Shown here: positions 1-64,000 of the stretch, piece by piece
Numbering within the stretch: the stretch's first letter is position 1
How the letters are laid out: each line of letters opens with the position of its first letter
The notes under the pieces: model-generated
Told to the model about the DNA's origin: nothing
The model's input: only the letters and a program-made list of their open reading frames with translations
Databases searched by the model: none
Position numbers and translations under genes: made by a program
NCBI RefSeq assembly: GCF_000013025.1
Contig: NC_008358.1
Span: 1,860,001-1,924,000 of the forward strand
DNA length: 64,000 bases
Direction: 5' to 3'
Source of the DNA: Hyphomonas neptunium ATCC 15444
GTDB lineage: Bacteria > Pseudomonadota > Alphaproteobacteria > Caulobacterales > Hyphomonadaceae

Positions 1-240
1 TCGCCGCGCCGCATTGACCAGCAGCGCTTCGGACAGAGGCGACCACGCCTCCCCTTCCGGAGGGTGCAGCAACAGTTGCCGCGCAGCCTCGGCCAGCGGC
101 GTGCCGCCAGGCTCTCGCGTGACGACCACACCAATGCCGTGGGCCTCCAGCTTCCGGGCAAGCGCCTTGGCCAGCGTCGATTTGCCGGTGCCTTCACCGC
201 CTTCCAGCGTGATGAAGTGACCAGCAGCCGTATCAGTCAT
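1..240 (-). CDS. tmk: Thymidylate kinase, N-terminal part (cut by window edge)
   Basis: The first 80 residues of dTMP kinase, which phosphorylates dTMP to dTDP, are visible; the rest lies beyond base 1. The P-loop GGEGTGKST is at residues 14-22, and the [11 protein letters not shown] segment at about 41-51 is the conserved substrate-binding stretch. The ATG at 238-240 overlaps the stop of the upstream carboxypeptidase by 8 bases (ATGACTGA), so the two genes are probably translationally coupled. Only the C-terminal truncation is unusual, and it is due to the window. Confidence 0.93.
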
Positions 241-1387
241 TGCTGCTGGAAATAAACGTGCGAACACCCTCAAGCGCCATGCCGACAAATCCCAGCTTCT
301 TCACATCTGCCTCGGCGATAATCGGGGCTTCGGTAGGCTCAGAACCTTCCATCGTGATCACCAGCCGGCCGACCTGATCGCCCTTCTTCAGAGGCGCTTT
401 CACCGGCCCATCAAGAACGATCTCGACATTGGCTTTGGAAAAGGCAGCCTTGTGTCCGGCCACTTCGATCGGTTCTGCCAGCGAAACCGGAACAGCACGG
501 GCCTCTCCCAGCCACACTTCCACATCTGGCAATACCAGCGTTTCGGGCCCGATGGTTTTGAGGTCAAAGCTCTGGAAGGCGACGCGCATCAGGCGTTCGC
601 TCTCCTGCGCGCGCGCCGCCATGGTCGGCAGCCCGTTCACGACGATCGTGCGCCGCACGCCATCGCGCACAGCCGACGCTGTCAGACCATAGCCGGAAGA
701 TTCCAGATGCCCCGTCTTGAGGCCATCGGCCCCGGCAACCTCGAGCAGAGGATTGCGGTTGGCCTGCGTGTATTCGCGCCAGGTATAAGAGGGCAGCGAA
801 TACCACTCATAATATTGCGGATACTTGTCGATCGTCATCTTGGCGAGCCGGGCGAGGTCTTCGGCGGAAACGACATGTCCATCGCCCTCAAGCCCGGTCG
901 TGTTGACGAAATTGACCGAAGACAGCCCAAGCTCGTGGGCCATTTCCGTCATTCTGCGGGAGAAGGCTTCTTCAGACCCTGAAATGCCCTGCGCCAGCAC
1001 AATGCAGGCATCGTTGCCGGACATCGTGATCACGCCATGAAGCAGTTCTTCAACCGTCGGCGTATCCTTGGGCACCAGGCCCATCGTGGACGTACCGGAA
1101 GGGAAGCCGCCGCGCCGCCACGCATCTTCGCTGACGGTGAACTTGTCGGTCAGCGAGAGTTCGCCGCGGTCGATCAGCTCGAAGACGACAAAGGCTGTCA
1201 TCATCTTGGTCATCGAAGCGGGCGTCATCGGCTCATCGCCGCGCTTGGAATAGAGGATCTTGCCGGTCGCGTGATCCATGATCACAGCATACTCCGCCGG
1301 CGTGTCGATCATCTGAGCCGATACGCTGGCGCCGCTGAGCGCTCCGAGGGTCAGTAGGGCCGCAAACACCTTGCGAAAGGGAACCAC
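233..1387 (-). CDS. dacA: D-alanyl-D-alanine carboxypeptidase (PBP5/6 type)
   Basis: A 384-residue periplasmic serine DD-peptidase that trims the terminal D-Ala from peptidoglycan pentapeptides. A signal peptide covers about residues 1-24 (cleavage near SVSAQ). The three penicillin-binding motifs are present and correctly spaced: SMTK at 58-61 (catalytic Ser58), SGN at 123-125 and KTG at 224-226. The C-terminal third matches the beta-rich PBP5 C-terminal domain and ends in an amphipathic stretch that could attach to the membrane. The start is GTG, chosen because AGGAG lies about 9 bases upstream and the signal peptide begins directly there. It precedes tmk, with overlapping ends. Family assignment is firm; the symbol is by family. 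Confidence 0.95.
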
Positions 1388-1504
1388 GATGTCTTTCTCC
1401 TGTGCCGTTCAGGTGGCCGCAGGATATTCAGCGGCCTTCTGCACTGTATAGGCAGGAAAAAGGGCCGGTTTGTGGTCAGCGTCAATGGGCGCGCTGAGGG
1501 TTCC

Positions 1505-2737
1505 TCAATATCCGGTGACGATCCGGCCGTCCGCCGTGCCGTTCAAAGAGAGATTTGCACGGATCTGCTCGGCTGCGGCATGGTCCTGGAAGGGGCCAAC
1601 GCGCACACGGAAGAAGTCAGCACCATTCACCCGCGCCGGAACGATCTCGACCGGGAGAGAGGCTTCCACATTCCGAAGCAAGGCTTCGGCATTTCCGATG
1701 TCGGAGAAGGAAGCGAGCTGAACGAAAACGTCGCCGGTCGCACTCGCCGGGGCCGTGTAGGCCGGTGCTGGAGGCGCAACCGTCATCGACATCAGGCGCG
1801 GCGCAGAGGCGCCGCCGCCAAGAAGTTCGTCCTCGGCAGCAACCGGCGCCGACACGGCTTGCGAAACAGCCGGCTGAGCCACGGGGCTCTCACGCAGCAG
1901 AGCAGGCGCGCTGGAAGTCTTCGCGGCAGGGCGGGTGGCAACGACAGGCGCGGGGCTCAGATACCGAAGGCGCACATTGCCCTTCCCTGCTCCGTTCATG
2001 CCGAGCGTTTCTGCCGCCTTGCGGGAAAGCTGCACATTGGCGCCATCCTCAAACGGGCCGCGATCATTCACCCGAACAACCACTTCGCGCCCGGTGTCGA
2101 CATTGGTAACGCTCACAAGGCTCGGCAGCGGCAGGCTGGGGTGGGCCGCAGTCAGTTCCGTCTGGCTGAAAACTTCACCATTGGCCGTCGGCAGGCCCGC
2201 AAACTCGTCACCATAGACGATCGCAATACCGGTCTCGGCGAAGGCGGCGTTTACGTCAGCGGGGGCAGAGGCCTCCACCACTGGTTTCAGAGGCGTGTAG
2301 TCCATCCCCTGCCCGGCCGGTTCCGGCATCGCCTGAAGCGAAACCGCCTCAACAACCGGCGGTGCCGGCGCAATCATCTGAGGGGCTTCTGAATAAGCAC
2401 TTTCACGCGTGGATGCCGCGATCGGACCCGATTGGGCCGATGCCGTCTTGAACTCGCCGGCAACCGGCTGGCCCACAGCAGGCTGTGAGTCAGGATAACG
2501 GAATTCAATGCGGGCAGTTGCCTTGTCGATCGGCGCGGATTTGGCGGGCGCCGAAGCCCGCGCAGGTGCCTGCGCGGTCTGGAAGGAAGGCGCAGCCCCA
2601 TTCATCGCGTCCGATTTGTAGACGATAGGTGCCCCACGCGATCCCGCTTCAGCCGTCGCGGAGAGCGCGCAGGCAAAAGCGAGAACCGAAAGGGCAACCC
2701 TGGACCGGCCAACAAAAGTCGAACGTTTGAACGGCAT
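1505..2737 (-). CDS. rlpA: RlpA-family septal ring protein with SPOR domain
   Basis: A 410-residue exported protein. After an N-terminal signal peptide and a long Ala/Pro-rich linker comes a double-psi beta-barrel (about residues 170-250) containing VNDRGPF, the region around the catalytic acid in RlpA lytic transglycosylases. The C-terminal 75 residues form a SPOR domain (FVQLASF...FFRVRVGPF) that in this family binds denuded septal glycan. The expected role is septal peptidoglycan processing during division. The ATG at 2735-2737 has GGAG upstream; an upstream in-frame start at 2755 is less likely because it would extend the signal peptide. It lies upstream of dacA on the same strand with a 117-base gap. 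Confidence 0.9.
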   Translation of the reverse strand: MPFKRSTFVGRSRVALSVLAFACALSATAEAGSRGAPIVYKSDAMNGAAPSFQTAQAPARASAPAKSAPIDKATARIEFRYPDSQPAVGQPVAGEFKTASAQSGPIAASTRESAYSEAPQMIAPAPPVVEAVSLQAMPEPAGQGMDYTPLKPVVEASAPADVNAAFAETGIAIVYGDEFAGLPTANGEVFSQTELTAAHPSLPLPSLVSVTNVDTGREVVVRVNDRGPFEDGANVQLSRKAAETLGMNGAGKGNVRLRYLSPAPVVATRPAAKTSSAPALLRESPVAQPAVSQAVSAPVAAEDELLGGGASAPRLMSMTVAPPAPAYTAPASATGDVFVQLASFSDIGNAEALLRNVEASLPVEIVPARVNGADFFRVRVGPFQDHAAAEQIRANLSLNGTADGRIVTGY

Positions 2738-2947
2738 GACCGCTAATCTCCTCATTCTGAGTACCGGATCACATTCGGTGGTCCGGGCGGTTTTCTACCG
2801 CTTTCAGACTGGTGTTTACCACGTGATGGTGGAATCCCCGTCAACGCCTGAAGGTAATCCAACAGGCATGATTAAGCGTCCGGTAACAGTTTTGGCGCCG
2901 TTGCCCCCTTGCCTTCCCGGCACGCTTCGGAGAAACAGCACCGGCCC

Positions 2948-3037
<90 letters not shown>

Positions 3038-3183
3038 TTTTTTATCGGTTCAGAGAAGTACTCAATATTATCGAGACTTCGAAACGCAATTCGTCCTGAA
3101 CCGGAAGCTGACTTTCTCGGCTTCGAAGATGTTGCAATTTTGGTTTAGGAGATCACGAGACACTTTTTATAATGTATCACCCG

Positions 3184-3408
3184 CTACTTTTTGTCTTCTG
3201 GTGGCATCAATAGAATTGCCGTCGCACAAATTGCTCCGATAAGTAAACAAAGTAAAAACAATTGCCATGGCTCAAACGGACTGTTGCTGGTCCCACGGTC
3301 CCAACAGACAAATTGATCTGGGCAAAAAAATTTAAGTTTGGCACGCATAAAAGCTGTAGCGGATGTAACTAAAAACAACACAAGCCAGAGTTTGATTTTC
3401 CATCGCAT
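3184..3408 (-). CDS. Small hypothetical protein with two membrane segments
   Basis: 74 residues of unrecognised family. Two hydrophobic stretches are visible, at about residues 7-20 (LWLVLFLVTSATAF) and 49-67 (WQLFLLCLLIGAICATAIL). They are separated by a loop with two cysteines, and the tail is charged (PPEDKK). The ATG has a purine-rich GAGAAC upstream. Base composition is clearly lower in G+C than the surrounding genes, like the whole stretch after tRNA-Ser. No homologue can be named. It is either a small inner-membrane protein on acquired DNA or a chance frame; the membrane pattern favours a real gene. Confidence 0.5.
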   Translation of the reverse strand: MRWKIKLWLVLFLVTSATAFMRAKLKFFCPDQFVCWDRGTSNSPFEPWQLFLLCLLIGAICATAILLMPPEDKK

Positions 3409-3651
3409 ACTGTTCTCATTGTCGGGTATTTTACGCCTTCAGGCTTTTCTCATTGAGCGCCGTAACAAGGCAACCGATAAGCGAGAAACTGCGCTATCAA
3501 TGTCTGATGCTGGCTATCCTCGCCCTTCGGCCGTTATTCCAATCCTCCTGGTCTGCTAATTATGGAGACGGGTTCGTATGTGTTTGGAAGTTCCGCCAGC
3601 AGCCCTACCCGCTAAACAGGCATACACCCGAGTTGATCGACTGACGGTCCT

Positions 3652-4224
3652 ATGACGGCATTGTTCTTCATCACGCATCCGGAAGTCATCGTCGACCCGG
3701 CCATACCCGTCGGCCGCTGGCGCCTTAGCCCTGCCGGCATCGCGCGCATGCAGGTATTTTCCGCTTCGCAGACGATGGCGAATGTCAGGACAATCTGGGC
3801 CAGCAGCGAGACCAAGGCGATCGAGGCGGCTGAAATCCTGGGGCGCCAGATCCGCGCGCCCGTGAACATCCATGCCGGTCTGGGCGAAAATGACCGCCAG
3901 TCGACCGGCTTCCTGCCACCGGCAGAGTTTGAACAGGTCGCCGACGCCTTCTTTGCGCAACCGGAACACAGCATTCGTGGCTGGGAGCGAGCCCTGGACG
4001 CGCAGTCGCGCATCCTGAAGGCCTTCAAATCCATCACCGAAAACCCTCACGCCGGAGACATGGCGATCGTCTCACATGGCGCAGTCGGCACACTCCTTTT
4101 CTGCGCGCTCACCGGTCAGCCAATCAGCCGCCATTTTGACCAGCCCTTCCAGGGCCATTACTGGCGTGCGCCATTTCCAGACCTGAAACCCGAGACCGGG
4201 TGGGAGCCAATCGCTTGCCGTTGA
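3652..4224 (+). CDS. Histidine phosphatase superfamily protein, variant active site
   Basis: 190 residues with a phosphoglycerate-mutase-like fold. The N-terminal motif is ITHPEV instead of RHG: the phosphate-accepting His is kept but the usual preceding Arg is Thr. The later SSETKA (usually SSxxRA), the acid in GLGEND and the second His in SHGAVGTL are all present. From memory, a THPEV subgroup occurs in other alphaproteobacteria, so this is probably a real subfamily and not decay. Substrate unknown. It lies just upstream of pfaD on the same strand with a 149-base gap; no functional link is evident. Confidence 0.8.
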   Translation: MTALFFITHPEVIVDPAIPVGRWRLSPAGIARMQVFSASQTMANVRTIWASSETKAIEAAEILGRQIRAPVNIHAGLGENDRQSTGFLPPAEFEQVADAFFAQPEHSIRGWERALDAQSRILKAFKSITENPHAGDMAIVSHGAVGTLLFCALTGQPISRHFDQPFQGHYWRAPFPDLKPETGWEPIACR

Positions 4225-4289
4225 TCCGGGAACCAAACGTGCTCGTTTTGCCGCCTTCAAATCAGGCAGCTCCAGGCGAGTGACACCCC

Positions 4290-4314
4290 AGAATTCGCAT
4301 CATGGTAGAATTCT
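4290..4314. promoter_or_regulatory. Inverted repeat upstream of pfaD
   Basis: AGAATTC (4290-4296) and GAATTCT (4308-4314) form a 7-bp inverted repeat with an 11-base spacer. It sits in the gap between the phosphatase and pfaD, 60 bases before the pfaD start. The size and position suit an operator, but no regulator in the window can be paired with it, and the symmetry of GAATTC itself makes chance possible. Confidence 0.25.
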
Positions 4315-4373
4315 CCAGCCATATCAAAGAAACCCGTCCGGTAACCTTAGTTTCAGGTTGAGTCGGTCTGCAA

Positions 4374-5981
4374 ATGCCCTCTAAGACTATGCGCGGGGCG
4401 GACATTGATTCCGCTGCATTTCGGCCAGAAGGGCGGGAAATTTTGTTGGATTTGATACGGAAAGCCGTAGAGGCGCCGCGCGCGCGCGCCTGGATTTCGA
4501 TCCCCGAATCCGGCATTCCAGAACTCGTTTCCGTTGGCGCTCAGCCCTCTGGCAATGCCTCTGCCGCGGCCCTTCCTCCTGTCTATCCAGAGTGGTTGGG
4601 TGACCGTGCTTTCGCTGCCGAACACGGCGCCCGTTTCAACTATGTTGCTGGCGAAATGGCCCGTGGAATTGCAACGCCTAAAATGGTTATCGAAGCGGCC
4701 CGCGCCGGCTGTGTCGGCTTCTATGGAAGCGCCGGCCTGCCCCTCGCCGAGATCAAATCAGGCGTAGAGGAAATCAAGGCCGCCCTTGGCCCCGAAGCCC
4801 GAAACTGGGGCGCCAATCTCATCCACTCGCCGCAAGAGCCCGGCCAGGAAAAAGCGGTAATCGACCTCTTCCTGTCCCAGGCCGTCTCAAGAGTGTCAGC
4901 GTCCGCCTTCATGCGCCTCACCGCAGATGTCGTGCGCTATACAGCGCTCGGGCTCACCCGCGCCGCAGACGGCACCATCCAGCGCGCCAACCACATCTTC
5001 GCCAAAGTCTCCCGCGCCGAAGTCGCCGAAGCCTTCATGGCGCCTGCCCCTGAAAAGATCCTGAAAGATCTCGTCGCAGAAGGTGCGATCACCGCGCAGC
5101 AGGCAGACCTAGCCAGCAAGGTGCCCGTTGCAGCCGAAATCACCGCCGAATCGGACTCCGGCGGCCACACGGACAATCGGCCCGCCTCCACCCTCTTCAG
5201 CTCCCTCGCCGCCGCACGCTCTCGGGTCGCCGCCCACAATGGCCACCCGGAAAGCAGCATCCGCATCGGCCTCGCCGGCGGCATCGCCACGCCGCAATCG
5301 GTCGCCGCCGCCTTCCAGATGGGCGCTGCCTATGTCCTGACCGGCTCCATCAATCAAAGCGCCATCGAATCCGGCCTTGCCGCGCCGGGCCGCGCGCTGC
5401 TGGCGAAGGCAGGCCCGGCAGATGTCGCCATGACGCCAGCCGCCGACATGTTCGAACAAGGCGTGCAGGTACAAGTGCTCAAACGCGGCACGCTCTTCGC
5501 CATGCGCGGCAAGAAGTTCCACGCCTTCTATCGCAGCGGCGCCTCTTATGAGACCCTGCCCCCAACGGATCAGAAGTGGATCGACGATGTGCTCGGAGAG
5601 CCGTTCGAGGCTGCCTGGCAGGCAACGCGCGGATACACTCAGAAGGTCCATCCTGCCGAAGCCGCCCGCGCCGACAAAGACGGCAACAAACGCCTGGCCC
5701 TGGTTGCCCGCCGCTATCTGTTCATGGGCGCTCAATGGGCCCGCGAAGGTCATCCGGGCCGCGCAGCCGACTACCAGATCTGGTGCGGCCCCGCGATGGG
5801 CGCGTTCAATGAATGGGTCGCCGGCAGCTTCCTGGAGCCTGTCGAAGCCCGCACCGTTCGCCAGATCGCGCTGAACCTCATGGAAGGCGCCGCGCGCGTC
5901 ACACGGGCAGGCCAGCTGCGATCCATGGGTTTAACGGTGCCCGCCGACCTGTTCTCCTTCCGGCCTGTCGCCTTCGAGTGA
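4374..5981 (+). CDS. pfaD: PfaD-type enoyl reductase of a PUFA/polyketide synthase
   Basis: 535 residues, the normal length for PfaD. This FMN-dependent TIM-barrel enoyl reductase (2-nitropropane-dioxygenase-like) reduces enoyl intermediates on the Pfa synthase. The family signature DSGGHTDNRP is at about residues 259-268, followed by the glycine-rich flavin phosphate-binding segment GLAGGIATPQ near 302. The C-terminal region (YQIWCGPAMGAFNEW) is also typical of PfaD. The ATG at 4374 is used; an ATG 15 bases later is an alternative, and neither has a strong ribosome-binding site. It ends one base before the pfaA ATG, so it is the first gene of the pfa operon. Having the ER gene first resembles the myxobacterial pfa1-pfa2-pfa3 order more than the marine gammaproteobacterial pfaABCDE order. 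Confidence 0.92.
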   Translation: MPSKTMRGADIDSAAFRPEGREILLDLIRKAVEAPRARAWISIPESGIPELVSVGAQPSGNASAAALPPVYPEWLGDRAFAAEHGARFNYVAGEMARGIATPKMVIEAARAGCVGFYGSAGLPLAEIKSGVEEIKAALGPEARNWGANLIHSPQEPGQEKAVIDLFLSQAVSRVSASAFMRLTADVVRYTALGLTRAADGTIQRANHIFAKVSRAEVAEAFMAPAPEKILKDLVAEGAITAQQADLASKVPVAAEITAESDSGGHTDNRPASTLFSSLAAARSRVAAHNGHPESSIRIGLAGGIATPQSVAAAFQMGAAYVLTGSINQSAIESGLAAPGRALLAKAGPADVAMTPAADMFEQGVQVQVLKRGTLFAMRGKKFHAFYRSGASYETLPPTDQKWIDDVLGEPFEAAWQATRGYTQKVHPAEAARADKDGNKRLALVARRYLFMGAQWAREGHPGRAADYQIWCGPAMGAFNEWVAGSFLEPVEARTVRQIALNLMEGAARVTRAGQLRSMGLTVPADLFSFRPVAFE

Positions 5982-5982
5982 A

Positions 5983-8900
5983 ATGATGACCCAGCACCGC
6001 AAGCCCGCCACCTTTGATCCTGCCGCGCCGATAGCGGTTGTCGGCATGGGCGCCATCTTCCCCGGCCGCGGCGACACCACCGGCTTCTGGCGCGACATCT
6101 TCGAAGGCCGCGACCTGCTCAGCGATACGCCGGAAACACACTGGTTGATCGACGACTATTACGATCCGAGCCCCCTCACCCCGGACCGCACCTACGGCCG
6201 TCGCGGCGGCTTCCTCTCCCCCGTCGCCTTTGATCCCATGGCCTTCGGCATCCCTCCCGCCGCGCTCCAGACCACCGACTCCGCTCAACTCCTCGCCCTC
6301 GTCGCCGCCAAGATGACGCTAGACGACGCCGAGCGCGACAGCGGCGGAAAGTTTGATCGTACCCGCACCAGCGTCATCTTGGGCGTCGCCTCCGCCACAG
6401 AGCTAACAGCGCACATGGCCGGCCGCCTCCAGCGCCCGGCCTGGGTCAACGCCCTGCGCCAATCGGGCCTGCCCGAAAACGAAGTTCAGGACATCGCCCG
6501 CCGCATCGAGAGCCACTACGCCGAATGGAAGGAAAGCACCTTCCCCGGCCTCCTCGGCAACGTCGTCGCGGGCCGCATCGCCAACCGGCTGGACCTCGGC
6601 GGCAGCAATTACGTCACCGATGCTGCCTGCGCCTCCAGCCTCTCAGCGCTCCAGATCGCCCTGCACGAACTGCGCGCGGGCGACTCCGACATGGTCCTGA
6701 CCGGGGGCGTCGACGCACTGAACGACATCCTGATGTTCATGTGCTTCTCGAAGACACCGGCCCTCTCGCCCACAGGCGACTGCCGCCCGTTTTCAAATGC
6801 CGCTGACGGCACCATGCTCGGCGAAGGCATCGGCATGATCGCCCTGCGCCGCCTCGATGAAGCCGAGCGCGATGGCAACACCATCCACGCCGTCATTCGC
6901 GGCCTCGGCGGAGGCTCGGACGGCAAGGGCACCGCCATCTACACACCCCTCCCCTCCGGCCAGGCCCGCGCGCTCCGCCGCGCCTATGAACAGGCCGGCT
7001 ACGGACCTGACGCGGTAGACCTCCTCGAAGCCCACGGCACCGGCACCAAAGCGGGCGACCGCGCCGAGATCGAAGGCCTGCATCAGGTCTTCGGCGAGAA
7101 GGCGTCGGAAGAAGGCCCCTGGTGCGCCGTAGGCTCCGTCAAATCCCAGATCGGCCACACCAAAGCCGCCGCAGGCTCTGCCAGCCTCCTCAAAGCGGTG
7201 GAATCCCTGCGCCGCAAAATCCTTCCGCCCACGATCAAGATCGAGGAGCCCGCCGACGCCATCCGCGACAGCGCCTGCTTCTACGTCAACACCGAAGCCC
7301 GCCCCTGGATCAGCGCAGAAGACCGCCCCCGCCGCGCTGCCGTCAGCTCCTTTGGCTTCGGCGGCAGCAACTTCCACGTCACGCTGGAAGAATACACCGG
7401 CCCCGCCGCCGCCAAACCGCCCCGCGTCTTCCCGGCCGAACTCTTCCTCTACAGCGCCAGCGATGCCGCCGCCCTCGCCGAACAACTCAGCACAGCCGCA
7501 GACACCCCGCTCACTGAAGACGCCTTCGCCGCCGCATCTGAAATCACCCTCAAACGCTTCGCCGCGAACGCAACCGTTCGCGCCGCAATCACCGCCACCA
7601 GCCCGGATGATCTCGCTGCAAAGGCCCAGCGCCTTGCCGCTCAGATCACCGATGGCTCCGCCGGCGTCGCGCCCCTCCCGCAAGGCTGCAGTCTCTCCCT
7701 TCATCCCGCCACCCCCGGCAAGATCGCCTTCCTCTTCTCCGGCCAGGGCAGTCAGTATACTGGCATGGGCTCAGATCTGGCGATGGCCTTCCCCGCCGCC
7801 CGCGCCGTCTGGGACAGCGCCGCAAGCCACGCCATCACCGGCGCGCTGAAGCTCCATCGCCTCGCCTTCCCGCCTGCGGCCTTCGATCAGGTCGAGTTCG
7901 GCAACCAGACCAAACGCCTCACCGCGATGGAGAACGCCCAACCCGCCATCGCCGCCGTCGCCCTCTCGCATCTTGCCCTCATCGAGGCCCTCGGCCTTGA
8001 GGCAGATATGGCCGGCGGCCATTCCTTCGGCGAGATCATGGCCCTCCACCATGGCGGCGCTTTCGACACTGAATCCGCACTCACCATCGCCGCTGCGCGC
8101 GGCCGCGCCATGGCCGACGCCGCCGCCTCCAACGAAGGGGCGATGCTCGCCGTTCAATGCGAAGCAGAGGCCATCCGCGCGCTGGTCGATCAGGTCAGCG
8201 GCCGCCTCGTCATCGCAAATGATAACGGCCCCAGCCAGGTTGTCCTCTCCGGCCCGGTCAGCGCGATCCAGAAGGCCGAAGACCTGATCGCCCAGCGCGG
8301 CATCAAAGCCCGCCGCCTTCCGGTCGCCACCGCCTTCCATTCCAGCGTCGTCAGCCCCGCCGTTGATCCGTTCCGGGATATTCTCACCGGCCTGAAGATC
8401 AAGAAGCCCCGCCTCCCGGTTTACGCCAACGCCACCGCCGCGCCCTATAAGGCAAAGGCCGCCGACATGGCGGGCGAAATTGCGGGCCAGGTCGCCACCC
8501 CCGTCCGCTTCCGCGAGGAAGTCGAAGCCATGTACGCCTCCGGCGCGCGCCTCTTCATCGAGATCGGTCCCGGCAATGTCGTCAGCGGCCTCGTCGCCGA
8601 CACCCTGGGCAGCCGGGACTATCTTGCCGTCTCTCTCGATAACAAGCGCACAAATGGCGTGACCCAGTTCCTCTCCGCGCTAGGCACGCTCAGCGTCGCC
8701 GGTATCGCGCTGGACTTCACCGCCCTGCTGGCTGGCACGCCGCCGCCCATCCCTAAGCCTGCCCCGTCTCGCCACGCCGTGATGCTGACCGGCGCCAATC
8801 ACGACCGCCCCTACCCCCCCAAAGACGGCGCTGCAGGACGCGCGCCGCCTAATCCACCACGCACTCACGCTGCGCCCCCGCCTACGCCTCAACCTTCTCC

Positions 8901-9909
8901 CGCCTCCCAGCCTATTGCCGCCGTTTCTCCAGAAAGGATCTCGACGCCCATGCCTGATCTGCCCCGCACGAATGATCCTTCGCCCGCTCAGCCCACAGAA
9001 CAAACCGCCTACGTCGCCCCCTCCGGCGCCGTCGAACGCATCTGGCATGAAGTCTCCCAGCGCCATCAGGATTACCTGCAGGTCACCGCTGCGGCCCATA
9101 CGGCGTACCTGAACGCGGCGGCTTCGCTCCTCGGCGGCGCAACCCTTCCGCCCGCTCAAACATCGTCGCCCCCACCCGCCTTACTACCCCCGCCCCCACG
9201 TCCTGTTGCTGCGCCAGCGCCCACACCTTCGCCTACCGCGCAAGCTGTTCCCACGCAGGCTCCCGCCACACGCGCGGAAGTTAATATCGCGCCCGCCCCG
9301 CCAGCCAGTAAGCCCTACACAAACGGCCACGCCGCCCCGCATACCGCTGCGCCCGCAACGCCCCCAGCAGGCCTCGACCCCATAGCGCTCGTCCGCTCAA
9401 TCATCTCGGAGAAAACCGGCTACCCGGAAGATATGCTCGAAATCGACATGGACCTAGAAGGCGAGCTCGGCGTCGACTCCATCAAGCAGGTCGAAATCCT
9501 CTCCACTTTGCGAGACCGCGTTCCAGAGCTTCCGGAAATCGATCCTGAAAAACTGGTCGAGCTGCGCACAATCGCGGCCATTGCCGCCATGCTCGGCAAC
9601 ACGCCCGCTCCGGCCCTAACGCCAGTCGCGCCGGCAGCCCAGCCGTCTCAAACTCCGGCGCCCTCCCCCGCTTCGGCAAGCGGCGTCTCGTCAGACATCG
9701 TCCGGGCCCTGATCGCCGAGAAAACCGGCTATCCGACAGATATGCTTGAGGATGACATGGACCTCGAAGGCGAACTCGGCGTCGACTCCATCAAACAGGT
9801 CGAAATCCTCTCCGCCCTGCGGGATCGTTACCCCTCCCTGCCGGAAGTTGATCCCGAGCAGATCACCGAGCTGCGTACCATCCGGAAGATCGCCGATTTT
9901 TTTGCCTGA
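5983..9909 (+). CDS. pfaA: PfaA-like synthase: KS-AT-ACP-ACP (KR lies in the -1 frame)
   Basis: 1308 residues in this frame. The ketosynthase (about 14-470) has Cys216 in DAACASS, His351 in EAHGTGT and His392 in GHTKAAAG. The malonyl/acyl transferase (about 580-900) has Ser681 in GHSFG. After a Pro/Ala-rich linker (about 920-1125) come two acyl carrier proteins, each with GVDSIKQVEIL (phosphopantetheine Ser1166 and Ser1269). Typical PfaA proteins carry more ACPs, then a KR and sometimes a DH in one chain. Here the frame stops at 9907-9909, one codon after a seven-T run, and the KR continues in the -1 frame. If the slip occurs, the product is about 1781 residues. Third codon positions are strongly C-biased. 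ACP activation would need a PPTase that is not in this window. Confidence 0.92.
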   Translation: MMTQHRKPATFDPAAPIAVVGMGAIFPGRGDTTGFWRDIFEGRDLLSDTPETHWLIDDYYDPSPLTPDRTYGRRGGFLSPVAFDPMAFGIPPAALQTTDSAQLLALVAAKMTLDDAERDSGGKFDRTRTSVILGVASATELTAHMAGRLQRPAWVNALRQSGLPENEVQDIARRIESHYAEWKESTFPGLLGNVVAGRIANRLDLGGSNYVTDAACASSLSALQIALHELRAGDSDMVLTGGVDALNDILMFMCFSKTPALSPTGDCRPFSNAADGTMLGEGIGMIALRRLDEAERDGNTIHAVIRGLGGGSDGKGTAIYTPLPSGQARALRRAYEQAGYGPDAVDLLEAHGTGTKAGDRAEIEGLHQVFGEKASEEGPWCAVGSVKSQIGHTKAAAGSASLLKAVESLRRKILPPTIKIEEPADAIRDSACFYVNTEARPWISAEDRPRRAAVSSFGFGGSNFHVTLEEYTGPAAAKPPRVFPAELFLYSASDAAALAEQLSTAADTPLTEDAFAAASEITLKRFAANATVRAAITATSPDDLAAKAQRLAAQITDGSAGVAPLPQGCSLSLHPATPGKIAFLFSGQGSQYTGMGSDLAMAFPAARAVWDSAASHAITGALKLHRLAFPPAAFDQVEFGNQTKRLTAMENAQPAIAAVALSHLALIEALGLEADMAGGHSFGEIMALHHGGAFDTESALTIAAARGRAMADAAASNEGAMLAVQCEAEAIRALVDQVSGRLVIANDNGPSQVVLSGPVSAIQKAEDLIAQRGIKARRLPVATAFHSSVVSPAVDPFRDILTGLKIKKPRLPVYANATAAPYKAKAADMAGEIAGQVATPVRFREEVEAMYASGARLFIEIGPGNVVSGLVADTLGSRDYLAVSLDNKRTNGVTQFLSALGTLSVAGIALDFTALLAGTPPPIPKPAPSRHAVMLTGANHDRPYPPKDGAAGRAPPNPPRTHAAPPPTPQPSPASQPIAAVSPERISTPMPDLPRTNDPSPAQPTEQTAYVAPSGAVERIWHEVSQRHQDYLQVTAAAHTAYLNAAASLLGGATLPPAQTSSPPPALLPPPPRPVAAPAPTPSPTAQAVPTQAPATRAEVNIAPAPPASKPYTNGHAAPHTAAPATPPAGLDPIALVRSIISEKTGYPEDMLEIDMDLEGELGVDSIKQVEILSTLRDRVPELPEIDPEKLVELRTIAAIAAMLGNTPAPALTPVAPAAQPSQTPAPSPASASGVSSDIVRALIAEKTGYPTDMLEDDMDLEGELGVDSIKQVEILSALRDRYPSLPEVDPEQITELRTIRKIADFFA

Positions 9910-9929
9910 GGGATGGTGGGCAGGCCCAC
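9897..9929 (+). other. Candidate -1 frameshift site (T7 slippery run plus hairpin) joining pfaA to KR
   Basis: The run TTTTTTT (9897-9903) is phased as T TTT TTT against the pfaA codons GAT TTT TTT GCC TGA, the exact X XXY YYZ arrangement of a canonical -1 slippery heptamer. After a -1 slip the next codon is TGC at 9903, and the frame is open into the KR domain to 11327. A small hairpin, GTGGG (9916-9920) with CCCAC (9925-9929), lies 12 bases downstream. Alternatives are RNA polymerase slippage on T7, a true one-base deletion, or a homopolymer sequencing error. Confidence 0.5.
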
Positions 9930-9983
9930 ACCGCCCCCCGTCCCGCTCCGCCTGAGATAGCAGTTCCGGCATACGGATGTGAC

Positions 9984-11327
9984 GTGCGCGCCGCACGCTG
10001 GGAAGCCGCATTCCCAGCGGCCCCGCAGTCCGTGCGTTTGCCGGTTGAGATAACGAACGCCGAACCCGCATCGGCAGAAGCTCTACAGGCGGGCCTCGCA
10101 GCAGCAGGCATCGAAGCCACGCTGGTTCAATCGCCGAGCGGCGCAGCGGGCACGGTCCTGTTCACCGAAGGCCTGACAGACGCGGCAATGACCGCCCGCC
10201 ACTGGGCCGCGCTCGATGCAACGCGCAAAGCGCACTGTCAGGACGCTGCCCTTATACTCCTTCAACGTATGTCCGCCGATACCGGCCTCGAAGGCCTCGC
10301 CCGCACGCTGCGCCGCGAATGGCCAGACACCTCCGCCCTCTGTTGGACGCTGCTGGACAATGTATCCGGCGACATGCTTGCCCCGTGGCTAGCCCAGCCT
10401 GCCGAAGATCTCTGGATTTCATCTGATGGCACCGCCCGCCGTGCCACGCTTGGTTCCCTGCTGACCCCAACACCCTTGCCTGCCACTCAAGCCGGTCTTT
10501 GGCTCGTCACCGGCGGCGCGCGCGGCGTCACCGCCGCCTGCGCGGTTGAACTCGCGCGCCAGTCCGGCGGCACATTCATTCTCGCCGGCCGCTCCGCCGA
10601 AACACCATGGCCAGAAGGCATTCCGGAAACCACCGACCTCAAAATCCTCCGGGGTCTGATGGCGAGCGCAGCTGTCAAACGGGGCGAAAAACCCTCTCCC
10701 GCCGCAATCGATAAAGCGGCCCGCGCCGCCATCGCGGGCCTCGAAATTCGCTCTACACTGGCGCAGATCAACGCCACAGGCGCGGACGCCCACTACCTTC
10801 CGATGGATACGTCCGACGCCGCCTCCGTCACCGCCGCGCTCTCCACCATCCAACAGCGTTTTGGCCCCATCACCGGCCTCGTCCACGGTGCCGGCGTCTT
10901 GGCAGACCGGCTTGTCGAGGAAAAAACCGAGGCTGAACTGCGCCGCGTCTTCGCCACCAAAGCAGAAGGCCTCTTCCACATCCTCTCAAACATAGACCGC
11001 GCCGCGCTCCGCCATGTGGGTCTCTTCTCCTCTGCCTCCGCCTTCTTCGGCAATCGCGGCCAGTCAGACTACGCCATGGCCAACGCCATCCTCGCCAATG
11101 CCGGCCGCGCCCTCCATGCAGAACTCCCAGGCGCTCAGGTCAAAGTGTTCGACTGGGGCCCCTGGGAAGGCGGCATGGTCGACGCCACCCTCGCCAGCCA
11201 CTTCAAGGAACAAGGCGTGCCGCTCATCCCGCTCAGCGAAGGCGCCCGCATATTCGCCCACGAACTTCTCGCCGGTGATCCCTCCGACGTCGAACTGATC
11301 GTCGGCACTGTCTGGAGCGACGCATGA
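9984..11327 (+). CDS. Ketoreductase (KR) domain of the Pfa synthase, separate or fused by frameshift
   Basis: 447 residues from a GTG. The first part (about 1-165) is the structural half of a PKS KR. The catalytic half has the NADP-binding LVTGGARGVTAA at about 174-185, the ATKAEGL lysine, the SSAS serine region and Tyr363 in GQSDYAMANA. The expected reaction is reduction of beta-ketoacyl-ACP. The frame is open upstream of this GTG back past the pfaA stop; those extra codons encode a Pro-rich linker and then PAYGCDVRAARW, which resembles the start of PKS KR structural domains. No ribosome-binding site precedes the GTG. Translation by frameshift from pfaA is therefore more plausible than independent initiation. 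The stop overlaps the ATG of the next gene (ATGA). Confidence 0.85.
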   Translation: MRAARWEAAFPAAPQSVRLPVEITNAEPASAEALQAGLAAAGIEATLVQSPSGAAGTVLFTEGLTDAAMTARHWAALDATRKAHCQDAALILLQRMSADTGLEGLARTLRREWPDTSALCWTLLDNVSGDMLAPWLAQPAEDLWISSDGTARRATLGSLLTPTPLPATQAGLWLVTGGARGVTAACAVELARQSGGTFILAGRSAETPWPEGIPETTDLKILRGLMASAAVKRGEKPSPAAIDKAARAAIAGLEIRSTLAQINATGADAHYLPMDTSDAASVTAALSTIQQRFGPITGLVHGAGVLADRLVEEKTEAELRRVFATKAEGLFHILSNIDRAALRHVGLFSSASAFFGNRGQSDYAMANAILANAGRALHAELPGAQVKVFDWGPWEGGMVDATLASHFKEQGVPLIPLSEGARIFAHELLAGDPSDVELIVGTVWSDA

Positions 11328-14300
11328 GCCGGTTTGAACCCATCGCCATCGTCGGTGAAGGCTGTGTCCTGCCCGGCGCAAACTCGCCCGATGCCCTCTG
11401 GAATATCGTGGATCAGAAGCGCGTCGTCACGCAGCGTGTCACCCCGGCCCATCTTGGCCTCGCCGATCGCGGCGCAAACAATCCCGCCTGGGTGTCCGGC
11501 CTGATTGACGAGACACCTTCCGATGAGCGCGCCCGCCTCGACCCCGTCTGCCGCTGGCCCCTCACCGCCGTCCTCGACGCTTGGTCTGGCGCCACCACCG
11601 ATCACATCGCCCCAGAACGCCGCGCCGTCATCCTCGCCAACCTTCTCTACCCCAGCCGCGCCAAAGCCACCTACGCCGCCGACATCTGGCGCGATGGCCA
11701 CACGGGCCGTCCCCTCACAGACACCCTAAATTCCGGCTTCCCAGCCAAACACATCGCAGACGCCATCGGCGCCACCGGCCCCGTCCTAGCGCTCGACGCC
11801 GCCTGCGCCTCTTCGCTCTACGCCCTGGAAATCGCCTGCCGCAAACTCGCCGCCGGCCAGATCGACATTGCCGCCGTCGCCGCCGTCAACGCCGCCGACA
11901 ATCTCATCCTCCATATCGGCTTCAGCGCCCTCAAAGCCTTGAGCCCCACCGGCCGCTCGCGCCCCTTCATCGAAGGCGCAGACGGCCTCGTGCCCTCCGA
12001 AGGCGCCGCCGCCGTAATCCTCAAACGCCTCAGCGATGTGAAGAAAGGCGAGACCGTTCACGGCGTCATCCGCGGCATCGGCCTCTCCAATGACGGCCGC
12101 CGCAAAGGCCTCCTCGCGCCCGACGCCACCGGCCAGTCAGAATCCATGCGCCGCGCCTATGCCCAGGCTGACATTGATCCGACCACGATCCAATTCCTGG
12201 AATGCCACGCCACGGGAACCTCCGTCGGCGACAGCGTCGAGATCGCCGCCTCCAGCACCGTCTTCGGCGCCCGTCGCCTCCCCATCGGCTCCCTGAAAGC
12301 CAATACTGGCCACCTGATCACCGTCGCAGGCCTCGCCAGCGTCCTGAAGCTCACCGCCGCCCTGCGCCGCGAAACCCTCCCAGCCATGCCCCTCGACGGC
12401 GCCCTCCTTCCCACGCTCAACAGCAACGGTCTCACCCCTCTCTCCACCCCCGAACCCTGGACACGCGAAGACGCCCCCCGCCGCGCCGCGATCAGCAATT
12501 TCGGCTTCGGCGGCAACAACGCCCACCTCATCCTGGAACAACACGATCCCCGCACAAAATACGTCACCGGCGCCCGCCTGAAAGATATCCCCCCTGACGA
12601 TATCGTCATCTGCGGCATCGGCCTCCTTGCCGGGCCGGATCGGGGTGAACGCGCCGTCCTCCGCCGCCTGATGAACGCCCCGCTCCAGAGCGCGCCCGCC
12701 GCCCAGACCGTCAGCGCCGACCCCATCCGCGCCCGCACGCCCCCCGCCGATCTCCTCCGCGCCGAGCCCCAACAACTCGCCATCTTCGAGACCGCCACTA
12801 TGGCCCTCGAAGGCATCACGCGCCCATCGCCCGAAACCTGCGGCGTCTTCACCGGCACAGGCTGCGCCAATGACAGCGCCCGCTGGCTCCTCCGGGAACG
12901 GATCGCCTCTGAAGGCATTTCTTCGCCAGAAACCCTCAACGCCATCGCCCCGCCGCTCGTCGCCGCCGACGTCCTCGGCGCCATGGCCAACATGACCGCT
13001 AACCGCCTCACTGTTTCCGAAGATTTCCGCGGCAGGGGCTTTGCCATCTCCGCCGAGGAAGCCTCCGGCCTCGCTGCCCTCGACGCCGCCTGCGACGCCC
13101 TGCGCCAGGGCGAGCTGGACCTCGCCATCGTCGCCGCCGCAGACTTCGCCACTGAAACGGTCACCGCCTCGCATACCCCCGCGCCGTCCGCCGACATAGC
13201 CGCCGCCCTCGTCCTCAAACGCCGCAAGGATGCAGAAGCCGCCGGCGATCCCATCCTCGGCACCGTCAGCGCCATCGACTGGGGCGCCCCCGCTGCAACC
13301 GGCGAGAGCCTGACGCAATCCGCCTACGGCAATGCTCCCATCGCCGCCCCTCTCTTCGATCTTGCCACGCGCCTCGCTCTCGCGGCGCGCGGCGTCGCCC
13401 CTGCAGCAGACAAGTCCATTGCCGCCCCTTACCTCGCAGACCCCATTCCCGCCTTCACCGCCGCCGCGCCCACCACCGCAACCTTGCCCGGCATCGCAGC
13501 GACCATCGCGCCTGCGACCGTCCGTCCGTCACCGGACATGCTCCGCCCTACGCCCCATCTCTTCTGGGCCGCCGCCGCCAGCCGCGCCGCCCTCGCCAAA
13601 AAACTGACCACTGGAAAGACGGGCGGCAGCGACAAGCATCGCATCGCCGTTCTCGCGCCGGGCGAAGAAACCCTCCTTGTACAGCAAAAATCCGCCGCCA
13701 CCGCGCTCGCCGCAAACACCGCCCCAGAGGGCGAAGGCATCTTCTATGGCGCCGGCGCTCCAGATGGCGAACTCGCCTTCGCCTTCACAGGCTCCGCCGC
13801 CTCCTACCCCCGCATGGGCCGAGGCCTCCTCGCCGCCTTCCCAGAAGTCGCCGCCGGTCTCGGCAGCATCCCCGCCGCGCAGGCCATGACGCCCCTGCTG
13901 GCCAAAGCGAGCCTCACAGAATTCGAACAACTCTGCGCCGTCAGCCTGCTGACACAGGCCCACACCATCCTCCTGCGCGACGTGCTCGGCCTCTCGCCCA
14001 CCGCCGCCCTCGGCCTCTCGCTCGGCGAAAGCAACGCCCTCTTCGCCTTCGGTTACTGGAAGGATATGGGCGGGCTGCTGGACGATATTTCGGGCGCCGC
14101 TATGTATGAGCGCCATCTCGGCGGAGACTTCGAAACCGCCAAGGAAGCCTGGGGCCCGAACGTCCCCACAGACTGGTCAAACTGGCGCCTGCGCGCGCCC
14201 ATCGCAGATGTCCGCAAGGCCGTGGCCGCCCATCCCAATGTCGAAATCACCATCATCTATTCGGACATTGACTCGATGATTGGCGGGCCAGCGGATGCCT

Positions 14301-17300
14301 GCCGCTCCGTCGCTGACTCCTTGGGCAAGGGCGCTGGCGCGCTGATGCACCAGCACCTGATCGTCCATGCCAGCGCCATGGCGCCCTTCGCGGAAAAATG
14401 GCGGCAGCTCCACACCCGCCCGGTTTCCCGCATCGAAAACGGCCCTCGCCTTTACGCCAATGCCATCAACGCCGCCTACAAGCCCACCAAGGCCAAAGTC
14501 GCCGACATGCTCACCCGGCAGGCCGTCACTACCGTCGATTTCCCTGCCACCGTTCGTCAGGCTTGGGAAGATGGTGTACGGACCTTCGTAGAGGTCGGAC
14601 CCCGCGACTCCCTTACCCAGAGCATCCGCCTCACCCTGAAGGACAAACCCCACCTCGCCATCGCCACAGACGAGATCGAAAGCGGAGACCTCGCCCAGAT
14701 TGCCCGTCTCGCCGCTACGCTCTTTGCCGCTGGCCACTCCATCCGTATAGACACGGTCGCCGCCCGGCTTGATGCCGCGCGCGCGCACCCCTGGGCCGCG
14801 CCCAAACCCGCCACCGTCACCCGCCCGGCAAAATACGAAACCCCCATTGTACCCGCGCGCAACCAGCCGCCCGCGCCGCGCGGCGCCGTCATGTCCCCCG
14901 CCCCGACACTGCCCCCGCCTGTCTACGCGCGCATGACGCCCGCCTCTCCGCCCACAGCGCCGGTCGCTTTCCCGCCTCCGCCGAAGCGTCAGACAGCAAC
15001 AGCCTCTACCCCACCTCAAAGCGCCGTTCCCCCTCCCTCCGGCGTCGTCTCCGCTCGCCAACCGCTCGCCAAGCGCGCCCCCACGGGCAAAGCCTGGGAT
15101 CGCCCCGCCATCGAGGCTGCCTCGCGCGGCCCCATGTCCGCCTTCTTCGGAGACGCTTTCGCCGAACAGGACCAATACGCCCGAAATGTCCGCCTCCCTG
15201 CCCCGCCGCTTCTGCTGGTAGACCGCGTCACGGGCCTCGACGCTGCCCCGCTGGTCGATGGAAAAGGCGTCATCTGGACCGAGACCGACCTCACCGGAGA
15301 TCACTGGATGATGCAGAAAGGCCGCATCCGCCCTGGCCCGCTGATCGAATGCGGTCAGGCAGATCTCACCCTCATCGGCTGGATGGGCGCAGACCTGCAA
15401 AACAGGGATGAGCGGGTCTACCGCCTCCTCGGCTGCGAAATCACCTTCCATGAAGGCGGCCTGCCGGAGGCCGGCGACACGCTGAAATTCCAGATAGAGA
15501 TCACCCAGCACGCCACGTTCGGCGGCGTGCGCATGTTCTTCTTCCAGTATGACTGCGAGACCGTCGGCCGCCGCGCCTTCTCCGTCCGCCAAGGGCAGGC
15601 AGGCTTTTTCACGGATGCCGAACTCGCCTCGGGCAAAGGCGTCGCCTGGGACGCCGCTAGCGAAGCGCCGCCCACGGCAGACCCCGCCCCCATCAACACC
15701 GCCCGCGCCAGCCGCAAACCAGCCTTCTCTGCCGATGATGTCGCCGCCTTCCGCCTGGGCGACGCCTTCGCCTGTTTCGGCGCAGGCTTTGAGCTTTGCG
15801 CCGCGCATTCCTTCCCCGCCCACCTTCCCGGCGGCAAGCTTGCTTTCTTCGACGAGGTCTCCGAGTTTGACCCCGTCGGCGGCCCGTGGAAACGCGGCTA
15901 TCTCAAAGCCCGTGCTAGCGCGCCGAAGGACGCCTGGTTCTACGAAGGCCACTTCCACAACGATCCCTGTATGCCCGGCACATTAATGGCCGAAGCCGCC
16001 GTGCAGGCGCTGGAATTTTACGCCGCCGCCCTTGGCCTGACACAGGAACGCGACGGCTATGTCTTCGAGCCCGTTCCCGGCGAAACCGCCAAATTCATCT
16101 GCCGCGGTCAGGTCATTCCGGATACGGATCACGAGATCACCTACGAAGTCTTCATCGACGAAGTGATCGAGGGCGAAACGCCGAAAGTCTTCGCCGCCCT
16201 TCTGGCGCGCAGTGATGGCAAGAAGGTTTTCTACTGCCCCCGCTTCGGCGTTCAGCTCCGCCGCCAGTGGGCAGAGCCGCGCGTCTCGCCTGCCCCCATC
16301 CGCACCGGCCCGGAACACGAAAGCCGGGGCGATTATGCCGCCCTTCTGGACTGCGCCAATGGCGCGCCCTCCTCCGCCTTCGGAGAAATGTACCAGCGCT
16401 TCGACACCGAAGGCAAAGTCCCCCGCTTGCCCCAGCCGCCCTATCACATGATGTCCCGCGTGGTGGCCGCCACAGACCGTCCCGGCGTGCGCCGCGCCGG
16501 CGCCACCATCTCGGCCGAATACGACATCCCGCCCGACGCCTGGTATTTCGTAGACAACCGGAACGGCGAGATGCCCTTCTCGGTCCTCTCTGAAATCGCG
16601 CTCCAACCCTGTGGCTGGCTCGCCAGCCATTGCGGCTTTGCGCTGGATGGCGGCGACCGCTTCCGCAACCTCGAAGGTGATGGCCGCGTCTACCGAGCCC
16701 TTGGTCCGCGCGACGGCACGATCTGCGTCGACACCACGCTCTCCTCCTTCTCCAAGGTCGGCCCGATGACCATCGTGGCATTCGATCTGAAAGGACGCCT
16801 CAAATCCGGCGAGCCGGTCATCGACCTCTCGACCCGCTTTGGCTTCTTCCCCGCCCAGGCCCTTGTCCGCCAGGCTGGTCTTGGCGCGGGTCAGTTGGAC
16901 AAGTCTTGGCTAGAACTTCCGGGCAGCGACCACGACCTAACCCCCCGCGATCCCCGCCTCGCCGCCGGCCAGCTCCGCATGCTCGACCGCGTGGACTATT
17001 TCGACCCCGAAGGCGGCAAAGCCAGCCTCGGCCTCGCCCGCGCCAGACAGGTCATCGACCCCTACGCCTGGTATTTCAAAGCCCACTTCTTCGGCGATCC
17101 TGTCCAGCCTGGCTCCCTCGGCCTTGATGCCATGGTCCAGCTCCTCACCCGCGCCAGCCTCCTCAAAGGCCTCGCGGCGGAAAACGCCCATATCGAAACC
17201 CTCGCCGCCGACATGCCGGTGAAGTGGTCCTATCGCGGCCAGGTCACGCCGGAGAAGAAGCAGGTCACCACCGTTATGGAGATCATCGAAGTATCCGGAG

Positions 17301-17404
17301 ACACCCGCCGCCGCATCGTGACCGGCCGGGGCTCGCTCTGGTGCGATGGTCTGCGCATCTATGAGGCCAGCCCCATCTCCGTCGCCTTTACTTCAGACGG
17401 GTAA
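11324..17404 (+). CDS. pfaC: PfaC-like giant synthase: KS-CLF-AT-DH-DH
   Basis: 2026 residues. KS (about 5-420) has Cys161 in DAACASS, His295 in ECHATGT and His330 in NTGHL. A chain-length-factor-like KS (about 425-690) has lost the nucleophile: the Cys position falls in SAEEASGLAAL. An AT (about 830-1150) has Ser899 in GLSLGES and resembles PfaB. A Pro-rich linker (about 1185-1265) leads to two FabA-like double-hotdog dehydratases, with His1543 in EGHFHNDPCMPG and His1921 in KAHFFGDPVQPG. The two other hotdog halves retain the fold but not both catalytic residues. Marine PfaC is KS-CLF-DH-DH with AT in PfaB; here AT is fused in the middle, as in myxobacterial Pfa3, but no C-terminal acyltransferase (AGPAT) follows. 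It overlaps the KR stop by 4 bases, so it belongs to the same operon. Confidence 0.92.
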   Translation: MSRFEPIAIVGEGCVLPGANSPDALWNIVDQKRVVTQRVTPAHLGLADRGANNPAWVSGLIDETPSDERARLDPVCRWPLTAVLDAWSGATTDHIAPERRAVILANLLYPSRAKATYAADIWRDGHTGRPLTDTLNSGFPAKHIADAIGATGPVLALDAACASSLYALEIACRKLAAGQIDIAAVAAVNAADNLILHIGFSALKALSPTGRSRPFIEGADGLVPSEGAAAVILKRLSDVKKGETVHGVIRGIGLSNDGRRKGLLAPDATGQSESMRRAYAQADIDPTTIQFLECHATGTSVGDSVEIAASSTVFGARRLPIGSLKANTGHLITVAGLASVLKLTAALRRETLPAMPLDGALLPTLNSNGLTPLSTPEPWTREDAPRRAAISNFGFGGNNAHLILEQHDPRTKYVTGARLKDIPPDDIVICGIGLLAGPDRGERAVLRRLMNAPLQSAPAAQTVSADPIRARTPPADLLRAEPQQLAIFETATMALEGITRPSPETCGVFTGTGCANDSARWLLRERIASEGISSPETLNAIAPPLVAADVLGAMANMTANRLTVSEDFRGRGFAISAEEASGLAALDAACDALRQGELDLAIVAAADFATETVTASHTPAPSADIAAALVLKRRKDAEAAGDPILGTVSAIDWGAPAATGESLTQSAYGNAPIAAPLFDLATRLALAARGVAPAADKSIAAPYLADPIPAFTAAAPTTATLPGIAATIAPATVRPSPDMLRPTPHLFWAAAASRAALAKKLTTGKTGGSDKHRIAVLAPGEETLLVQQKSAATALAANTAPEGEGIFYGAGAPDGELAFAFTGSAASYPRMGRGLLAAFPEVAAGLGSIPAAQAMTPLLAKASLTEFEQLCAVSLLTQAHTILLRDVLGLSPTAALGLSLGESNALFAFGYWKDMGGLLDDISGAAMYERHLGGDFETAKEAWGPNVPTDWSNWRLRAPIADVRKAVAAHPNVEITIIYSDIDSMIGGPADACRSVADSLGKGAGALMHQHLIVHASAMAPFAEKWRQLHTRPVSRIENGPRLYANAINAAYKPTKAKVADMLTRQAVTTVDFPATVRQAWEDGVRTFVEVGPRDSLTQSIRLTLKDKPHLAIATDEIESGDLAQIARLAATLFAAGHSIRIDTVAARLDAARAHPWAAPKPATVTRPAKYETPIVPARNQPPAPRGAVMSPAPTLPPPVYARMTPASPPTAPVAFPPPPKRQTATASTPPQSAVPPPSGVVSARQPLAKRAPTGKAWDRPAIEAASRGPMSAFFGDAFAEQDQYARNVRLPAPPLLLVDRVTGLDAAPLVDGKGVIWTETDLTGDHWMMQKGRIRPGPLIECGQADLTLIGWMGADLQNRDERVYRLLGCEITFHEGGLPEAGDTLKFQIEITQHATFGGVRMFFFQYDCETVGRRAFSVRQGQAGFFTDAELASGKGVAWDAASEAPPTADPAPINTARASRKPAFSADDVAAFRLGDAFACFGAGFELCAAHSFPAHLPGGKLAFFDEVSEFDPVGGPWKRGYLKARASAPKDAWFYEGHFHNDPCMPGTLMAEAAVQALEFYAAALGLTQERDGYVFEPVPGETAKFICRGQVIPDTDHEITYEVFIDEVIEGETPKVFAALLARSDGKKVFYCPRFGVQLRRQWAEPRVSPAPIRTGPEHESRGDYAALLDCANGAPSSAFGEMYQRFDTEGKVPRLPQPPYHMMSRVVAATDRPGVRRAGATISAEYDIPPDAWYFVDNRNGEMPFSVLSEIALQPCGWLASHCGFALDGGDRFRNLEGDGRVYRALGPRDGTICVDTTLSSFSKVGPMTIVAFDLKGRLKSGEPVIDLSTRFGFFPAQALVRQAGLGAGQLDKSWLELPGSDHDLTPRDPRLAAGQLRMLDRVDYFDPEGGKASLGLARARQVIDPYAWYFKAHFFGDPVQPGSLGLDAMVQLLTRASLLKGLAAENAHIETLAADMPVKWSYRGQVTPEKKQVTTVMEIIEVSGDTRRRIVTGRGSLWCDGLRIYEASPISVAFTSDG

Positions 17405-17430
17405 CCGCCCGCCCGGCAGCCTGTGGAATT

Positions 17431-17500
17431 CCTGTCCTGCTTTGTCCCGCTTTGTCCTGATATGTCCGGAACGTGTCGCACGCTGTCCCGGAAACGGTGC
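17431..17500 (+). repeat. 10-bp-period TTTGTCC repeat array 1
   Basis: Successive 10-base units carry TGTCC at a fixed phase: CCTGTCC, TTTGTCC (17441), TTTGTCC (17451), TATGTCC (17461), then degenerate units to about 17500. It lies 27 bases after the pfaC-like stop. The same unit recurs near 42.3 kb and 55.1 kb in the same orientation. Confidence 0.6.
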
Positions 17501-18033
17501 CTGTCTGTCACCACATTGACCCGGTTTGACCGGCATTCGCGGGCAGCAATTCCTGATGGCGCGCTGCGTTTGAAGCTCCGGCCACGGCATAATCAAGCGC
17601 CCGCTATCCGCATCTCATCTGTCGTGCCACCCGGCCGCCCGAGCGCCCCAATCCCCCACACCACAGCCATCTTATCCAACAGCCTCCAAACGGCGGTATT
17701 CTTGGTGTCCCGATACCCCCAAAAGCGCCCCTTCCAGATCAAACAAGGAGATCCAAACCCGGCAGTGTTTTTTCCGCGCTTTCTGTTCGTCCGCAAATAT
17801 TCTGCCGGCCGTGAAAACTCGCAGAACTGAGTCTGTGGCCTGCAATACTCTCAAATCACGAATGTGCCGGTGAATATTCTCCCGGCAGGCGAAGGAGTCA
17901 TGCGCTCAACTTTCCGCCAGTGGGCAGCCTTGTTTCCACTCGGCTGAAAAGTAATACACGCCCCGCCTGCCCAGAACAGCTGTCCGGCAATCCAGAAGGT
18001 TCAGGCGCTTACGAAAAACTGCATTATTACAAT

Positions 18034-18082
18034 GCATTAATAACGCCCAATCCCGCGCGCGCGGTTTCCCGATTATTAATGC
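18034..18082. promoter_or_regulatory. Long inverted repeat upstream of the ompA-like gene
   Basis: GCATTAATAA (18034-18043) and TTATTAATGC (18073-18082) are perfect 10-bp inverted arms around a 29-base loop that contains CGCGCGCGCG. It ends about 105 bases before the ATG of the OmpA-family gene. It could be an operator pair or a cruciform; no run of T marks it as a terminator. Confidence 0.3.
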
Positions 18083-18186
18083 CTTGTATTGCCGCCCCAG
18101 CAGTATTGTGGCTTTACTTCCTGTAGTGTCAGGGCGGGGTGAGGTGTCTTCCCCTCGCCCCGATCAGGGCCACCAGAGGCGGAAGC

Positions 18187-19359
18187 ATGTCGCTCGACTC
18201 CAGTCAGTCGGATCAACAAAAAATGGTGTCGGTACGGCGTTTTCGCCGCGCCGATGGCGCGGTCATGCCCTTCCTGCCCTACGGCCTCATCCCGGTTGCC
18301 GGCCTGGCCGCCCTGCTTCTGTTTGGCTGGTTTGTGCTCGCGTTCACCACCATTCAGGGCTCCGCCCGCGCCGCGTCCGAGCGTGCCTTGGCTGAAGCCG
18401 GTGAAAGCTGGGCCAGGGTCCGCGCGTCCGGCCAGTGGATCACGATTGAGGGCACGCCGCCCACACCAGAGGCAGGAGAACGCGCCCTCGCCGTTGTAAA
18501 GACGGCCGCAACGTCCACCTGGCTCGGCAAGGCCAGGCCTGTCACGCGCGTCAGGGCCGGTTTCGCCACAACAGCACCCGCGCAGGCCAACTCCATCAAG
18601 GCCAGCACCACCTCGCCCCCCGATCCGGAATTCCTGTTCCGTCTGACGGCTGGAACCCTGTCGCTCAATGGCAATATCCCCACACAATCCCTGAAAACAG
18701 ATCTCGAGGATCTGGCCGAAAGCCGGAAATCTCCTGACCACCTGATTGATGTGATCAACGCACTCAACGTTACGGGCGGCGCATTGCCCAACGGGTTCGA
18801 AGCTGTCGCTCAGCGCGGCATAGACACGCTGTCAGAGTGCGTATCTGGCACTGCCAGCTTCAGCGATCTTACCTTCAATCTGCGCTGCCAGGCAGATGAT
18901 ACAAAGGTTGAAAGCATTCGCGCTTCCGCCAATGCAGGGTTGCCGCTCGGCGTGTTCGGCACCATAGAAATCCTGCCGATTCAAGCGGTAGCGAGTTGTG
19001 AAGAAGAACTCTCGCGCCTGCTCGAGGCGGCACGCATCGAATTCGCGCCCGGCAGCGTCATCCTCAACGTCGCCAGCGGCCCGGTCCTCGATCTCGCCGC
19101 GCGGGCCGCAAGTGATTGCCCCGGAACCCTTCGTGTTGAGGGGCACACGGACGACACCGGAAACCCCGGCTACAACGACCAGCTTAGCCTGCGCCGGGCC
19201 GAAGCCGTCCGCGCCGCGATGATTGAGCGCGGCGTTCCGCCCGACCGTCTCGTCGCTGCCGGATATGGCCAGAACAATCCGGTTAGCAGCAATGAAACCG
19301 AAGACGGGCGTGCCCGAAACCGCCGGATCGAAATCCGAATTATCAGGCCAGGCGAATGA
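18187..19359 (+). CDS. OmpA-family protein with N-terminal membrane anchor and BON-like domains
   Basis: 390 residues. One membrane segment at about 38-58 (LIPVAGLAALLLFGWFVLAF) is followed by two BON-like repeats (about 65-250). A C-terminal OmpA-type peptidoglycan-binding domain (about 280-390) contains GHTDDTG, YNDQLSLRRAEAV and ARNRRIEI. The OmpA_C residues that bind diaminopimelate (the Asp in GHTDD and the Arg in ARNRR) are present. The single anchor with BON plus OmpA_C resembles mycobacterial ArfA more than a beta-barrel OmpA, so it probably spans from the inner membrane to peptidoglycan. The ATG at 18187 has a purine-rich GAGGCGGAAGC just upstream; an in-frame GTG at 18139 is less likely. 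It precedes the coiled-coil gene by 43 bases and is likely cotranscribed with it. Confidence 0.85.
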   Translation: MSLDSSQSDQQKMVSVRRFRRADGAVMPFLPYGLIPVAGLAALLLFGWFVLAFTTIQGSARAASERALAEAGESWARVRASGQWITIEGTPPTPEAGERALAVVKTAATSTWLGKARPVTRVRAGFATTAPAQANSIKASTTSPPDPEFLFRLTAGTLSLNGNIPTQSLKTDLEDLAESRKSPDHLIDVINALNVTGGALPNGFEAVAQRGIDTLSECVSGTASFSDLTFNLRCQADDTKVESIRASANAGLPLGVFGTIEILPIQAVASCEEELSRLLEAARIEFAPGSVILNVASGPVLDLAARAASDCPGTLRVEGHTDDTGNPGYNDQLSLRRAEAVRAAMIERGVPPDRLVAAGYGQNNPVSSNETEDGRARNRRIEIRIIRPGE

Positions 19360-19402
19360 GCCCCCTGATCACCCCTAGCGCGCCTGCCGGCGGAGATTGA
19401 CC

Positions 19403-21148
19403 ATGTGGTTCCTGCTTATTCAGATATTCTTCTTCATGTGCGTCTCTGCGGCGCTCGGCGCAGCGCTCGCCTGGTGGTGGCTGCGCCGCCGCTTCATCGA
19501 TGTAACGGAAACGCATGCCGACCTTACGCGCCAGGTCGAAACCGCAATCGCCGATGGCCGCGCCCTCAAGAAGGAAGATATTGATGCCAGCCTGACAACG
19601 GCGTTCGCCGCCTATCAGCCTCCCCAGCCGGATTTCCTGCCCTTGCTGGAGCGCCTGGAGCTGCTTGAAAAACAACTTGCAATGCCTGATCCGGATATGG
19701 GCTCTTTGAAGGATCGCATTGGCGCAATCGAGCAGGCCGTCTCGACAACGTCTGCATCCATCGCCTCCCTGCGCAGCATCCACCTGGCCGCCATTTCAAG
19801 TAATATCAAAGACGTAGCCGACCGTGTGGACGGCATCAAAATGCCCGACGTGGAGAGCATCCATCAACGCGTCGCGTCGCTCGCAGACACCGTCGCGTCC
19901 AACCGGCCAGACCTGACGCCGCTGCAAGACAGGCTCGCCGCGCTGGAAACCCAAATCTCCAACTTCAAAATTCCCGAAGTCGATCTCGGCCCGGTTCACA
20001 GCGGCCTCGCCCGGCTGGACCTCAGCCTCTCAGAGCTGCAACCCCCTGAAATCGACCTCCGCCCGATCGAAACCCGCCTTTCCAAACTCGAGGAGCTTCT
20101 CGACGCTCTGGATCACAAGGACTCCTTCGCTCTGCTGGCAGGAGACGTTGCCACAGTCTCGGCAGAACTCGCCGCGATTTCTGGCGAAGTGGCCAACGTC
20201 TCCACCGGTCTCACCACCGTATCTACGGGCCTCACGCGAGTGTCCGAGGAAGTAGGCTCGGTCGGTGAAGCGGTCTCCCGCATAGAAATTCCGGAAAGCG
20301 CTGATCTGGACCCGATCCACAACCGGCTTGCCGAAATCGACGCCTCCCTGATGGACCGCTTTGCCCTGGTCCAGGAGCGCATTTCCGCGACTACGCCGCT
20401 GAACGATGCCCTCATCGCTACCTTGGCAGCCGTGGAAGCAGATCTCGATGTCGTTGCCTCGCGGCGCGGCCCTGATCTGGAACCCCTGTTCGCACAGCTG
20501 GCATCGCTGGACTCCTCCGTCGGAACCATCCGGAATGAGCTGCGCAGCCAGACCCGGCTCGAAACCATCGAACGCCGCCTGCTCACCATCCAGGAAGCGG
20601 TCAACAACCCGCCCTCCAACGAAGTCTCCCGCGAAGACCTGAGCGCGCTGGAAGACCGCCTGACATCCATCGAGTACGGCGTCACCGCTCTGCATCACAT
20701 GCTCCGCGGCCGCGGCGACAACGGCCGCGCAGAGAGCGAAGCCCCACGCCCGCGCGCCGAAGCTGCCGGATATGAAGCCCGGACAAGCACCCGCACCACG
20801 CGCTCGCTCCCCACCGCCGAAATGCAGGCCGTCGCGAGCCGCCGCGCAGAAGCCATCGCCGAAGCCCGCAAGCCGGATGATGAGGCTAACCTGCTGACAC
20901 ACGCCGCATTCGGCGAAGGGGATGACCTCGCCCAGATTGTCGGTGTCGGGCCGATCCTGACAGAGCTGCTGCACGATGTCGGCGTGTTCTACTTCTGGCA
21001 AATCGCCGAATGGAGCGATGAAGACGTTGCCTATGTCGACGAAAAACTGCTGCATTTCAAAGGCCGCATCGAGCGTGACGATTGGGTCGGCCAATCCAGA
21101 GTCCTCGCAGACATGCCCGGCGCAGCGCCCCGGCCAGAGCTGGCCTGA
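19403..21148 (+). CDS. Membrane-anchored coiled-coil protein with Pro-Asp repeats and C-terminal HhH-like domain
   Basis: 581 residues, function unknown. An N-terminal membrane segment (about 2-24, FLLIQIFFFMCVSAALGAAL) is followed by a cytosolic helical region. A motif of the form P-[DE]-hydrophobic-x-x-[LIV]-x-x-R-[LIV]-x-x-[LI]-[ED] recurs about eight times, near residues 75, 95, 147, 169, 191, 216, 301 and 357. Around 235-290 is a Thr/Ser/Val-rich heptad stretch. The C-terminus (about 510-575) contains IVGVGPILTELLHDVGVFYFWQIAEW, a helix-hairpin-helix-like domain seen at the ends of many alphaproteobacterial proteins and similar to ribosomal L21/DUF4332-type domains. The ATG at 19403 has GGAG eight bases upstream. 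The context with an OmpA-type protein suggests an envelope or chromosome-envelope structural role, but this is inference. Confidence 0.7.
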   Translation: MWFLLIQIFFFMCVSAALGAALAWWWLRRRFIDVTETHADLTRQVETAIADGRALKKEDIDASLTTAFAAYQPPQPDFLPLLERLELLEKQLAMPDPDMGSLKDRIGAIEQAVSTTSASIASLRSIHLAAISSNIKDVADRVDGIKMPDVESIHQRVASLADTVASNRPDLTPLQDRLAALETQISNFKIPEVDLGPVHSGLARLDLSLSELQPPEIDLRPIETRLSKLEELLDALDHKDSFALLAGDVATVSAELAAISGEVANVSTGLTTVSTGLTRVSEEVGSVGEAVSRIEIPESADLDPIHNRLAEIDASLMDRFALVQERISATTPLNDALIATLAAVEADLDVVASRRGPDLEPLFAQLASLDSSVGTIRNELRSQTRLETIERRLLTIQEAVNNPPSNEVSREDLSALEDRLTSIEYGVTALHHMLRGRGDNGRAESEAPRPRAEAAGYEARTSTRTTRSLPTAEMQAVASRRAEAIAEARKPDDEANLLTHAAFGEGDDLAQIVGVGPILTELLHDVGVFYFWQIAEWSDEDVAYVDEKLLHFKGRIERDDWVGQSRVLADMPGAAPRPELA

Positions 21149-21246
21149 ACTGCCCTTGCGGAATGGGTTGGCGAGGCATGTCGCAACCGCCTAGTCTGCC
21201 GCAAAACTGGGTGCCCCATGGCCACCCGCCACCGGGAGATACCTGA

Positions 21247-22446
21247 ATGCTCGAAGGCATACGCGTCGTCGAATACGCAACCTACATGGCCGCGCCTGGC
21301 GCTGGCTGCATCCTGCGCGACTGGGGCGCCGATGTCGTCAAGATCGAACCTCCAGGCGGTGACCCGATCCGCCTTTTCTTCCGCACCATCGGCACAGATT
21401 ATCCTGACAATCCCGTCTTCGATTTCGACAATCGCGGCAAACAGTCGATCATCATCGACACCAGCAAGCCCGAAGGCCAGGCGCTGATCCGCGAACTGGT
21501 GAAAGACGCAGACGTTTTCCTGACCAATGTCCGCCCCGGCGGGCTTGCGCGGTCAGGCCTCGACTACGACTCCCTCAAGGAACTCAATCCCAAGCTCGTC
21601 TATTGCTCGCTCTCCGGCTATGGCCTTGAAGGCCCCGACGCTGATCGCCCAGGCTTTGACATCGCAAGCTTCTGGAGCCGCACCGGCGTCGCCAACCTGA
21701 CCATCCCGAAAGGCGGCGAGCCGTTTCCGCTGCGCACCGCCTTCGGCGACCACACGACCTCTATCGCTGCGGCTGCGGGCATTTGCGCTGCCCTCGTGGA
21801 AGCTCAGCGCACCGGAAAAGGTCGTCTCGTGGAAGCGTCGCTGTTCCGCACTGGCCTCTACGCCATGGGGTCCGATCTCGCGATCCAGCTGTTCTTCGGC
21901 CGCGTCGCCTCCACCAAGGGCCGGCATGAGCAGAACGTTCCGATCTCCAACTTTTACCAGAGCAAGGACGACAAGTGGTTCTGCATCGTTTCCCGCCAGG
22001 GCGAGACAGACTGGGCACCGCTTTGCCGGGTCATCAACAAGCCTGAATTGGCAACAGATCCCCGTTTCAACAATGCCAAGGGCCGCCGTGCGAACAATGC
22101 CGAAGTAGTGAACATCCTCGACGCAGGTTTCGGCGCCTACGACATGGAAGAGCTGGCAAAACGCCTCGACGCGGAATCCATCGCCTGGGCCCCGGTCCAG
22201 ACACTGGCCGAAGTCGCAAAAGACCCGCAGGCGCATGCCGCAGGCGCGATCGTCCAGACGCCCAGCTCCAAAGGCGATGGCACAACCTATGCCTCCCCCG
22301 CCTCGCCGGTCCGTTTTCCCGGCGCCGATGATGGCCCCAAAGGCCCCTCCCCTGCGCCCGGCGAGCATACACGCGACGTCCTGGCCGCCCTGGGTCGCAA
22401 CGCGGCCGACATTGACGCCCTTTACCAGTCCGGCGTGGTATTCTGA
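21247..22446 (+). CDS. CaiB/BaiF-type (family III) CoA transferase
   Basis: 399 residues, the normal family length. Opening motifs are LEGIRVVEYATYMAAPGAG and ILRDWGADVVKIEPPGGDP. The conserved Asp equivalent to the acyl-anhydride nucleophile lies in PGFDIASFWSRTG (about 137-149). This enzyme family moves CoA between carboxylic acids by a ternary mechanism; the substrate pair cannot be deduced here. GGGAGA lies about 6 bases before the ATG. It converges on the valine-degradation operon, with a shared terminator between them. Confidence 0.9.
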   Translation: MLEGIRVVEYATYMAAPGAGCILRDWGADVVKIEPPGGDPIRLFFRTIGTDYPDNPVFDFDNRGKQSIIIDTSKPEGQALIRELVKDADVFLTNVRPGGLARSGLDYDSLKELNPKLVYCSLSGYGLEGPDADRPGFDIASFWSRTGVANLTIPKGGEPFPLRTAFGDHTTSIAAAAGICAALVEAQRTGKGRLVEASLFRTGLYAMGSDLAIQLFFGRVASTKGRHEQNVPISNFYQSKDDKWFCIVSRQGETDWAPLCRVINKPELATDPRFNNAKGRRANNAEVVNILDAGFGAYDMEELAKRLDAESIAWAPVQTLAEVAKDPQAHAAGAIVQTPSSKGDGTTYASPASPVRFPGADDGPKGPSPAPGEHTRDVLAALGRNAADIDALYQSGVVF

Positions 22447-22452
22447 CAAAAT

Positions 22453-22483
22453 GAAAGGGCGTGAGAAATACTCACGCCCTTTC
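22453..22483. terminator. Bidirectional intrinsic terminator
   Basis: A perfect 13-bp stem, GAAAGGGCGTGAG (22453-22465) with CTCACGCCCTTTC (22471-22483), around loop AAATA. It sits between convergent genes, 6 bases after the CoA transferase stop and 26 bases beyond the enoyl-CoA hydratase stop. AT-rich flanks on both sides suit termination in both directions, although the T tracts are short. Confidence 0.8.
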
Positions 22484-22509
22484 GTCTTAATGACGCCGGT
22501 GCCGAGACC

Positions 22510-23307
22510 TTACTTGCCTTTGAAAACGGGCGTCCGCTTCTCAAGAATTGCGTTGACGCCTTCGACATGATCCTCGGTCTCATGCATCAGCGCCTGCGAC
22601 GCCGCCGAAAGTTCCATGATCGTATCATAGGAGGCGTTCGTTCCGTGGCGCATTAGCGTCTTGGCGAGCCTGAGTGCCTGCGGCGGCTGGCCGGCAATCT
22701 TCTCCGCCATCGCCATTGCCTCATCCATCAGCTTGTCAGCGGGGACCACCTTGCTGACAAGCCCCCATTCGGCCGCCGTCTTCGCGTCGATCACGTCCCC
22801 GGTGAACAAGAGTTCGGCGGCGCGCGAGGAGCCGATCAACCGCGGCAACAGCCAGGCGCCGCCATCGCCGGGGATCAGACCAAGCTTTAGGAACGTAACC
22901 CCCATCTTTGCCGTCTCGGACGCAATGCGGATGTCGGCCATGCACGCTACATCGCAGCCAAGGCCAATGGCCGGGCCATTGATGGCTGAGATGAGCGGTG
23001 TTTCCATATTGTACAGGGAGCGGACGATCATGTGAATGTTGCGGCGATAGCCCTCACGAATGTCTGCCGGACTTCCACCGAAAGCGCCCGTCTTTTCCTT
23101 CATGGCCTTCACGTCGCCACCAGCGGAAAACGCCCGGCCAGCCCCCGTCAGAATGGCGCAGCGGATCTGTGGATCAGCTGCAATCTCGGCGCACACGGCG
23201 GCCACTGCCGGACCGTCGCCTTCCTGCCCCAGCGCATTCATCATTTCCGGACGGTTCAGCGTCATCACGGCAATCGGGCCGCGCTTCTCTAGCAGCAGAA
23301 TGGACAT
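22510..23307 (-). CDS. Enoyl-CoA hydratase/isomerase family protein
   Basis: 265 residues with the crotonase fold. The oxyanion-hole motif GAGRAFSAGGDVKAM is at about 61-75, followed by the second glycine region NGPAIGLGCDVACM at about 115-128. The catalytic-Glu equivalent of hydratases falls in the GLIPGDGGAWLLPRLIG stretch, where Asp stands in the GxxP-D position. It is therefore a crotonase-family enzyme whose exact reaction (hydratase, isomerase or hydrolase) is uncertain. The ATG at 23307 has AGGAAA upstream; an upstream in-frame start would overlap the preceding gene. It is the last gene of the operon that starts with mmsA. Confidence 0.88.
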   Translation of the reverse strand: MSILLLEKRGPIAVMTLNRPEMMNALGQEGDGPAVAAVCAEIAADPQIRCAILTGAGRAFSAGGDVKAMKEKTGAFGGSPADIREGYRRNIHMIVRSLYNMETPLISAINGPAIGLGCDVACMADIRIASETAKMGVTFLKLGLIPGDGGAWLLPRLIGSSRAAELLFTGDVIDAKTAAEWGLVSKVVPADKLMDEAMAMAEKIAGQPPQALRLAKTLMRHGTNASYDTIMELSAASQALMHETEDHVEGVNAILEKRTPVFKGK

Positions 23308-23333
23308 GGGCGTTTCCTTTGGAGTTGAGATGT

Positions 23334-24134
23334 TCAGGTGGCAGCAGCTTTCGCCGTGAACCGGCTGCCCGGCGGCGGCGGCGGTGCTGGCGGGCCAGCA
23401 AAGCATTGGGCTTTCGACATCCAGTCTGCGGCGACCGGACCGGTTACCTTGAGCGACGTGTCGGCAATGTTGCGCGTCTGCGTGACGACCTGGCAGAATT
23501 CCTCCGCCCGGCCCTCGATGCGCTCTGCGTCATTGGGAGTGCCGTGGGTCCATATCTCACCTGATGGGGCCGTCAGCACAAGATAAGGCATTTCACCCGG
23601 CGGCTTTTCCCGGCGCGTCGCATAGGTCCAGCCGAACGTGTTCACGCCCAGCATCACGATATTGCCAATTCGGTCTTCGTTCTTTCGGACGGCGCCCAGA
23701 TGGTCATAGGCTTCCTGCCCATGCGCCCAGGTTTCCATGAGGCGCGCTGTGATAGACGAGCGTGCGCTCATGTCCGGCCCAGCCCATTTCAGACGCGCCT
23801 TTGGATCAGCGCCGGCGAAACGGTCTGCGGTTTCCTCAAACTGTTTCTCCCATTCAGCGACAAGCGCGAAGCCATCAAGGCCCGCCAGAACTTCACTTTC
23901 ATAGGCGCGCATGGATTTACCGGCGGCAGCCATGGTTTTCAGGTGATGGACCAGCTCATCTTCATCAGCAAGCTGAAGATACGCCATGCGGTTCCAGAAA
24001 TGCAGGTGCTGGAGAACGTCATGAATACCCCACCCCTTGAACTGTGTGGGTTCGCGATACCGGATCGGCGCAGTCTCGGAAATCAACTCGTGCAGGGCAC
24101 GGCTCTCAGCGCGGAAGTCCTCAGCCTGCTGCAT
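23334..24134 (-). CDS. TIGR03084-family DinB/maleylpyruvate-isomerase-like metal-binding protein
   Basis: 266 residues. The N-terminal four-helix bundle resembles the DinB/mycothiol-dependent maleylpyruvate isomerase fold. Candidate metal-binding histidines are in WGIHDVLQHLHFWN (about 50-63) and in METWAHGQEAYDHL (about 148-161). The second half (NTFGWTYATRREKPP onward) is the conserved C-terminal part of the TIGR03084 family, whose function is not established. The C-terminal tail is Pro-rich. It begins 3 bases after the mmsB stop and sits inside the valine-degradation operon, so a role in acyl-CoA or thiol chemistry is a reasonable guess. Confidence 0.78.
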   Translation of the reverse strand: MQQAEDFRAESRALHELISETAPIRYREPTQFKGWGIHDVLQHLHFWNRMAYLQLADEDELVHHLKTMAAAGKSMRAYESEVLAGLDGFALVAEWEKQFEETADRFAGADPKARLKWAGPDMSARSSITARLMETWAHGQEAYDHLGAVRKNEDRIGNIVMLGVNTFGWTYATRREKPPGEMPYLVLTAPSGEIWTHGTPNDAERIEGRAEEFCQVVTQTRNIADTSLKVTGPVAADWMSKAQCFAGPPAPPPPPGSRFTAKAAAT

Positions 24135-24137
24135 GGT

Positions 24138-25028
24138 TCAAAGCTCGCCCTTCAGATCTTTCATAACGCCCGAAAAATCCAGGCCATCGAAGCCGCGCTC
24201 CGAAAGATTCTGATATATACCCTCGGCCATTTCCCCCAGGCGAATGTCCGCGCCCGCCGCTTTTGCGGCGTCGGCTGCCAGATGCAGGTCTTTCAACATC
24301 ATGGCGACCGCAAACCCCGGTTTGTAATCCCGATTGGCCGGGGACGTGGGCACCGGTCCTGGCGCCGGGCAATAACTCGTCATCGACCAGCATTGGCCGG
24401 ACGACACCGATGAAATCCTGAAGAAGGTCTCCGCATCCAGCCCGAGCTTTTCAGCAAGATTGAACGCTTCACAGGTTCCGATCATCGAAATGCCAAGCAG
24501 CATATTGTTGGCGATCTTGGCGGCCTGGCCGTTTCCGGCGCCACCTGCATGGAAGATGTTCTTGCCCATCGCCTTCAGAATCGGCGCTGCCCTTTCGTAA
24601 GCCGCTGCTGTGCCGCCGGCCATGAATGTGAGCGTGCCAGCTTCAGCAGCTGCCACACCGCCGGATACCGGTGCATCCACCATCAGAAAGCCCGCCTGCT
24701 CCGCCTGCGAATGCGCTTCACGCGCATCTGTCACCGCAATGGTGGAGCAATCAATCAGCAACGTACCTTTTGCAGCATGTGCGCCAACACCATCAGGGCC
24801 AAAATATACGCCGAGAACATGCTTTCCAGCCGGTAGCATACTGACGATAACGTCTGCGTCTTTGACTGCGTCGGCGACAGACGCTGCGGCGCGCGCGCCT
24901 TTGGCCGCGGCTGCCGCCACCGCTTCTCCGTTCAGGTCAAAGGCGGCCACCGCATGTCCCGCCTTCACGAGGTTGGCGCACATGCCACCGCCCATGTTGC
25001 CGAGGCCGATGAAGGCGATCTTGGTCAT
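24138..25028 (-). CDS. mmsB: 3-hydroxyisobutyrate dehydrogenase
   Basis: 296 residues, as expected for this NAD-dependent beta-hydroxyacid dehydrogenase of valine catabolism (3-hydroxyisobutyrate to methylmalonate semialdehyde). The Rossmann motif GLGNMGGGM is at about 7-15, the substrate-binding DAPVSGGVAAAEAGTL at about 118-133, and the catalytic Lys in GNGQAAKIANNML at about 166-178. The ATG directly follows the stop of the preceding hydratase (TAAGATG). Its product is the substrate of the mmsA enzyme encoded at the head of the same operon. Confidence 0.93.
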   Translation of the reverse strand: MTKIAFIGLGNMGGGMCANLVKAGHAVAAFDLNGEAVAAAAAKGARAAASVADAVKDADVIVSMLPAGKHVLGVYFGPDGVGAHAAKGTLLIDCSTIAVTDAREAHSQAEQAGFLMVDAPVSGGVAAAEAGTLTFMAGGTAAAYERAAPILKAMGKNIFHAGGAGNGQAAKIANNMLLGISMIGTCEAFNLAEKLGLDAETFFRISSVSSGQCWSMTSYCPAPGPVPTSPANRDYKPGFAVAMMLKDLHLAADAAKAAGADIRLGEMAEGIYQNLSERGFDGLDFSGVMKDLKGEL

Positions 25029-25029
25029 C

Positions 25030-25806
25030 TTACTTGTCCTCAAACTTTGCAGGGCGCTTCTCACTGAATGCGCTCATGCCTTCTTTCTGGTCGGCAGTGC
25101 CAAACAGGCCCTGGAACAGGCGGCGTTCGAATTTCACCCCTTCCGTTGTCGGAAGTTCTAGCGCGCGGGCAACCATTTCCTTGGCCGCCATCAACGAAGG
25201 CACGGAGAATGCCGCGATCTCTTCTGCCGCCGCCAGTGCAACCTCCATCAACGTATCATGAGGCACAACGCGGGAAACAAGGCCGATCCGGTCGGCTTCA
25301 GTGCCGTCAATCATCCGCCCTGTGAGTACGAGATCCATAGCCTTGGCCTTGCCGACAGCTTTCGTCAGACGGATGGAGCCGCCCATACCCGGTGTCACGC
25401 CGAGCTTGATTTCGGGCTGACCGAACTTGGCTTTATCAGACGCAATGATCAGGTCACACATCATCGCGAGTTCGCATCCGCCGCCCAGCGCGAAGCCATT
25501 AACCGCAGCAATAACCGGCTTGCGCGAAGCCGCAAAACGGTCCCAGCCTGCGAAATAGTCTTCCACATACATGTCAGAGAAAGATTGCGGCTGCATTTCC
25601 TTGATGTCAGCGCCAGCGGCAAACGCCCGCCCGGCCCCGGTCAGGACGCTGACGGCAATGTCCTTGTTGCGATCAATCGCAGCGAAACAATCCACCACTT
25701 CCTGCATAACTTCAGCGTTCAGTGCATTGAGCGCGTCAGGGCGATTGAGGGTCACCAGGGCTACGCGGCCCTTCTGCTCAAACGTAATCGTCTTGTAATC
25801 GGTCAT
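25030..25806 (-). CDS. Enoyl-CoA hydratase (crotonase)
   Basis: 258 residues with classical enoyl-CoA hydratase motifs: GAGRAFAAGADIKEM (about 57-71), NGFALGGGCELAMMCD (about 101-116) with the first catalytic Glu, and PEIKLGVTPGMGGSIRL (about 127-143). In canonical hydratases this last region carries the second Glu; here the position reads Thr-Pro-Gly, so hydratase activity is likely but not certain. It starts 6 bases after the mmsA stop. In this operon it would hydrate methacrylyl-CoA to 3-hydroxyisobutyryl-CoA. Confidence 0.9.
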   Translation of the reverse strand: MTDYKTITFEQKGRVALVTLNRPDALNALNAEVMQEVVDCFAAIDRNKDIAVSVLTGAGRAFAAGADIKEMQPQSFSDMYVEDYFAGWDRFAASRKPVIAAVNGFALGGGCELAMMCDLIIASDKAKFGQPEIKLGVTPGMGGSIRLTKAVGKAKAMDLVLTGRMIDGTEADRIGLVSRVVPHDTLMEVALAAAEEIAAFSVPSLMAAKEMVARALELPTTEGVKFERRLFQGLFGTADQKEGMSAFSEKRPAKFEDK

Positions 25807-25812
25807 GTCGGT

Positions 25813-27309
25813 TTACCCCATAGTCGGAATGACGAACGCCTGGTCGCCGATGTCGCCCTCGGGCCAGCGCTGCGTGATTGTCTTGATCTTGGTCCAGAAG
25901 CGCACGCCTTCCGGCCCATGCTGGTTGGTGTCGCCGAAAGCAGACCGCTTCCAGCCTCCGAAGGTATGATACGCCACGGGCACCGGAATCGGGACATTCA
26001 CGCCCACCATTCCGACATTTACCTGCGCTGCGAACTCGCGGGCGGCGCGGCCATTGGAGGTGAAGATAGCGCAGCCATTCCCATACTGATGGTTGGAGGG
26101 AAGCGCAGCAGCCTCTTCCAGCGTCTCGACGCGCATCACCTGCAACACCGGCCCGAAGATCTCTTCCTTGTAGGACTGCATGGACGCAGTGACATTGTCG
26201 AACAGGTTCGGACCGATGAAATATCCGCCCTCATTGCCCTGTAAGGTCAGCCCGCGGCCATCGAGCAGCAGGTTCGCGCCCTCATCAATGCCCATCTGGA
26301 TGTAGTTCTCTACCTTCGCCTTGTGCGCCGCAGAGACGACGGGGCCATAATGGGCCTCGGCGTCGGTGGAGATGCCCACCTTCAGGCCGCGCGCCGCTTC
26401 AATCATGCGCTCCACAAACTCATCGCCGGTTTTCTTGCCAACGGTCACCGCGACAGGCAGTGCCATGCAGCGCTCGCCGGCAGAGCCATACGCCGCGCCG
26501 ACAATATCCTTCACCGCCTGTTCCAGATTAGCGTCTGGCAGAATGATGCCGTGGTTCTTCGCCCCGCCCATCGCCTGCACGCGTTTGCCGTGCGCCGTGC
26601 CGGTCGAATAGACATATTGTGCGATATCGGACGAACCGACAAAGCTCACCGCTTTAATGTCGGGATGTGTCAGGATCGCGTCGACCGCTTCCTTGTCGCC
26701 ATTGACGACATTGAGCACGCCTTTTGGCAGGCCCGCTTCCATCATCAGTTCTGCCAGGCGCATCGGCACCGACGGGTCTTTCTCCGACGGCTTCAGGATG
26801 AAGGTGTTGCCACAGGCAATCGCCACCGCCGACATCCAGCACGGGATCATTGCGGGGAAGTTAAACGGCGTAATGCCCGCGCACACGCCCAGCGGCTGGC
26901 GCATGGAATAGACATCAATGCCGGGCCCCGCCCCTTCGGTGTATTCACCCTTGAGAAGGTGGGGAATCCCGCAGGCAAACTCCACCACATCCAGCCCGCG
27001 CTGCACATCGCCTTTGGAGTCCGCAATCACCTTGCCATGCTCGGACGAGAGCATGTGCGCTAGCTCGTCCATATTCGCTTCAACAAGGCGTTTGAACTCG
27101 AACATAACGCGGGCCCGGCGCTGCGGGTTCATGCTCGCCCAGCCTGGCAGCGCCGCACTGGCAGCATCCACGGCTGCGCCCATTTCGGCCTTGGTTGCCA
27201 GCGCCACCTTGCCCTGAACCTTCCCCGTATTGGGATCGAAAATCTCCCCAAACCGACCGGACGTTCCAGCTACACTCTTGCCATCAATGAAATGATGCAC
27301 CTCGCGCAC
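25813..27309 (-). CDS. mmsA: CoA-acylating methylmalonate-semialdehyde dehydrogenase
   Basis: 498 residues, normal for the family. The enzyme oxidises methylmalonate semialdehyde to propionyl-CoA with NAD and CoA. The nucleophile is Cys281 in SAGERCMALPV; GITPFNFPAMIPCWM (about 145-159) and FVGSSDIAQYVY (about 223-234) are typical. The start is GTG, fixed by a perfect AGGAGG seven bases upstream. It is the first gene of a tight minus-strand operon (mmsA, hydratase, mmsB, TIGR03084, hydratase) that covers the lower part of valine degradation. Confidence 0.95.
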   Translation of the reverse strand: MREVHHFIDGKSVAGTSGRFGEIFDPNTGKVQGKVALATKAEMGAAVDAASAALPGWASMNPQRRARVMFEFKRLVEANMDELAHMLSSEHGKVIADSKGDVQRGLDVVEFACGIPHLLKGEYTEGAGPGIDVYSMRQPLGVCAGITPFNFPAMIPCWMSAVAIACGNTFILKPSEKDPSVPMRLAELMMEAGLPKGVLNVVNGDKEAVDAILTHPDIKAVSFVGSSDIAQYVYSTGTAHGKRVQAMGGAKNHGIILPDANLEQAVKDIVGAAYGSAGERCMALPVAVTVGKKTGDEFVERMIEAARGLKVGISTDAEAHYGPVVSAAHKAKVENYIQMGIDEGANLLLDGRGLTLQGNEGGYFIGPNLFDNVTASMQSYKEEIFGPVLQVMRVETLEEAAALPSNHQYGNGCAIFTSNGRAAREFAAQVNVGMVGVNVPIPVPVAYHTFGGWKRSAFGDTNQHGPEGVRFWTKIKTITQRWPEGDIGDQAFVIPTMG

Positions 27310-27461
27310 GCGCGTTCCTCCTGGCTAGCAGCCTGTGCGGCGGTCGCAGTCTGTCCTGCGCGCCAACACGGCGTTTCTGATGGGTGCGGGCTTGCCGCAT
27401 TTTCCAGCGTCTTGCAAGGAAGCGGAGGCCTGTCTGCTCCCCTCAAATCGCCACATCGCGA

Positions 27462-27480
27462 CCTTTCCTCGAAGGAAAGG
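27462..27480. other. Hairpin downstream of tRNA-Thr
   Basis: CCTTTCC (27462-27468) and GGAAAGG (27474-27480) form a 7-bp stem with a 5-base loop, 23 bases past the 3' end of tRNA-Thr. No T tract follows on the minus strand, so it is at best a weak terminator or a processing element. Confidence 0.3.
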
Positions 27481-27503
27481 AGAGGTCGAAAGATCAGGAG
27501 GAG

Positions 27504-27579
27504 TGGTGCCGGCTGCAGGACTCGAACCCGCGACCCTCTGATTACAAATCAGATGCTCTACCAGCTGAGCTAAGCCGGC
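27504..27579 (-). tRNA. tRNA-Thr (TGT anticodon)
   Basis: A 76-base cloverleaf on the minus strand. The acceptor GCCGGCT pairs with AGCCGGC, the discriminator is A and CCA is encoded (27506 down to 27504). The anticodon stem-loop CTGATTTGTAATCAG gives anticodon TGT. The D arm (GCTCAGCTGGTAGAGC) and T arm (GGTTCGAGTCC) are standard. It stands between mmsA and a divergent membrane-protein gene. Confidence 0.97.
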
Positions 27580-27692
27580 ACTGTGGCCCGCGTTACCGGA
27601 AAGTTTTTCCCGGCGCAAGTCGCCAGGCTGCAGTGCTTGCATGGCCCCCGCTCAGCTGATTGACTGAGTTTCGGCCCCAGGGAAGCATAAGT

Positions 27693-28877
27693 ATGAATGC
27701 ACCGCCCGCTACCTCGCCAAATCGCGCCCTCATGCCGGACCTGCTCAGGGCATTTGCTCTCGTGGGTATCGCGGTGGTGAATGTCATCGGGTTTGCCCAG
27801 CCCCTCTCTTCCGGATTTTTCGGGTCAGGGCTCGAGTCTCCGGCAGATCGCTTGGCCTTCGGCGCCATGGCATCGCTGTTTCTGATGAAATCCTACCCCC
27901 TGTTCGCCATGATGTTCGGTGCCGGTCTCGCCTGGCAACTGGCATCCGCCCAGCGATCAGGCGCCGATGCGGGCGCGCGCTACTTCAGGCGCATGGCCGC
28001 GCTCATATTCATCGGCGTGCTCCACTTCGTATTCTTCTGGTATGGCGACATCCTCATCACCTACGGGCTGCTCGGTTGCCTGTTCTTTGTGATGCGGGGC
28101 GCTTCCGTGAAGACGCTGATTGGCACAGGTGCAGCCCTCATTGCGGCCAACACGGCAATTCTGCTCCTCTTCGCGGCCTTGATAAGCTCGGGCGAAACCC
28201 ATGCCCCAGAGGCAATCGCCGAGGCGCGTGACCCTCAAAACGACGCCGAGCAGATCGAAATGCTCACCAATGGGGCATTTCTCGAGGTTGCCAGCTGGCG
28301 CCTGTCCCAGCTCCCCTTTTTCCTTCCGGCTGCCTTTCTCCAACAGGGCATCGCTGTTTTCGGTTATTTCTGTTTGGGCCTTGCCGCCGTTAAAGCCGGG
28401 GTAATTGACCAGCCGAAAGCCCGGATATGGGTTCTCTCGCGCTGGGTTTTCCTTCCCGCAGGTCTGGTGGGCAGCTTGTGGGGCGCCCGGCTCCTGCTGG
28501 ATGCGGACGCAATGATCTCCGGTCAATTCATGCTTGGGAACGCAGTACTGATGGCGTTCTCGGCCTTTTCTGCGCTCGGCTATGCCGGCCTGATCGCCCT
28601 TTTCTCTACCGGCAAAGCAGGCCCCATACGCCGCTTCTTCGCCCGCGCGGGCTCGGCCTCCCTGTCGGCCTATCTGTTACAGTCGCTCATCCTTTCCCTG
28701 CTTTTTTCCGGCTATGGCGTTGGCCTGTTCGGCCAAACTTCCGCGACCCAGGCAATCCTCACGGCTGTCGGCGTAGGTCTCGCTTCTCTGGCGTTTGCGG
28801 GCACATGGCGCAGCTTTGCCGCCAGAGGCCCGATGGAGGCACTGTTGCGCAGGTTCACATATTGGGGCCGCGCCTAG
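27693..28877 (+). CDS. DUF418-family multi-pass membrane protein
   Basis: 394 residues with about eight to ten hydrophobic segments. The N-terminal PDLLRAFALVGIAVVNVIGF and the central FLMKSYPLFAMMFGAGLAW are the conserved features of YeiB/DUF418 proteins. A later LHFVFFWYGDILITYGLLG segment (about 115-133) is the typical HxxxxxxGDIL motif. Family function is not established; a transport or acyltransfer role has been suggested for related membrane families. The ATG at 27693 has AGGGAAG upstream; an in-frame TTG 33 bases earlier is less likely. It ends 67 bases before metG on the same strand. Confidence 0.85.
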   Translation: MNAPPATSPNRALMPDLLRAFALVGIAVVNVIGFAQPLSSGFFGSGLESPADRLAFGAMASLFLMKSYPLFAMMFGAGLAWQLASAQRSGADAGARYFRRMAALIFIGVLHFVFFWYGDILITYGLLGCLFFVMRGASVKTLIGTGAALIAANTAILLLFAALISSGETHAPEAIAEARDPQNDAEQIEMLTNGAFLEVASWRLSQLPFFLPAAFLQQGIAVFGYFCLGLAAVKAGVIDQPKARIWVLSRWVFLPAGLVGSLWGARLLLDADAMISGQFMLGNAVLMAFSAFSALGYAGLIALFSTGKAGPIRRFFARAGSASLSAYLLQSLILSLLFSGYGVGLFGQTSATQAILTAVGVGLASLAFAGTWRSFAARGPMEALLRRFTYWGRA

Positions 28878-28944
28878 AGCTTTCCTTTAGCGGTGAGGGC
28901 GTTAAAAGGCGCGTTCTCCAACAGAAAGGCTCTGAAAAGGCCCC

Positions 28945-30684
28945 ATGACCCAGCAACGGCGCATCCTCATCACCTCGGCCCTGCCCTACATCAACGGCGT
29001 GAAGCATCTCGGCAATCTCGCCGGCTCAATGCTGCCAGCCGATGTTTACGCCCGTGTGATGCGCCTTCAGGGCCATGACGTAACCTACATCTGCGCCACC
29101 GATGAACACGGCACCCCGGCCGAACTGGCCGCTCAGGCGACGGGCCAAAGCGTACAGGCCTATTGCGACGAACAGTATGAGGTACAGCGCAAAGCTGGCG
29201 AAGGCTTTAACCTGTCTTTCGATTGGTTTGGCCGCACATCCCGCCCGGCCAACCACACGCTGACCCAGCACCTCGCCCAGCAGCTCGAGAAGAACGGCCT
29301 GATCGAAGTGCGCACCTCAAAACAGGTTTACGCTGTCGATGACGGCCGGTTCCTGCCGGACCGTTATGTTGAGGGCACTTGCCCCCATTGTGGCTATGAA
29401 AAAGCCCGCGGCGACCAGTGCGACAATTGCGGGCGGCTGCTTGATCCCGTTGACCTCATCAATCCCTATTCGGCCGTCTCGGGCAGCCGTAACATTGAAA
29501 TCCGCGACACGGACCACCTCTACCTACTGCAAACAGGTATGCAGGACCGTATCCGCGACTGGGTAAACGCCAAGGGCAAGAACTGGCCGTCTCTGGCGGT
29601 CTCCATTGCCAACAAATGGCTGGATGAGGGCCTTATCGCCCGGTCCATCTCCCGCGACCTCAGCTGGGGCGTCAAAGTTACGGACGCTGACGGCAATCCC
29701 CGGCCGGGCTTCGAGAACAAGGTCTTTTATGTCTGGTTCGATGCGCCGATCGGTTACATCTCCGCCACGCAGGAATGGGCTGAAGCGACCGGCAATGACT
29801 GGGAAAAACTCTGGCTGACCGACAAGGGCGCCGATCAGACCGAATACGTCCAGTTCATGGGCAAGGACAACGTCGCCTTCCACACCGTCAGCTTCCCCGT
29901 GACGCTCCTCGGCTCAGGCGAACCCTGGAAAACCGTGGACAAGCTGAAAGCCTTCAACTGGGTTACCTGGTATGGCGGCAAGTTCTCCACCAGCCAGAAG
30001 CGCGGCGTGTTCATGGACCAGGCCTTAAGCCTTCTGCCGTCTGACTATTGGCGCTGGTATCTCATCTCCAATGCGCCGGAAGGCTCTGACGCGGCGTTCA
30101 CCTGGGAAGGTTTCCAGGCAGCCGTGAACTCCGATCTCGCCAATGTTCTCGGCAACTTCATCAACCGGATCACCAAATACTGTGCTTCTAAATTCGAAGG
30201 CAAAATTCCCGAAACCGGCACATCCGGCGACGCGGAAGCCTGGATGGCCAACGAACTCGCAGAGCGCCTGCCCCGCCTCATTGAATTCTATGAAGCCATG
30301 GAGTTCCGCAAGGCTGCTGCCGAAACCCGCGCCATCTGGGCGGCGGGCAACGAATACCTCACTAAGGCCGAGCCTTGGGTGAAGTACAAAAATGATGTTG
30401 ACGGCGCCGCTGTCGGCGTTCGCGCGGGCATCAATCTTGCGGCCATCTTCGGCATCATCGCCCAGCCAATCATTCCGGATGCGGCAAAGAAGATTCTCGA
30501 TGCCCTGGGCATCCCGGAAGAAAATCGCAAGATGCCGGCAGGCTCAAAGCCCGAAGACTTCGCCGCCCTGCTCGATGCAATCCCGCGCGGCCATGCAATC
30601 TCGCCACCAGACGTTCTCTTCCAGAAGATCGAGGATAGCCAGGTTGAAGAATGGACCGCCCAGTTCGGCGGTGGTAAGGAGTAA
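28945..30684 (+). CDS. metG: Methionyl-tRNA synthetase
   Basis: 579 residues. A class I aminoacyl-tRNA synthetase that charges tRNA-Met. The HIGH-type motif is HLGN near residue 21, and the KMSKS-type loop is FSTSQKRG near 348-355, the form seen in many MetRS of this type. A zinc knuckle, CPHCGYEKARGDQCDNC, lies at about 147-163. There is no C-terminal tRNA-binding EMAP domain, as in many alphaproteobacterial MetRS proteins. Translation starts at an ATG preceded by AAAAGG. Confidence 0.97.
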   Translation: MTQQRRILITSALPYINGVKHLGNLAGSMLPADVYARVMRLQGHDVTYICATDEHGTPAELAAQATGQSVQAYCDEQYEVQRKAGEGFNLSFDWFGRTSRPANHTLTQHLAQQLEKNGLIEVRTSKQVYAVDDGRFLPDRYVEGTCPHCGYEKARGDQCDNCGRLLDPVDLINPYSAVSGSRNIEIRDTDHLYLLQTGMQDRIRDWVNAKGKNWPSLAVSIANKWLDEGLIARSISRDLSWGVKVTDADGNPRPGFENKVFYVWFDAPIGYISATQEWAEATGNDWEKLWLTDKGADQTEYVQFMGKDNVAFHTVSFPVTLLGSGEPWKTVDKLKAFNWVTWYGGKFSTSQKRGVFMDQALSLLPSDYWRWYLISNAPEGSDAAFTWEGFQAAVNSDLANVLGNFINRITKYCASKFEGKIPETGTSGDAEAWMANELAERLPRLIEFYEAMEFRKAAAETRAIWAAGNEYLTKAEPWVKYKNDVDGAAVGVRAGINLAAIFGIIAQPIIPDAAKKILDALGIPEENRKMPAGSKPEDFAALLDAIPRGHAISPPDVLFQKIEDSQVEEWTAQFGGGKE

Positions 30685-30688
30685 GCCC

Positions 30689-31171
30689 ATGCCCAAAGCG
30701 CGATCAGGAGGCTGCCAGTGCGGGCGCATCCGGTTTCGCGCCGAAAGCCTGAGGGACAACTCGCATGTCTGTCATTGCCGGATGTGCCAGAAGGCAACGG
30801 GCAATTTCTTTGCCGCGCTCGTAGGCGTGCCGTACACTGATTTCCAGTGGACACGCGGGACACCGGCAGAATTTAATAGCTCCGAAAAGGCCCGGCGCGG
30901 CTTCTGCCGGGATTGCGGCACACCGCTTTACTACCGCCACGAAGACAACCAGCACATCTCGATGAGCATCGGCGCCTTCGACGATCCAGCCTCAATCCCG
31001 CTAAACTTTCAGCTCGGCATGGAAGGGCGCCTTCCTCAGATGGACCAGTTCGAAGTCCTCGACGATTTCGGCAGCACAGAAGACGACATGCCCGAGGAAG
31101 CCGCGCGCATCCGCGCCAGCAACAACCAGCATCCCGATCAGGACACGGAAGACTGGACGCCGAAAGCTTAG
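30689..31171 (+). CDS. GFA-family (glutathione-dependent formaldehyde-activating-like) protein
   Basis: 160 residues with a zinc-binding GFA/CENP-V domain. CQCG (about 9-12) and CHCRMCQKA (about 28-36) supply the first cysteines, and CRDCGTPLYYR (about 73-83) the rest. Family members include glutathione S-(hydroxymethyl) synthase-like proteins, but the substrate here is unknown. An excellent AAGGAG lies 8 bases before the ATG at 30689. It follows metG by 4 bases. Its stop overlaps the stop of the convergent methyltransferase gene. Confidence 0.9.
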   Translation: MPKARSGGCQCGRIRFRAESLRDNSHVCHCRMCQKATGNFFAALVGVPYTDFQWTRGTPAEFNSSEKARRGFCRDCGTPLYYRHEDNQHISMSIGAFDDPASIPLNFQLGMEGRLPQMDQFEVLDDFGSTEDDMPEEAARIRASNNQHPDQDTEDWTPKA

Positions 31172-31824
31172 TCCTTCCGGAAAAAGACGGTAAGATTGTT
31201 CGCGGGCATCTGGATAACAGTCTCCAGCACTAAACCCGCCTTGCCCGCCAGAGGCAGCAGCTCCCTGTCCAGATCCCGCACGCCCCATCGCGCGTCCCGG
31301 CCCTTCAGGCTGTCATCAAACACCGCATTGGAAGGCGCAATAATGCCTTCACGCCCAAACGGCCCGTAAAGCACCAGCTTTCCGCCAGTCCTCAACAGCC
31401 GGCCCGCGCCGGCGATCAGCCCTTCAGCCGCCTCAAACGGGGCAATGTGTACCATATTGGCGCTGAAGATAGCGTCCCATGGGGCCAACGCCTCCGCCAC
31501 GCCCCAATCGCCCTTTGCTGCGTTGACCTCCATCGGCCCAAGCAACTGCGAAGAACCGCTCGCTGCCCTCCAGGCGCGCTGGCTCTCAAGGCTCGGCCCG
31601 TCAATGTCTGAATACGTCCATTCCAGTCCGGGCATCTCGCCGACAAGAAACGCGCCGTGCTCCCCCGTCCCGGAGGCAATTTCAAGCACGCGTGCGGGCA
31701 CGCTCAGATGCGCCCGCAACACATCCCGTATAGCCTCCCGGTTACGCTCGGCCGAGGGTGAATAGCGCCGCCCGTCTCCGCCCTCCCCACGATCTTCCAG
31801 CGCAACTGGCGGCTTATCCGCCAT
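31168..31824 (-). CDS. DUF938 family SAM-dependent methyltransferase-like protein
   Basis: 218 residues. The N-terminal signature GRRYSPSAERNREAI (about 13-27) and the SAM-binding VLEIASGTGEHGAFL (about 40-54) identify the DUF938 family. FSANMVHIAPFEA (about 112-124) is the post-motif II region, and the C-terminal MPANNLTVFFRK is also conserved. The methyl acceptor is unknown. An in-frame GTG/ATG start 21 bases upstream is an alternative; the chosen ATG overlaps the end of the aldo/keto reductase gene by 11 bases, suggesting coupling. It converges on the GFA gene with a 4-base overlap of 3' ends. Confidence 0.85.
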   Translation of the reverse strand: MADKPPVALEDRGEGGDGRRYSPSAERNREAIRDVLRAHLSVPARVLEIASGTGEHGAFLVGEMPGLEWTYSDIDGPSLESQRAWRAASGSSQLLGPMEVNAAKGDWGVAEALAPWDAIFSANMVHIAPFEAAEGLIAGAGRLLRTGGKLVLYGPFGREGIIAPSNAVFDDSLKGRDARWGVRDLDRELLPLAGKAGLVLETVIQMPANNLTVFFRKD

Positions 31825-32827
31825 GCTGGCGCTTCTCGAAGTCAAACATCTCCGTTGTTACACTCGCCTGCCCGGCCGGTGAGTATCGCGGGCCAACGGC
31901 ACGCTCCGGTGAAAAAGCTGCATTCAGACGTGCGACTTGCTCCGCTGTCAGACGAACGCCTGCGGCCGCGTGGTTCTCTTCAAGATGCGCGATATTGCGC
32001 GTCCCCGGAATGGGCAAAACATGATCCCCCATCGCCATCGTCCAGGCGATGGCAAGCTGCGCCACGCGGCAACCGGCCTCAGCAGCCACAACCCGCGCAG
32101 TGTCCAGAAGCGGAAGGTTGCCCGCATAATTTTCGTCCGAAAACCTCGGGAACATGGACCGGCGCATATCCGTCGCATGAAAGCTTGCCGGATCAGCGGG
32201 CGGATCGGCCAGAAACCCCCGCCCAACCGGTGAGAACGCCACCAGCGCAACGCCCAGCTCCCGGCAGGCTTCCAGAACAGCAATCTCCGGATTGCGCACC
32301 CATAGCGAGTATTCCGATTGCAGAGCTGCTACCGGATGCACCGCATGCGCCCGGCGCAGCTGCTCCTCGCCCATTTCGGAAAGGCCGTAATACCGGATCT
32401 TGCCCTCCTTGATGAGGTCGGCCATTGCCCCGGCAGACTCCTCGATGGGAACTTTGTGATCCGGCCGGTGAAGATAGTAGAGATCAATCACATCCGTTTG
32501 CAGACGCTTCAGGCTGGCCTCACACGCCGCCTTGATTGCCTCCGGCCGCCCATCCAGAACGCGCTCGCGGTCCCGAAACCCCAACACACACTTGCTCGCG
32601 AGGAAGTATTCTTTGCGGCGAGCACCCAGAGCCTCGCCAATCAACGCCTCGCTGCGGCCAAGACCGTAGATCGTTGCCGTGTCGAGAAAATCGCAGCCAA
32701 TATCCAGCGCCCGGACAAGCAACGCCTTCGCTTCGCCTTCATCCGCTGGCGGACCATAGGCATGCATGATGTTCATGCAGCCCAAACCAACAGGGTGGAC
32801 CATCCGGTCCCCTATGCGTCGCTTCAT
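31814..32827 (-). CDS. Aldo/keto reductase
   Basis: 337 residues, NADPH-dependent (alpha/beta)8-barrel. The catalytic tetrad regions are visible: Asp and Tyr in CDFLDTATIYGLGRSE (about 46-61), Lys in YFLASKCVLGF (about 74-84) and His in IDLYYLHRPD. NADP-binding residues are near the C-terminus (IPIPGTRNIAHLEEN type sequence, about 281-295). It resembles the AKR13/YajO-type general reductases; substrate unknown. The second ATG (32827) is preferred because AAGGG is 7 bases upstream; the first ATG is 6 bases earlier. It lies 10 bases after the acyl-CoA ligase stop, so the two are probably cotranscribed. Confidence 0.92.
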   Translation of the reverse strand: MKRRIGDRMVHPVGLGCMNIMHAYGPPADEGEAKALLVRALDIGCDFLDTATIYGLGRSEALIGEALGARRKEYFLASKCVLGFRDRERVLDGRPEAIKAACEASLKRLQTDVIDLYYLHRPDHKVPIEESAGAMADLIKEGKIRYYGLSEMGEEQLRRAHAVHPVAALQSEYSLWVRNPEIAVLEACRELGVALVAFSPVGRGFLADPPADPASFHATDMRRSMFPRFSDENYAGNLPLLDTARVVAAEAGCRVAQLAIAWTMAMGDHVLPIPGTRNIAHLEENHAAAGVRLTAEQVARLNAAFSPERAVGPRYSPAGQASVTTEMFDFEKRQHGG

Positions 32828-32837
32828 GCTCATACCC

Positions 32838-34589
32838 TTATGCCCGCGCCTTGAAGCGCTGGCGCAATTCTGCCTTCAGGATCTTGCCGTTTGCATTGCG
32901 TGGAAGCGGCTCGTCCTGAAATTGGATTTCCACCGGCACTTTGAACGCCGCCAGCTGCCCGGCCACATGCGCGCGCAGCTCCGCTTCGCTCGCGGCTTTG
33001 CCTGGCTTCAGCTGAACAACCGCGCCGACCTCCTCACCGAGGATCTTGTGCGCAATGCCGACTACGGCCGCGTCCATCACTGCCGGATGATCGTAAAGCG
33101 CGCTCTCCACTTCGATACAGTAAACGTTTTCGCCGCCCCGGATCAGCATGTCCTTCGCCCGGTCGACCAGGTAGAGGAACCCCTCTTCGTCGATCCGCGC
33201 GAGGTCACCGGTCACGACCCATCCATTGCGGAACGTCTCCGCGGTCGCATCGGGCCGGTTCCAGTATTGCCGGCAGTTTGCCGCGCTCTTGCACCAGAGC
33301 TCGCCCACTTCCCCGGCGGGCATGTCATTCCCGTCGGGATCACAGATCTTGAGTTCCACGGCGGCGGGTGGCGCTCCGGCGCTGGAAGGCCGGTTCACAT
33401 AATCCTCACCGATATTAAGTGTGGCGGTCGCACAGGTTTCCGTCATGCCCCAGCCATTGCCGGGAGCCGCTTCAGGGAAACGTTTCTTGATGGTGGACAC
33501 AAGCTCCGGCGCAGACGGCGCCCCGCCATAGGAAATCGCCTGAATGGAGGAGAGATTATATTTATCTCTGTCCGGATGTTCCAGGATTTGCCAGGCAATC
33601 GCCGGAACGCCGCCCACGGCGGAAATCTTCTCGCCCTCAATGATCGGCAACGCCTCGCCCGCATCCCATTTATACATCGCAACCACCTTGTCGCCGCGAA
33701 GCGCCGAAGGAATGAGGATCGCGAAGGAACCGGTCGCGTGGAAGAAGGGAATGGAAATCAGCGTCGCCCGCATCGCGTCCGGATCGGGCGCCGGAACCGG
33801 CTCACCCTTGCGTAGGAACATCCGCGCCTGACAGGCCGACGAGTTGAACATATTGGTGATAACGGCGCGGTGGGTTGCCAGTGCCCCTTTGGGCTTCCCC
33901 GTTGTACCGGACGTATACATGATCGTCGCGTCGTCATCGGGGCCAATCTCGACACCCGTCGGCCCGGCATCTGGCAGATCCTCCCAATCGTTGGGATGGC
34001 CGACGATGGCATCCAGCGACGACACGCGCGGGTCTGCAATCTCTTCTGTGGTATCGCGCGCAATGAGCACGTTCTTCAGCTCTGGCAACTTGTCGAGATG
34101 ATCCCGGAAGCGCTCATAAATCTGCAGGTCCATGATCGCCAGTTTCACTCCGGCGAAGGAGAGGCCATATTCCAGCTCCTCGGCCGTCCACCAGGAGTTC
34201 ATCGGCGTCGCGATCGCGCCAAGGCTCAGGGCCGCATAAAACCCCAGCGGCCATTGCGGATAATTGCGCATGACAATCGCCACGCGGTCGCCCTTCTTGA
34301 TCCCGTACGTATCGCGCATTTCAGCGGCGAGCTTCCGGACCGCCAGTTGCAGCGCGCTGAAGGTTACGCGCTCATTCTGGTAGACGAGATAGGTCCGGTC
34401 CGGGAACTGCTCGGCCGCAAGATCGAGGATCACCGGGATATTTGGCGGCGCGTTCTTGTAAACCTTCATCGGAACGCCGCGAATGACCGCGTCTTCAAGT
34501 TCCAGGGGCGATCCCGGTCCCGCCAGAGCCGCATTTGCCTGTGCGACCGACATTGCGGGCCAGTTTGGGGGAAGAAGGTCTGTCGACAT
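32838..34589 (-). CDS. AMP-forming acyl-CoA synthetase (class I adenylate-forming)
   Basis: 583 residues, adenylates a carboxylic acid and transfers it to CoA. The AMP-binding P-loop is TIMYTSGTTGKPKGAL at about 205-220. The NGWGMTETCA motif lies near 370, and the hinge region GWVVTGDLARIDEEGFLYLVDRAKD near 443. The catalytic Lys is in PRNANGKILKAELRQ close to the C-terminus. The chain-length specificity cannot be read from the sequence; medium or long-chain fatty acids are likely. The ATG at 34589 has GAGGAAA upstream; an in-frame start 42 bases earlier is less likely. Confidence 0.92.
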   Translation of the reverse strand: MSTDLLPPNWPAMSVAQANAALAGPGSPLELEDAVIRGVPMKVYKNAPPNIPVILDLAAEQFPDRTYLVYQNERVTFSALQLAVRKLAAEMRDTYGIKKGDRVAIVMRNYPQWPLGFYAALSLGAIATPMNSWWTAEELEYGLSFAGVKLAIMDLQIYERFRDHLDKLPELKNVLIARDTTEEIADPRVSSLDAIVGHPNDWEDLPDAGPTGVEIGPDDDATIMYTSGTTGKPKGALATHRAVITNMFNSSACQARMFLRKGEPVPAPDPDAMRATLISIPFFHATGSFAILIPSALRGDKVVAMYKWDAGEALPIIEGEKISAVGGVPAIAWQILEHPDRDKYNLSSIQAISYGGAPSAPELVSTIKKRFPEAAPGNGWGMTETCATATLNIGEDYVNRPSSAGAPPAAVELKICDPDGNDMPAGEVGELWCKSAANCRQYWNRPDATAETFRNGWVVTGDLARIDEEGFLYLVDRAKDMLIRGGENVYCIEVESALYDHPAVMDAAVVGIAHKILGEEVGAVVQLKPGKAASEAELRAHVAGQLAAFKVPVEIQFQDEPLPRNANGKILKAELRQRFKARA

Positions 34590-34767
34590 GGGTTTCCTCG
34601 GCTTGTTTGGTTTCTGGTTCCAGACAACCACGCGCCGCCCGGTTATAGAAGGGGCTCACATGCGACACGGCGTCATTTTTGTGCGCCGGAGGCCCCTATT
34701 CGGGCGCAGGCCGCAATATTCTGCCCCTTCAATCTTCTCATCGCGCCTCGGTCGATATGGTTCCCGG

Positions 34768-35349
34768 TCAGCGAATTGCGATCATCTCGTCTAGATCGGT
34801 ATCGGGGTTGAACGACCGCGGCCGAGACTTCCATGCCCACCCGAACAGGAGAGGCAATGAGATAAGAATAAATACACCCTTGAGGATTGACGTCGCAGCG
34901 AGGTTTCCAGCGTTGATGGGTAGGGAAAACAGAACGCTGGCCAGCACAGCCAGCATCCCGAATGAGACCAGTAACAGTGGCCAATAGAATTCCACGCGTT
35001 CCCCGGCCCGGAACTCCGCCAAGGGATTGGCGCGCCGCACGCCCAGCGTTACCATCCAGATCAAAGGATAAAAACTCTCCGAGCGATCCTCAAAATCGGC
35101 AAACCCCGCATAATGCATGTTCGACAATGTAACGCGGGACCGGCTACCCAAAAGCTCCATCAACAACCTTCCCGGTTGTGAACGGCTGGGCGCCCAGGCG
35201 ATCCGTACCCGGCGCACACGGTCAAAGGGAATTGTCTGTTGCAATATCCCATCGGCGCCAAACTTTTCCAGCCGGTCAGGATAAGCACGCCAGAGAACCT
35301 CCCCTTTTTCCAGGGCAGATATTCTCTGGCGGTAATCTTTGTAATCCAT
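34768..35349 (-). CDS. Hypothetical protein with soluble N-terminus and two C-terminal membrane segments
   Basis: 193 residues, not recognised. The first 120 residues are polar and beta-rich, with a pattern (GVLWRAYPDRLEKFG, then IPFDRVRRVRIAW, then SRSRVTLSNMHY) that hints at a PH-like fold. Two hydrophobic helices follow at about 124-144 (YWPLLLVSFGMLAVLASVLF) and 155-172. A good GGGGGAC ribosome-binding site precedes the ATG. It is isolated between the acyl-CoA ligase (179 bases away) and the lipoprotein gene, on the same strand as both. No function can be assigned. Confidence 0.75.
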   Translation of the reverse strand: MDYKDYRQRISALEKGEVLWRAYPDRLEKFGADGILQQTIPFDRVRRVRIAWAPSRSQPGRLLMELLGSRSRVTLSNMHYAGFADFEDRSESFYPLIWMVTLGVRRANPLAEFRAGERVEFYWPLLLVSFGMLAVLASVLFSLPINAGNLAATSILKGVFILISLPLLFGWAWKSRPRSFNPDTDLDEMIAIR

Positions 35350-35383
35350 GCTGTCCCCCGAGAGCTGGGAGACAGTTTATGTC

Positions 35384-36025
35384 TTACTTTCCAAAATCGC
35401 AAAAGCGCAGTCTGCGCGTCGTGCCATCCCGGTCCTCTACAGTGTAGCTCTGCCCGGTCAGCCCGGTTTCATCGCAAAGATAGCCGATCTGATACATGGC
35501 AAGCTTCACGTCATTGTCCGGCTCGATCGAGTATTGGGTCATCAGGTCGATGGCGTCTTCGTGGCGGCCCAGGTTCATCAGCGCATAGAAGCGCTCCGTA
35601 TTGGTCGAATCGGGAGATTCCAGAACGATATTCAGAGCGCCGACCTGCGCGCGCGCCTCTGGCAGTTTAGCTTCGGCCCGGCGCGCCCATTCCGTACCCG
35701 GATAGGTCGCGATCACTTCGTCAAAATACCCGACAGCCCCTGGAAGATTGTATCCGGTCGGGCTCATGCTCAGCACGCCCATTTCATAGAGCACATGGGC
35801 CTTCTCTTCCGGCGCAAGCTCGGGATCGCCTGCCAGCTGCATCAGGCGCTGAATGGCGGTCGGCACATTGCCGGCATCCTGGAGTTCTTCTGCCGTGCTC
35901 ATGCCCAGCTCATACTGGGAAGGAACCACAACCGGCGCGTCCGGCCGGGCAAGTGGGTCTGGCTGAGAGGCGCAGGCGGCGAGCACCAGCGCGGACGCCA
36001 TGGCGGCGAGGCTGAGACGGATCAT
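35384..36025 (-). CDS. Predicted lipoprotein with TPR-like repeats
   Basis: 213 residues. A signal peptide ends in the lipobox LVLAAC at about residues 12-17, giving a lipidated Cys. The rest is helical with TPR-like pairs (for example AEELQDAGNVPTAIQRLMQL and GAVGYFDEVIATYPGTEWA), reminiscent of BamD/YbgF-type periplasmic proteins. The C-terminal end has two further cysteines. The ATG at 36025 is preceded by AGAAGGAAG, which decides against an upstream in-frame start that would hide the signal peptide. Function unknown; probably anchored in the outer membrane. Confidence 0.8.
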   Translation of the reverse strand: MIRLSLAAMASALVLAACASQPDPLARPDAPVVVPSQYELGMSTAEELQDAGNVPTAIQRLMQLAGDPELAPEEKAHVLYEMGVLSMSPTGYNLPGAVGYFDEVIATYPGTEWARRAEAKLPEARAQVGALNIVLESPDSTNTERFYALMNLGRHEDAIDLMTQYSIEPDNDVKLAMYQIGYLCDETGLTGQSYTVEDRDGTTRRLRFCDFGK

Positions 36026-36130
36026 ATCAAACTTCCTTCTTGCAGGCGGAAACGGATTTCTAACGCCTCTGCATACCCTGCCTGATTGATCGCGCACAGG
36101 GCCGAAGTGTGATGTTAGTGTGGCGATGCC

Positions 36131-38053
36131 TCAGGCGGAGGCTAGGCGCTCAATTGCTGACAGGTCGCCCCGGCCAAGTGCCTCAATCGCGCGCGCTGCA
36201 ATATGGCGCGCCGTCAGCCCGGCCTGATCATACATAGCCGCAGGCGTATCATGATCCTGGAACACATCCGGCAGCGTCATGACACGAACCTTGAGCCCCG
36301 CATCCAGCCCACCGCAATTGGCAAGGTGCTCCAGCACAAAGCTGCCAAAGCCGCCGCGCGAACCTTCTTCAATCGTGACGAGCACTTCATGCTCTCTGGC
36401 AAGGCGCTCGATCAGTTCGTTGTCCAGCGGCTTGGCAAAACGGGCGTCCGCCACCGTCGCGCTCAGCCCTTGAGCGGCCAGCATCTCAGCCGCCTTGAGC
36501 GCTTCCTGCAGACGTGTGCCATAGGATAGAATCGCAATCGATGTGCCCTCGCGCACAACCCTGCCCTTGCCGATTTCCAGCGGCTTCAGAAGATCAGGGA
36601 TCACCACCCCAACGCCTTCGCCGCGCGGATAGCGAACCGCGCTCGGCCGGTCGTCGATTTCCAGCGAGGTCAACACCATCCGCGCCAGCTCCGCTTCATC
36701 CGACGGCGCCATGCAGACGAATCCCGGCAACGCGCCCAGATAGCCGATGTCAAAGCTGCCCGCATGGGTCGCCCCGTCAGCGCCCACTAGCCCTGCCCGG
36801 TCGATCGCAAAGCGCACCGGCAATTGCTGGATCGCCACATCATGCACAACCTGATCATAGCCACGCTGAAGGAAGGTCGAGTAGATCGCGCAGAACGGCT
36901 TCATGCCATCGGCGGCAAGCCCGGCGGCAAACGTCACCGCATGCTGCTCGGCAATGCCAACATCAAAATGCCGGTCTGGAAACTTCTTGCCAAAAATGTC
37001 CGTACTCGTACCAGATGGCATCGCCGCCGTAATCGCGCAGATCTTGTCGTCGGTCTCGCCCAGCTTTGCCAGTGTCTGTCCGAACACCTTCTGATAGCTC
37101 GGGGGACCACCGGCGCCCTTGGCCTGCTCGCCGGTAACCACCGAAAACTTCGAAACGCCGTGATACTTGTCGGCGGAGTTCTCCGCCGGCGCATAGCCCT
37201 TACCCTTCTGCGTCACCACATGCAGCAGGATCGGCCCATCCTGCATCGCCTTGATGTTCTCCAGCAGGTCGAGCAGCGTATCGAGGTCATGCCCGTCAAC
37301 GGGGCCGATATAGTAAAAGCCCATCTCCTCGAAGAGCGTGCCGCCCATCGCAAAGCCGCGCAGATACTCCTCTGCCCGCCGCGCGGGAGATTCCAGCCCC
37401 ATCGGCTGGACAACCTTCTTGGCAATCCGGCGCAGGCCCCTGTAGGGCCGCGACGAAACCAGCCGCGAGAAATAATGGCTCATCGCGCCCACAGGCGGGG
37501 CAATCGACATGTCGTTATCGTTGAGGATCACGATCATCCGCGAACGGTCTGCGCCCGCATTGTTCATCGCTTCATAAGCCATCCCGGCGGACATTGACCC
37601 GTCGCCGATCACGCAGATGACATGATTGTCCTTGTTCTGCAGATCCCGCGACTTGGCAAAGCCGAGCCCGGCCGAAATCGAGGTCGACGCATGCGCCGCG
37701 CCAAACGGGTCATACTCGCTCTCCGAGCGCTTGGTGAACCCGGAAAGCCCCCCGCCCTGGCGCAATGTCCGCATCCGGTCCTTGCGGCCAGTCAGGATCT
37801 TGTGCGGGTAGCATTGGTGGCCAACATCCCAGACCAGCTTGTCATCGGGCGTGTCAAACACCGAATGGATCGCCACCGTCAGCTCAACCACGCCGAGGCC
37901 TGACCCGAGATGCCCGCCGGTCACGGACACGACATCCACGACCTCCTCGCGCACTTCCGCCGCGATCTGTTTCAGATCGGCGCGGCTGCGGCCTTTGAGG
38001 TCGGACGGCGTATCAATAGCGTCCAGGAGGCGGTTGGGGCGTGTCTCTGTCAT
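36131..38053 (-). CDS. dxs: 1-deoxy-D-xylulose-5-phosphate synthase
   Basis: 640 residues. The TPP enzyme that condenses pyruvate and glyceraldehyde 3-phosphate in the first step of the MEP isoprenoid pathway. [17 protein letters not shown] is at about 47-63, the TPP/Mg motif [17 protein letters not shown] at about 150-166, and the [15 protein letters not shown] transketolase segment near 370. The C-terminal transketolase domain is complete. It follows ispA and xseB on the same strand, the arrangement known from many alphaproteobacteria, so prenyl-chain precursor synthesis is grouped. Confidence 0.97.
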
Positions 38054-38088
38054 ATCAGCGTGCTTTTCTGGTCGTCGCGTACCCGCTT

Positions 38089-38997
38089 TTAACGGGGTCT
38101 GTTCAGCACATAATCAACGGAATGCAGCAGGATGTGGGCCTTGTCACGGAAAATTGCCAAATGTTCCTTGGCTTGCGCGGCGAGCAGCCGCACCCTCTGC
38201 CGCGCCCCGTCCACCCCGAGAAGGGTCACAAAATTCGCCTTCCCGGCGTCTTTGTCCTTGGAAACAGCCTTCCCGACGATGCTTTCGTCGCCCTCGGCAT
38301 CCAGGATGTCATCGGCAATCTGGTAGGCCAGCCCCAGATCATTGGCAAAGCCCGCCAGCGCATTGCGCTCGGCTTCTCGGGCATGCCCGATGATGCCCCC
38401 AGCTTCCAGCGCATACGAAATCAGAGCCCCGGTCTTCAGCCGCTGCATACGGGTGATCGTGTTGAGATCGCGGGGGCTTTCCTCTTCCAGCATGTCGATC
38501 ATCTGGCCGCCCACCATACCCCGCGCGCCCGCCGCGTCCGCCAGCCGTTCAATCAGCAACACTCGCACCGCCGGGTCATCATGCGTCTCGCTCGACGCCA
38601 GTATCTTGAACGCCAGCGTCAGCAGCGCGTCCCCGGCCAGAACAGCCGTCGCCTCATCAAACGCCTTGTGAACCGTGGGTTGCCCCCGCCGGAAATCATC
38701 ATCGTCCATGCAGGGCAGATCATCGTGTACCAGGGAATAGCAGTGAATGCATTCCAGCGCCGCTGCCGTCCGCAACAGGCTCTTCTCTGACGCGCCAAAC
38801 ATGGCGCCCGTTTCCAGCACAAAGAAAGGCCGCATCCGTTTGCCATTGGCCAACGCGGCATGGCGCATGGCGCGCATGAGATTGGCTTCAGGCCCACTGG
38901 CAGGCGGGATCAACTGATCGAGCGCCACGGTCACCTTGTCGGCAACTTCCGTGAGGCGCTGCTCGAAGTTCGTCACTTCGCCCCGGTCCGGCCCCAT
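38089..38997 (-). CDS. ispA: Geranyl/farnesyl diphosphate synthase
   Basis: 302 residues, all-helical prenyltransferase that elongates DMAPP with IPP. The first aspartate-rich motif lies in [12 protein letters not shown] (about 88-99) and the second in [13 protein letters not shown] (about 225-237). GKRMRPF (about 52-58) is the IPP-binding region. The ATG at 38997 is chosen because it begins just after the xseB stop (39008) and has AGG upstream; a longer in-frame start would overlap xseB. It lies between xseB and dxs. Confidence 0.94.
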
Positions 38998-39007
38998 ATC
39001 AACAGAC

Positions 39008-39253
39008 CTAATCGAAGGAGGCCGGCTCGGTCGTTGGACCGCCTGCCCCCTGAACGATCTGCTCAACCTTGAGCTCTGCGGACTTCAGGCGCGCATCACA
39101 ATGGGCCTTTAAGGCCGCGCCGCGCTCATAGATGGCGATGGACTTTTCAAGCTCCACTTCGCCTGCCTCGAGCTGCCGCACGATGCCTTCCAGCTCCGCC
39201 AGCGCTTCTTCGAAGCTCATCTTGTCCACGGGTTTAGCCTTAGCATCCGACAT
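39008..39253 (-). CDS. xseB: Exodeoxyribonuclease VII small subunit
   Basis: 81 residues. The core [37 protein letters not shown] region (about 12-50) is the XseB signature; several copies bind the XseA catalytic subunit to form the single-strand exonuclease. The first gene of xseB-ispA-dxs; xseA itself is not in the window. The C-terminal [14 protein letters not shown] tail is low complexity. Confidence 0.95.
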
Positions 39254-39324
39254 GGCGCGCCTGTTCTGAATATCCGATAATGTGTGTCTAAAGCCCGCTG
39301 CGGGGCGCTACAACCGTAATCGTG

Positions 39325-39927
39325 TCACTGTCCACGGTATTCGTAGACCCGGTAGCTCCAATAGCTATCCCCCCCATCGCGCACACACACCCAGCCCAGA
39401 CGCCGCAGTTCCGGCCTCAGCATCCGGTTGAACCATCCGTGTGCGGCGAGGTAGACTTTCGCATCCGCCGCCGCTTCGTGCAGTTTCAAAGCCGCGCTCC
39501 TGGCGCGCACGCGCGCCTCCCCCACAGATTCACCTTCCAGAGAATGGCCGGTCAACCAGACCGTGCGAGCCAGCACGTTCCACGTCTTCGGCAATGCCCG
39601 GAAACCGCGCAACTTCGGCGGCGGCAGCGGCGCTTCATTGAAAACAGGGTCATAGACCGCTGGCAGGTGAGGCGCCGCATTGTCGGCTGTCTGCTGCGCC
39701 CGCAGGCGGCCAGAGGCAAACACGATGTCCGCATCCGAGACGATGTCTTTCAGGGCCTGAGGCGCGTCCTGCCCATCTGCCAGAGGCCCCTGCTCATACC
39801 GCGCCCACCAATCGACATAGTCACGCCAATGCAGGCGCGGCCCCAGATTACGGTCCAGCGCCGGGCGCCCATGCCGCGAGATGATGATTGGCCCGCGGCC
39901 CGGCTGTGTCGATGTCGTGTTGGGCAT
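39325..39927 (-). CDS. Histidine phosphatase family protein
   Basis: 200 residues of the phosphoglycerate-mutase-like fold. Unlike the copy at 3.7 kb it has an intact ISRHGRPAL motif (about 16-24), an SGRLRAQQTA region, an acidic residue in NEAPLPPPK and a second His in LAAHGWFNRML. Substrate unknown. The ATG at 39927 has CGGAAA upstream; an in-frame TTG lies 6 bases earlier. It sits alone between lepB and xseB on the same strand. Confidence 0.85.
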   Translation of the reverse strand: MPNTTSTQPGRGPIIISRHGRPALDRNLGPRLHWRDYVDWWARYEQGPLADGQDAPQALKDIVSDADIVFASGRLRAQQTADNAAPHLPAVYDPVFNEAPLPPPKLRGFRALPKTWNVLARTVWLTGHSLEGESVGEARVRARSAALKLHEAAADAKVYLAAHGWFNRMLRPELRRLGWVCVRDGGDSYWSYRVYEYRGQ

Positions 39928-40019
39928 CGCCAAATTTCCGTGTTGCCACAGGGCCCAGCGCCCCGGTCAGACCCCGACTAGCGGTGTTGGCCCGAGCGGG
40001 CAAGATATGGATTGGCGCC

Positions 40020-40868
40020 TCAAAGTCCGCGCCATACGCGTTTCTGGCAGGGCTCATCATCCTGCAGCTTGCAGCGATGGAACGTCATCAGAACCGTATC
40101 AGCACGCCCGATCAGATGGTCCAGGGGCACAAACCCGATCGAGGCGTCATCGGCCGGCACGCGCAGCGGGCAGCCCGCGCGATCCACAACACCGTTCACA
40201 GGGGGGCAATGGCCCGACAGCTCACGGCTGTCATAGGAATTATTTCGATTGTCCCCCACCAGGAACATATGCCCCTCGGGCACGACAAAGAGCGCCGTGT
40301 CATCCACCGTGTGGCCGCGAAGGCCGCGATGCGTCAGCCAGGTCTTGTCGCCGATGGTTTCGCGCCATTCATGCGCGGTATCCACCACATCGGTCCGGTC
40401 GGGCACATACCGCACCGTCCGTACGAACTCTGCCTCAATCGGCTGGCCATTGATCACCAGCTCCTCATTGATCATCTGAACGGTATCGCCGGGCAAGCCG
40501 ACCACCCGCTTGATCATGACCCGTTCCGAATGGGTGTGTTCAAACACAACCACATCGCCGCGTTCGGGCGTGCTGGCAAAAAAGCGACCGCCACCAAGTG
40601 GCAGGTAACGCCCGATACTCAGCGGCAGGGAATACCGGCCATACCCGAAGGCAAATTTGGAAACCGCAACCCGGTCACCGACTTCAAGCGTCGGAACCAT
40701 GCTTTCGGAGGGAATCACCCGCTGCTCGTAGAGCAGGCCGGTGAAGAGGAGAAAGGCGGGCGCGACGATCGCAAGTGTCGCGCCCCATTCGCGCAACTCC
40801 TGCTTGACCTTTGCCCAAAGACCCGCCTGCGGCGGTGCCTCGTCCGGCACGCTGTTTTCCTCAGTCAT
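40020..40868 (-). CDS. lepB: Signal peptidase I
   Basis: 282 residues, inner-membrane serine protease that removes signal peptides from exported proteins. A membrane segment at about 31-48 is followed by the nucleophile Ser56 in PSESMVPT and the general base Lys120 in VMIKRVVGLPGD. The C-terminal box HMFLVGDNRNNSYDSR is complete. Near the C-terminus are four cysteines in the last 90 residues (CPPVNG, AGCPL, RCKL, PCQKR), more than usual for LepB. Confidence 0.95.
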   Translation of the reverse strand: MTEENSVPDEAPPQAGLWAKVKQELREWGATLAIVAPAFLLFTGLLYEQRVIPSESMVPTLEVGDRVAVSKFAFGYGRYSLPLSIGRYLPLGGGRFFASTPERGDVVVFEHTHSERVMIKRVVGLPGDTVQMINEELVINGQPIEAEFVRTVRYVPDRTDVVDTAHEWRETIGDKTWLTHRGLRGHTVDDTALFVVPEGHMFLVGDNRNNSYDSRELSGHCPPVNGVVDRAGCPLRVPADDASIGFVPLDHLIGRADTVLMTFHRCKLQDDEPCQKRVWRGL

Positions 40869-40976
40869 TCAAACCCCAATCACAGGCAATCCGGCATGTC
40901 TTAGACGAAAAGCAACAGGCTTGCGAAGGCGAAATGACCCGCAAGACTGCATTTCAATGTGAGGCGAAACAGCGCT

Positions 40977-42041
40977 TCAGGCGAGGCTGTATAGCAGTGC
41001 GCCGTCCGTGTCGGGCCGGCTTTTCACCTCGCCCCGATGGATCAGGTAGTTGAGGTGTGCCAGTGCCTCTCCCGTGGCGCTGCCCATCTCGTCATCCTTG
41101 ATGGCCCGCCCGAACAGCGAAATGAAGGTCTCCGGAACCTTCAAAGGTCCCTTTTCGAGCTTCTGCCGCAGACGCGTCAGCGACGTCTCATGCCCGGCAA
41201 TCAGATTGCGCAGGCGGATATGAGCGCCTGTGAAAGGCTCATTGTGGGCCGGCAGGATGAAACAATCCTCGGGCAGCTCCCGCAGCAGTTTTTCACAGCT
41301 CTTGATCCAGTCATCCAGCGGATTGGACATCGGCTCGGTCGGATGCACCGAAACATTCGACGAAATCCGCGGCAACAGCTGGTCACCGGTGATCGCCACA
41401 TTCAGCGTCTCGCTGAAGAGGCACACATGCTCAGGCGAATGCCCGTTGCCGGTAATCACGCGCCATTCCTGGCCCGCCAGCTGCACCCGGTCGCCATCTT
41501 CCAGCCGCGTGAACGCGTCCGGCATCTGGCTCACGCCGCGCCCGAACCCGCCAAAGCGCGACACGTAATTGTCGATGGCTTTCTGGGGCCACCCGGCCCG
41601 CACATAGAAATCGATCCCCGCCTTGGGCGCGTCCCGGCCGGTATCGGCCACCAGCATCCGGCAGGTCGTATACTCCAGACGGCTGATCCACAGCTCGGCG
41701 TCATACTTGTAACAGAGCCAGCCAGCGCACCCGATATGATCGGGGTGCATATGCGTGATAATGACCCGCTTCAGCGGCTTCTCGGGCGTTACCCGTTCAT
41801 CCAGCAATTTGCGCCAGGCGTCTTTGGTATCGGGCAGCGGCATGCCGGTGTCCACGATGGTCCAGCCATCGCCATCATCCAATATCCACACATTGATGTG
41901 CTTGAGCGAAAACGGCAGCGGCATCCGCGTCCATTCCACGCCCGGCGCCAGCGTGATTGCTTCGCCCGGTTCGGGCGCCAGCGTTCCATGCGGGAAAGTC
42001 AGACCCTTGTACTGGGTCGGTTCTGAGAGAAATCCATCCAT
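40977..42041 (-). CDS. MBL-fold metallo-hydrolase
   Basis: 354 residues. The metallo-beta-lactamase metal site HMHPDHIGCAGWL is at about 96-108, with further ligands in GNGHSPEHVCLF and in ITGDQLLP; a late LPAHNEPF gives another His. A C-terminal winged-helix-like part (about 275-350, with HLNYLIHRGEV) resembles the LACTB2-type tail. Substrate unknown; a hydrolase acting on thioesters or glutathione conjugates is possible. The ATG at 42041 is used; an in-frame GTG 9 bases upstream cannot be excluded because neither has a clear ribosome-binding site. Confidence 0.88.
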   Translation of the reverse strand: MDGFLSEPTQYKGLTFPHGTLAPEPGEAITLAPGVEWTRMPLPFSLKHINVWILDDGDGWTIVDTGMPLPDTKDAWRKLLDERVTPEKPLKRVIITHMHPDHIGCAGWLCYKYDAELWISRLEYTTCRMLVADTGRDAPKAGIDFYVRAGWPQKAIDNYVSRFGGFGRGVSQMPDAFTRLEDGDRVQLAGQEWRVITGNGHSPEHVCLFSETLNVAITGDQLLPRISSNVSVHPTEPMSNPLDDWIKSCEKLLRELPEDCFILPAHNEPFTGAHIRLRNLIAGHETSLTRLRQKLEKGPLKVPETFISLFGRAIKDDEMGSATGEALAHLNYLIHRGEVKSRPDTDGALLYSLA

Positions 42042-42096
42042 GGGACTCACGATACGGCGGCAGGCTCCCCCGTCGAGCCGTCACGCGGGGGAAAGA

Positions 42097-43215
42097 TCAC
42101 TTGATCGGCTTGCGTTCCCGGGGAGGCAACTTCGTCCGCTTGAACTTGTCGCCCTTGAGCACCGAAGGACGGTTGCTGGGGCCCTCAGGCGCCGGCGCGG
42201 CAGTGGGCTTTGCGCCAGGACGTGCAGGCTTGGCTCCCGGCCGCGCGGGTTTCGCGCCGGCACGGTCCGGTTTGGGTCCGGTGCGGGGCTTATCTGGCCG
42301 CCCCTGTCCGGGCTTTGTCCCAAACTGTCCCGATCTGTCCCGATCTGTCCGGGGTTGGTCGCGCCCTGTCTCAGATCGCTCGCGTCGCGGGCCATCACTT
42401 GTCCTCAGGCGATCCTCGCGCCGGGCGGGGCTCGAACGCACTTCTTCGCCGGCCCCAGCGGCCAGCAACGCCGCCCGCTCCTTGGCACCCAGCGGCCGCC
42501 ATTTGCCCTGAGGTAGACCCGCCAACAGGATCGGACCAACCCGAATTCTCTGCAAATCCAACACCCTAAGCTCAACCAGCTCACACATCCGCCGGATCTG
42601 CCGGTTGCGACCTTCCTTCAGAACGAAGCGCAAAACCTGTCCGCGTTCCTGGGTCACTTCCGCCGGGCGCAGCTGCCGCCCGTCCAGCTCCAACCCATGC
42701 CGTAGCAGCGCCACCTTGGCGGTGGTGATGTCACCTCTCACTTTGACAAGGTATTCCTTGTCCATGTCGCTCAGCGGGCCAATGATCGCCTTGGCGAGCA
42801 CACCATCCTCCGACAGAATCAGCAGTCCATGCGAATCCTTGTCGAGCCGTCCGAGCGGCGCCATCTTGTTCGAACGCTGCGGGATAGCGTGCGCGCTGCC
42901 CGACAGGTTCTCCTCCGAAATCAGCCGGATCGCCGGAATTTCCCCCGGCTCAGGAGTCCCCGAAACATAGCCCACAGGCTTGTTGAGGATCACTGACAGC
43001 TGGTTATCCAGACGCCGCGACGCGGCATCCGTAAGGCTCAGCGTCTGCCCCTTGGTGACGCGTTCCCCGGCAACCGTAACCGGCTTACCATCCAGTTGTA
43101 TAAGGCCTTTTTCAATCAGCGCATCGGCTTCCCGGCGCGAACAGACGCCTTCCTGAGCCAGCCATTTATTGATGCGTAACGGCTCATCGCCGGTATAGGT
43201 CTTGGTCCAGGCCAC
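42097..43215 (-). CDS. rluB: RluB/RsuA-family 23S/16S rRNA pseudouridine synthase with basic tail
   Basis: 372 residues. An S4 RNA-binding domain (about 10-60, RINKWLAQEGVCSRREAD) precedes the pseudouridine synthase domain with catalytic Asp in PLGRLDKDSHGLLIL (about 125-139). The last 110 residues are Arg/Lys/Pro-rich, low complexity, with tandem GAKPARP heptads; such tails are common in alphaproteobacterial RluB. The GTG start is fixed by GAGGAG upstream. Part of the tail is encoded by a 10-bp-period DNA repeat. RluB (rather than RsuA or RluE) is the best guess from length and tail. Confidence 0.9.
   Translation of the reverse strand: MAWTKTYTGDEPLRINKWLAQEGVCSRREADALIEKGLIQLDGKPVTVAGERVTKGQTLSLTDAASRRLDNQLSVILNKPVGYVSGTPEPGEIPAIRLISEENLSGSAHAIPQRSNKMAPLGRLDKDSHGLLILSEDGVLAKAIIGPLSDMDKEYLVKVRGDITTAKVALLRHGLELDGRQLRPAEVTQERGQVLRFVLKEGRNRQIRRMCELVELRVLDLQRIRVGPILLAGLPQGKWRPLGAKERAALLAAGAGEEVRSSPARREDRLRTSDGPRRERSETGRDQPRTDRDRSGQFGTKPGQGRPDKPRTGPKPDRAGAKPARPGAKPARPGAKPTAAPAPEGPSNRPSVLKGDKFKRTKLPPRERKPIK
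42304..42370 (+). repeat. 10-bp-period TTTGTCC/CTGTCC repeat array 2 (inside rluB)
   Basis: Units spaced exactly 10 bases carry TGTCC near 42305, 42315, 42325, 42335 and 42345, with degraded copies at 42355 and 42365. TTTGTCC itself is at 42314-42320. The array reads in the antisense direction of rluB and encodes part of its disordered tail. Its orientation matches the arrays at 17.4 and 55.1 kb. Confidence 0.6.
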
Positions 43216-43284
43216 AGCCAGTTCGCTCCTCGGGGATCAACGCCCCTCTTACCGGCCACCGCCCCGGCCAGCAACAGCCCGCTG

Positions 43285-45054
43285 CTAGACGCCGAACAGC
43301 GCCTTGCTGCCCTCCAGGAAGCGCGCCCCGCCCTCGGTGATCGCAGGCACGCGCCCCGGCGCCGAGGCCAGCGACGTTTCCGCAAAGAACCCCGCCAGCG
43401 CCAGCTGCCGCGCCCGCTGATCCATATCTTGACCGCTCCGTGCCGCAATCGCGCCGAGCGCCAGGAAATGCCCGCCGATCACATCGCCGGCCAGCGCCAG
43501 ATACTCCGTCGCGCCCGCAAGCCCCTTCTCGGGTTCATCTGCCAGCGTTTTCACCATCCACTCGCTCGCCTCAGATAGCGCCGCCGCGCCCGCCTTCAGC
43601 CGGTCAGCGATCTGCACCAGCTGCGGATCATTTGTCGCCCGCGCCTGCCGCACCGTTTCCTCAACCTCGACAATCATCGCCTGCATCGAGGCGCCCTTCG
43701 TGCCCGAAAGTTTCCGGCCCACTAGGTCGATCGCCTGAATGCCGTTCGTGCCCTCATAAATCGGCGCGATGCGGGCATCCCGGTAAAGCTGAGCGGCCAG
43801 CGTCTCGTTCATGAAGCCCATGCCGCCATGCACCTGCACGCCCAGGCTCGCCACCTCAACGCCGATATCCGTGCTCCAGGCTTTGGCAATTGGCGTCAGA
43901 AGGTCTTCGCGCGTCTTGGCCGCGGCGCGCACATCCGGATCAGGCGAACTGTGCGCGAGATCTGCCGCCACCCCGCAAGCGTAACAGATCGCCCGCGCTG
44001 CAGCCACTTTCGCCCGCATGGTCGTCAGTGTGCGGCGCACATCCGCATGGTGCAGGATCGGCGCCGGACCTGTCACGCCAGCCGCTGCCCCTTGCTTGCG
44101 TTCCTGCGCGTAAGCAAACGCCGTCTGGAACGCCGCCTCCCCCACCGCAACGCCCTCAAGGCCCACATTCAGGCGCGCCGAGTTCATCATCGTGAACATG
44201 CAGGCGAGCCCGCGATTTTCCTCGCCGATCAGCCAGCCCTTGGCGCCGGAATACTCCATGACGCAGGTCGGGCTGCCATGAATGCCCATCTTCTTCTCGA
44301 GCCCGATACAGCGCACACCGTTGCGCTCGCCGGGTGTTCCATCCGCATCCAGAATGAATTTCGGCACGAGAAACAGCGAAATACCTTTGGAGCCGGCAGG
44401 CGCGTCCGGCAGGCGTGCCAGAACGAGATGGATGATATTCTCAGCCATGTCGTGATCGCCCCAGGTGATGTAGATTTTCTGGCCGGTGATTGAATAGCTG
44501 CCATCCTCACATGGCTCGGCCTTGGTCTTGAGCGCGCCGACATCGCTGCCCGCCTGAGGCTCAGTCAGGTTCATCGTGCCGGTCCATTCGCCGGACACCA
44601 GCTTTGGCAGATACGCCGCGCGCTGGACATCGGTGCCATGCGCGAGCAGCGCCTCAACCGCGCCATAGCTGAGCATCGGACAGAGCCCGAACGCCATGTT
44701 CGCCCCGTGGAACATCTCCATCACGCCAAGCGCCAAAGCCTTCGGCAACCCCTGGCCGCCCCATTCCTCAGGCGCGGCAAGCCCCATCCAGCCACCCTCA
44801 ACGAATGCCTTGTAGGCGTCCCCAAAGCCGGGCGGCGCCACAACGCCCCCATCTTTAAGCACTGCGCCATGCGCATCGCCCACAGGGTTCAGCGGCGCCA
44901 GCACATCACGCGCCAGCTTGGCCGCTTCCTCTAGGATCGGGCGCACCAGATCGGGATCATACGCCTCATGACCGGGCAGCCCCTGCAGCCGCCCGATCCG
45001 CGCGAATGCGTTCAAGGCAAATTCAATGTCGCTGACCGGTGCGTCGTAGGCCAT
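43285..45054 (-). CDS. Acyl-CoA dehydrogenase with C-terminal extension (DmdC-like)
   Basis: 589 residues, longer than short-chain ACADs (about 380). An ACAD N-terminal domain is followed by the FAD-binding middle part with NLTEPQAGSDVGALKT (about 155-170), a C-terminal helical domain with GGMGFMNETLAAQLYRDARIAPIYEGTN-type sequence, and an extra Acyl-CoA_dh_C part (about 460-585). This layout matches the DmdC/3-methylmercaptopropionyl-CoA dehydrogenase group, though substrates cannot be assigned from sequence. The second ATG (45054) is used because AAAGGG lies 6 bases upstream; the first is 6 bases earlier. Confidence 0.92.
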   Translation of the reverse strand: MAYDAPVSDIEFALNAFARIGRLQGLPGHEAYDPDLVRPILEEAAKLARDVLAPLNPVGDAHGAVLKDGGVVAPPGFGDAYKAFVEGGWMGLAAPEEWGGQGLPKALALGVMEMFHGANMAFGLCPMLSYGAVEALLAHGTDVQRAAYLPKLVSGEWTGTMNLTEPQAGSDVGALKTKAEPCEDGSYSITGQKIYITWGDHDMAENIIHLVLARLPDAPAGSKGISLFLVPKFILDADGTPGERNGVRCIGLEKKMGIHGSPTCVMEYSGAKGWLIGEENRGLACMFTMMNSARLNVGLEGVAVGEAAFQTAFAYAQERKQGAAAGVTGPAPILHHADVRRTLTTMRAKVAAARAICYACGVAADLAHSSPDPDVRAAAKTREDLLTPIAKAWSTDIGVEVASLGVQVHGGMGFMNETLAAQLYRDARIAPIYEGTNGIQAIDLVGRKLSGTKGASMQAMIVEVEETVRQARATNDPQLVQIADRLKAGAAALSEASEWMVKTLADEPEKGLAGATEYLALAGDVIGGHFLALGAIAARSGQDMDQRARQLALAGFFAETSLASAPGRVPAITEGGARFLEGSKALFGV

Positions 45055-45175
45055 GTCCATCCCTTTGTGTTTCTGAATAAATGATATGTCGCGTAGATGT
45101 TAAAGTTGAGGTTCACACTGTAAATGAGTGCACTACTTAGAGTGTTCCCATACGGCAACTGGAGGGACTGATTCC

Positions 45176-45916
45176 ATGCGACTTCTTCTTATTTCGGCCA
45201 GCGCACTGATTCTTGCGGCCTGTTCTGAAACAACACCGGCGGCGCCCGCCGCCGAGACTCCCGCCCCCGAAGCGACCGCTTCAACAGAAGCAGCCCCTGA
45301 AACCACCGAAGCTCCGGTGGAATATGGCGCGGCCGGCACCTACGAGATTGATCCGGCCCACACATCGGTCACCTGGAAAGTCGATCACTTCGGCCTCTCC
45401 AGCTACACGGGCCGCTTCAAGACGGTTGACGCGACACTCCAGTTCAACCCGGAAGACCCTTCCGCCACCAGCATCACCGCCACCATCGACCCGCTCTCGG
45501 TCGAGACAGATTTCCCCGGCGACTATAAAGCCGGCCATGCGGACAGCGGCTTTGACTCGTGGAACGAAGACCTCGGCCGCAACGCCAACTGGCTGAACGC
45601 TGACGCCTTCCCGCAAATCACCTTCACCAGCACCTCGGTGACCCAGGACACCCCGTCGACCGGCAAAGTCACCGGCGACCTGACCTTCCTCGGCGTGACC
45701 AAGCCGGTGACCCTCGACGTAACGTATAACGGCAAGGCAAACTTCCCCTGGGCGCCTGAGGCTGACAAGATCGGCTTCTCCGCCACCACAACTCTGAAGC
45801 GTTCGGACTTCGGCAACGCCACCTACGCGCCAAACATCGGCGACGAAGTGGAAGTGATCATCGAAACCGAGTTCCAACAGGTCGTTGCTCCGGCAGAACC
45901 GGCCCCGGCAGAGTAA
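45176..45916 (+). CDS. YceI-family lipoprotein
   Basis: 246 residues. A lipoprotein signal peptide (LILAAC, Cys at about 16) is followed by an Ala/Thr/Pro/Glu-rich linker and a YceI lipocalin-like barrel (about 53-240) starting at GTYEIDPAHTSVTWKVDHFG. YceI domains bind isoprenoid-like lipids in family members of known structure. GGAGG lies 10 bases before the ATG; an upstream in-frame start lacks such a site. It precedes the b561-YceI fusion gene by 6 bases and is likely cotranscribed. Confidence 0.92.
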   Translation: MRLLLISASALILAACSETTPAAPAAETPAPEATASTEAAPETTEAPVEYGAAGTYEIDPAHTSVTWKVDHFGLSSYTGRFKTVDATLQFNPEDPSATSITATIDPLSVETDFPGDYKAGHADSGFDSWNEDLGRNANWLNADAFPQITFTSTSVTQDTPSTGKVTGDLTFLGVTKPVTLDVTYNGKANFPWAPEADKIGFSATTTLKRSDFGNATYAPNIGDEVEVIIETEFQQVVAPAEPAPAE

Positions 45917-45922
45917 GCCAGT

Positions 45923-47131
45923 ATGACAACTTCCTCACCGGCGTCTCGCTATACCGCTGTGGCCATTGCCCTTCATTGGGCCATGGCCATCCTTCTCCTC
46001 TTCATGATCTGGCTTGGCTGGAACATGGACGACAACGAGGTCCGGTATCAGCTGCACAAATCGGTGGGGATTACGCTTTTGTTTCTGACAGTCGCCAGGA
46101 TTGTCTGGCGGCTGCTCAACCCGCCGCCGCCTCTGGCGTCAGACATGAAGCCCTATGAGCAGAAGCTCTCTCACGCCGTTCACATCGCGTTTTACGCCAT
46201 GATGGTCATCATTCCGCTGGCCGGCTGGCTGCTGGTGTCCATCTCGCCCTTCCAGATTTCGACGGTGCTTTATGGCGCGGTCGACTGGCCCCACCTGCCG
46301 TTCACATCCGGCCTCCAGCAGGGCAATGAACTCCTCCACGCCGTCGTGGAGAATGTTCACTCCAAAGGCGCCTGGGTCATTATCACTTTGCTCGGCCTGC
46401 ATGTTGCCGGCGCGGTGAAGCATGAAATCAGCGGCGAGGACGGTGTGCTCAAGCGCATGATCCCTGGCCTTTTTGGCAAGGCCGCTCCGCCATCTCCGCC
46501 CGCGCGCGGGGCCGTTATCGCTTTCGGCAGCAGTGTTATCCTCTTCGCTCTCATTGCCGCCATTCCGCTCATTGGCTCAGGGGGCGCCAGAGGCAGCGCA
46601 GCCCCAGCAGGGGGCACCGGCGCCGAGACAAACGGCAACTGGACGGTCGATTACGCTACCTCCGAGATACGCTTCTCCGGCCTTTATGACGGCAAACCCT
46701 TTGAGGGCGTTTTCGACACCTGGAACGCAGATGTCGCCTTTTATCCTGAAGATCTCCCCGCCTCTGCCGTTTCGGTTACCGTCGATACAGCCAGCGTCGC
46801 CACGGGAACCAAACTTTATGATTCCACCCTGCGCGAAGCGGAATGGTTCAACACCGCCGCCTTCCCGCAAGCCACCGTCCTGCTTTCGGACTTCCAGAGC
46901 ACAGGCGGCGAAACATACTCGGCGACAGCGACGATGACGCTTAAAGGCAAGGAAACCAGCGCACCTCTGACATTCGAACTCAAGATCGACGGCGACCGCG
47001 GTGACCTTGAAGGCAAAGCGGTCTTCTCGCGTAAAGCGCTGGATCTCGGCCAGGTGTCAGATGCAGGCGGCAGCTGGGTCTCTGACGAGATCGCGGTTGA
47101 AGTCAAAGGCACGGCAACCCGCAACAACTGA
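45923..47131 (+). CDS. Cytochrome b561-YceI fusion protein
   Basis: 402 residues. Residues 1-180 form a four-helix CybB-type cytochrome b561 with candidate haem-ligand histidines in ALHWAMAILLL (about 17), YQLHKSVGITLL (about 45), SHAVHIAFYAMM (about 90) and LLGLHVAGAVKHE (about 155-163). A fifth hydrophobic segment (about 195-213) is followed by a complete extracytoplasmic YceI domain (about 232-400). The fusion, next to a free YceI lipoprotein, suggests electron exchange between membrane quinol and a lipid-binding carrier. Such fusions are known in other proteobacteria, but their role is unproven. Confidence 0.9.
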   Translation: MTTSSPASRYTAVAIALHWAMAILLLFMIWLGWNMDDNEVRYQLHKSVGITLLFLTVARIVWRLLNPPPPLASDMKPYEQKLSHAVHIAFYAMMVIIPLAGWLLVSISPFQISTVLYGAVDWPHLPFTSGLQQGNELLHAVVENVHSKGAWVIITLLGLHVAGAVKHEISGEDGVLKRMIPGLFGKAAPPSPPARGAVIAFGSSVILFALIAAIPLIGSGGARGSAAPAGGTGAETNGNWTVDYATSEIRFSGLYDGKPFEGVFDTWNADVAFYPEDLPASAVSVTVDTASVATGTKLYDSTLREAEWFNTAAFPQATVLLSDFQSTGGETYSATATMTLKGKETSAPLTFELKIDGDRGDLEGKAVFSRKALDLGQVSDAGGSWVSDEIAVEVKGTATRNN

Positions 47132-47191
47132 CGGGCGCCATCCGCGATGCTACGCATTGACGGCGATTAGCCCAGTGCTAAGCGAGAAGCC

Positions 47192-48133
47192 ATGTCCGCG
47201 CCCGTCGTCCCGATCCTGCCCGAAACTGTCGCCCTGGCGGTGGAAATCCTGAGCGGTGGCGGGCTTGTCGCCATGCCGACGGAGACCGTCTACGGCCTTG
47301 CCGCGGATGCCGCCAACCCGGACGCCGTCGTCCGTCTGTACCAGGCCAAGGGCCGTCCGCGCTTCAATCCGCTGATCGCTCACGTCTCAGGGACGGAAAT
47401 GGCATCGCGGGAAGCGGTATTCTCGCCCCTGGCAGAGCGTCTTGCCGAGAAATTCTGGCCAGGCCCGCTTACCCTTGTGTTACCGGTCAATCCGAATGGA
47501 ACCGTCTGCGACCTTGCCCGCTCCGGCCTCCAGACAGTTGGCCTTCGCTGCCCCTCGCATCCCGCAGCCAACGCACTGATCACCGAATTCGGCCGCCCCG
47601 TTGTCGCCCCTTCTGCCAATCGCTCCGGTCATGTAAGCCCAACGCGCGCAGAGCATGTTGCCGCCGACCTCTCAGACCGGATTGATCTGATCCTGGATGG
47701 CGGTCCCTGCGATGTCGGGATCGAGTCAACAATCCTCGCGGTTGAGGGCGAAACCGCAACGCTGTTGCGCTCAGGCGCAATTCCCAGCGACGTGCTCGAA
47801 ACCTTCATCGGAAAATCTCTGGAACGGGCCAGCGGATTGGCAATCTCGGCGCCCGGTATGCTCAAATCCCATTATGCGCCCAACGCGCAGCTCCGCCTCG
47901 ACGCAGCCGCGCCGGAAGCGGGAGAAGGGTATCTGGGGTTTGGCCCTGGCGTGCGCGAGGGGCTAAACCTCTCACCCGAGGGAGACCTCGCAGAGGCCGC
48001 GACCAAGCTGTTTGCCATGCTGCGCGCGCTTGATGCACGGTTTGACCGCATCGCCATAGCCCCCATCCCGTGGGAAGGGCTCGGCGAAGCTATCAACGAC
48101 AGGCTGGCACGCGCGGCTTACCGCGACAATTGA
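47192..48133 (+). CDS. tsaC: L-threonylcarbamoyladenylate synthase (Sua5/TsaC type)
   Basis: 313 residues. Makes threonylcarbamoyl-AMP from Thr, bicarbonate and ATP for the t6A modification of tRNAs that read ANN codons. The YrdC domain (about 1-205) has PTETVYGLAADA (about 29-40), KGRPRFNPLIAHV and PSANRSGHVSPT. A C-terminal Sua5 domain (about 225-310) is present, so it is the long Sua5 form. GAGAAG lies before the ATG. Confidence 0.94.
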   Translation: MSAPVVPILPETVALAVEILSGGGLVAMPTETVYGLAADAANPDAVVRLYQAKGRPRFNPLIAHVSGTEMASREAVFSPLAERLAEKFWPGPLTLVLPVNPNGTVCDLARSGLQTVGLRCPSHPAANALITEFGRPVVAPSANRSGHVSPTRAEHVAADLSDRIDLILDGGPCDVGIESTILAVEGETATLLRSGAIPSDVLETFIGKSLERASGLAISAPGMLKSHYAPNAQLRLDAAAPEAGEGYLGFGPGVREGLNLSPEGDLAEAATKLFAMLRALDARFDRIAIAPIPWEGLGEAINDRLARAAYRDN

Positions 48134-48143
48134 TGAAGCAGCC

Positions 48144-48356
48144 TCAGCCGCCCATGATGTCTTCTTTAAGAACCGTCATCATGAACTGGTAAGAGGTCTC
48201 ACCCTCATCTTCGTCCTTGTAGACGACGGCGATGAACTCGGCGCCGAGATACACCTCGACGGAATCGTCGGTCTTCTGGCGCGCAAGCAGGCGAAGACCG
48301 GGATGAAGTTTTTCCTTGAGATAGGCCTCAAGACGCAATGTTTCTTCGCGCTCCAT
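48144..48356 (-). CDS. DUF3126 family small protein
   Basis: 70 residues, acidic, with the DUF3126 pattern LEAYLKEKLHPGLRLLARQKTDDS-type N-terminus and VYLGAEFIAVVYKDEDEGE core. DUF3126 proteins are small, widespread in alphaproteobacteria and of unknown function. It lies directly downstream of cysE on the same strand, an arrangement I recall from other alphaproteobacteria. Its 3' end is 10 bases from the convergent tsaC stop. Confidence 0.88.
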   Translation of the reverse strand: MEREETLRLEAYLKEKLHPGLRLLARQKTDDSVEVYLGAEFIAVVYKDEDEGETSYQFMMTVLKEDIMGG

Positions 48357-48448
48357 GGCGGCACTCCTTGTTTTATCTGGACTAGCTGGCGGGAACCTAG
48401 TCAGTTTCGCTCACAGTGCAATGCACGGGCTGCAAGCGGCTGTGAAGG

Positions 48449-49258
48449 TTATTCTGCCGAAGTTTCGGGGATTGCCTGATCCATGCTCTGCGCAGGCTGG
48501 CAGCACGCCGGTCCCGCAACAATCTTTGCTGGCACACCGGCAACGGTGCACCGCGCCGGAACATCTTTGAGCACCACACTGCCGGCTGCCACCTTGGCCT
48601 CGTCGCCAATGGAGATATTGCCGAGGATCTTCGCGCCCACCGAAAGCAGCACACCGCGCCCGATCTTGGGGTGGCGATCACCCACTTCCTTGCCGGTTCC
48701 GCCGAGCGTAACCCCATGAAGCAACGAGCAGCCATCGCCAACAATCGCCGTCTCACCGATCGTGATGCCGGAGGCATGATCCAGCATTACCGCGCGCCCG
48801 ATCCGCGCTGCCGGGTGAATATCCACATCGAAAAGCTCCGACGCCCGGCTCTGGAAATGAAACGCCAGCGTCTCCCTGCCCTGCCGCCACAGCTCGTGTG
48901 CAATCCGGTGCGTCTGAAGCGCCAGGAAGCCCTTGAAAAACAGGAAAGGCTGCAACATCCCGCGTGCTGCCGGGTCACGCTCCAGAACGGCCTGCATATC
49001 GCTTTCGGCAAACTCGATCAGGCCCGGCGCGCTGTCATAAACGGCCGAAAGAATGTGCCGCACCTGCTGGGGGCCCATGCCCGGCCCGGAGAGCTTCTCC
49101 GCCAGATGAAAGGACAATGCTTGCCCCAAAGTGGCATGCGAAAGGATCGCGGCGTTGAGATAGCTCGCCAGCGTTGGCTCCTCGGCCGCAGCCGCCTGCG
49201 CCTCAAAACGCAGCCTTTTCCAGGGCGGAGGGGGGGCGCCGATGTCAGGATTTTCCAT
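48449..49258 (-). CDS. cysE: Serine O-acetyltransferase
   Basis: 269 residues. Transfers acetyl from acetyl-CoA to L-serine, giving O-acetylserine for cysteine synthesis. The N-terminal helical domain (about 1-145) is followed by a left-handed parallel beta-helix of hexapeptide repeats. DHASGITIGETAIVG (about 163-177) holds the catalytic Asp/His, and VGDRHPKIG the second His. The C-terminal tail ends in an Ile-rich flexible region, typical of the part that binds cysteine synthase or the feedback inhibitor. The ATG at 49258 is preferred: AAGAGG is upstream. Confidence 0.93.
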   Translation of the reverse strand: MENPDIGAPPPPWKRLRFEAQAAAAEEPTLASYLNAAILSHATLGQALSFHLAEKLSGPGMGPQQVRHILSAVYDSAPGLIEFAESDMQAVLERDPAARGMLQPFLFFKGFLALQTHRIAHELWRQGRETLAFHFQSRASELFDVDIHPAARIGRAVMLDHASGITIGETAIVGDGCSLLHGVTLGGTGKEVGDRHPKIGRGVLLSVGAKILGNISIGDEAKVAAGSVVLKDVPARCTVAGVPAKIVAGPACCQPAQSMDQAIPETSAE

Positions 49259-49330
49259 TGGGGCAGCCTCTTCATGTCTTCTGTTGGAGGTGAGATGGCA
49301 TCGCAAAAGCGATGTTTCAATTCCTTTTGC

Positions 49331-52300
49331 CTATTCTGCCGGTTGCGGTCTTGGCGGCGGCCTGTAGCCAAACAGCCTGCGGATCGGCTTCATTGTCATG
49401 ATCCGGAAGACCGCCGGCGTGAAATAAAGCCCGATCAGCGCCGATCCGCCGACGCCGCCCGCAATCCCGGCTGCCAGCGGCATCCAGAACGTATCGCCCG
49501 TCAGCAGGATCGGCACAAATCCGCCCATCGTGGTCAGGGTCGTGGCAATGATGTGCCGGGTGGCATCCATCACCACCTCGCGCTGCGCAATAACATCATC
49601 CGCCATCGCATCTTCATCCGCCTTGAGCAGAGAAAGCACGACGATGGAACTGTTGATCGCAATCCCGAAGAGCCCAAGGCTGCCCACAATCGCATTGAAC
49701 CCGAACGGCAGATTGAACAGCCACACCCCGAAAAAGGCGTAGAACACCGAGATCACACCGGTCGCCACAATCAGCAGCATCATCCGGAATGAATTGAAAA
49801 CCAGCGTGATCGCCCCGGCCATGACCAGCATGAGCGGAATGCCAACCCCTGCCAGGTTCCCGACTGCCTCCCCGGAATTTTCCGCCTCGCCCCCGATCAG
49901 CATGTCGTATTCCGCCGGCAGAACAAACCCGCTCACCGCCAGCCGTTCCTGAAACTGCGCCAGCGTCGGCGCCGGGAGCGTGTACGGATCAAGATACGCC
50001 AGGATCTGGTTGGTGCGCAGCCCGTCGCGGCGCGAAATCGTCGCTGTTTTCGGCGTCAGCTCCATTGCGCCCAGCGCAGAAATCGGCGTTCCCGTTGCGC
50101 CCGGCATGGCCCCGATGGTCTTGGATTGAAGGTCTGACAGCGACTGCCGCCGGCTGTCCGATCCGATAATGCGAACCGGCAGTTCCTCGGTCCCCTCCAG
50201 GATAGACCCTGCCCGGATGCCCTCAAGCTCGGTATTCAGATTGGTCGCCAGATCCGCCAGGCGCGATCCTGCAAGCGCCGCTGCTGCCTCATCCGCGTTC
50301 AGCCGCAATGTCGGCGCACCCAGCTGCAGAGACCCGACCGTATACGTAACACCCGGCGTTTCGCTCAGGATCGTGCGCAATTCGTTGCCCAGCCTGTTGA
50401 GCGTTTCCAGATCAGGCCCGCGCAGGATCAGCTCGATCGGCGCATCCGCCGGTGGCCCCTGCTCGAACGGCAAGGCGAGAAAACGCGCCGACGGAAACTC
50501 CTGCCGCACGCGCCGCTGCACATCATCGACGATCTCGTGCGTGCGCTCGGCGCTGTCGAGCTGCACCCAGCCCGAAGCAAAACCTTCCACACCCTGCGTA
50601 TTGTTGATGATATTGTAGTAGACCCGCGGCGAAGGCTCCCCGAGCACCCAGGTCACGGATTTGACACCCTCCGTTTCGAGGATGAATTCCGTCGCACGCC
50701 GGGTCACCTCCTCGGCGTCTGCAATATCCGCCTCATTGGGAAGGTTCAGGACAACCTGGAACTGATCCCGCTCCGTAGGCGGAAAGAATTGCTGCGGCAG
50801 TGTGCTGGTCAGCACAAGCCCCACAATCGCCGGCGCCAGGCCAATGAATATGCCCAGCGGCGGAAACCGCAACACGGCCTCAATCGTCCCCCGGTAGCCA
50901 TCCGAGATGAAATCGATGCTCACCCCGTCGCGCCACCACCGGCGCGTCCGGCGCACTTCCCCCTTCTCCCAGCTTCGCGTCCGGTCAAACCATCCCGCCA
51001 GCGCCGGAACAATCGTGATCGAAATCAGGAACGAGGCAGTGATCGAATAGATCACCGAGAGGCCAATCATGCCGATGAACTCACCGGCGGCGCCAGGCAG
51101 CATCGCAATCGGCGCAAATGCCAGAACCGTCGTCAGCGTCGATGCCGCCAGCGGCCCGGAAAGCTGTTTCAGGCTTTTCTGGATGGACTCCAGCCGCCCA
51201 TACCCCTTCGCCCGCCACTGATCGACATCATCAGCCACTACAATGGCATTATCGATCAACAGGCCGAGCGAGATAACCAGCCCCGTCACCGACATCTGAT
51301 GCAGCGGATGCCCGAACACGTTGAACAGGATCAGCACCAGCCCCACCGTCAGCGGCATCGCCAGACCCACCACGATCGCAGAGCGCCATCCCATCAGGAA
51401 GAACAGCACCAGAAAAACGATCAGCGCCGACATAAGAAGGTTCTCGGCCAGGCCGGTCAGCCGGCCATTTGTATACACGCTCTGGTCAAAGACGATTTCT
51501 GCAGCCAGACCCGGCGGCATGTTCACGGCAAAATCGGCAACAATCTTCCGCGCGCCATCGGACCATATGTCAACGCGCTGTTCAGGCGAGATATAGGCTG
51601 CGACCAGAACGGATCGGTGCCCGTTCTCATATGCTGCCCGTGTCGGGGGCTCCTGCAGCCCCTTCTCGATCCGCGCCACATCGCCCAGCCGCAACGAACT
51701 GCCATCTTCCCGCTGAAGAACGGGCACTTCGGCGATCCGGGAAATATTCGTGAACTCCCCCTCGACTTCGACGCCGATCGTCCCCCCATCCGTCCGCAGC
51801 CGCCCGGCGGGGTTCTTGGAGTCGGCCGCCAGCACAGCGCCCGCCGCCTGGCTGAACGACAGCCCCGCAGCAGAGAGCGCCTGCGCGTCCATGACAACGC
51901 GCACTTCTTCGGTCGGCATCCCGAATGTCTGCGTCAGCTCCGTCGCGTTCAGCCTCTGAAACCGGTCCTGAAGGTCCAGTGCCAGGCGCCGCATGATCGG
52001 CAGCGGCACATCTCCCTCGCCGGTCCAGGTGAGGGATACAATCATCGTGGCGGCGCCCACATATTGCCGCGTCACGTCCGGCGCGGATGCTCCGGGCGGA
52101 AACGAACTGCGCGCCTGTTCTACCTTTTGCCGGATAAGGGTCCAGGCATTGTCGACCTCTGTTTCAGACAGGTCTTCCTGAACGTCCAGCACCACCTGCG
52201 CGACACCGGCCCGTGAGATCGTATCGACCTGCGCGACCTCGGGCAGCTCCATCAATGCCGCTTCGAGCGGTTGCGCGACAAGCGCCTCCATCCGCTCGGC

Positions 52301-52459
52301 ATCTGCTCCGGGCAGGAATACCACCACGGTGCCAAACCGCTCGACGAGCGTCGGGTCTTCCTGCCGGGCCAGCGTCATCAAGGCGCCGCCACCCCCCAGC
52401 AGGATCACAAGGATCGCCAGGATCGTCAGGCGTGTATTTCTGAAGAATAGCGTGCTCAC
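49331..52459 (-). CDS. RND-family efflux pump, inner membrane transporter
   Basis: About 1042 residues, AcrB/MexB superfamily proton/drug antiporter. Twelve membrane helices are visible: one at the N-terminus (LTILAILVILLGGGGAL), five in the middle and six at the end, with two large periplasmic loops. TM4 contains LGLLIDNAIVVADDVDQW, with the two Asp of the proton relay. Sequence features such as VERFGTVVVFLPGADAERME resemble the multidrug subclass close to proteobacterial VexF/MdtB-like pumps more than AcrB itself. The GTG at 52459 is chosen because GGAG lies 8 bases upstream. It follows the adaptor gene by 18 bases. No outer-membrane factor is nearby. Confidence 0.92.
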   Translation of the reverse strand: MSTLFFRNTRLTILAILVILLGGGGALMTLARQEDPTLVERFGTVVVFLPGADAERMEALVAQPLEAALMELPEVAQVDTISRAGVAQVVLDVQEDLSETEVDNAWTLIRQKVEQARSSFPPGASAPDVTRQYVGAATMIVSLTWTGEGDVPLPIMRRLALDLQDRFQRLNATELTQTFGMPTEEVRVVMDAQALSAAGLSFSQAAGAVLAADSKNPAGRLRTDGGTIGVEVEGEFTNISRIAEVPVLQREDGSSLRLGDVARIEKGLQEPPTRAAYENGHRSVLVAAYISPEQRVDIWSDGARKIVADFAVNMPPGLAAEIVFDQSVYTNGRLTGLAENLLMSALIVFLVLFFLMGWRSAIVVGLAMPLTVGLVLILFNVFGHPLHQMSVTGLVISLGLLIDNAIVVADDVDQWRAKGYGRLESIQKSLKQLSGPLAASTLTTVLAFAPIAMLPGAAGEFIGMIGLSVIYSITASFLISITIVPALAGWFDRTRSWEKGEVRRTRRWWRDGVSIDFISDGYRGTIEAVLRFPPLGIFIGLAPAIVGLVLTSTLPQQFFPPTERDQFQVVLNLPNEADIADAEEVTRRATEFILETEGVKSVTWVLGEPSPRVYYNIINNTQGVEGFASGWVQLDSAERTHEIVDDVQRRVRQEFPSARFLALPFEQGPPADAPIELILRGPDLETLNRLGNELRTILSETPGVTYTVGSLQLGAPTLRLNADEAAAALAGSRLADLATNLNTELEGIRAGSILEGTEELPVRIIGSDSRRQSLSDLQSKTIGAMPGATGTPISALGAMELTPKTATISRRDGLRTNQILAYLDPYTLPAPTLAQFQERLAVSGFVLPAEYDMLIGGEAENSGEAVGNLAGVGIPLMLVMAGAITLVFNSFRMMLLIVATGVISVFYAFFGVWLFNLPFGFNAIVGSLGLFGIAINSSIVVLSLLKADEDAMADDVIAQREVVMDATRHIIATTLTTMGGFVPILLTGDTFWMPLAAGIAGGVGGSALIGLYFTPAVFRIMTMKPIRRLFGYRPPPRPQPAE

Positions 52460-52477
52460 CCCACCCACTCCGTACCG

Positions 52478-53665
52478 TCAGCCGCCGCTCGCCGCTTCGG
52501 CGCGCTGCACCTCTCGCGGCACGACCCTGGCGCCGGGAGTAACCCGCTGCAGTCCGTCCACAATAATCCGGTCGCCCGCTTCCAGCGGTCCGCGAACGAA
52601 AGCACGCTCCCCCGCGGGATACACCATCTCCACCAACCTCGGCTGAGCGCGCCAGCTTTCGTCTTCGCCTTCGCCCACCACGGCATAAACAGTCCACATG
52701 CCCCGATTGGCGCTCGCCAGGGCTTTGAGCGGCACCCAGAAACCCTTTTCTTCAAGCTTCCGCTCCATCTTCAGGCGAACAATCGAACCGGCAGGCACGC
52801 CTGTCGTCTCTGGTATGTCAAAAATCGCCGCAACGGTTCTCTGTGAGGGGTCCACAACGCCGGTAACACTTCTCAGTGGCGCATCGACCGGCCCGGTCTC
52901 CGCTTCCAGCGTATAAATGTCGCCGGGCACCAGTTCGGAAACTACGCGGGCAGAAACACCGATGCGTGCCTCCAGCGCCCCGCCCTCGACCAGCTCAAGA
53001 ATGGCTTGTCCGGGGCCGGCAATTGCGCCTTCATCTGCAAAGCGTGAAACAATCATCCCGTCATACGGCGCCGTAATGCTTGCCAGATCTATTTGCACAC
53101 GGATCGTATCCGCCTGCGCTTTGGCGGCATCGACGCGCGCCATGGCAGTGGCGGCCTGCGAAACAACTTCATCGACACGCTGCTGCGAAATATGCCCCTG
53201 CGCCTGAAGTTGGCGCTGGCGGTCAGCCGTATCCAGGGCCAGCTGGTGGGCGGACCGCGCCTCTTCAACAACAGCCTGCGATGAAGCCAGCTGCGCGCCA
53301 AGTCCGCGCGTGTCGAGGCGGGCTATGGTCTGGCCGGCCTTAACACGGTCGCCTACCCGAACATCAATCCGTTCGATCCGTCCCCCGGTCTGAAACCCCA
53401 GCCGGCTGGTGCGCCGCGCTTCGGCGATGCCCGTAAACAGTTCGTCTATGTCCAGCTCCGTCAGATACTCAACCGGAATGACGCTGACGGCCAACGGTTC
53501 GGGCTCGGCGATTGCGATCTTCGGCCCCTCTTCGCTTCGCAGCAGCGTCGCCGCGGCCAGAAGGCCAGCAATCACCAGCCCCATTAGAACGATGAAGACC
53601 AGCGCCTTGAGAACGGTCGGGCGGCGGCGGCTGGTGTCGGCTTCGTAGGGTGTCTCGTGGGTCAT
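52478..53665 (-). CDS. RND efflux periplasmic adaptor (membrane fusion protein)
   Basis: 395 residues. An N-terminal membrane anchor (about 18-40, LKALVFIVLMGLVIAGLLAAA) leads into the lipoyl half GFQTGGRIERIDVRVGDRVKAGQTIARLD (about 85-113 as a conserved block), a coiled-coil hairpin of about 60 residues, and beta-barrel domains (about 215-360). Function: bridge between the inner-membrane pump and an outer-membrane channel. The ATG overlaps the tetR stop (ATGA), so expression is translationally coupled to the regulator. Confidence 0.92.
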   Translation of the reverse strand: MTHETPYEADTSRRRPTVLKALVFIVLMGLVIAGLLAAATLLRSEEGPKIAIAEPEPLAVSVIPVEYLTELDIDELFTGIAEARRTSRLGFQTGGRIERIDVRVGDRVKAGQTIARLDTRGLGAQLASSQAVVEEARSAHQLALDTADRQRQLQAQGHISQQRVDEVVSQAATAMARVDAAKAQADTIRVQIDLASITAPYDGMIVSRFADEGAIAGPGQAILELVEGGALEARIGVSARVVSELVPGDIYTLEAETGPVDAPLRSVTGVVDPSQRTVAAIFDIPETTGVPAGSIVRLKMERKLEEKGFWVPLKALASANRGMWTVYAVVGEGEDESWRAQPRLVEMVYPAGERAFVRGPLEAGDRIIVDGLQRVTPGARVVPREVQRAEAASGG

Positions 53666-54363
53666 TGGCCGTGTCCGGAACAAGCGGGTGATACGGGAGC
53701 CGCGCACAGGCTGCGAAACAGCAGCGCGGCGTGAAACTGAATGAACCCTGCCGTGTCCGTGCCGCCCTGTGGTGTTGGAAGGCTTACGGGGAAACCCGGC
53801 AGATGGATCAGTAGCAGCGCAATGCCATGCATGGACGCCCAGAGGGATTTGGCGGCGATGAAAGGGTCAAATGAGGTGTCGAACACGCCAATTTCCTGGC
53901 CTTCGCGCACAAGCCCTACAACCACCATGAACGCTTGCCCTTTATGGCTTTGCTCAAACTCACACCAATAGGCGCCGTCATCGGCCTCTGCGGGCGCTTG
54001 CGTGGTCGAACTGAACGCCGCGGCATAGTGATGTGGCCGCGCAATCGCCGTCTCCACATATTTGGCAAAGCAGTGACGCACGCGCGCTTCAAATGGCAGG
54101 CTGGTCAGCGCCGCCTTGTCGATGGTCGACATCAGCCGCTCAAAAAACGACTCTTTCAGCTCGTCGAGCAGTTCTTCTTTCGAGCCGAAATACTTGTAGA
54201 TGGCAGCGGGCGAGTAATCGATCTCTTCGGCCAGCCGGCGGATCGACAGACCCGTTTCCCCCTCCGTGGAGAATACGCGTTCGGCAGCATCAAGAATGGC
54301 AGTTCGCACACGCTGGCGGCGGCGATCGGCCGGGCTTTCTTCTGGAAGGGCATCAGAATTCAA
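53662..54363 (-). CDS. TetR-family transcriptional regulator of the efflux operon
   Basis: 233 residues. The N-terminal HTH (about 16-66) contains RTAILDAAERVFSTEG, LSIRRLAEEIDYSPAAIYKYFGSKEELL, the TetR signature. The C-terminal ligand-binding domain is helical and belongs to the TetR_C_13/33-like group. Start is TTG, supported by GGAGA about 9 bases upstream; no in-frame ATG or GTG fits. It heads the operon tetR-adaptor-pump, and a perfect palindrome 30 bases upstream of its start is the likely operator, implying autorepression and drug-induced derepression. Confidence 0.92.
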   Translation of the reverse strand: MNSDALPEESPADRRRQRVRTAILDAAERVFSTEGETGLSIRRLAEEIDYSPAAIYKYFGSKEELLDELKESFFERLMSTIDKAALTSLPFEARVRHCFAKYVETAIARPHHYAAAFSSTTQAPAEADDGAYWCEFEQSHKGQAFMVVVGLVREGQEIGVFDTSFDPFIAAKSLWASMHGIALLLIHLPGFPVSLPTPQGGTDTAGFIQFHAALLFRSLCAAPVSPACSGHGQ

Positions 54364-54392
54364 GGCCGCACATCTCCACCGACGTTTATTTA

Positions 54393-54407
54393 GTGAACAG
54401 TGTTCAC
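54393..54407. promoter_or_regulatory. Predicted TetR operator
   Basis: GTGAAC (54393-54398), AGT, GTTCAC (54402-54407): a perfect 6-bp inverted repeat with a 3-base centre, flanked by AT-rich sequence. It lies 30 bases upstream of the tetR start, between it and the divergent nitroreductase gene. Size and symmetry suit a TetR dimer. Confidence 0.65.
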
Positions 54408-54503
54408 CAATAAGGTAATACGCCGATTAAGCATGTCTGACAAGCAATTCATTGGCCTGATTGAGCCTTTGCGGCGGGCGCCTGAAAAGGTAAGGCGTGG
54501 AGT

Positions 54504-55142
54504 GTGACAAAGCTCTTTCCCGATCCCCCGCCCCCAGGCTCCCCGCTGCTGGCTGCAAGGCCGGCCAACGCGGTCCGCAGCTTCCTTGCCTTGCGCAAAT
54601 CCGCCAACAAGCAGTTCCTGAGCGAACCCGGCCCGACAGCCGATGAGCTGGACCAGCTCCTCAGTATAGCTGCCCGCGTGCCCGACCACCGGAAGATGAC
54701 CCCCTGGCGCTTCATTACCTTCCAGGGCAATGCCCGGCAGGACTTCGGCAAGGCCCTCGCCACCATTGCCGGTCGCAAGCCCAATGCAGAATCGCGCGAC
54801 GTGGTCGAAGCTGCCGGACTGCTGCTTCGTGCGCCAACGGTCGTCGCAGTCATATCCGCGCCTGTCGATGATGGCCGCACGCCTGTGTGGGAGCAGGAGC
54901 TGTCGGCCGGAGCGCTCTGCTACAACCTGCTCCTCGCGGCCAACGCCAGCGGCTGGGGCGGCGTGTGGCTATCGGAATGGATCACCTTCAGTGAAGAGGT
55001 GGACGTCCTGTTGGGCCTCAAGCCAAACGAGCGTCTCGCAGGCTTCATCTACATTGGCACCGCGACAGCGTCCCCTCAGGAACGGATACGTCCAGACCTG
55101 TCCGGACTGGTCTCCGCCTGGTCTCCGGATGTCCCGGACTGA
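54504..55142 (+). CDS. Nitroreductase-family flavoprotein
   Basis: 212 residues, FMN-dependent nitroreductase fold. RSFLALRKSANKQFLS (about 25-40) contains the FMN-phosphate-binding Arg-Lys-Ser region; RVPDHRKMTPWRFI (about 58-71) and the GGVWLSE segment (about 151-157) are further conserved parts. It is divergent from tetR and shares the operator region, so it may be co-regulated. The GTG start is the only plausible one. The last 17 codons are made of a 10-bp-period DNA repeat (GTCC units), so the C-terminus (SGLVSAWSPDVPD) is probably not conserved. Confidence 0.88.
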   Translation: MTKLFPDPPPPGSPLLAARPANAVRSFLALRKSANKQFLSEPGPTADELDQLLSIAARVPDHRKMTPWRFITFQGNARQDFGKALATIAGRKPNAESRDVVEAAGLLLRAPTVVAVISAPVDDGRTPVWEQELSAGALCYNLLLAANASGWGGVWLSEWITFSEEVDVLLGLKPNERLAGFIYIGTATASPQERIRPDLSGLVSAWSPDVPD

Positions 55143-55198
55143 CCGGGTTTGTCCAAGTTTGTCCAGATTTGTCCGCGTTTGTCCGGGATTATCCGCGC
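55091..55198 (+). repeat. 10-bp-period TTTGTCC repeat array 3
   Basis: Eleven consecutive 10-base units with (G)TCC at a constant phase. The last units are exact TTTGTCC at 55148, 55158, 55168 and 55178; the earlier ones are variants (CTGTCC, GTCTCC, ATGTCCC). The array spans the end of the nitroreductase gene, its stop and the start of the convergent queF 3' end. This is the longest and best preserved of the three arrays in the window. Confidence 0.75.
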
Positions 55199-55656
55199 CC
55201 GCGATAGGACGCGACGCCCGTATCGGGCACGTAAAGCCCCTTCGGAACATCGCCTGATTGCCAGAATACATCGATAGGTATCCCCCCCCTCGGATACCAG
55301 TATCCGGAGATGCGCAACCAGGTCGCTTCGGTGAAATCGAAGATCTTTTTCCCAATGGAAACAGTGCACTCCTCGTGGAAAGCCCCGTGGTTTCGAAAGC
55401 TTGTGAGGTACAGTTTCAGGCTTTTGGATTCGACTAGCCAGGGACCCGGCGCATAATCGATTACCAGATGCGCAAAGTCCGGCTGCCCGGTAACCGGACA
55501 AAGCGAAGTAAATTCCGGCGCCACAAACCGCGTAAGGTACAGCGTCCCGGAATGCGGGTTTTCCACCCGCTCCAGCTGCGCCTCTTCGGGGCTCGCTGGC
55601 TGAACGGTGTGTTGGCCAAGCTGGCCAAGTTTTTGATAGATCGGATTGTCAGCCAT
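55189..55656 (-). CDS. queF: NADPH-dependent 7-cyano-7-deazaguanine reductase
   Basis: 155 residues, the short (YkvM-type) unimodular QueF. It reduces preQ0 to preQ1 in queuosine synthesis. The nucleophile is Cys53 in [10 protein letters not shown], with Asp60; the NADPH-binding ESKSLKLYL motif (about 76-84) and FHEECT (about 93-98) complete the active site. The ATG overlaps the antiporter stop by 8 bases (ATGGCTGA), so it is cotranscribed with it. Other queuosine genes are not in the window. Confidence 0.95.
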
Positions 55657-56668
55657 TGGGGAATATCGCCGGTACAGGAATGAGATCGAACGTCAGGCCC
55701 ATATAGAGCACGTACCCCAGGAGCAACACTGCGCCTTCCCAGCGCGCCAGCTTGCGGCCAGTCAGGGCGAACAGGAACAGCAGCGCCACTGACAAGACCA
55801 GCGCGCCTATATCCACCGAGCTGATGAGGCTGACCGGCTCACCGCCCGCCATCGCTTCTGCGCTGGCGTCGCCCCGCACGCTGAAGGGTTGAACCAACGC
55901 GGTAATCCCCAAAATACCCAATATATTGAATAGGTTAGATCCGATCACATTGCCCAGCGCCACATCGGCCTTCTTGCGGAAAGCCGCCACAACAGACGTC
56001 GCCAATTCCGGAAGGCTCGTGCCGATCGCAACAATTGTGAGGCCGATAACCGTCTCACTGATGCCGATTTGTCGGGCGAGTGTCACAGATCCCTCAACCA
56101 GCAGGTTGGCGCCCAGAACAACCCCGGCAAGACCCGCAATGGCAATGACAATGCCAACGACCAGTCCGTACTGAGCATCGACCACCTCCCCCTCTTCCTT
56201 GTGCATCTGAGCCGTTCCGTCCTGTCGGCGCTGATCCAGAACAATCGAAAGCACCAGATAGCCGATAAGCACCGCCAACATCAGGAAGCCGGATATCCGG
56301 CTGAACTGGTCAAACCAGATCAGCGCGCACAGCAACCCTGTAGCCCCAAGCATGAACAAGCCATCGCGCATGATCACATTAGGGTGAACGATGATGGGAG
56401 AGAGGATAACCGCAATCGCCAGCACCAACAGCACATTGGCGATGTTGGAGCCCACGACGTTGCCGATGGAAATACCCACGGCCCCCTGCCCCACAGCCTG
56501 CAAACTTGTAACGAGTTCAGGTACGGAGGTGCCGAAGCCGACGAGGGTGAGGCCGATAACCAGCTCTGAAATATTGAGCTTCCGCGCCACGCTGACCGAC
56601 CCGCGCACGAGGGCTTCTCCCCCCACAAAAAGGAGGAACAACCCCGCTGCGATCATAAGATACATCAT
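55649..56668 (-). CDS. Calcium/sodium antiporter (YrbG-type CaCA)
   Basis: 339 residues, ten membrane segments in two inverted halves. The alpha-repeats are [15 protein letters not shown] with [16 protein letters not shown] (about 47-85), and [16 protein letters not shown] with [16 protein letters not shown] (about 207-245). The conserved Glu of each repeat (in PELVTS and PELATS) binds the cation. It lacks a large regulatory loop, so it is the bacterial YrbG type. The pairing with queF by overlap has no obvious functional reason. Confidence 0.93.
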
Positions 56669-56842
56669 ATGAATTTAATCCCACTGAAATCCGGACCTTA
56701 TAAGAGCCCCCATATACGAGTTACATCTCCCCCCGGAAACTCGCCTCAAAGGATCGTAAACCTGAGCTTCATGCTTCCTTTAGGATGAATGGGCCAGTTC
56801 TTGCAGGGAAATAAATCAGCAGAAAGCTGAATATTGGTAACC

Positions 56843-58663
56843 ATGATACGCGTCACCTCAAACTCTGGATTTGCTCGGCTCCGGCCGATCGCTGGCGCCT
56901 GTCTTCTTGGCGCTACGGCCGCCTGCGCGTCCTTCAATGGCACGCCGCGCGGCGCAGAGACGCCTACTGGAACCGTATCGCAGGGACACTTTCATCTGCA
57001 GGGCACACCGCCAGCACTCGCCTCACGCGCGAATGCACTTCTGAACACCGGCGACCCGGCCCCGAGAAGTGTGCTGGAGAAACGCAACCGCGCTCAGGCT
57101 TTGGCCCGCAGCGTTGAAGACCTTCTGGCCTCCGAGGGCTACCTGGCGGCCGAAGTTCGCCCCGAAGACATGACCACGCTGGAATCCAGCTCCGTTCTGA
57201 CTGTTGATCCGGGACCGCGGTTCACGGTCGCATCGGTCCGCCTCGCTGGCGCAGATGCGCTTGATGCTGACACGCGCAAGCTGGTTGATGGCCATCTGGC
57301 AGAGCTCCCAGTCGGTTCGCCCGTCAGAACGGCCAATGTTGAACAAATTGAAGCAGAGCTGATCACGACCCTCCAGGCCCGTGGTTTCGCTTTCGCCTCA
57401 AGTCCCGGTATCGATGCTCTGGCATCCAGAGAGGATGCCAACGTAGAGATCACCTACACAATAGATACCGGCCCCCTCGTGCGCCTGGGCGACCTTGTCA
57501 GCGATGAAACAGACCCGCGGTCCCAAAAAGCCATTCAAGTGCTCAAAACCTGGCGGGAGGGTGCCACCTACAATCCGCGCACCATCGACCGCCTGCGCGG
57601 CCGCTTGCGGTCCAGCGGCCTTTACGAAGGCATTGGTGTCGTCGTCTCCGACCAGCCCGACGCAGACGGCTATCACACGGTTTCCCTTACGCTTGCAGAA
57701 GCCGACCCTCGGTCCGTTAGTTTTGGTGTCACGGCCTCAACCACCGAAGGCGTTGGTGCAGACGCGCTTTGGGAGCGGCGCAATGTCACCGGCCGCGCAG
57801 ACAAGGTATCCGTTCTCGTGGAAGCCGCCACGCTCGCAAGAAGCGTGACTGTAGGTTACGAACGCCCAAACATCGGGCGCTTCGGTCGAACGCTTCTTAC
57901 AGAGGTTGGCGTTCGTCAGGAAGAAACCCAGGCCTATGATCTGGACGGTGCCAAGATAGGGGCGACCCTTGCACAACCCTTCTCGCGCCAGCTGACATTG
58001 TCCGTCGGCGCAGAAATAGACGCGACCCGGATTACAGACCAGCGAACCCGTATTTACCTTGGTGAGCGCGAACAGGTCACCTTCTCCATCCCGGTCACAG
58101 CGACCTATACCGATGTTCGCGATCCCCTCGACCCGCAAGAAGGCATTCGGGCATTTGCGGCGGTAGAAAACGGCATCTCGCTCGGCGAAAGCACGCCGGG
58201 CTATACGCGCATGCAAATCTCTGGCGCGACCTATCGCAAGATTGCAGATGACCTCGTTGCCGCGGTACGCGCTGAGTACGGAGCTTTTTCAGGCTCCAAT
58301 TCTGTGCCGACCGATCGTCTGTTCTTTGCCGGTGGCGGCGGCACAGTGCGCGGTTACGAATATCAATCGCTGTCACCCACTGATGAGTTTGGAGAGTTCC
58401 TGGGCGGGCGCAGCCTGTTCTCCGCATCGGCAGAGTTGCGCTGGCGCCGGTCCGAGCGGTTCGGTTACGCCGCATTTGTAGACATCGGCGCCGCAAGTGA
58501 CGATGTCGGCTCGGTCTTTGGAGAATCGAAAGCCTCAGCCGGCCTCGGCATTCGCTACTATCCGGGTTTTGGTCCGATCAGATTTGATATTGCAGCACCA
58601 CTGAATAAACGGGATGGGGATGCGCCGCTGCAGATCTATGTCTCTATTGGGCAAGCCTTCTGA
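56843..58663 (+). CDS. tamA: TamA/Omp85-family outer membrane translocation protein
   Basis: About 606 residues. An N-terminal signal sequence is followed by POTRA domains (about 100-320), with sequences such as FTVASVRLAGADAL and PLVRLGDLVSDETD. The C-terminal part is a 16-stranded Omp85 barrel (about 325-606) with FFAGGGGTVRGYEYQSLSP, the VRGY lid-lock motif. The signal region reads ACLLGATAACASF, which resembles but does not fit a lipobox well. It partners with TamB for outer membrane protein or phospholipid transport. The ATG at 56843 is used; an in-frame TTG is 9 bases earlier. Its stop overlaps the tamB start. Confidence 0.92.
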   Translation: MIRVTSNSGFARLRPIAGACLLGATAACASFNGTPRGAETPTGTVSQGHFHLQGTPPALASRANALLNTGDPAPRSVLEKRNRAQALARSVEDLLASEGYLAAEVRPEDMTTLESSSVLTVDPGPRFTVASVRLAGADALDADTRKLVDGHLAELPVGSPVRTANVEQIEAELITTLQARGFAFASSPGIDALASREDANVEITYTIDTGPLVRLGDLVSDETDPRSQKAIQVLKTWREGATYNPRTIDRLRGRLRSSGLYEGIGVVVSDQPDADGYHTVSLTLAEADPRSVSFGVTASTTEGVGADALWERRNVTGRADKVSVLVEAATLARSVTVGYERPNIGRFGRTLLTEVGVRQEETQAYDLDGAKIGATLAQPFSRQLTLSVGAEIDATRITDQRTRIYLGEREQVTFSIPVTATYTDVRDPLDPQEGIRAFAAVENGISLGESTPGYTRMQISGATYRKIADDLVAAVRAEYGAFSGSNSVPTDRLFFAGGGGTVRGYEYQSLSPTDEFGEFLGGRSLFSASAELRWRRSERFGYAAFVDIGAASDDVGSVFGESKASAGLGIRYYPGFGPIRFDIAAPLNKRDGDAPLQIYVSIGQAF

Positions 58664-61600
58664 TGAAAGTGCCCGTTCTTCCCTTCAAGGATTGGCGCCG
58701 GCGTCATCCCTGGCTGACGGGCGCCATCATCGCTGCCGCTGGCGGCGCCGCAGTTATTGGCTCTCTCCGCATCTGGATCACGACTGACAGTGGACGGAAT
58801 TTTATCGTCTCGCAGATTGATGGACTGGACCTGGCCGGATATGGCCAACTGCACATCGAAGGCCTGAAAGGCGACCCCCTGTCGGACCTGCGGGTCTCCA
58901 AGATCCAAGTGGTAAACGAAGGAGGCGTCTGGGCTGAAGCCCATAATCTGAGGCTTCGCTGGTCACCCCTTTCACTTCTATCGCGTTCAGTCGATATTTC
59001 GGAGCTGGATGTCGACACAGTTTCGATCTTTTCGCGCCCCGAACGAGCCCCCCAACCGCCGCCTGAAGGCGGTGGCGGCAATTGGCGGGTCAATCTCAAC
59101 GCCCTCACCCTGGACCGGCTCGTGCTTGCCGATGGCGTGGCCGGCCCACAATCTGCCTCCGAAATAAGCGCCCGCTTTGTACAGCAGGCAAACGGCGCGC
59201 TGGACGCAGCGCTCCGTCTACGCCCCCTCGAAGGCCGCGGCGACCGGGTCGACCTGCTGATAGTCATGACTGCCTCCAATCGCTTTGACATCACAGTCAT
59301 CGCCGACGCGCCTGCTGACGGCATGTTCGCCCATATGCTCGAATTGGAGCCTGGCTCGGCAGCGCGGCTGGAAGCCAATGGCGCGGGAGATTTGCGCAAT
59401 GGGGTTGGTGAAGCCCGCTTTTCAATTGACCGCGAAGACAAAGCCTATCTGTCCGGCAAAATGGAAAATGGCCGCCTAAGCGCATCTGCAAAGCTGGATG
59501 CAACTTCCCTTCCGCTCCCGGATGATATTGTTGATCTTCTGGGCAACTCCGCTGAAGCTTCCCTCTCTGCCCGGCTCGACAACGAAGAGGCCCATTTCGA
59601 ATTTGATGCGCTCGTGGCCGAGGGTGAAGTTCATCTCGCCGGCCTTGCAGACCTCGAGAACAACGAACTTATCGGCCCGGCCCATCTCAGCGCCGATCTA
59701 GCCTCCCTGCGCCCCTTTTGGGAGAACGGCGCTGGCATCTGGTTGAACGGCGAATTGACTTACGCCGACGGCAATCCGGGCTATTCGGGTGATATTCGTC
59801 TGGTTGCGGAAGAAGGTTCGGTTCTTCCGTTCGAAGCCGCATCCGGACAGGTGGCAGTCGGCCTGAAGGGCGCGGAGGTCCCGTTCTCTGGGAAGCTCGA
59901 ATTCCTTGGTCCCTTCCCTATTGGCGATCTCGCCAGCACAGCGCTGGGGCCCGCCCCTACTGCGGAAATCAACGGGCGTTTCGACATCGCCTCGGGCGCA
60001 CTCCTGGTTGATGGCGCTGAAGTTCGCCATGAAACAGGATCCATCAGCCTGGCTGGCCAGGTGGAAGCAGCCGGCGGGCACATGTCATTGGCAGGGCGCT
60101 TGAACCAATCCATCGCCCCCTTCGTTCCGGGTTTTGCTGGTTCGGCCAGCGGTATCATCAGCGTGGAGGGGCCATTCTCCTCCATTGATGTGGCGACCAA
60201 CCTTTCGCTCCGCAATCTTTCCGGGCCGGATGCCGCGGCGGCGCTCATTGACGGAAATGGCAACGCTGCCGCCTCTCTGCGCATTGAAGGCGGCGACGTC
60301 ACGGCACGGATGATCCGGCTGCGCCTTGCCGGCATCAATGCAGACGCTGTGGGCTCGCTGGCTGGCGCAGGAGGTCTGAACCTCGACGTCACCGCTGAGC
60401 AGACGGCAGATATTGTGGTCGGCGGAACGACGCTTAATCTCGGCGCACTGGACGGCAGTATTTCCCAACCCGGCGATACCCTGCTCATTACCGCCGATAG
60501 CGCGGACGGCCGCATCGTCAGCGGCACCAACACCATAAGCAACGTGGCAATTTCGACCTCGCTCGCACAATCTGGTGACAATATCGATGGACCGATCAGG
60601 GTCACCGGCGCTTATGGCGAAGAAGCAATTGAACTTTCCGCCCTTCTTCAACGCCGCGCAGGGAGCACACGGATCGATGATCTCGCCGGCTTCCTCGGGA
60701 AATTACAGGTTGGCGGCTATGGAGAGTTCAGCGATGACGGAGATCTCGACGCATTCGGCCGGTTGACTGGGAGTGACTTTATCGTCAGCGGCGTAAGCTT
60801 TGGTGGCGTCGCCGTCGAAGCCGCTATTCAACAGGAATCTGGCGATCCCCTCTCCGTCGTATTAGACGCAGATGTTCGTGATACCGTTCTGTCGGAAGAC
60901 CTTCGCTTCGAGCGCATCAGCGCAAACATCCTTACCACGCAGAGCGGATACCAGTTTTCGGCACAGCTTGAAGATCCAACACGCAACCGCGAAACAAACA
61001 TGATGGTTTCCGGCACCGCGTCTCTTTCGGAAGGCGCTCCGGAGGGAACGCTTGCCCTCGGCGGAATGATCTTTGGCCAGAATGTTTCAACGCGGCGCGA
61101 TACCCGCTGGCGGCTTGGCGAAACGCCTGAAGTTGACGCTGACCTGGGCATATTTGGAGGTGGCCTCAAATTCTCGCTGGCCATGGCTGGCGCCTCTCCG
61201 CAGTTGAAGTTTGAACTCGACGATGTCGATGCCGGCCCCGTTCTTGCCTCTTTCGGCGCGCCCGTTTCTGCCGCGCGCATGGATGGCAGCGGAACATTCC
61301 GGCCGTATGGCATAGCCCCGAGCGGAACCTTCGACATCAGAACCAGCAGCCCGGTGGCGGGACTGGACGGCGCTGTTGACCTGGACATCGCCGGAAAGCT
61401 TGACGCGCGAATGCTCTCTGTTGAAGGTAACGCCAAATATGGACCGGCACTGGGCGGTACGTTCGCCATGGCGCTTCCGGTGACCGCCCAGGAAGGTGAG
61501 TTGGTAAGCCTGAACCGGCAAGCGGCGCTCCTCGGCCAGGCAAAGCTGAGCGGTGATCTCGAAGAATTGCGCCAGGTCGCGCTGGCCTATGGCCATGATA

Positions 61601-62778
61601 TTGGCGGAAACATTGACGCCGGCATGCGAATTGGCGGAACGCTGGAAGCCCCGAAAATTGATGCGCATGCTGATATTTCTGATGGGCTGTATGAATACGG
61701 CGCCATGGGATTTCGCATTGCCCGGTTTGACATGAACGCCGGGCTTTCCGATGGCGCCATAACTGTCGATGCAACCGGCCAAGGCCCGGATGGCGGCACT
61801 TTGAAAGCTTCAGGCCGCCTGGATGAGGCGGGCGCCGCGAGGGTGGACATCGATCTCAACCGCCTGCTCGTCTACGACCGCAACTCTGACAATATGCGCT
61901 TGACTGGAAACGCGGCATTGACGGAGACGGAAACAGCACGCGTGGTCTCCGGTAGGCTGAATGTCGATGAAGCGAATTTCTCGCTGGATAACCTCCCGGC
62001 CTCAGGCGCCCGCCGACTCGATGTGCGTTGGCGTGAAGACCTGACGGATGAGCCGGTAGACCCAGTTCTGGAGAAGCCCATTCAGTTGGATTTTTCCATT
62101 CACTCAGATCGCCGCATATTCATTGATGGCCGTGGCCTGGAATCGGAATGGGGCGTCAATATCGACATTACCGGCTCACCCGCGGCCCCGCTCCTGAATG
62201 GACGGGCCACTTTGGTCCGCGGTGAACTTGAGCTTGCCCGCCGTCCGTTCGTTTTCGATACCGGCATCGTTACGTTCGATGGTCCCCTTGATTCCGCCCG
62301 CGTTGCGATTGGAGCTGCGCGCCAGGTGGATGGGTTTACAGCCCGGATCGACGTCACCGGCTCGCCCACAAACCCCCGCATAGAACTGACGAGCACGCCA
62401 GACCTTCCGCAGGACGAAATCCTGGCCCGCATGCTCTTTGGTCGCTCGGCAATGGACCTTTCCGCCCTTGAGGCGGCCGAACTGGCTGGCTCCATCGCGC
62501 GCCTCAGCGGCCAGGGAGGCGGGCTCGACCCTCTGGGTCAGATACAGGCCGGCCTTGGGCTCGACCGTTTGCGGCTCGGAACCAGCGTAGAGGGCAATAC
62601 CGAGCTAGGCGTTGGGCAATACCTCGCTCCAGACGTCTATCTGGAGGTGACGACTGCTGGAGCTGCTGGTAATTCAGTTGAAGTTGAATGGCAGCCCCGC
62701 CCTCAGATTTCTGTGACCTCTGAAGCGCGCTCTACAGGTGAATCAAGGGTTTCCGTTCGTTGGAAACGAGATTACTAG
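58663..62778 (+). CDS. tamB: TamB, translocation and assembly module subunit (AsmA-like/DUF490)
   Basis: 1371 residues. An N-terminal membrane anchor (about 19-37, WLTGAIIAAAGGAAVIGSL) is followed by a very long repetitive beta-rich region expected to form a periplasm-spanning groove. The C-terminal DUF490 domain (about 1040-1371) contains STPDLPQDEILARMLFGR and a final LRLGTSVEGNTELGVGQYL, ending in a beta-strand VSVRWKRDY of the type that docks with outer-membrane barrels. It starts within the tamA stop (TGATG), so expression is coupled. TamAB and related AsmA-like proteins move lipid or outer membrane proteins between membranes. Confidence 0.94.
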   Translation: MKVPVLPFKDWRRRHPWLTGAIIAAAGGAAVIGSLRIWITTDSGRNFIVSQIDGLDLAGYGQLHIEGLKGDPLSDLRVSKIQVVNEGGVWAEAHNLRLRWSPLSLLSRSVDISELDVDTVSIFSRPERAPQPPPEGGGGNWRVNLNALTLDRLVLADGVAGPQSASEISARFVQQANGALDAALRLRPLEGRGDRVDLLIVMTASNRFDITVIADAPADGMFAHMLELEPGSAARLEANGAGDLRNGVGEARFSIDREDKAYLSGKMENGRLSASAKLDATSLPLPDDIVDLLGNSAEASLSARLDNEEAHFEFDALVAEGEVHLAGLADLENNELIGPAHLSADLASLRPFWENGAGIWLNGELTYADGNPGYSGDIRLVAEEGSVLPFEAASGQVAVGLKGAEVPFSGKLEFLGPFPIGDLASTALGPAPTAEINGRFDIASGALLVDGAEVRHETGSISLAGQVEAAGGHMSLAGRLNQSIAPFVPGFAGSASGIISVEGPFSSIDVATNLSLRNLSGPDAAAALIDGNGNAAASLRIEGGDVTARMIRLRLAGINADAVGSLAGAGGLNLDVTAEQTADIVVGGTTLNLGALDGSISQPGDTLLITADSADGRIVSGTNTISNVAISTSLAQSGDNIDGPIRVTGAYGEEAIELSALLQRRAGSTRIDDLAGFLGKLQVGGYGEFSDDGDLDAFGRLTGSDFIVSGVSFGGVAVEAAIQQESGDPLSVVLDADVRDTVLSEDLRFERISANILTTQSGYQFSAQLEDPTRNRETNMMVSGTASLSEGAPEGTLALGGMIFGQNVSTRRDTRWRLGETPEVDADLGIFGGGLKFSLAMAGASPQLKFELDDVDAGPVLASFGAPVSAARMDGSGTFRPYGIAPSGTFDIRTSSPVAGLDGAVDLDIAGKLDARMLSVEGNAKYGPALGGTFAMALPVTAQEGELVSLNRQAALLGQAKLSGDLEELRQVALAYGHDIGGNIDAGMRIGGTLEAPKIDAHADISDGLYEYGAMGFRIARFDMNAGLSDGAITVDATGQGPDGGTLKASGRLDEAGAARVDIDLNRLLVYDRNSDNMRLTGNAALTETETARVVSGRLNVDEANFSLDNLPASGARRLDVRWREDLTDEPVDPVLEKPIQLDFSIHSDRRIFIDGRGLESEWGVNIDITGSPAAPLLNGRATLVRGELELARRPFVFDTGIVTFDGPLDSARVAIGAARQVDGFTARIDVTGSPTNPRIELTSTPDLPQDEILARMLFGRSAMDLSALEAAELAGSIARLSGQGGGLDPLGQIQAGLGLDRLRLGTSVEGNTELGVGQYLAPDVYLEVTTAGAAGNSVEVEWQPRPQISVTSEARSTGESRVSVRWKRDY

Positions 62779-62869
62779 TAATTAAAGGGAATTCTGCGTC
62801 GCAGGGTTATAAGGTCAGCGCTGTATAGGTCCTGTGCGTTAAACGGGGCCCCCTCGGCGTTTCAAATAT

Positions 62870-62924
62870 TTGACAAGCGTTTCATAAATTTATGCACCGC
62901 ATAACTTGCTACAACGCTTGTCAA
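62870..62924. promoter_or_regulatory. Perfect 12-bp inverted repeat upstream of the XRE gene
   Basis: TTGACAAGCGTT (62870-62881) and AACGCTTGTCAA (62913-62924) are exact reverse complements, 31 bases apart. Between them lies CATAAATTTATG (62883-62894), itself a palindrome. The outer arms begin with TTGACA, which could serve as a -35 element. The right arm is 32 bases before the XRE start. Likely an operator/promoter for autoregulation. Confidence 0.55.
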
Positions 62925-62956
62925 TTAGGAGACATAATAAAACCTAAAGGTGGAAA

Positions 62957-63340
62957 ATGATGCAAGAAGAAATTCGGGCTGCCGGCTCCCGTTCTCCCAC
63001 AAAGGTTGACCAACAGGTCGGCGAAAAAATCCGCGAACTCCGTATAGCCCAAAACTTCACGCTTTCTGAACTCGGTCAGGAGCTGGGTATCAGCCATCAA
63101 CAGCTCCAGAAATACGAAACCGGTACCAACCGCCTCAGCGCCGGCATGTTGTCCAGCGTCGCTCGGGCGCTTCGGGTACCTATTGCCGAACTTTTCCAGA
63201 CATCGGACGCGACCTCACAGGAAGCAAGGGACCCGGTGAGCGAATCGCGCGCCCGTTGCCACGCCCTGATCGATCGCACCAGCTCAGTCGGCAAGCTCGA
63301 AACGATGGCGAAGGTTTTGCGCGCTCTTTCGGCGGATTGA
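62957..63340 (+). CDS. XRE-family helix-turn-helix regulator
   Basis: 127 residues. The Cro/CI-type HTH at about 19-76 (VGEKIRELRIAQNFTLSELGQELGISHQQLQKYETG-like region) is complete: helix 2-helix 3 covers LSELGQELGISHQQLQKYE. The remaining 50 residues are helical and have no sensor domain. It resembles the short single-domain XRE regulators common in alphaproteobacteria. Preceded by GGTGGAAA; an ATG three bases later is an alternative. It stands alone between tamB and a terminator, behind a strong inverted repeat, so autoregulation is likely. Confidence 0.9.
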   Translation: MMQEEIRAAGSRSPTKVDQQVGEKIRELRIAQNFTLSELGQELGISHQQLQKYETGTNRLSAGMLSSVARALRVPIAELFQTSDATSQEARDPVSESRARCHALIDRTSSVGKLETMAKVLRALSAD

Positions 63341-63356
63341 GTCGCCGCCGCAGACA

Positions 63357-63392
63357 AAAAAGAGCCGGAGCAGCGATGCTCCGGCTCTTTTT
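63357..63392 (+). terminator. Intrinsic terminator after the XRE gene
   Basis: AAAAAGAGCCGGAGC (63357-63371) pairs with GCTCCGGCTCTTTTT (63378-63392): a perfect 15-bp stem (10 bp of it GC-rich) around loop AGCGAT, ending in five T. It lies 17 bases after the XRE stop and 22 bases before the convergent CAP gene end, so it probably works in both directions. Confidence 0.9.
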
Positions 63393-63413
63393 ATGTTGGC
63401 ACTAAGGCCGCCT

Positions 63414-64000
63414 TCAGTTCACACGAACATAAGGGCCGCGAAGGGTGTAAACGTCCATCCCCATGGCAACATCCAGATCCAGATACCCTTCAATCCCTGC
63501 CCCGTGCGGATCGCGAATACGCTCACCCGATCCCCGCAGCAGAGTTGCGCCCGATCCATCACTTACGGACCAGCTGACGGGAGTCATCCCCGGCTCCGCA
63601 AAGTCCACCCGGAGGCTGTCTGCCGCGCCGGCGTTTACCGGTAGGGGCTGCTCAAGCTGGCCTTCGACACGCGCAAAGAGCTGCACCACATACAGCCGCC
63701 CATCCTGCTCGACAGCGCCGATGCCGACATGATCAAAACCCGGCCGGAGAACGTTCTCGGCATTGAACGGATCAGACATAAGGGCAGCCAGAACGTCTGC
63801 GGCGCTGGTCTCAGCATCCACTATGGCAATCGCCGTCCCAAACGAGCTGTAAAGCGTCTGGCGGTCAGCCTGGCGCACAAAGTCCATCAATGTCAGCCCC
63901 TCGGGGGACACATCTGCCGCATAGTTCCGGCGCGCCATGTCGCGGGCATGCATCTCTGCCACCAAAGACAATGTCTGATGTTCGCTCAATGGGGAAACCC
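63414..64000 (-). CDS. CAP-domain (SCP/PR1-type) protein, 5' end beyond the window
   Basis: At least 195 residues; the frame is open to the last base, so the N-terminus is missing. LSLVAEMHARDMARRNYAADVSPEG is the CAP1 helix with the His-x-x-Asp-Met pattern (HARDM), and later DHVGIGAVEQDGRLYVVQLF is the CAP core strand. Bacterial CAP proteins are usually secreted and of varied function (peptidase-like, lipid-binding). After the domain comes a beta-rich tail of about 80 residues without recognised family. An in-frame TTG at 63989 exists but would cut the domain, so the true start is upstream. Confidence 0.85.
   Translation of the reverse strand, partial: VSPLSEHQTLSLVAEMHARDMARRNYAADVSPEGLTLMDFVRQADRQTLYSSFGTAIAIVDAETSAADVLAALMSDPFNAENVLRPGFDHVGIGAVEQDGRLYVVQLFARVEGQLEQPLPVNAGAADSLRVDFAEPGMTPVSWSVSDGSGATLLRGSGERIRDPHGAGIEGYLDLDVAMGMDVYTLRGPYVRVN

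Follow-up and report, generated by a model that had tools for sequence, protein, structure and literature searches.

To our knowledge, few bacterial housekeeping genes make pairs of subunits by frameshifting, and dnaX is the standard case. The signal of Escherichia coli dnaX includes a Shine-Dalgarno (SD) element at a set spacing. The available text of Antonov et al. 2013 (PMC3711429) places dnaX among the best-known cases of recoding, which yields the short chain in E. coli and the long chain in other bacteria. The pfaA gene of Hyphomonas neptunium described here resembles E. coli dnaX (tau/gamma) in carrying an internal heptamer, at which a -1 slip would give two chains, one long and one short, that share their N-terminus. 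The two differ in gene and function, and in the product of the slip, which is the short chain in E. coli dnaX and would be the long chain in Hyphomonas pfaA. Two-ORF dnaX genes are akin to the latter in that the longer subunit needs recoding. They feature poly-A tracts, for which the authors favour transcriptional slippage (PMC3711429), whereas Hyphomonas features T TTT TTY followed by a stem-loop. The E. coli dnaX heptamer, A AAA AAG (PMC3711429), is also that of Shewanella PfaA.

PfaA proteins, as modelled by TIGR02813, have the order KS-AT-ACP-KR, KR being the ketoreductase. In secondary lipid synthases of type D the KR is encoded apart from KS-AT-ACP5, and type H has a split pfaA (Shulse and Allen 2011, PMC3098273). 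Both types, compared here by description, are called split genes, and the term frameshift is absent from the available text of that paper. The same holds for the available parts of a 2016 review (PMC4882568) and a 2026 survey (PMC13291983). The first 300,000 of the 475,107 characters of a recoding review (PMC5009743) mention neither polyketide nor acyl carrier, and the sole polyketide entry in the main text of PMC3711429 is a cyclase, in the translational-coupling row. No report of frameshifting in PfaA, PUFA synthases or PKSs was recognised among the matches listed, and a PfaA cluster may be among the 146 recoding clusters that supplement PMC3711429.

The pfaA junction of Hyphomonas neptunium

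The window, as the whole analysed stretch of 64,000 nucleotides is called here, comes from a genome of one contig (3,705,021 bases). Features are listed in Table 1. The genes pfaD and pfaC/pfaBC, the neighbours expected of PfaA, are both present, in a single row on one strand with the KS-AT-ACP-ACP and KR frames. The ATG of the PfaC/PfaBC-like gene overlaps the KR stop (ATGA), and its product includes an AT-like stretch scoring below the Pfam cut-off.

Table 1. Features of the pfa region; positions are those of the window
Feature	Positions	Strand	Remarks
pfaD (enoyl reductase)	4374-5981	+	adjoins pfaA upstream; TIGR02814 533.8 bits, cut-off 449.25
0-frame ORF, PfaA short form	5983-9909	+	KS-AT-ACP-ACP, 1308 aa
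Slippery heptamer T TTT TTT (T7), 0 frame	9897-9903	+	proposed -1 slippage site
-1-frame extension past the slip	9903-11327	+	linker and ketoreductase (KR), 474 aa
0-frame stop TGA	9907-9909	+	one codon 3' of the heptamer; ends the KR-less product
Proposed frameshift-stimulating stem-loop	9910-9944	+	13 bp, interrupted; starts 6 nt past the heptamer
First ATG/GTG/TTG of the KR frame (GTG)	9984-9986	+	not considered the KR start
PfaC/PfaBC-like subunit	11324-17404	+	ketosynthase domains, two FabA-like stretches

Pfam matches in the 0-frame ORF are KS, AT and two PP-binding stretches. The KR frame matches PF08659 (E 3.5e-31), and a PDB sequence search retrieved only KR and FabG-like relatives. 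The two parts match TIGR02813 co-linearly. Taken separately, the 0-frame part scores 994.9 bits and the KR part 276.8 bits, at later model positions (1911-2268), whereas the NCBIfam cut-off, 1010.1, applies to the whole protein. Both frames flanking the junction thus encode conserved protein, as Pfam and TIGR02813 matches and the family comparison below indicate. In the fused PfaA relatives examined the KR lies in the same frame. In contrast, in the window the KR occupies the -1 frame, there are two ACPs, and nothing is recognised C-terminal to the KR.

Codons at the junction read GAT TTT TTT GCC TGA, and the T7 run is set in the X XXY YYZ phase of a -1 signal, both exactly as and where a preliminary description of this DNA had placed them. 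That description also had the -1 frame stop-free to 11327, which is correct, and opening at 9903, which is not: the frame is open already from 9852, the preceding -1 stop being at 9849-9851. The shifted product, announced there as about 1781 residues, is computed as 1307 + 474 = 1781. In terms of coding capacity the layout is dnaX-like, with chains of 1308 and 1781 aa sharing their N-terminal part, and the short chain terminating just past the slip site.

T7 as such is not rare (2 in the window against 4.7 expected). In all three reading frames of E. coli genes UUUUUUU is under-represented, according to the available text of PMC4066793. Another in-frame X XXY YYZ heptamer, CCCCCCC at 8814, is found inside the 0-frame ORF. 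The case for the T7 run is thus made by its conservation, at the same place and in the same phase in all 56 distinct loci described below, and not by its rarity.

Conservation in the family

The family set includes 105 genomes, which were searched for the KR at E 1e-30 or better. A KR frame is present and open in 57, which belong to the genus of the window (40), genus g15 (14) and genus g21 (3). Junctions could be read in 55; G098 (the same as L117, cut) and G015 were left out, as their contigs start near or inside the KR. The junction of one g15 genome (G071) is identical to that of a Henriciella pelagia locus (L047). With L045, from a MAG labelled Granulosicoccus, the 55 family junctions make 56 distinct loci, the rows of which are related, so that the counts given below are not counts of independent events.

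An X XXY YYZ heptamer is found in 56/56 loci, as T TTT TTT in 38 and T TTT TTC in 18; run and phase, which the preliminary description proposed to compare among relatives, are conserved throughout. The gap between heptamer and stop always measures 3 nt. The 0-frame stop, one codon past the heptamer in all, may be TGA (21 loci), TAG (20) or TAA (15). The codon preceding the heptamer ends in T in all, being GAT in 54 loci, GGT in one and AAT in one. In the upstream stretches of the same loci TTT makes 90 of 363 Phe codons, and GAT 549 of 1374 Asp codons, so that the conserved Ts at the junction do not reflect codon habit. In 55 of the 56 loci the KR is read in the -1 frame, and a fused pfaA gene was found at none of the 55 readable family junctions.

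The exception is Hyphomonas L-53-1-40 (L020, identical to L040). Here the heptamer is kept, but the KR lies in frame 0 behind the stop; an indel both disrupts the 3' arm of the stem and moves the KR frame. Another locus (L003) has an additional 0-frame stop 858 nt upstream. KR parts of the set are as low as about 39-43% identical to that of the window, which argues that the slippery site is long-lived. T-type KR proteins, i.e. those encoded next to these T-rich heptamers, form one clade of 55 rows (SH-like support 96) in a tree of 199 KR rows built with FastTree.

The downstream stem-loop

RNA structures stimulating -1 frameshifting are spaced a few nt downstream of the slippery site. The preliminary description had noticed a hairpin past the run; it is there, larger and closer than the 5 bp and 12 bases reported (Table 1). 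The stem-loop has a folding energy of -23.5 kcal/mol (z -2.2), and its outer stem is made by pairing of 9910-9916 with 9938-9944. Sliding 40-nt windows were folded in the 56 loci at offsets from -150 to +150 relative to the stop. Folding has its only peak at the stop (mean z -3.26 at offset 0 and -2.95 at offset 3; mean -24 kcal/mol), z ranging from -0.86 to +0.48 at the remaining sampled offsets.

Base changes support the pairing. In 33 aligned loci with the commonest stem spacing, both-sided changes were found in 9 of 13 stem pairs. Outer pair 4 is A-U in 14 loci, G-C in 13 and G-U in 6, and is unpaired in none. The covariation score, 0.325, compares with 0.195 in shuffled alignments (0/500 as high), a test inflated by the related rows, and with at most 0.217 for slid partners, which make the safer control. 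Inner pairs are less regular, the worst being unpaired in 17 of the 33 loci, and RNAalifold unaided predicts only 6 outer pairs. The outer stem is missing in L020, and L003 has a stable but different fold.

Judged by its sequence, the junction, with a heptamer in phase, a stop one codon later, and a covarying stem-loop 6 nt 3' of the heptamer, makes a textbook signal for -1 programmed frameshifting, and the frameshift reading of the preliminary description is supported by the same conserved elements. Hyphomonas pfaA is very probably one gene read in two frames, to give KR-minus and KR-plus chains. In the proposed mechanism the stem-loop would hold ribosomes at T TTT TTT. A fraction of them would slip back by one base, tRNA-Phe re-pairing on UUU in both sites, and read on into the KR (KS-AT-ACP-ACP-KR, 1781 aa); the unslipped ones would stop one codon later and release the 1308 aa KS-AT-ACP-ACP chain. 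As the two chains would share the whole N-terminal part, a likely use is the formation of mixed KS-dimers in which the KR:ACP ratio is set, as with dnaX tau and gamma. The KR-minus chain might provide extra ACP/KS capacity, or enter mixed dimers having one KR. Slippage, its rate, and the role of the KR-less chain are what we infer from these signals.

Other slippery sites at the ACP-KR junction

Comparison of sequences points to slips of this kind at the same place in other bacteria, among them the well-known omega-3 producer Shewanella. A set of 239 loci (L002-L240), many of them duplicates of one genome, was sorted by the structure of the junction. It includes 110 fused, 68 T-type, 26 A-type and 15 C CCA AAA loci; in the remainder 11 are cut, 2 lack an ACP and 7 are others. 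The latter are four loci in which a stop precedes a KR in frame 0, two split without a nearby heptamer, and one featuring G GGA AAG.

C CCA AAA followed by a KR in the -1 frame marks 12 distinct actinomycete loci, with a TGA one codon later in 11. In the C-type stretches CCA makes 32 of 902 Pro codons, and AAA 11 of 167 Lys codons. Upstream, an anti-SD duplex of -9 kcal/mol or lower was found in 12 of 13 C-type loci versus 8 of 28 fused relatives. Two of these eight SD-bearing fused relatives themselves have the heptamer. A downstream stem-loop was found neither in the C CCA AAA nor in the poly-A group (mean z at the site -0.14 and -0.62, respectively).

The abundance of split loci varies among taxa. 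In Streptomyces the KR was found in 55 of 295 genomes; 26 of 30 loci are fused, and the one C-type locus among the 30 is that of the query itself. In the Kutzneria family (KR in 46 of 200 genomes) 30 loci include 7 C-type split, 22 fused and 1 cut. In the SAR324 class (KR in 30 of 52 genomes) 22 of 30 loci are split at A9-A11 with a -1 shift, the others being 5 fused, 2 cut and 1 odd (L180). In Paenibacillaceae 2 of 104 genomes have the KR, and both are split at A9-A10. Among 385 Alphaproteobacteria searched (E 1e-35) the KR was found in 6, and the four outside Hyphomonas are fused. The split, or frameshift, device is not universal, many relatives being plainly fused. Rows of the A and C groups lie dispersed between fused ones, and the starred branches force at least 3 and at least 2 changes, respectively, in a 199-row tree with many long branches that does not settle the number of origins.

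Some loci were left uncounted. G GGA AAG of Persicobacter psychrovividus (L235) was considered as a further type and rejected: a congener (L238) has the same heptamer and yet is fused, the two differing by one base downstream. A Streptomyces locus (L149) is shifted by +1, with no heptamer nearby. The odd SAR324 locus (L180/L063, a single-cell genome) has an A10 run, and its KR lies far downstream in frame 0.

Alternative readings of the junction

RNA polymerase, rather than the ribosome, might slip on the T run, adding a U and setting some of the mRNAs in the long frame. A homopolymer does lie at the junction, and the A runs at 24 loci of Paenibacillaceae and the SAR324 class (A9-A11) match the slip length of Thermus dnaX (nine As), as given in the available text of PMC3711429. 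For the runs of the SAR324 type neither mechanism is favoured here. Transcriptional slippage is nonetheless very unlikely in the T-type loci, where the run is T7 or T6C and never longer. Homopolymers of about 8 or more, as expected of transcriptional realignment, are found only in A-type loci; T6C, moreover, retains the ribosomal heptamer and should make a poor slip site for the polymerase, and the stem-loop is set at ribosomal spacing.

It is very unlikely that heptamer and stem are conserved for some other reason, such as termination or mRNA stability, the KR being made by rare background slippage. An open KR frame kept in 57 of 105 family genomes needs expression, and in other phyla the same junction bears different slippery sites.

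Were KS-AT-ACP-ACP and KR two translationally coupled genes, the KR would be made by re-initiation at a start of its own, the GTG at 9984 or a non-standard one. The GTG features no good SD match (best duplex -3.8 kcal/mol), in keeping with the preliminary description, which saw no ribosome-binding site there. The measure is soft: the starts of pfaA and pfaD score -2.5 and -4.1, so that a weak score alone proves little in this operon. A clean KR start with its ribosome-binding site is not the rule in relatives either. The first start of the KR frame is scattered in the 56 loci, its distance from the 0-frame stop ranging between -1 and +317 nt, and an SD-like tetramer precedes it in 2. Re-initiation may occur in L003, the only T-type locus in which an ATG overlaps the 0-frame stop (ATGA), and L115 and L118 have a GTG at +11. 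Similar starts are found at some C CCA AAA loci (a GTG overlapping the stop in L205 and L209, an ATG at +11 in L206 and L207), and split pfaA genes are described in types D and H (available text of PMC3098273).

In contrast, L026 and L134 have no ATG, GTG or TTG within the first 109 and 105 KR-frame codons, and their first start lies past 10 and 8 conserved columns, respectively. Two of these columns (R-P) are written by the stem, and since they are encoded by its 3' arm these post-shift residues are no independent proof of translation. The KR frame offers its first possible start at codon 16-31 in 34 of 55 loci, and most of the conserved KR columns come after it. Loss of KR sequence is thus no argument against internal initiation in these loci; the case against it is made there by the missing SD, the heptamer and the stem. 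As coupling also leaves heptamer and stem-loop unexplained, it is highly unlikely as the general reading.

Homopolymer errors are common, and L235 and L238 of Persicobacter clearly differ by one base, but an error of sequencing or assembly, or a pseudogene made by a recent frameshift mutation, has next to no probability here, as the same heptamer in 56/56 loci (55 besides the window), three different stop codons at one place, compensatory stem changes, and no fused family junction refute the error that the preliminary description had considered.

Inverted designs

Programmed frameshifting remains the preferred reading at Hyphomonas pfaA, and sites of opposite polarity, at which a slip would drop the KR, were found in fused genes. 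C CCA AAA occurs in frame in 10 of the 110 fused loci. Seven of these are from actinomycetes (six genomes, L050 being the same as L208). In the seven, the heptamer always resides in the ACP-KR linker, and a -1 stop is always found 3-4 codons from the heptamer start, versus a background of 230/6045 codons (3.8%) in the same genes. Five of the 22 fused loci of the Kutzneria family bear the inverted site.

In Shewanellaceae the KR was found in 124 of 152 genomes, and 70 were read, the best 30 of the 124 matches and 40 hand-picked down the list. A AAA AAG marks the ACP-KR linker in 67 of the 70: all of the top 30, 36 of the 40 as LKK, and one more (L297) as VKK. It is missing from the linker of L310, L312 and L313. 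In all but one of the 67 sites, 66 in number, a -1 stop follows at codon 3 or 7, the one being L276 with its stop at codon 25; as background, a -1 stop lies within 7 codons at 34% of codon positions, and 29% of Leu codons end in A. A second A AAA AAG is found downstream of the KR in 26 of the 30 best-matching genomes. The residue ahead of it is L, V, A or S, its codon always ends in A, and a -1 stop follows at codon 3 in 26/26. At the remaining x-Lys-Lys places of the same stretches the heptamer was found in 0/40. An SD-like peak lies directly upstream of the first site (mean -8.2 kcal/mol, 27 loci). The downstream stem-loop is weak on average (z -1.27). With A AAA AAG and an SD-like peak the Shewanella linker has the elements that make up the dnaX signal of E. 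coli.

By its predicted products the design in Shewanella, and in some actinomycetes, is inverted: the 0 frame would give the KR-plus chain, the -1 frame the KR-minus chain. Either polarity would allow KR-plus and KR-minus forms of PfaA, in parallel to dnaX, which argues that the function is dual products rather than gene repair. The inverted designs, the strongest pointer to function here, strengthen the idea that the frameshift may set subunit ratios. It is fairly probable, on sequence grounds, that programmed -1 frameshifting at the ACP-KR junction has evolved repeatedly in bacterial PUFA-type synthases as a device that would set the ratio of KR-plus to KR-minus chains by four kinds of slippery sites in two opposite designs, the second, post-KR site of the Shewanella EPA synthase allowing up to three chains.

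A two-subunit logic would then be a property of a large biosynthetic enzyme, met in several lineages that differ in slippery site and include both polarities, and such recurrence argues that selection keeps the KR-less chain. Mixed dimers with a defined share of KR would be the working enzyme, and could set the timing of keto reduction in polyene building. The choice of reductions per cycle by an iterative PUFA synthase would become testable by changing one heptamer. On this reading, codon-optimised pfaA genes used for heterologous expression of EPA/DHA synthases may have silently lost one subunit, and annotations featuring the KR as a gene of its own would misstate both its start and the number of products.

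The other three of the ten fused loci with C CCA AAA, from gammaproteobacteria (L048, L073, L102), have it outside the linker, with the -1 stop after 23, 4 and 42 codons. In fused SAR324-class loci with an A run, the -1 stop lies within 4 codons in 3 of 4, a weak excess over a background of 26%.

Proposed inverted arrangements and additional candidate slippery sites

Junctions between the ACP and ketoreductase (KR) regions of PfaA are also marked by heptamers in some genes in which the two regions are read in one frame. The motif C CCA AAA is found in the linker of seven actinomycete loci from six genomes (L050/L208, a pair from one genome, L052, L211, L212, L216, L220), with KR in frame and a -1 stop 3–4 codons from the start of the heptamer. 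Judged by sequence, these loci are predicted to be of the inverted design, in which the 0 frame yields the KR-plus and the -1 frame the KR-minus product. In Shewanellaceae, a further A AAA AAG lies 3' of KR in 26 of the 30 best matches (L244-L273), about 1.0–1.2 kb beyond the start of the KR match, and all 26 sites are followed by a -1 stop at codon 3. The arrangement suggests a second shift resembling that of dnaX, which would make three chains possible.

Poly-A junctions

Runs of A9-A11 mark the point at which ACP and KR are split in the SAR324 class (L168-L196) and in Paenibacillaceae (L198, L199). At these junctions, sequence has no power to separate ribosomal from transcriptional slippage. 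A SAR324 single-cell genome (L180/L063) carries an A10 run and a stop like its relatives, yet KR is found further downstream in frame 0.

Poly-A heptamers also reside in the linker of two fused genes, with -1 stops after 3–9 codons in a Desulfobacula MAG (L077) and after 2 codons in Legionella brunensis (L057); as each is a single locus, they are possibly due to chance.

Exceptional loci

The heptamer is intact in Hyphomonas L-53-1-40 (L020/L040), but through an indel in the 3' arm of the stem the KR follows the stop in frame 0, which may reflect decay, a different kind of recoding or an error in the sequence. Heptamer and stem of the Hyphomonadaceae type are present in a MAG labelled Granulosicoccus (L045), which may reflect gene transfer or a binning error. 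A pattern search allowing 2 mismatches detected a further T7, followed by GCG TGA, in the genome of the window (G000:C1:2861481-2861495, L243). In plasmids of two different Persicobacter species, ACP and KR are fused in L238 and split in L235, where the split comes from a single differing base close to G GGA AAG.
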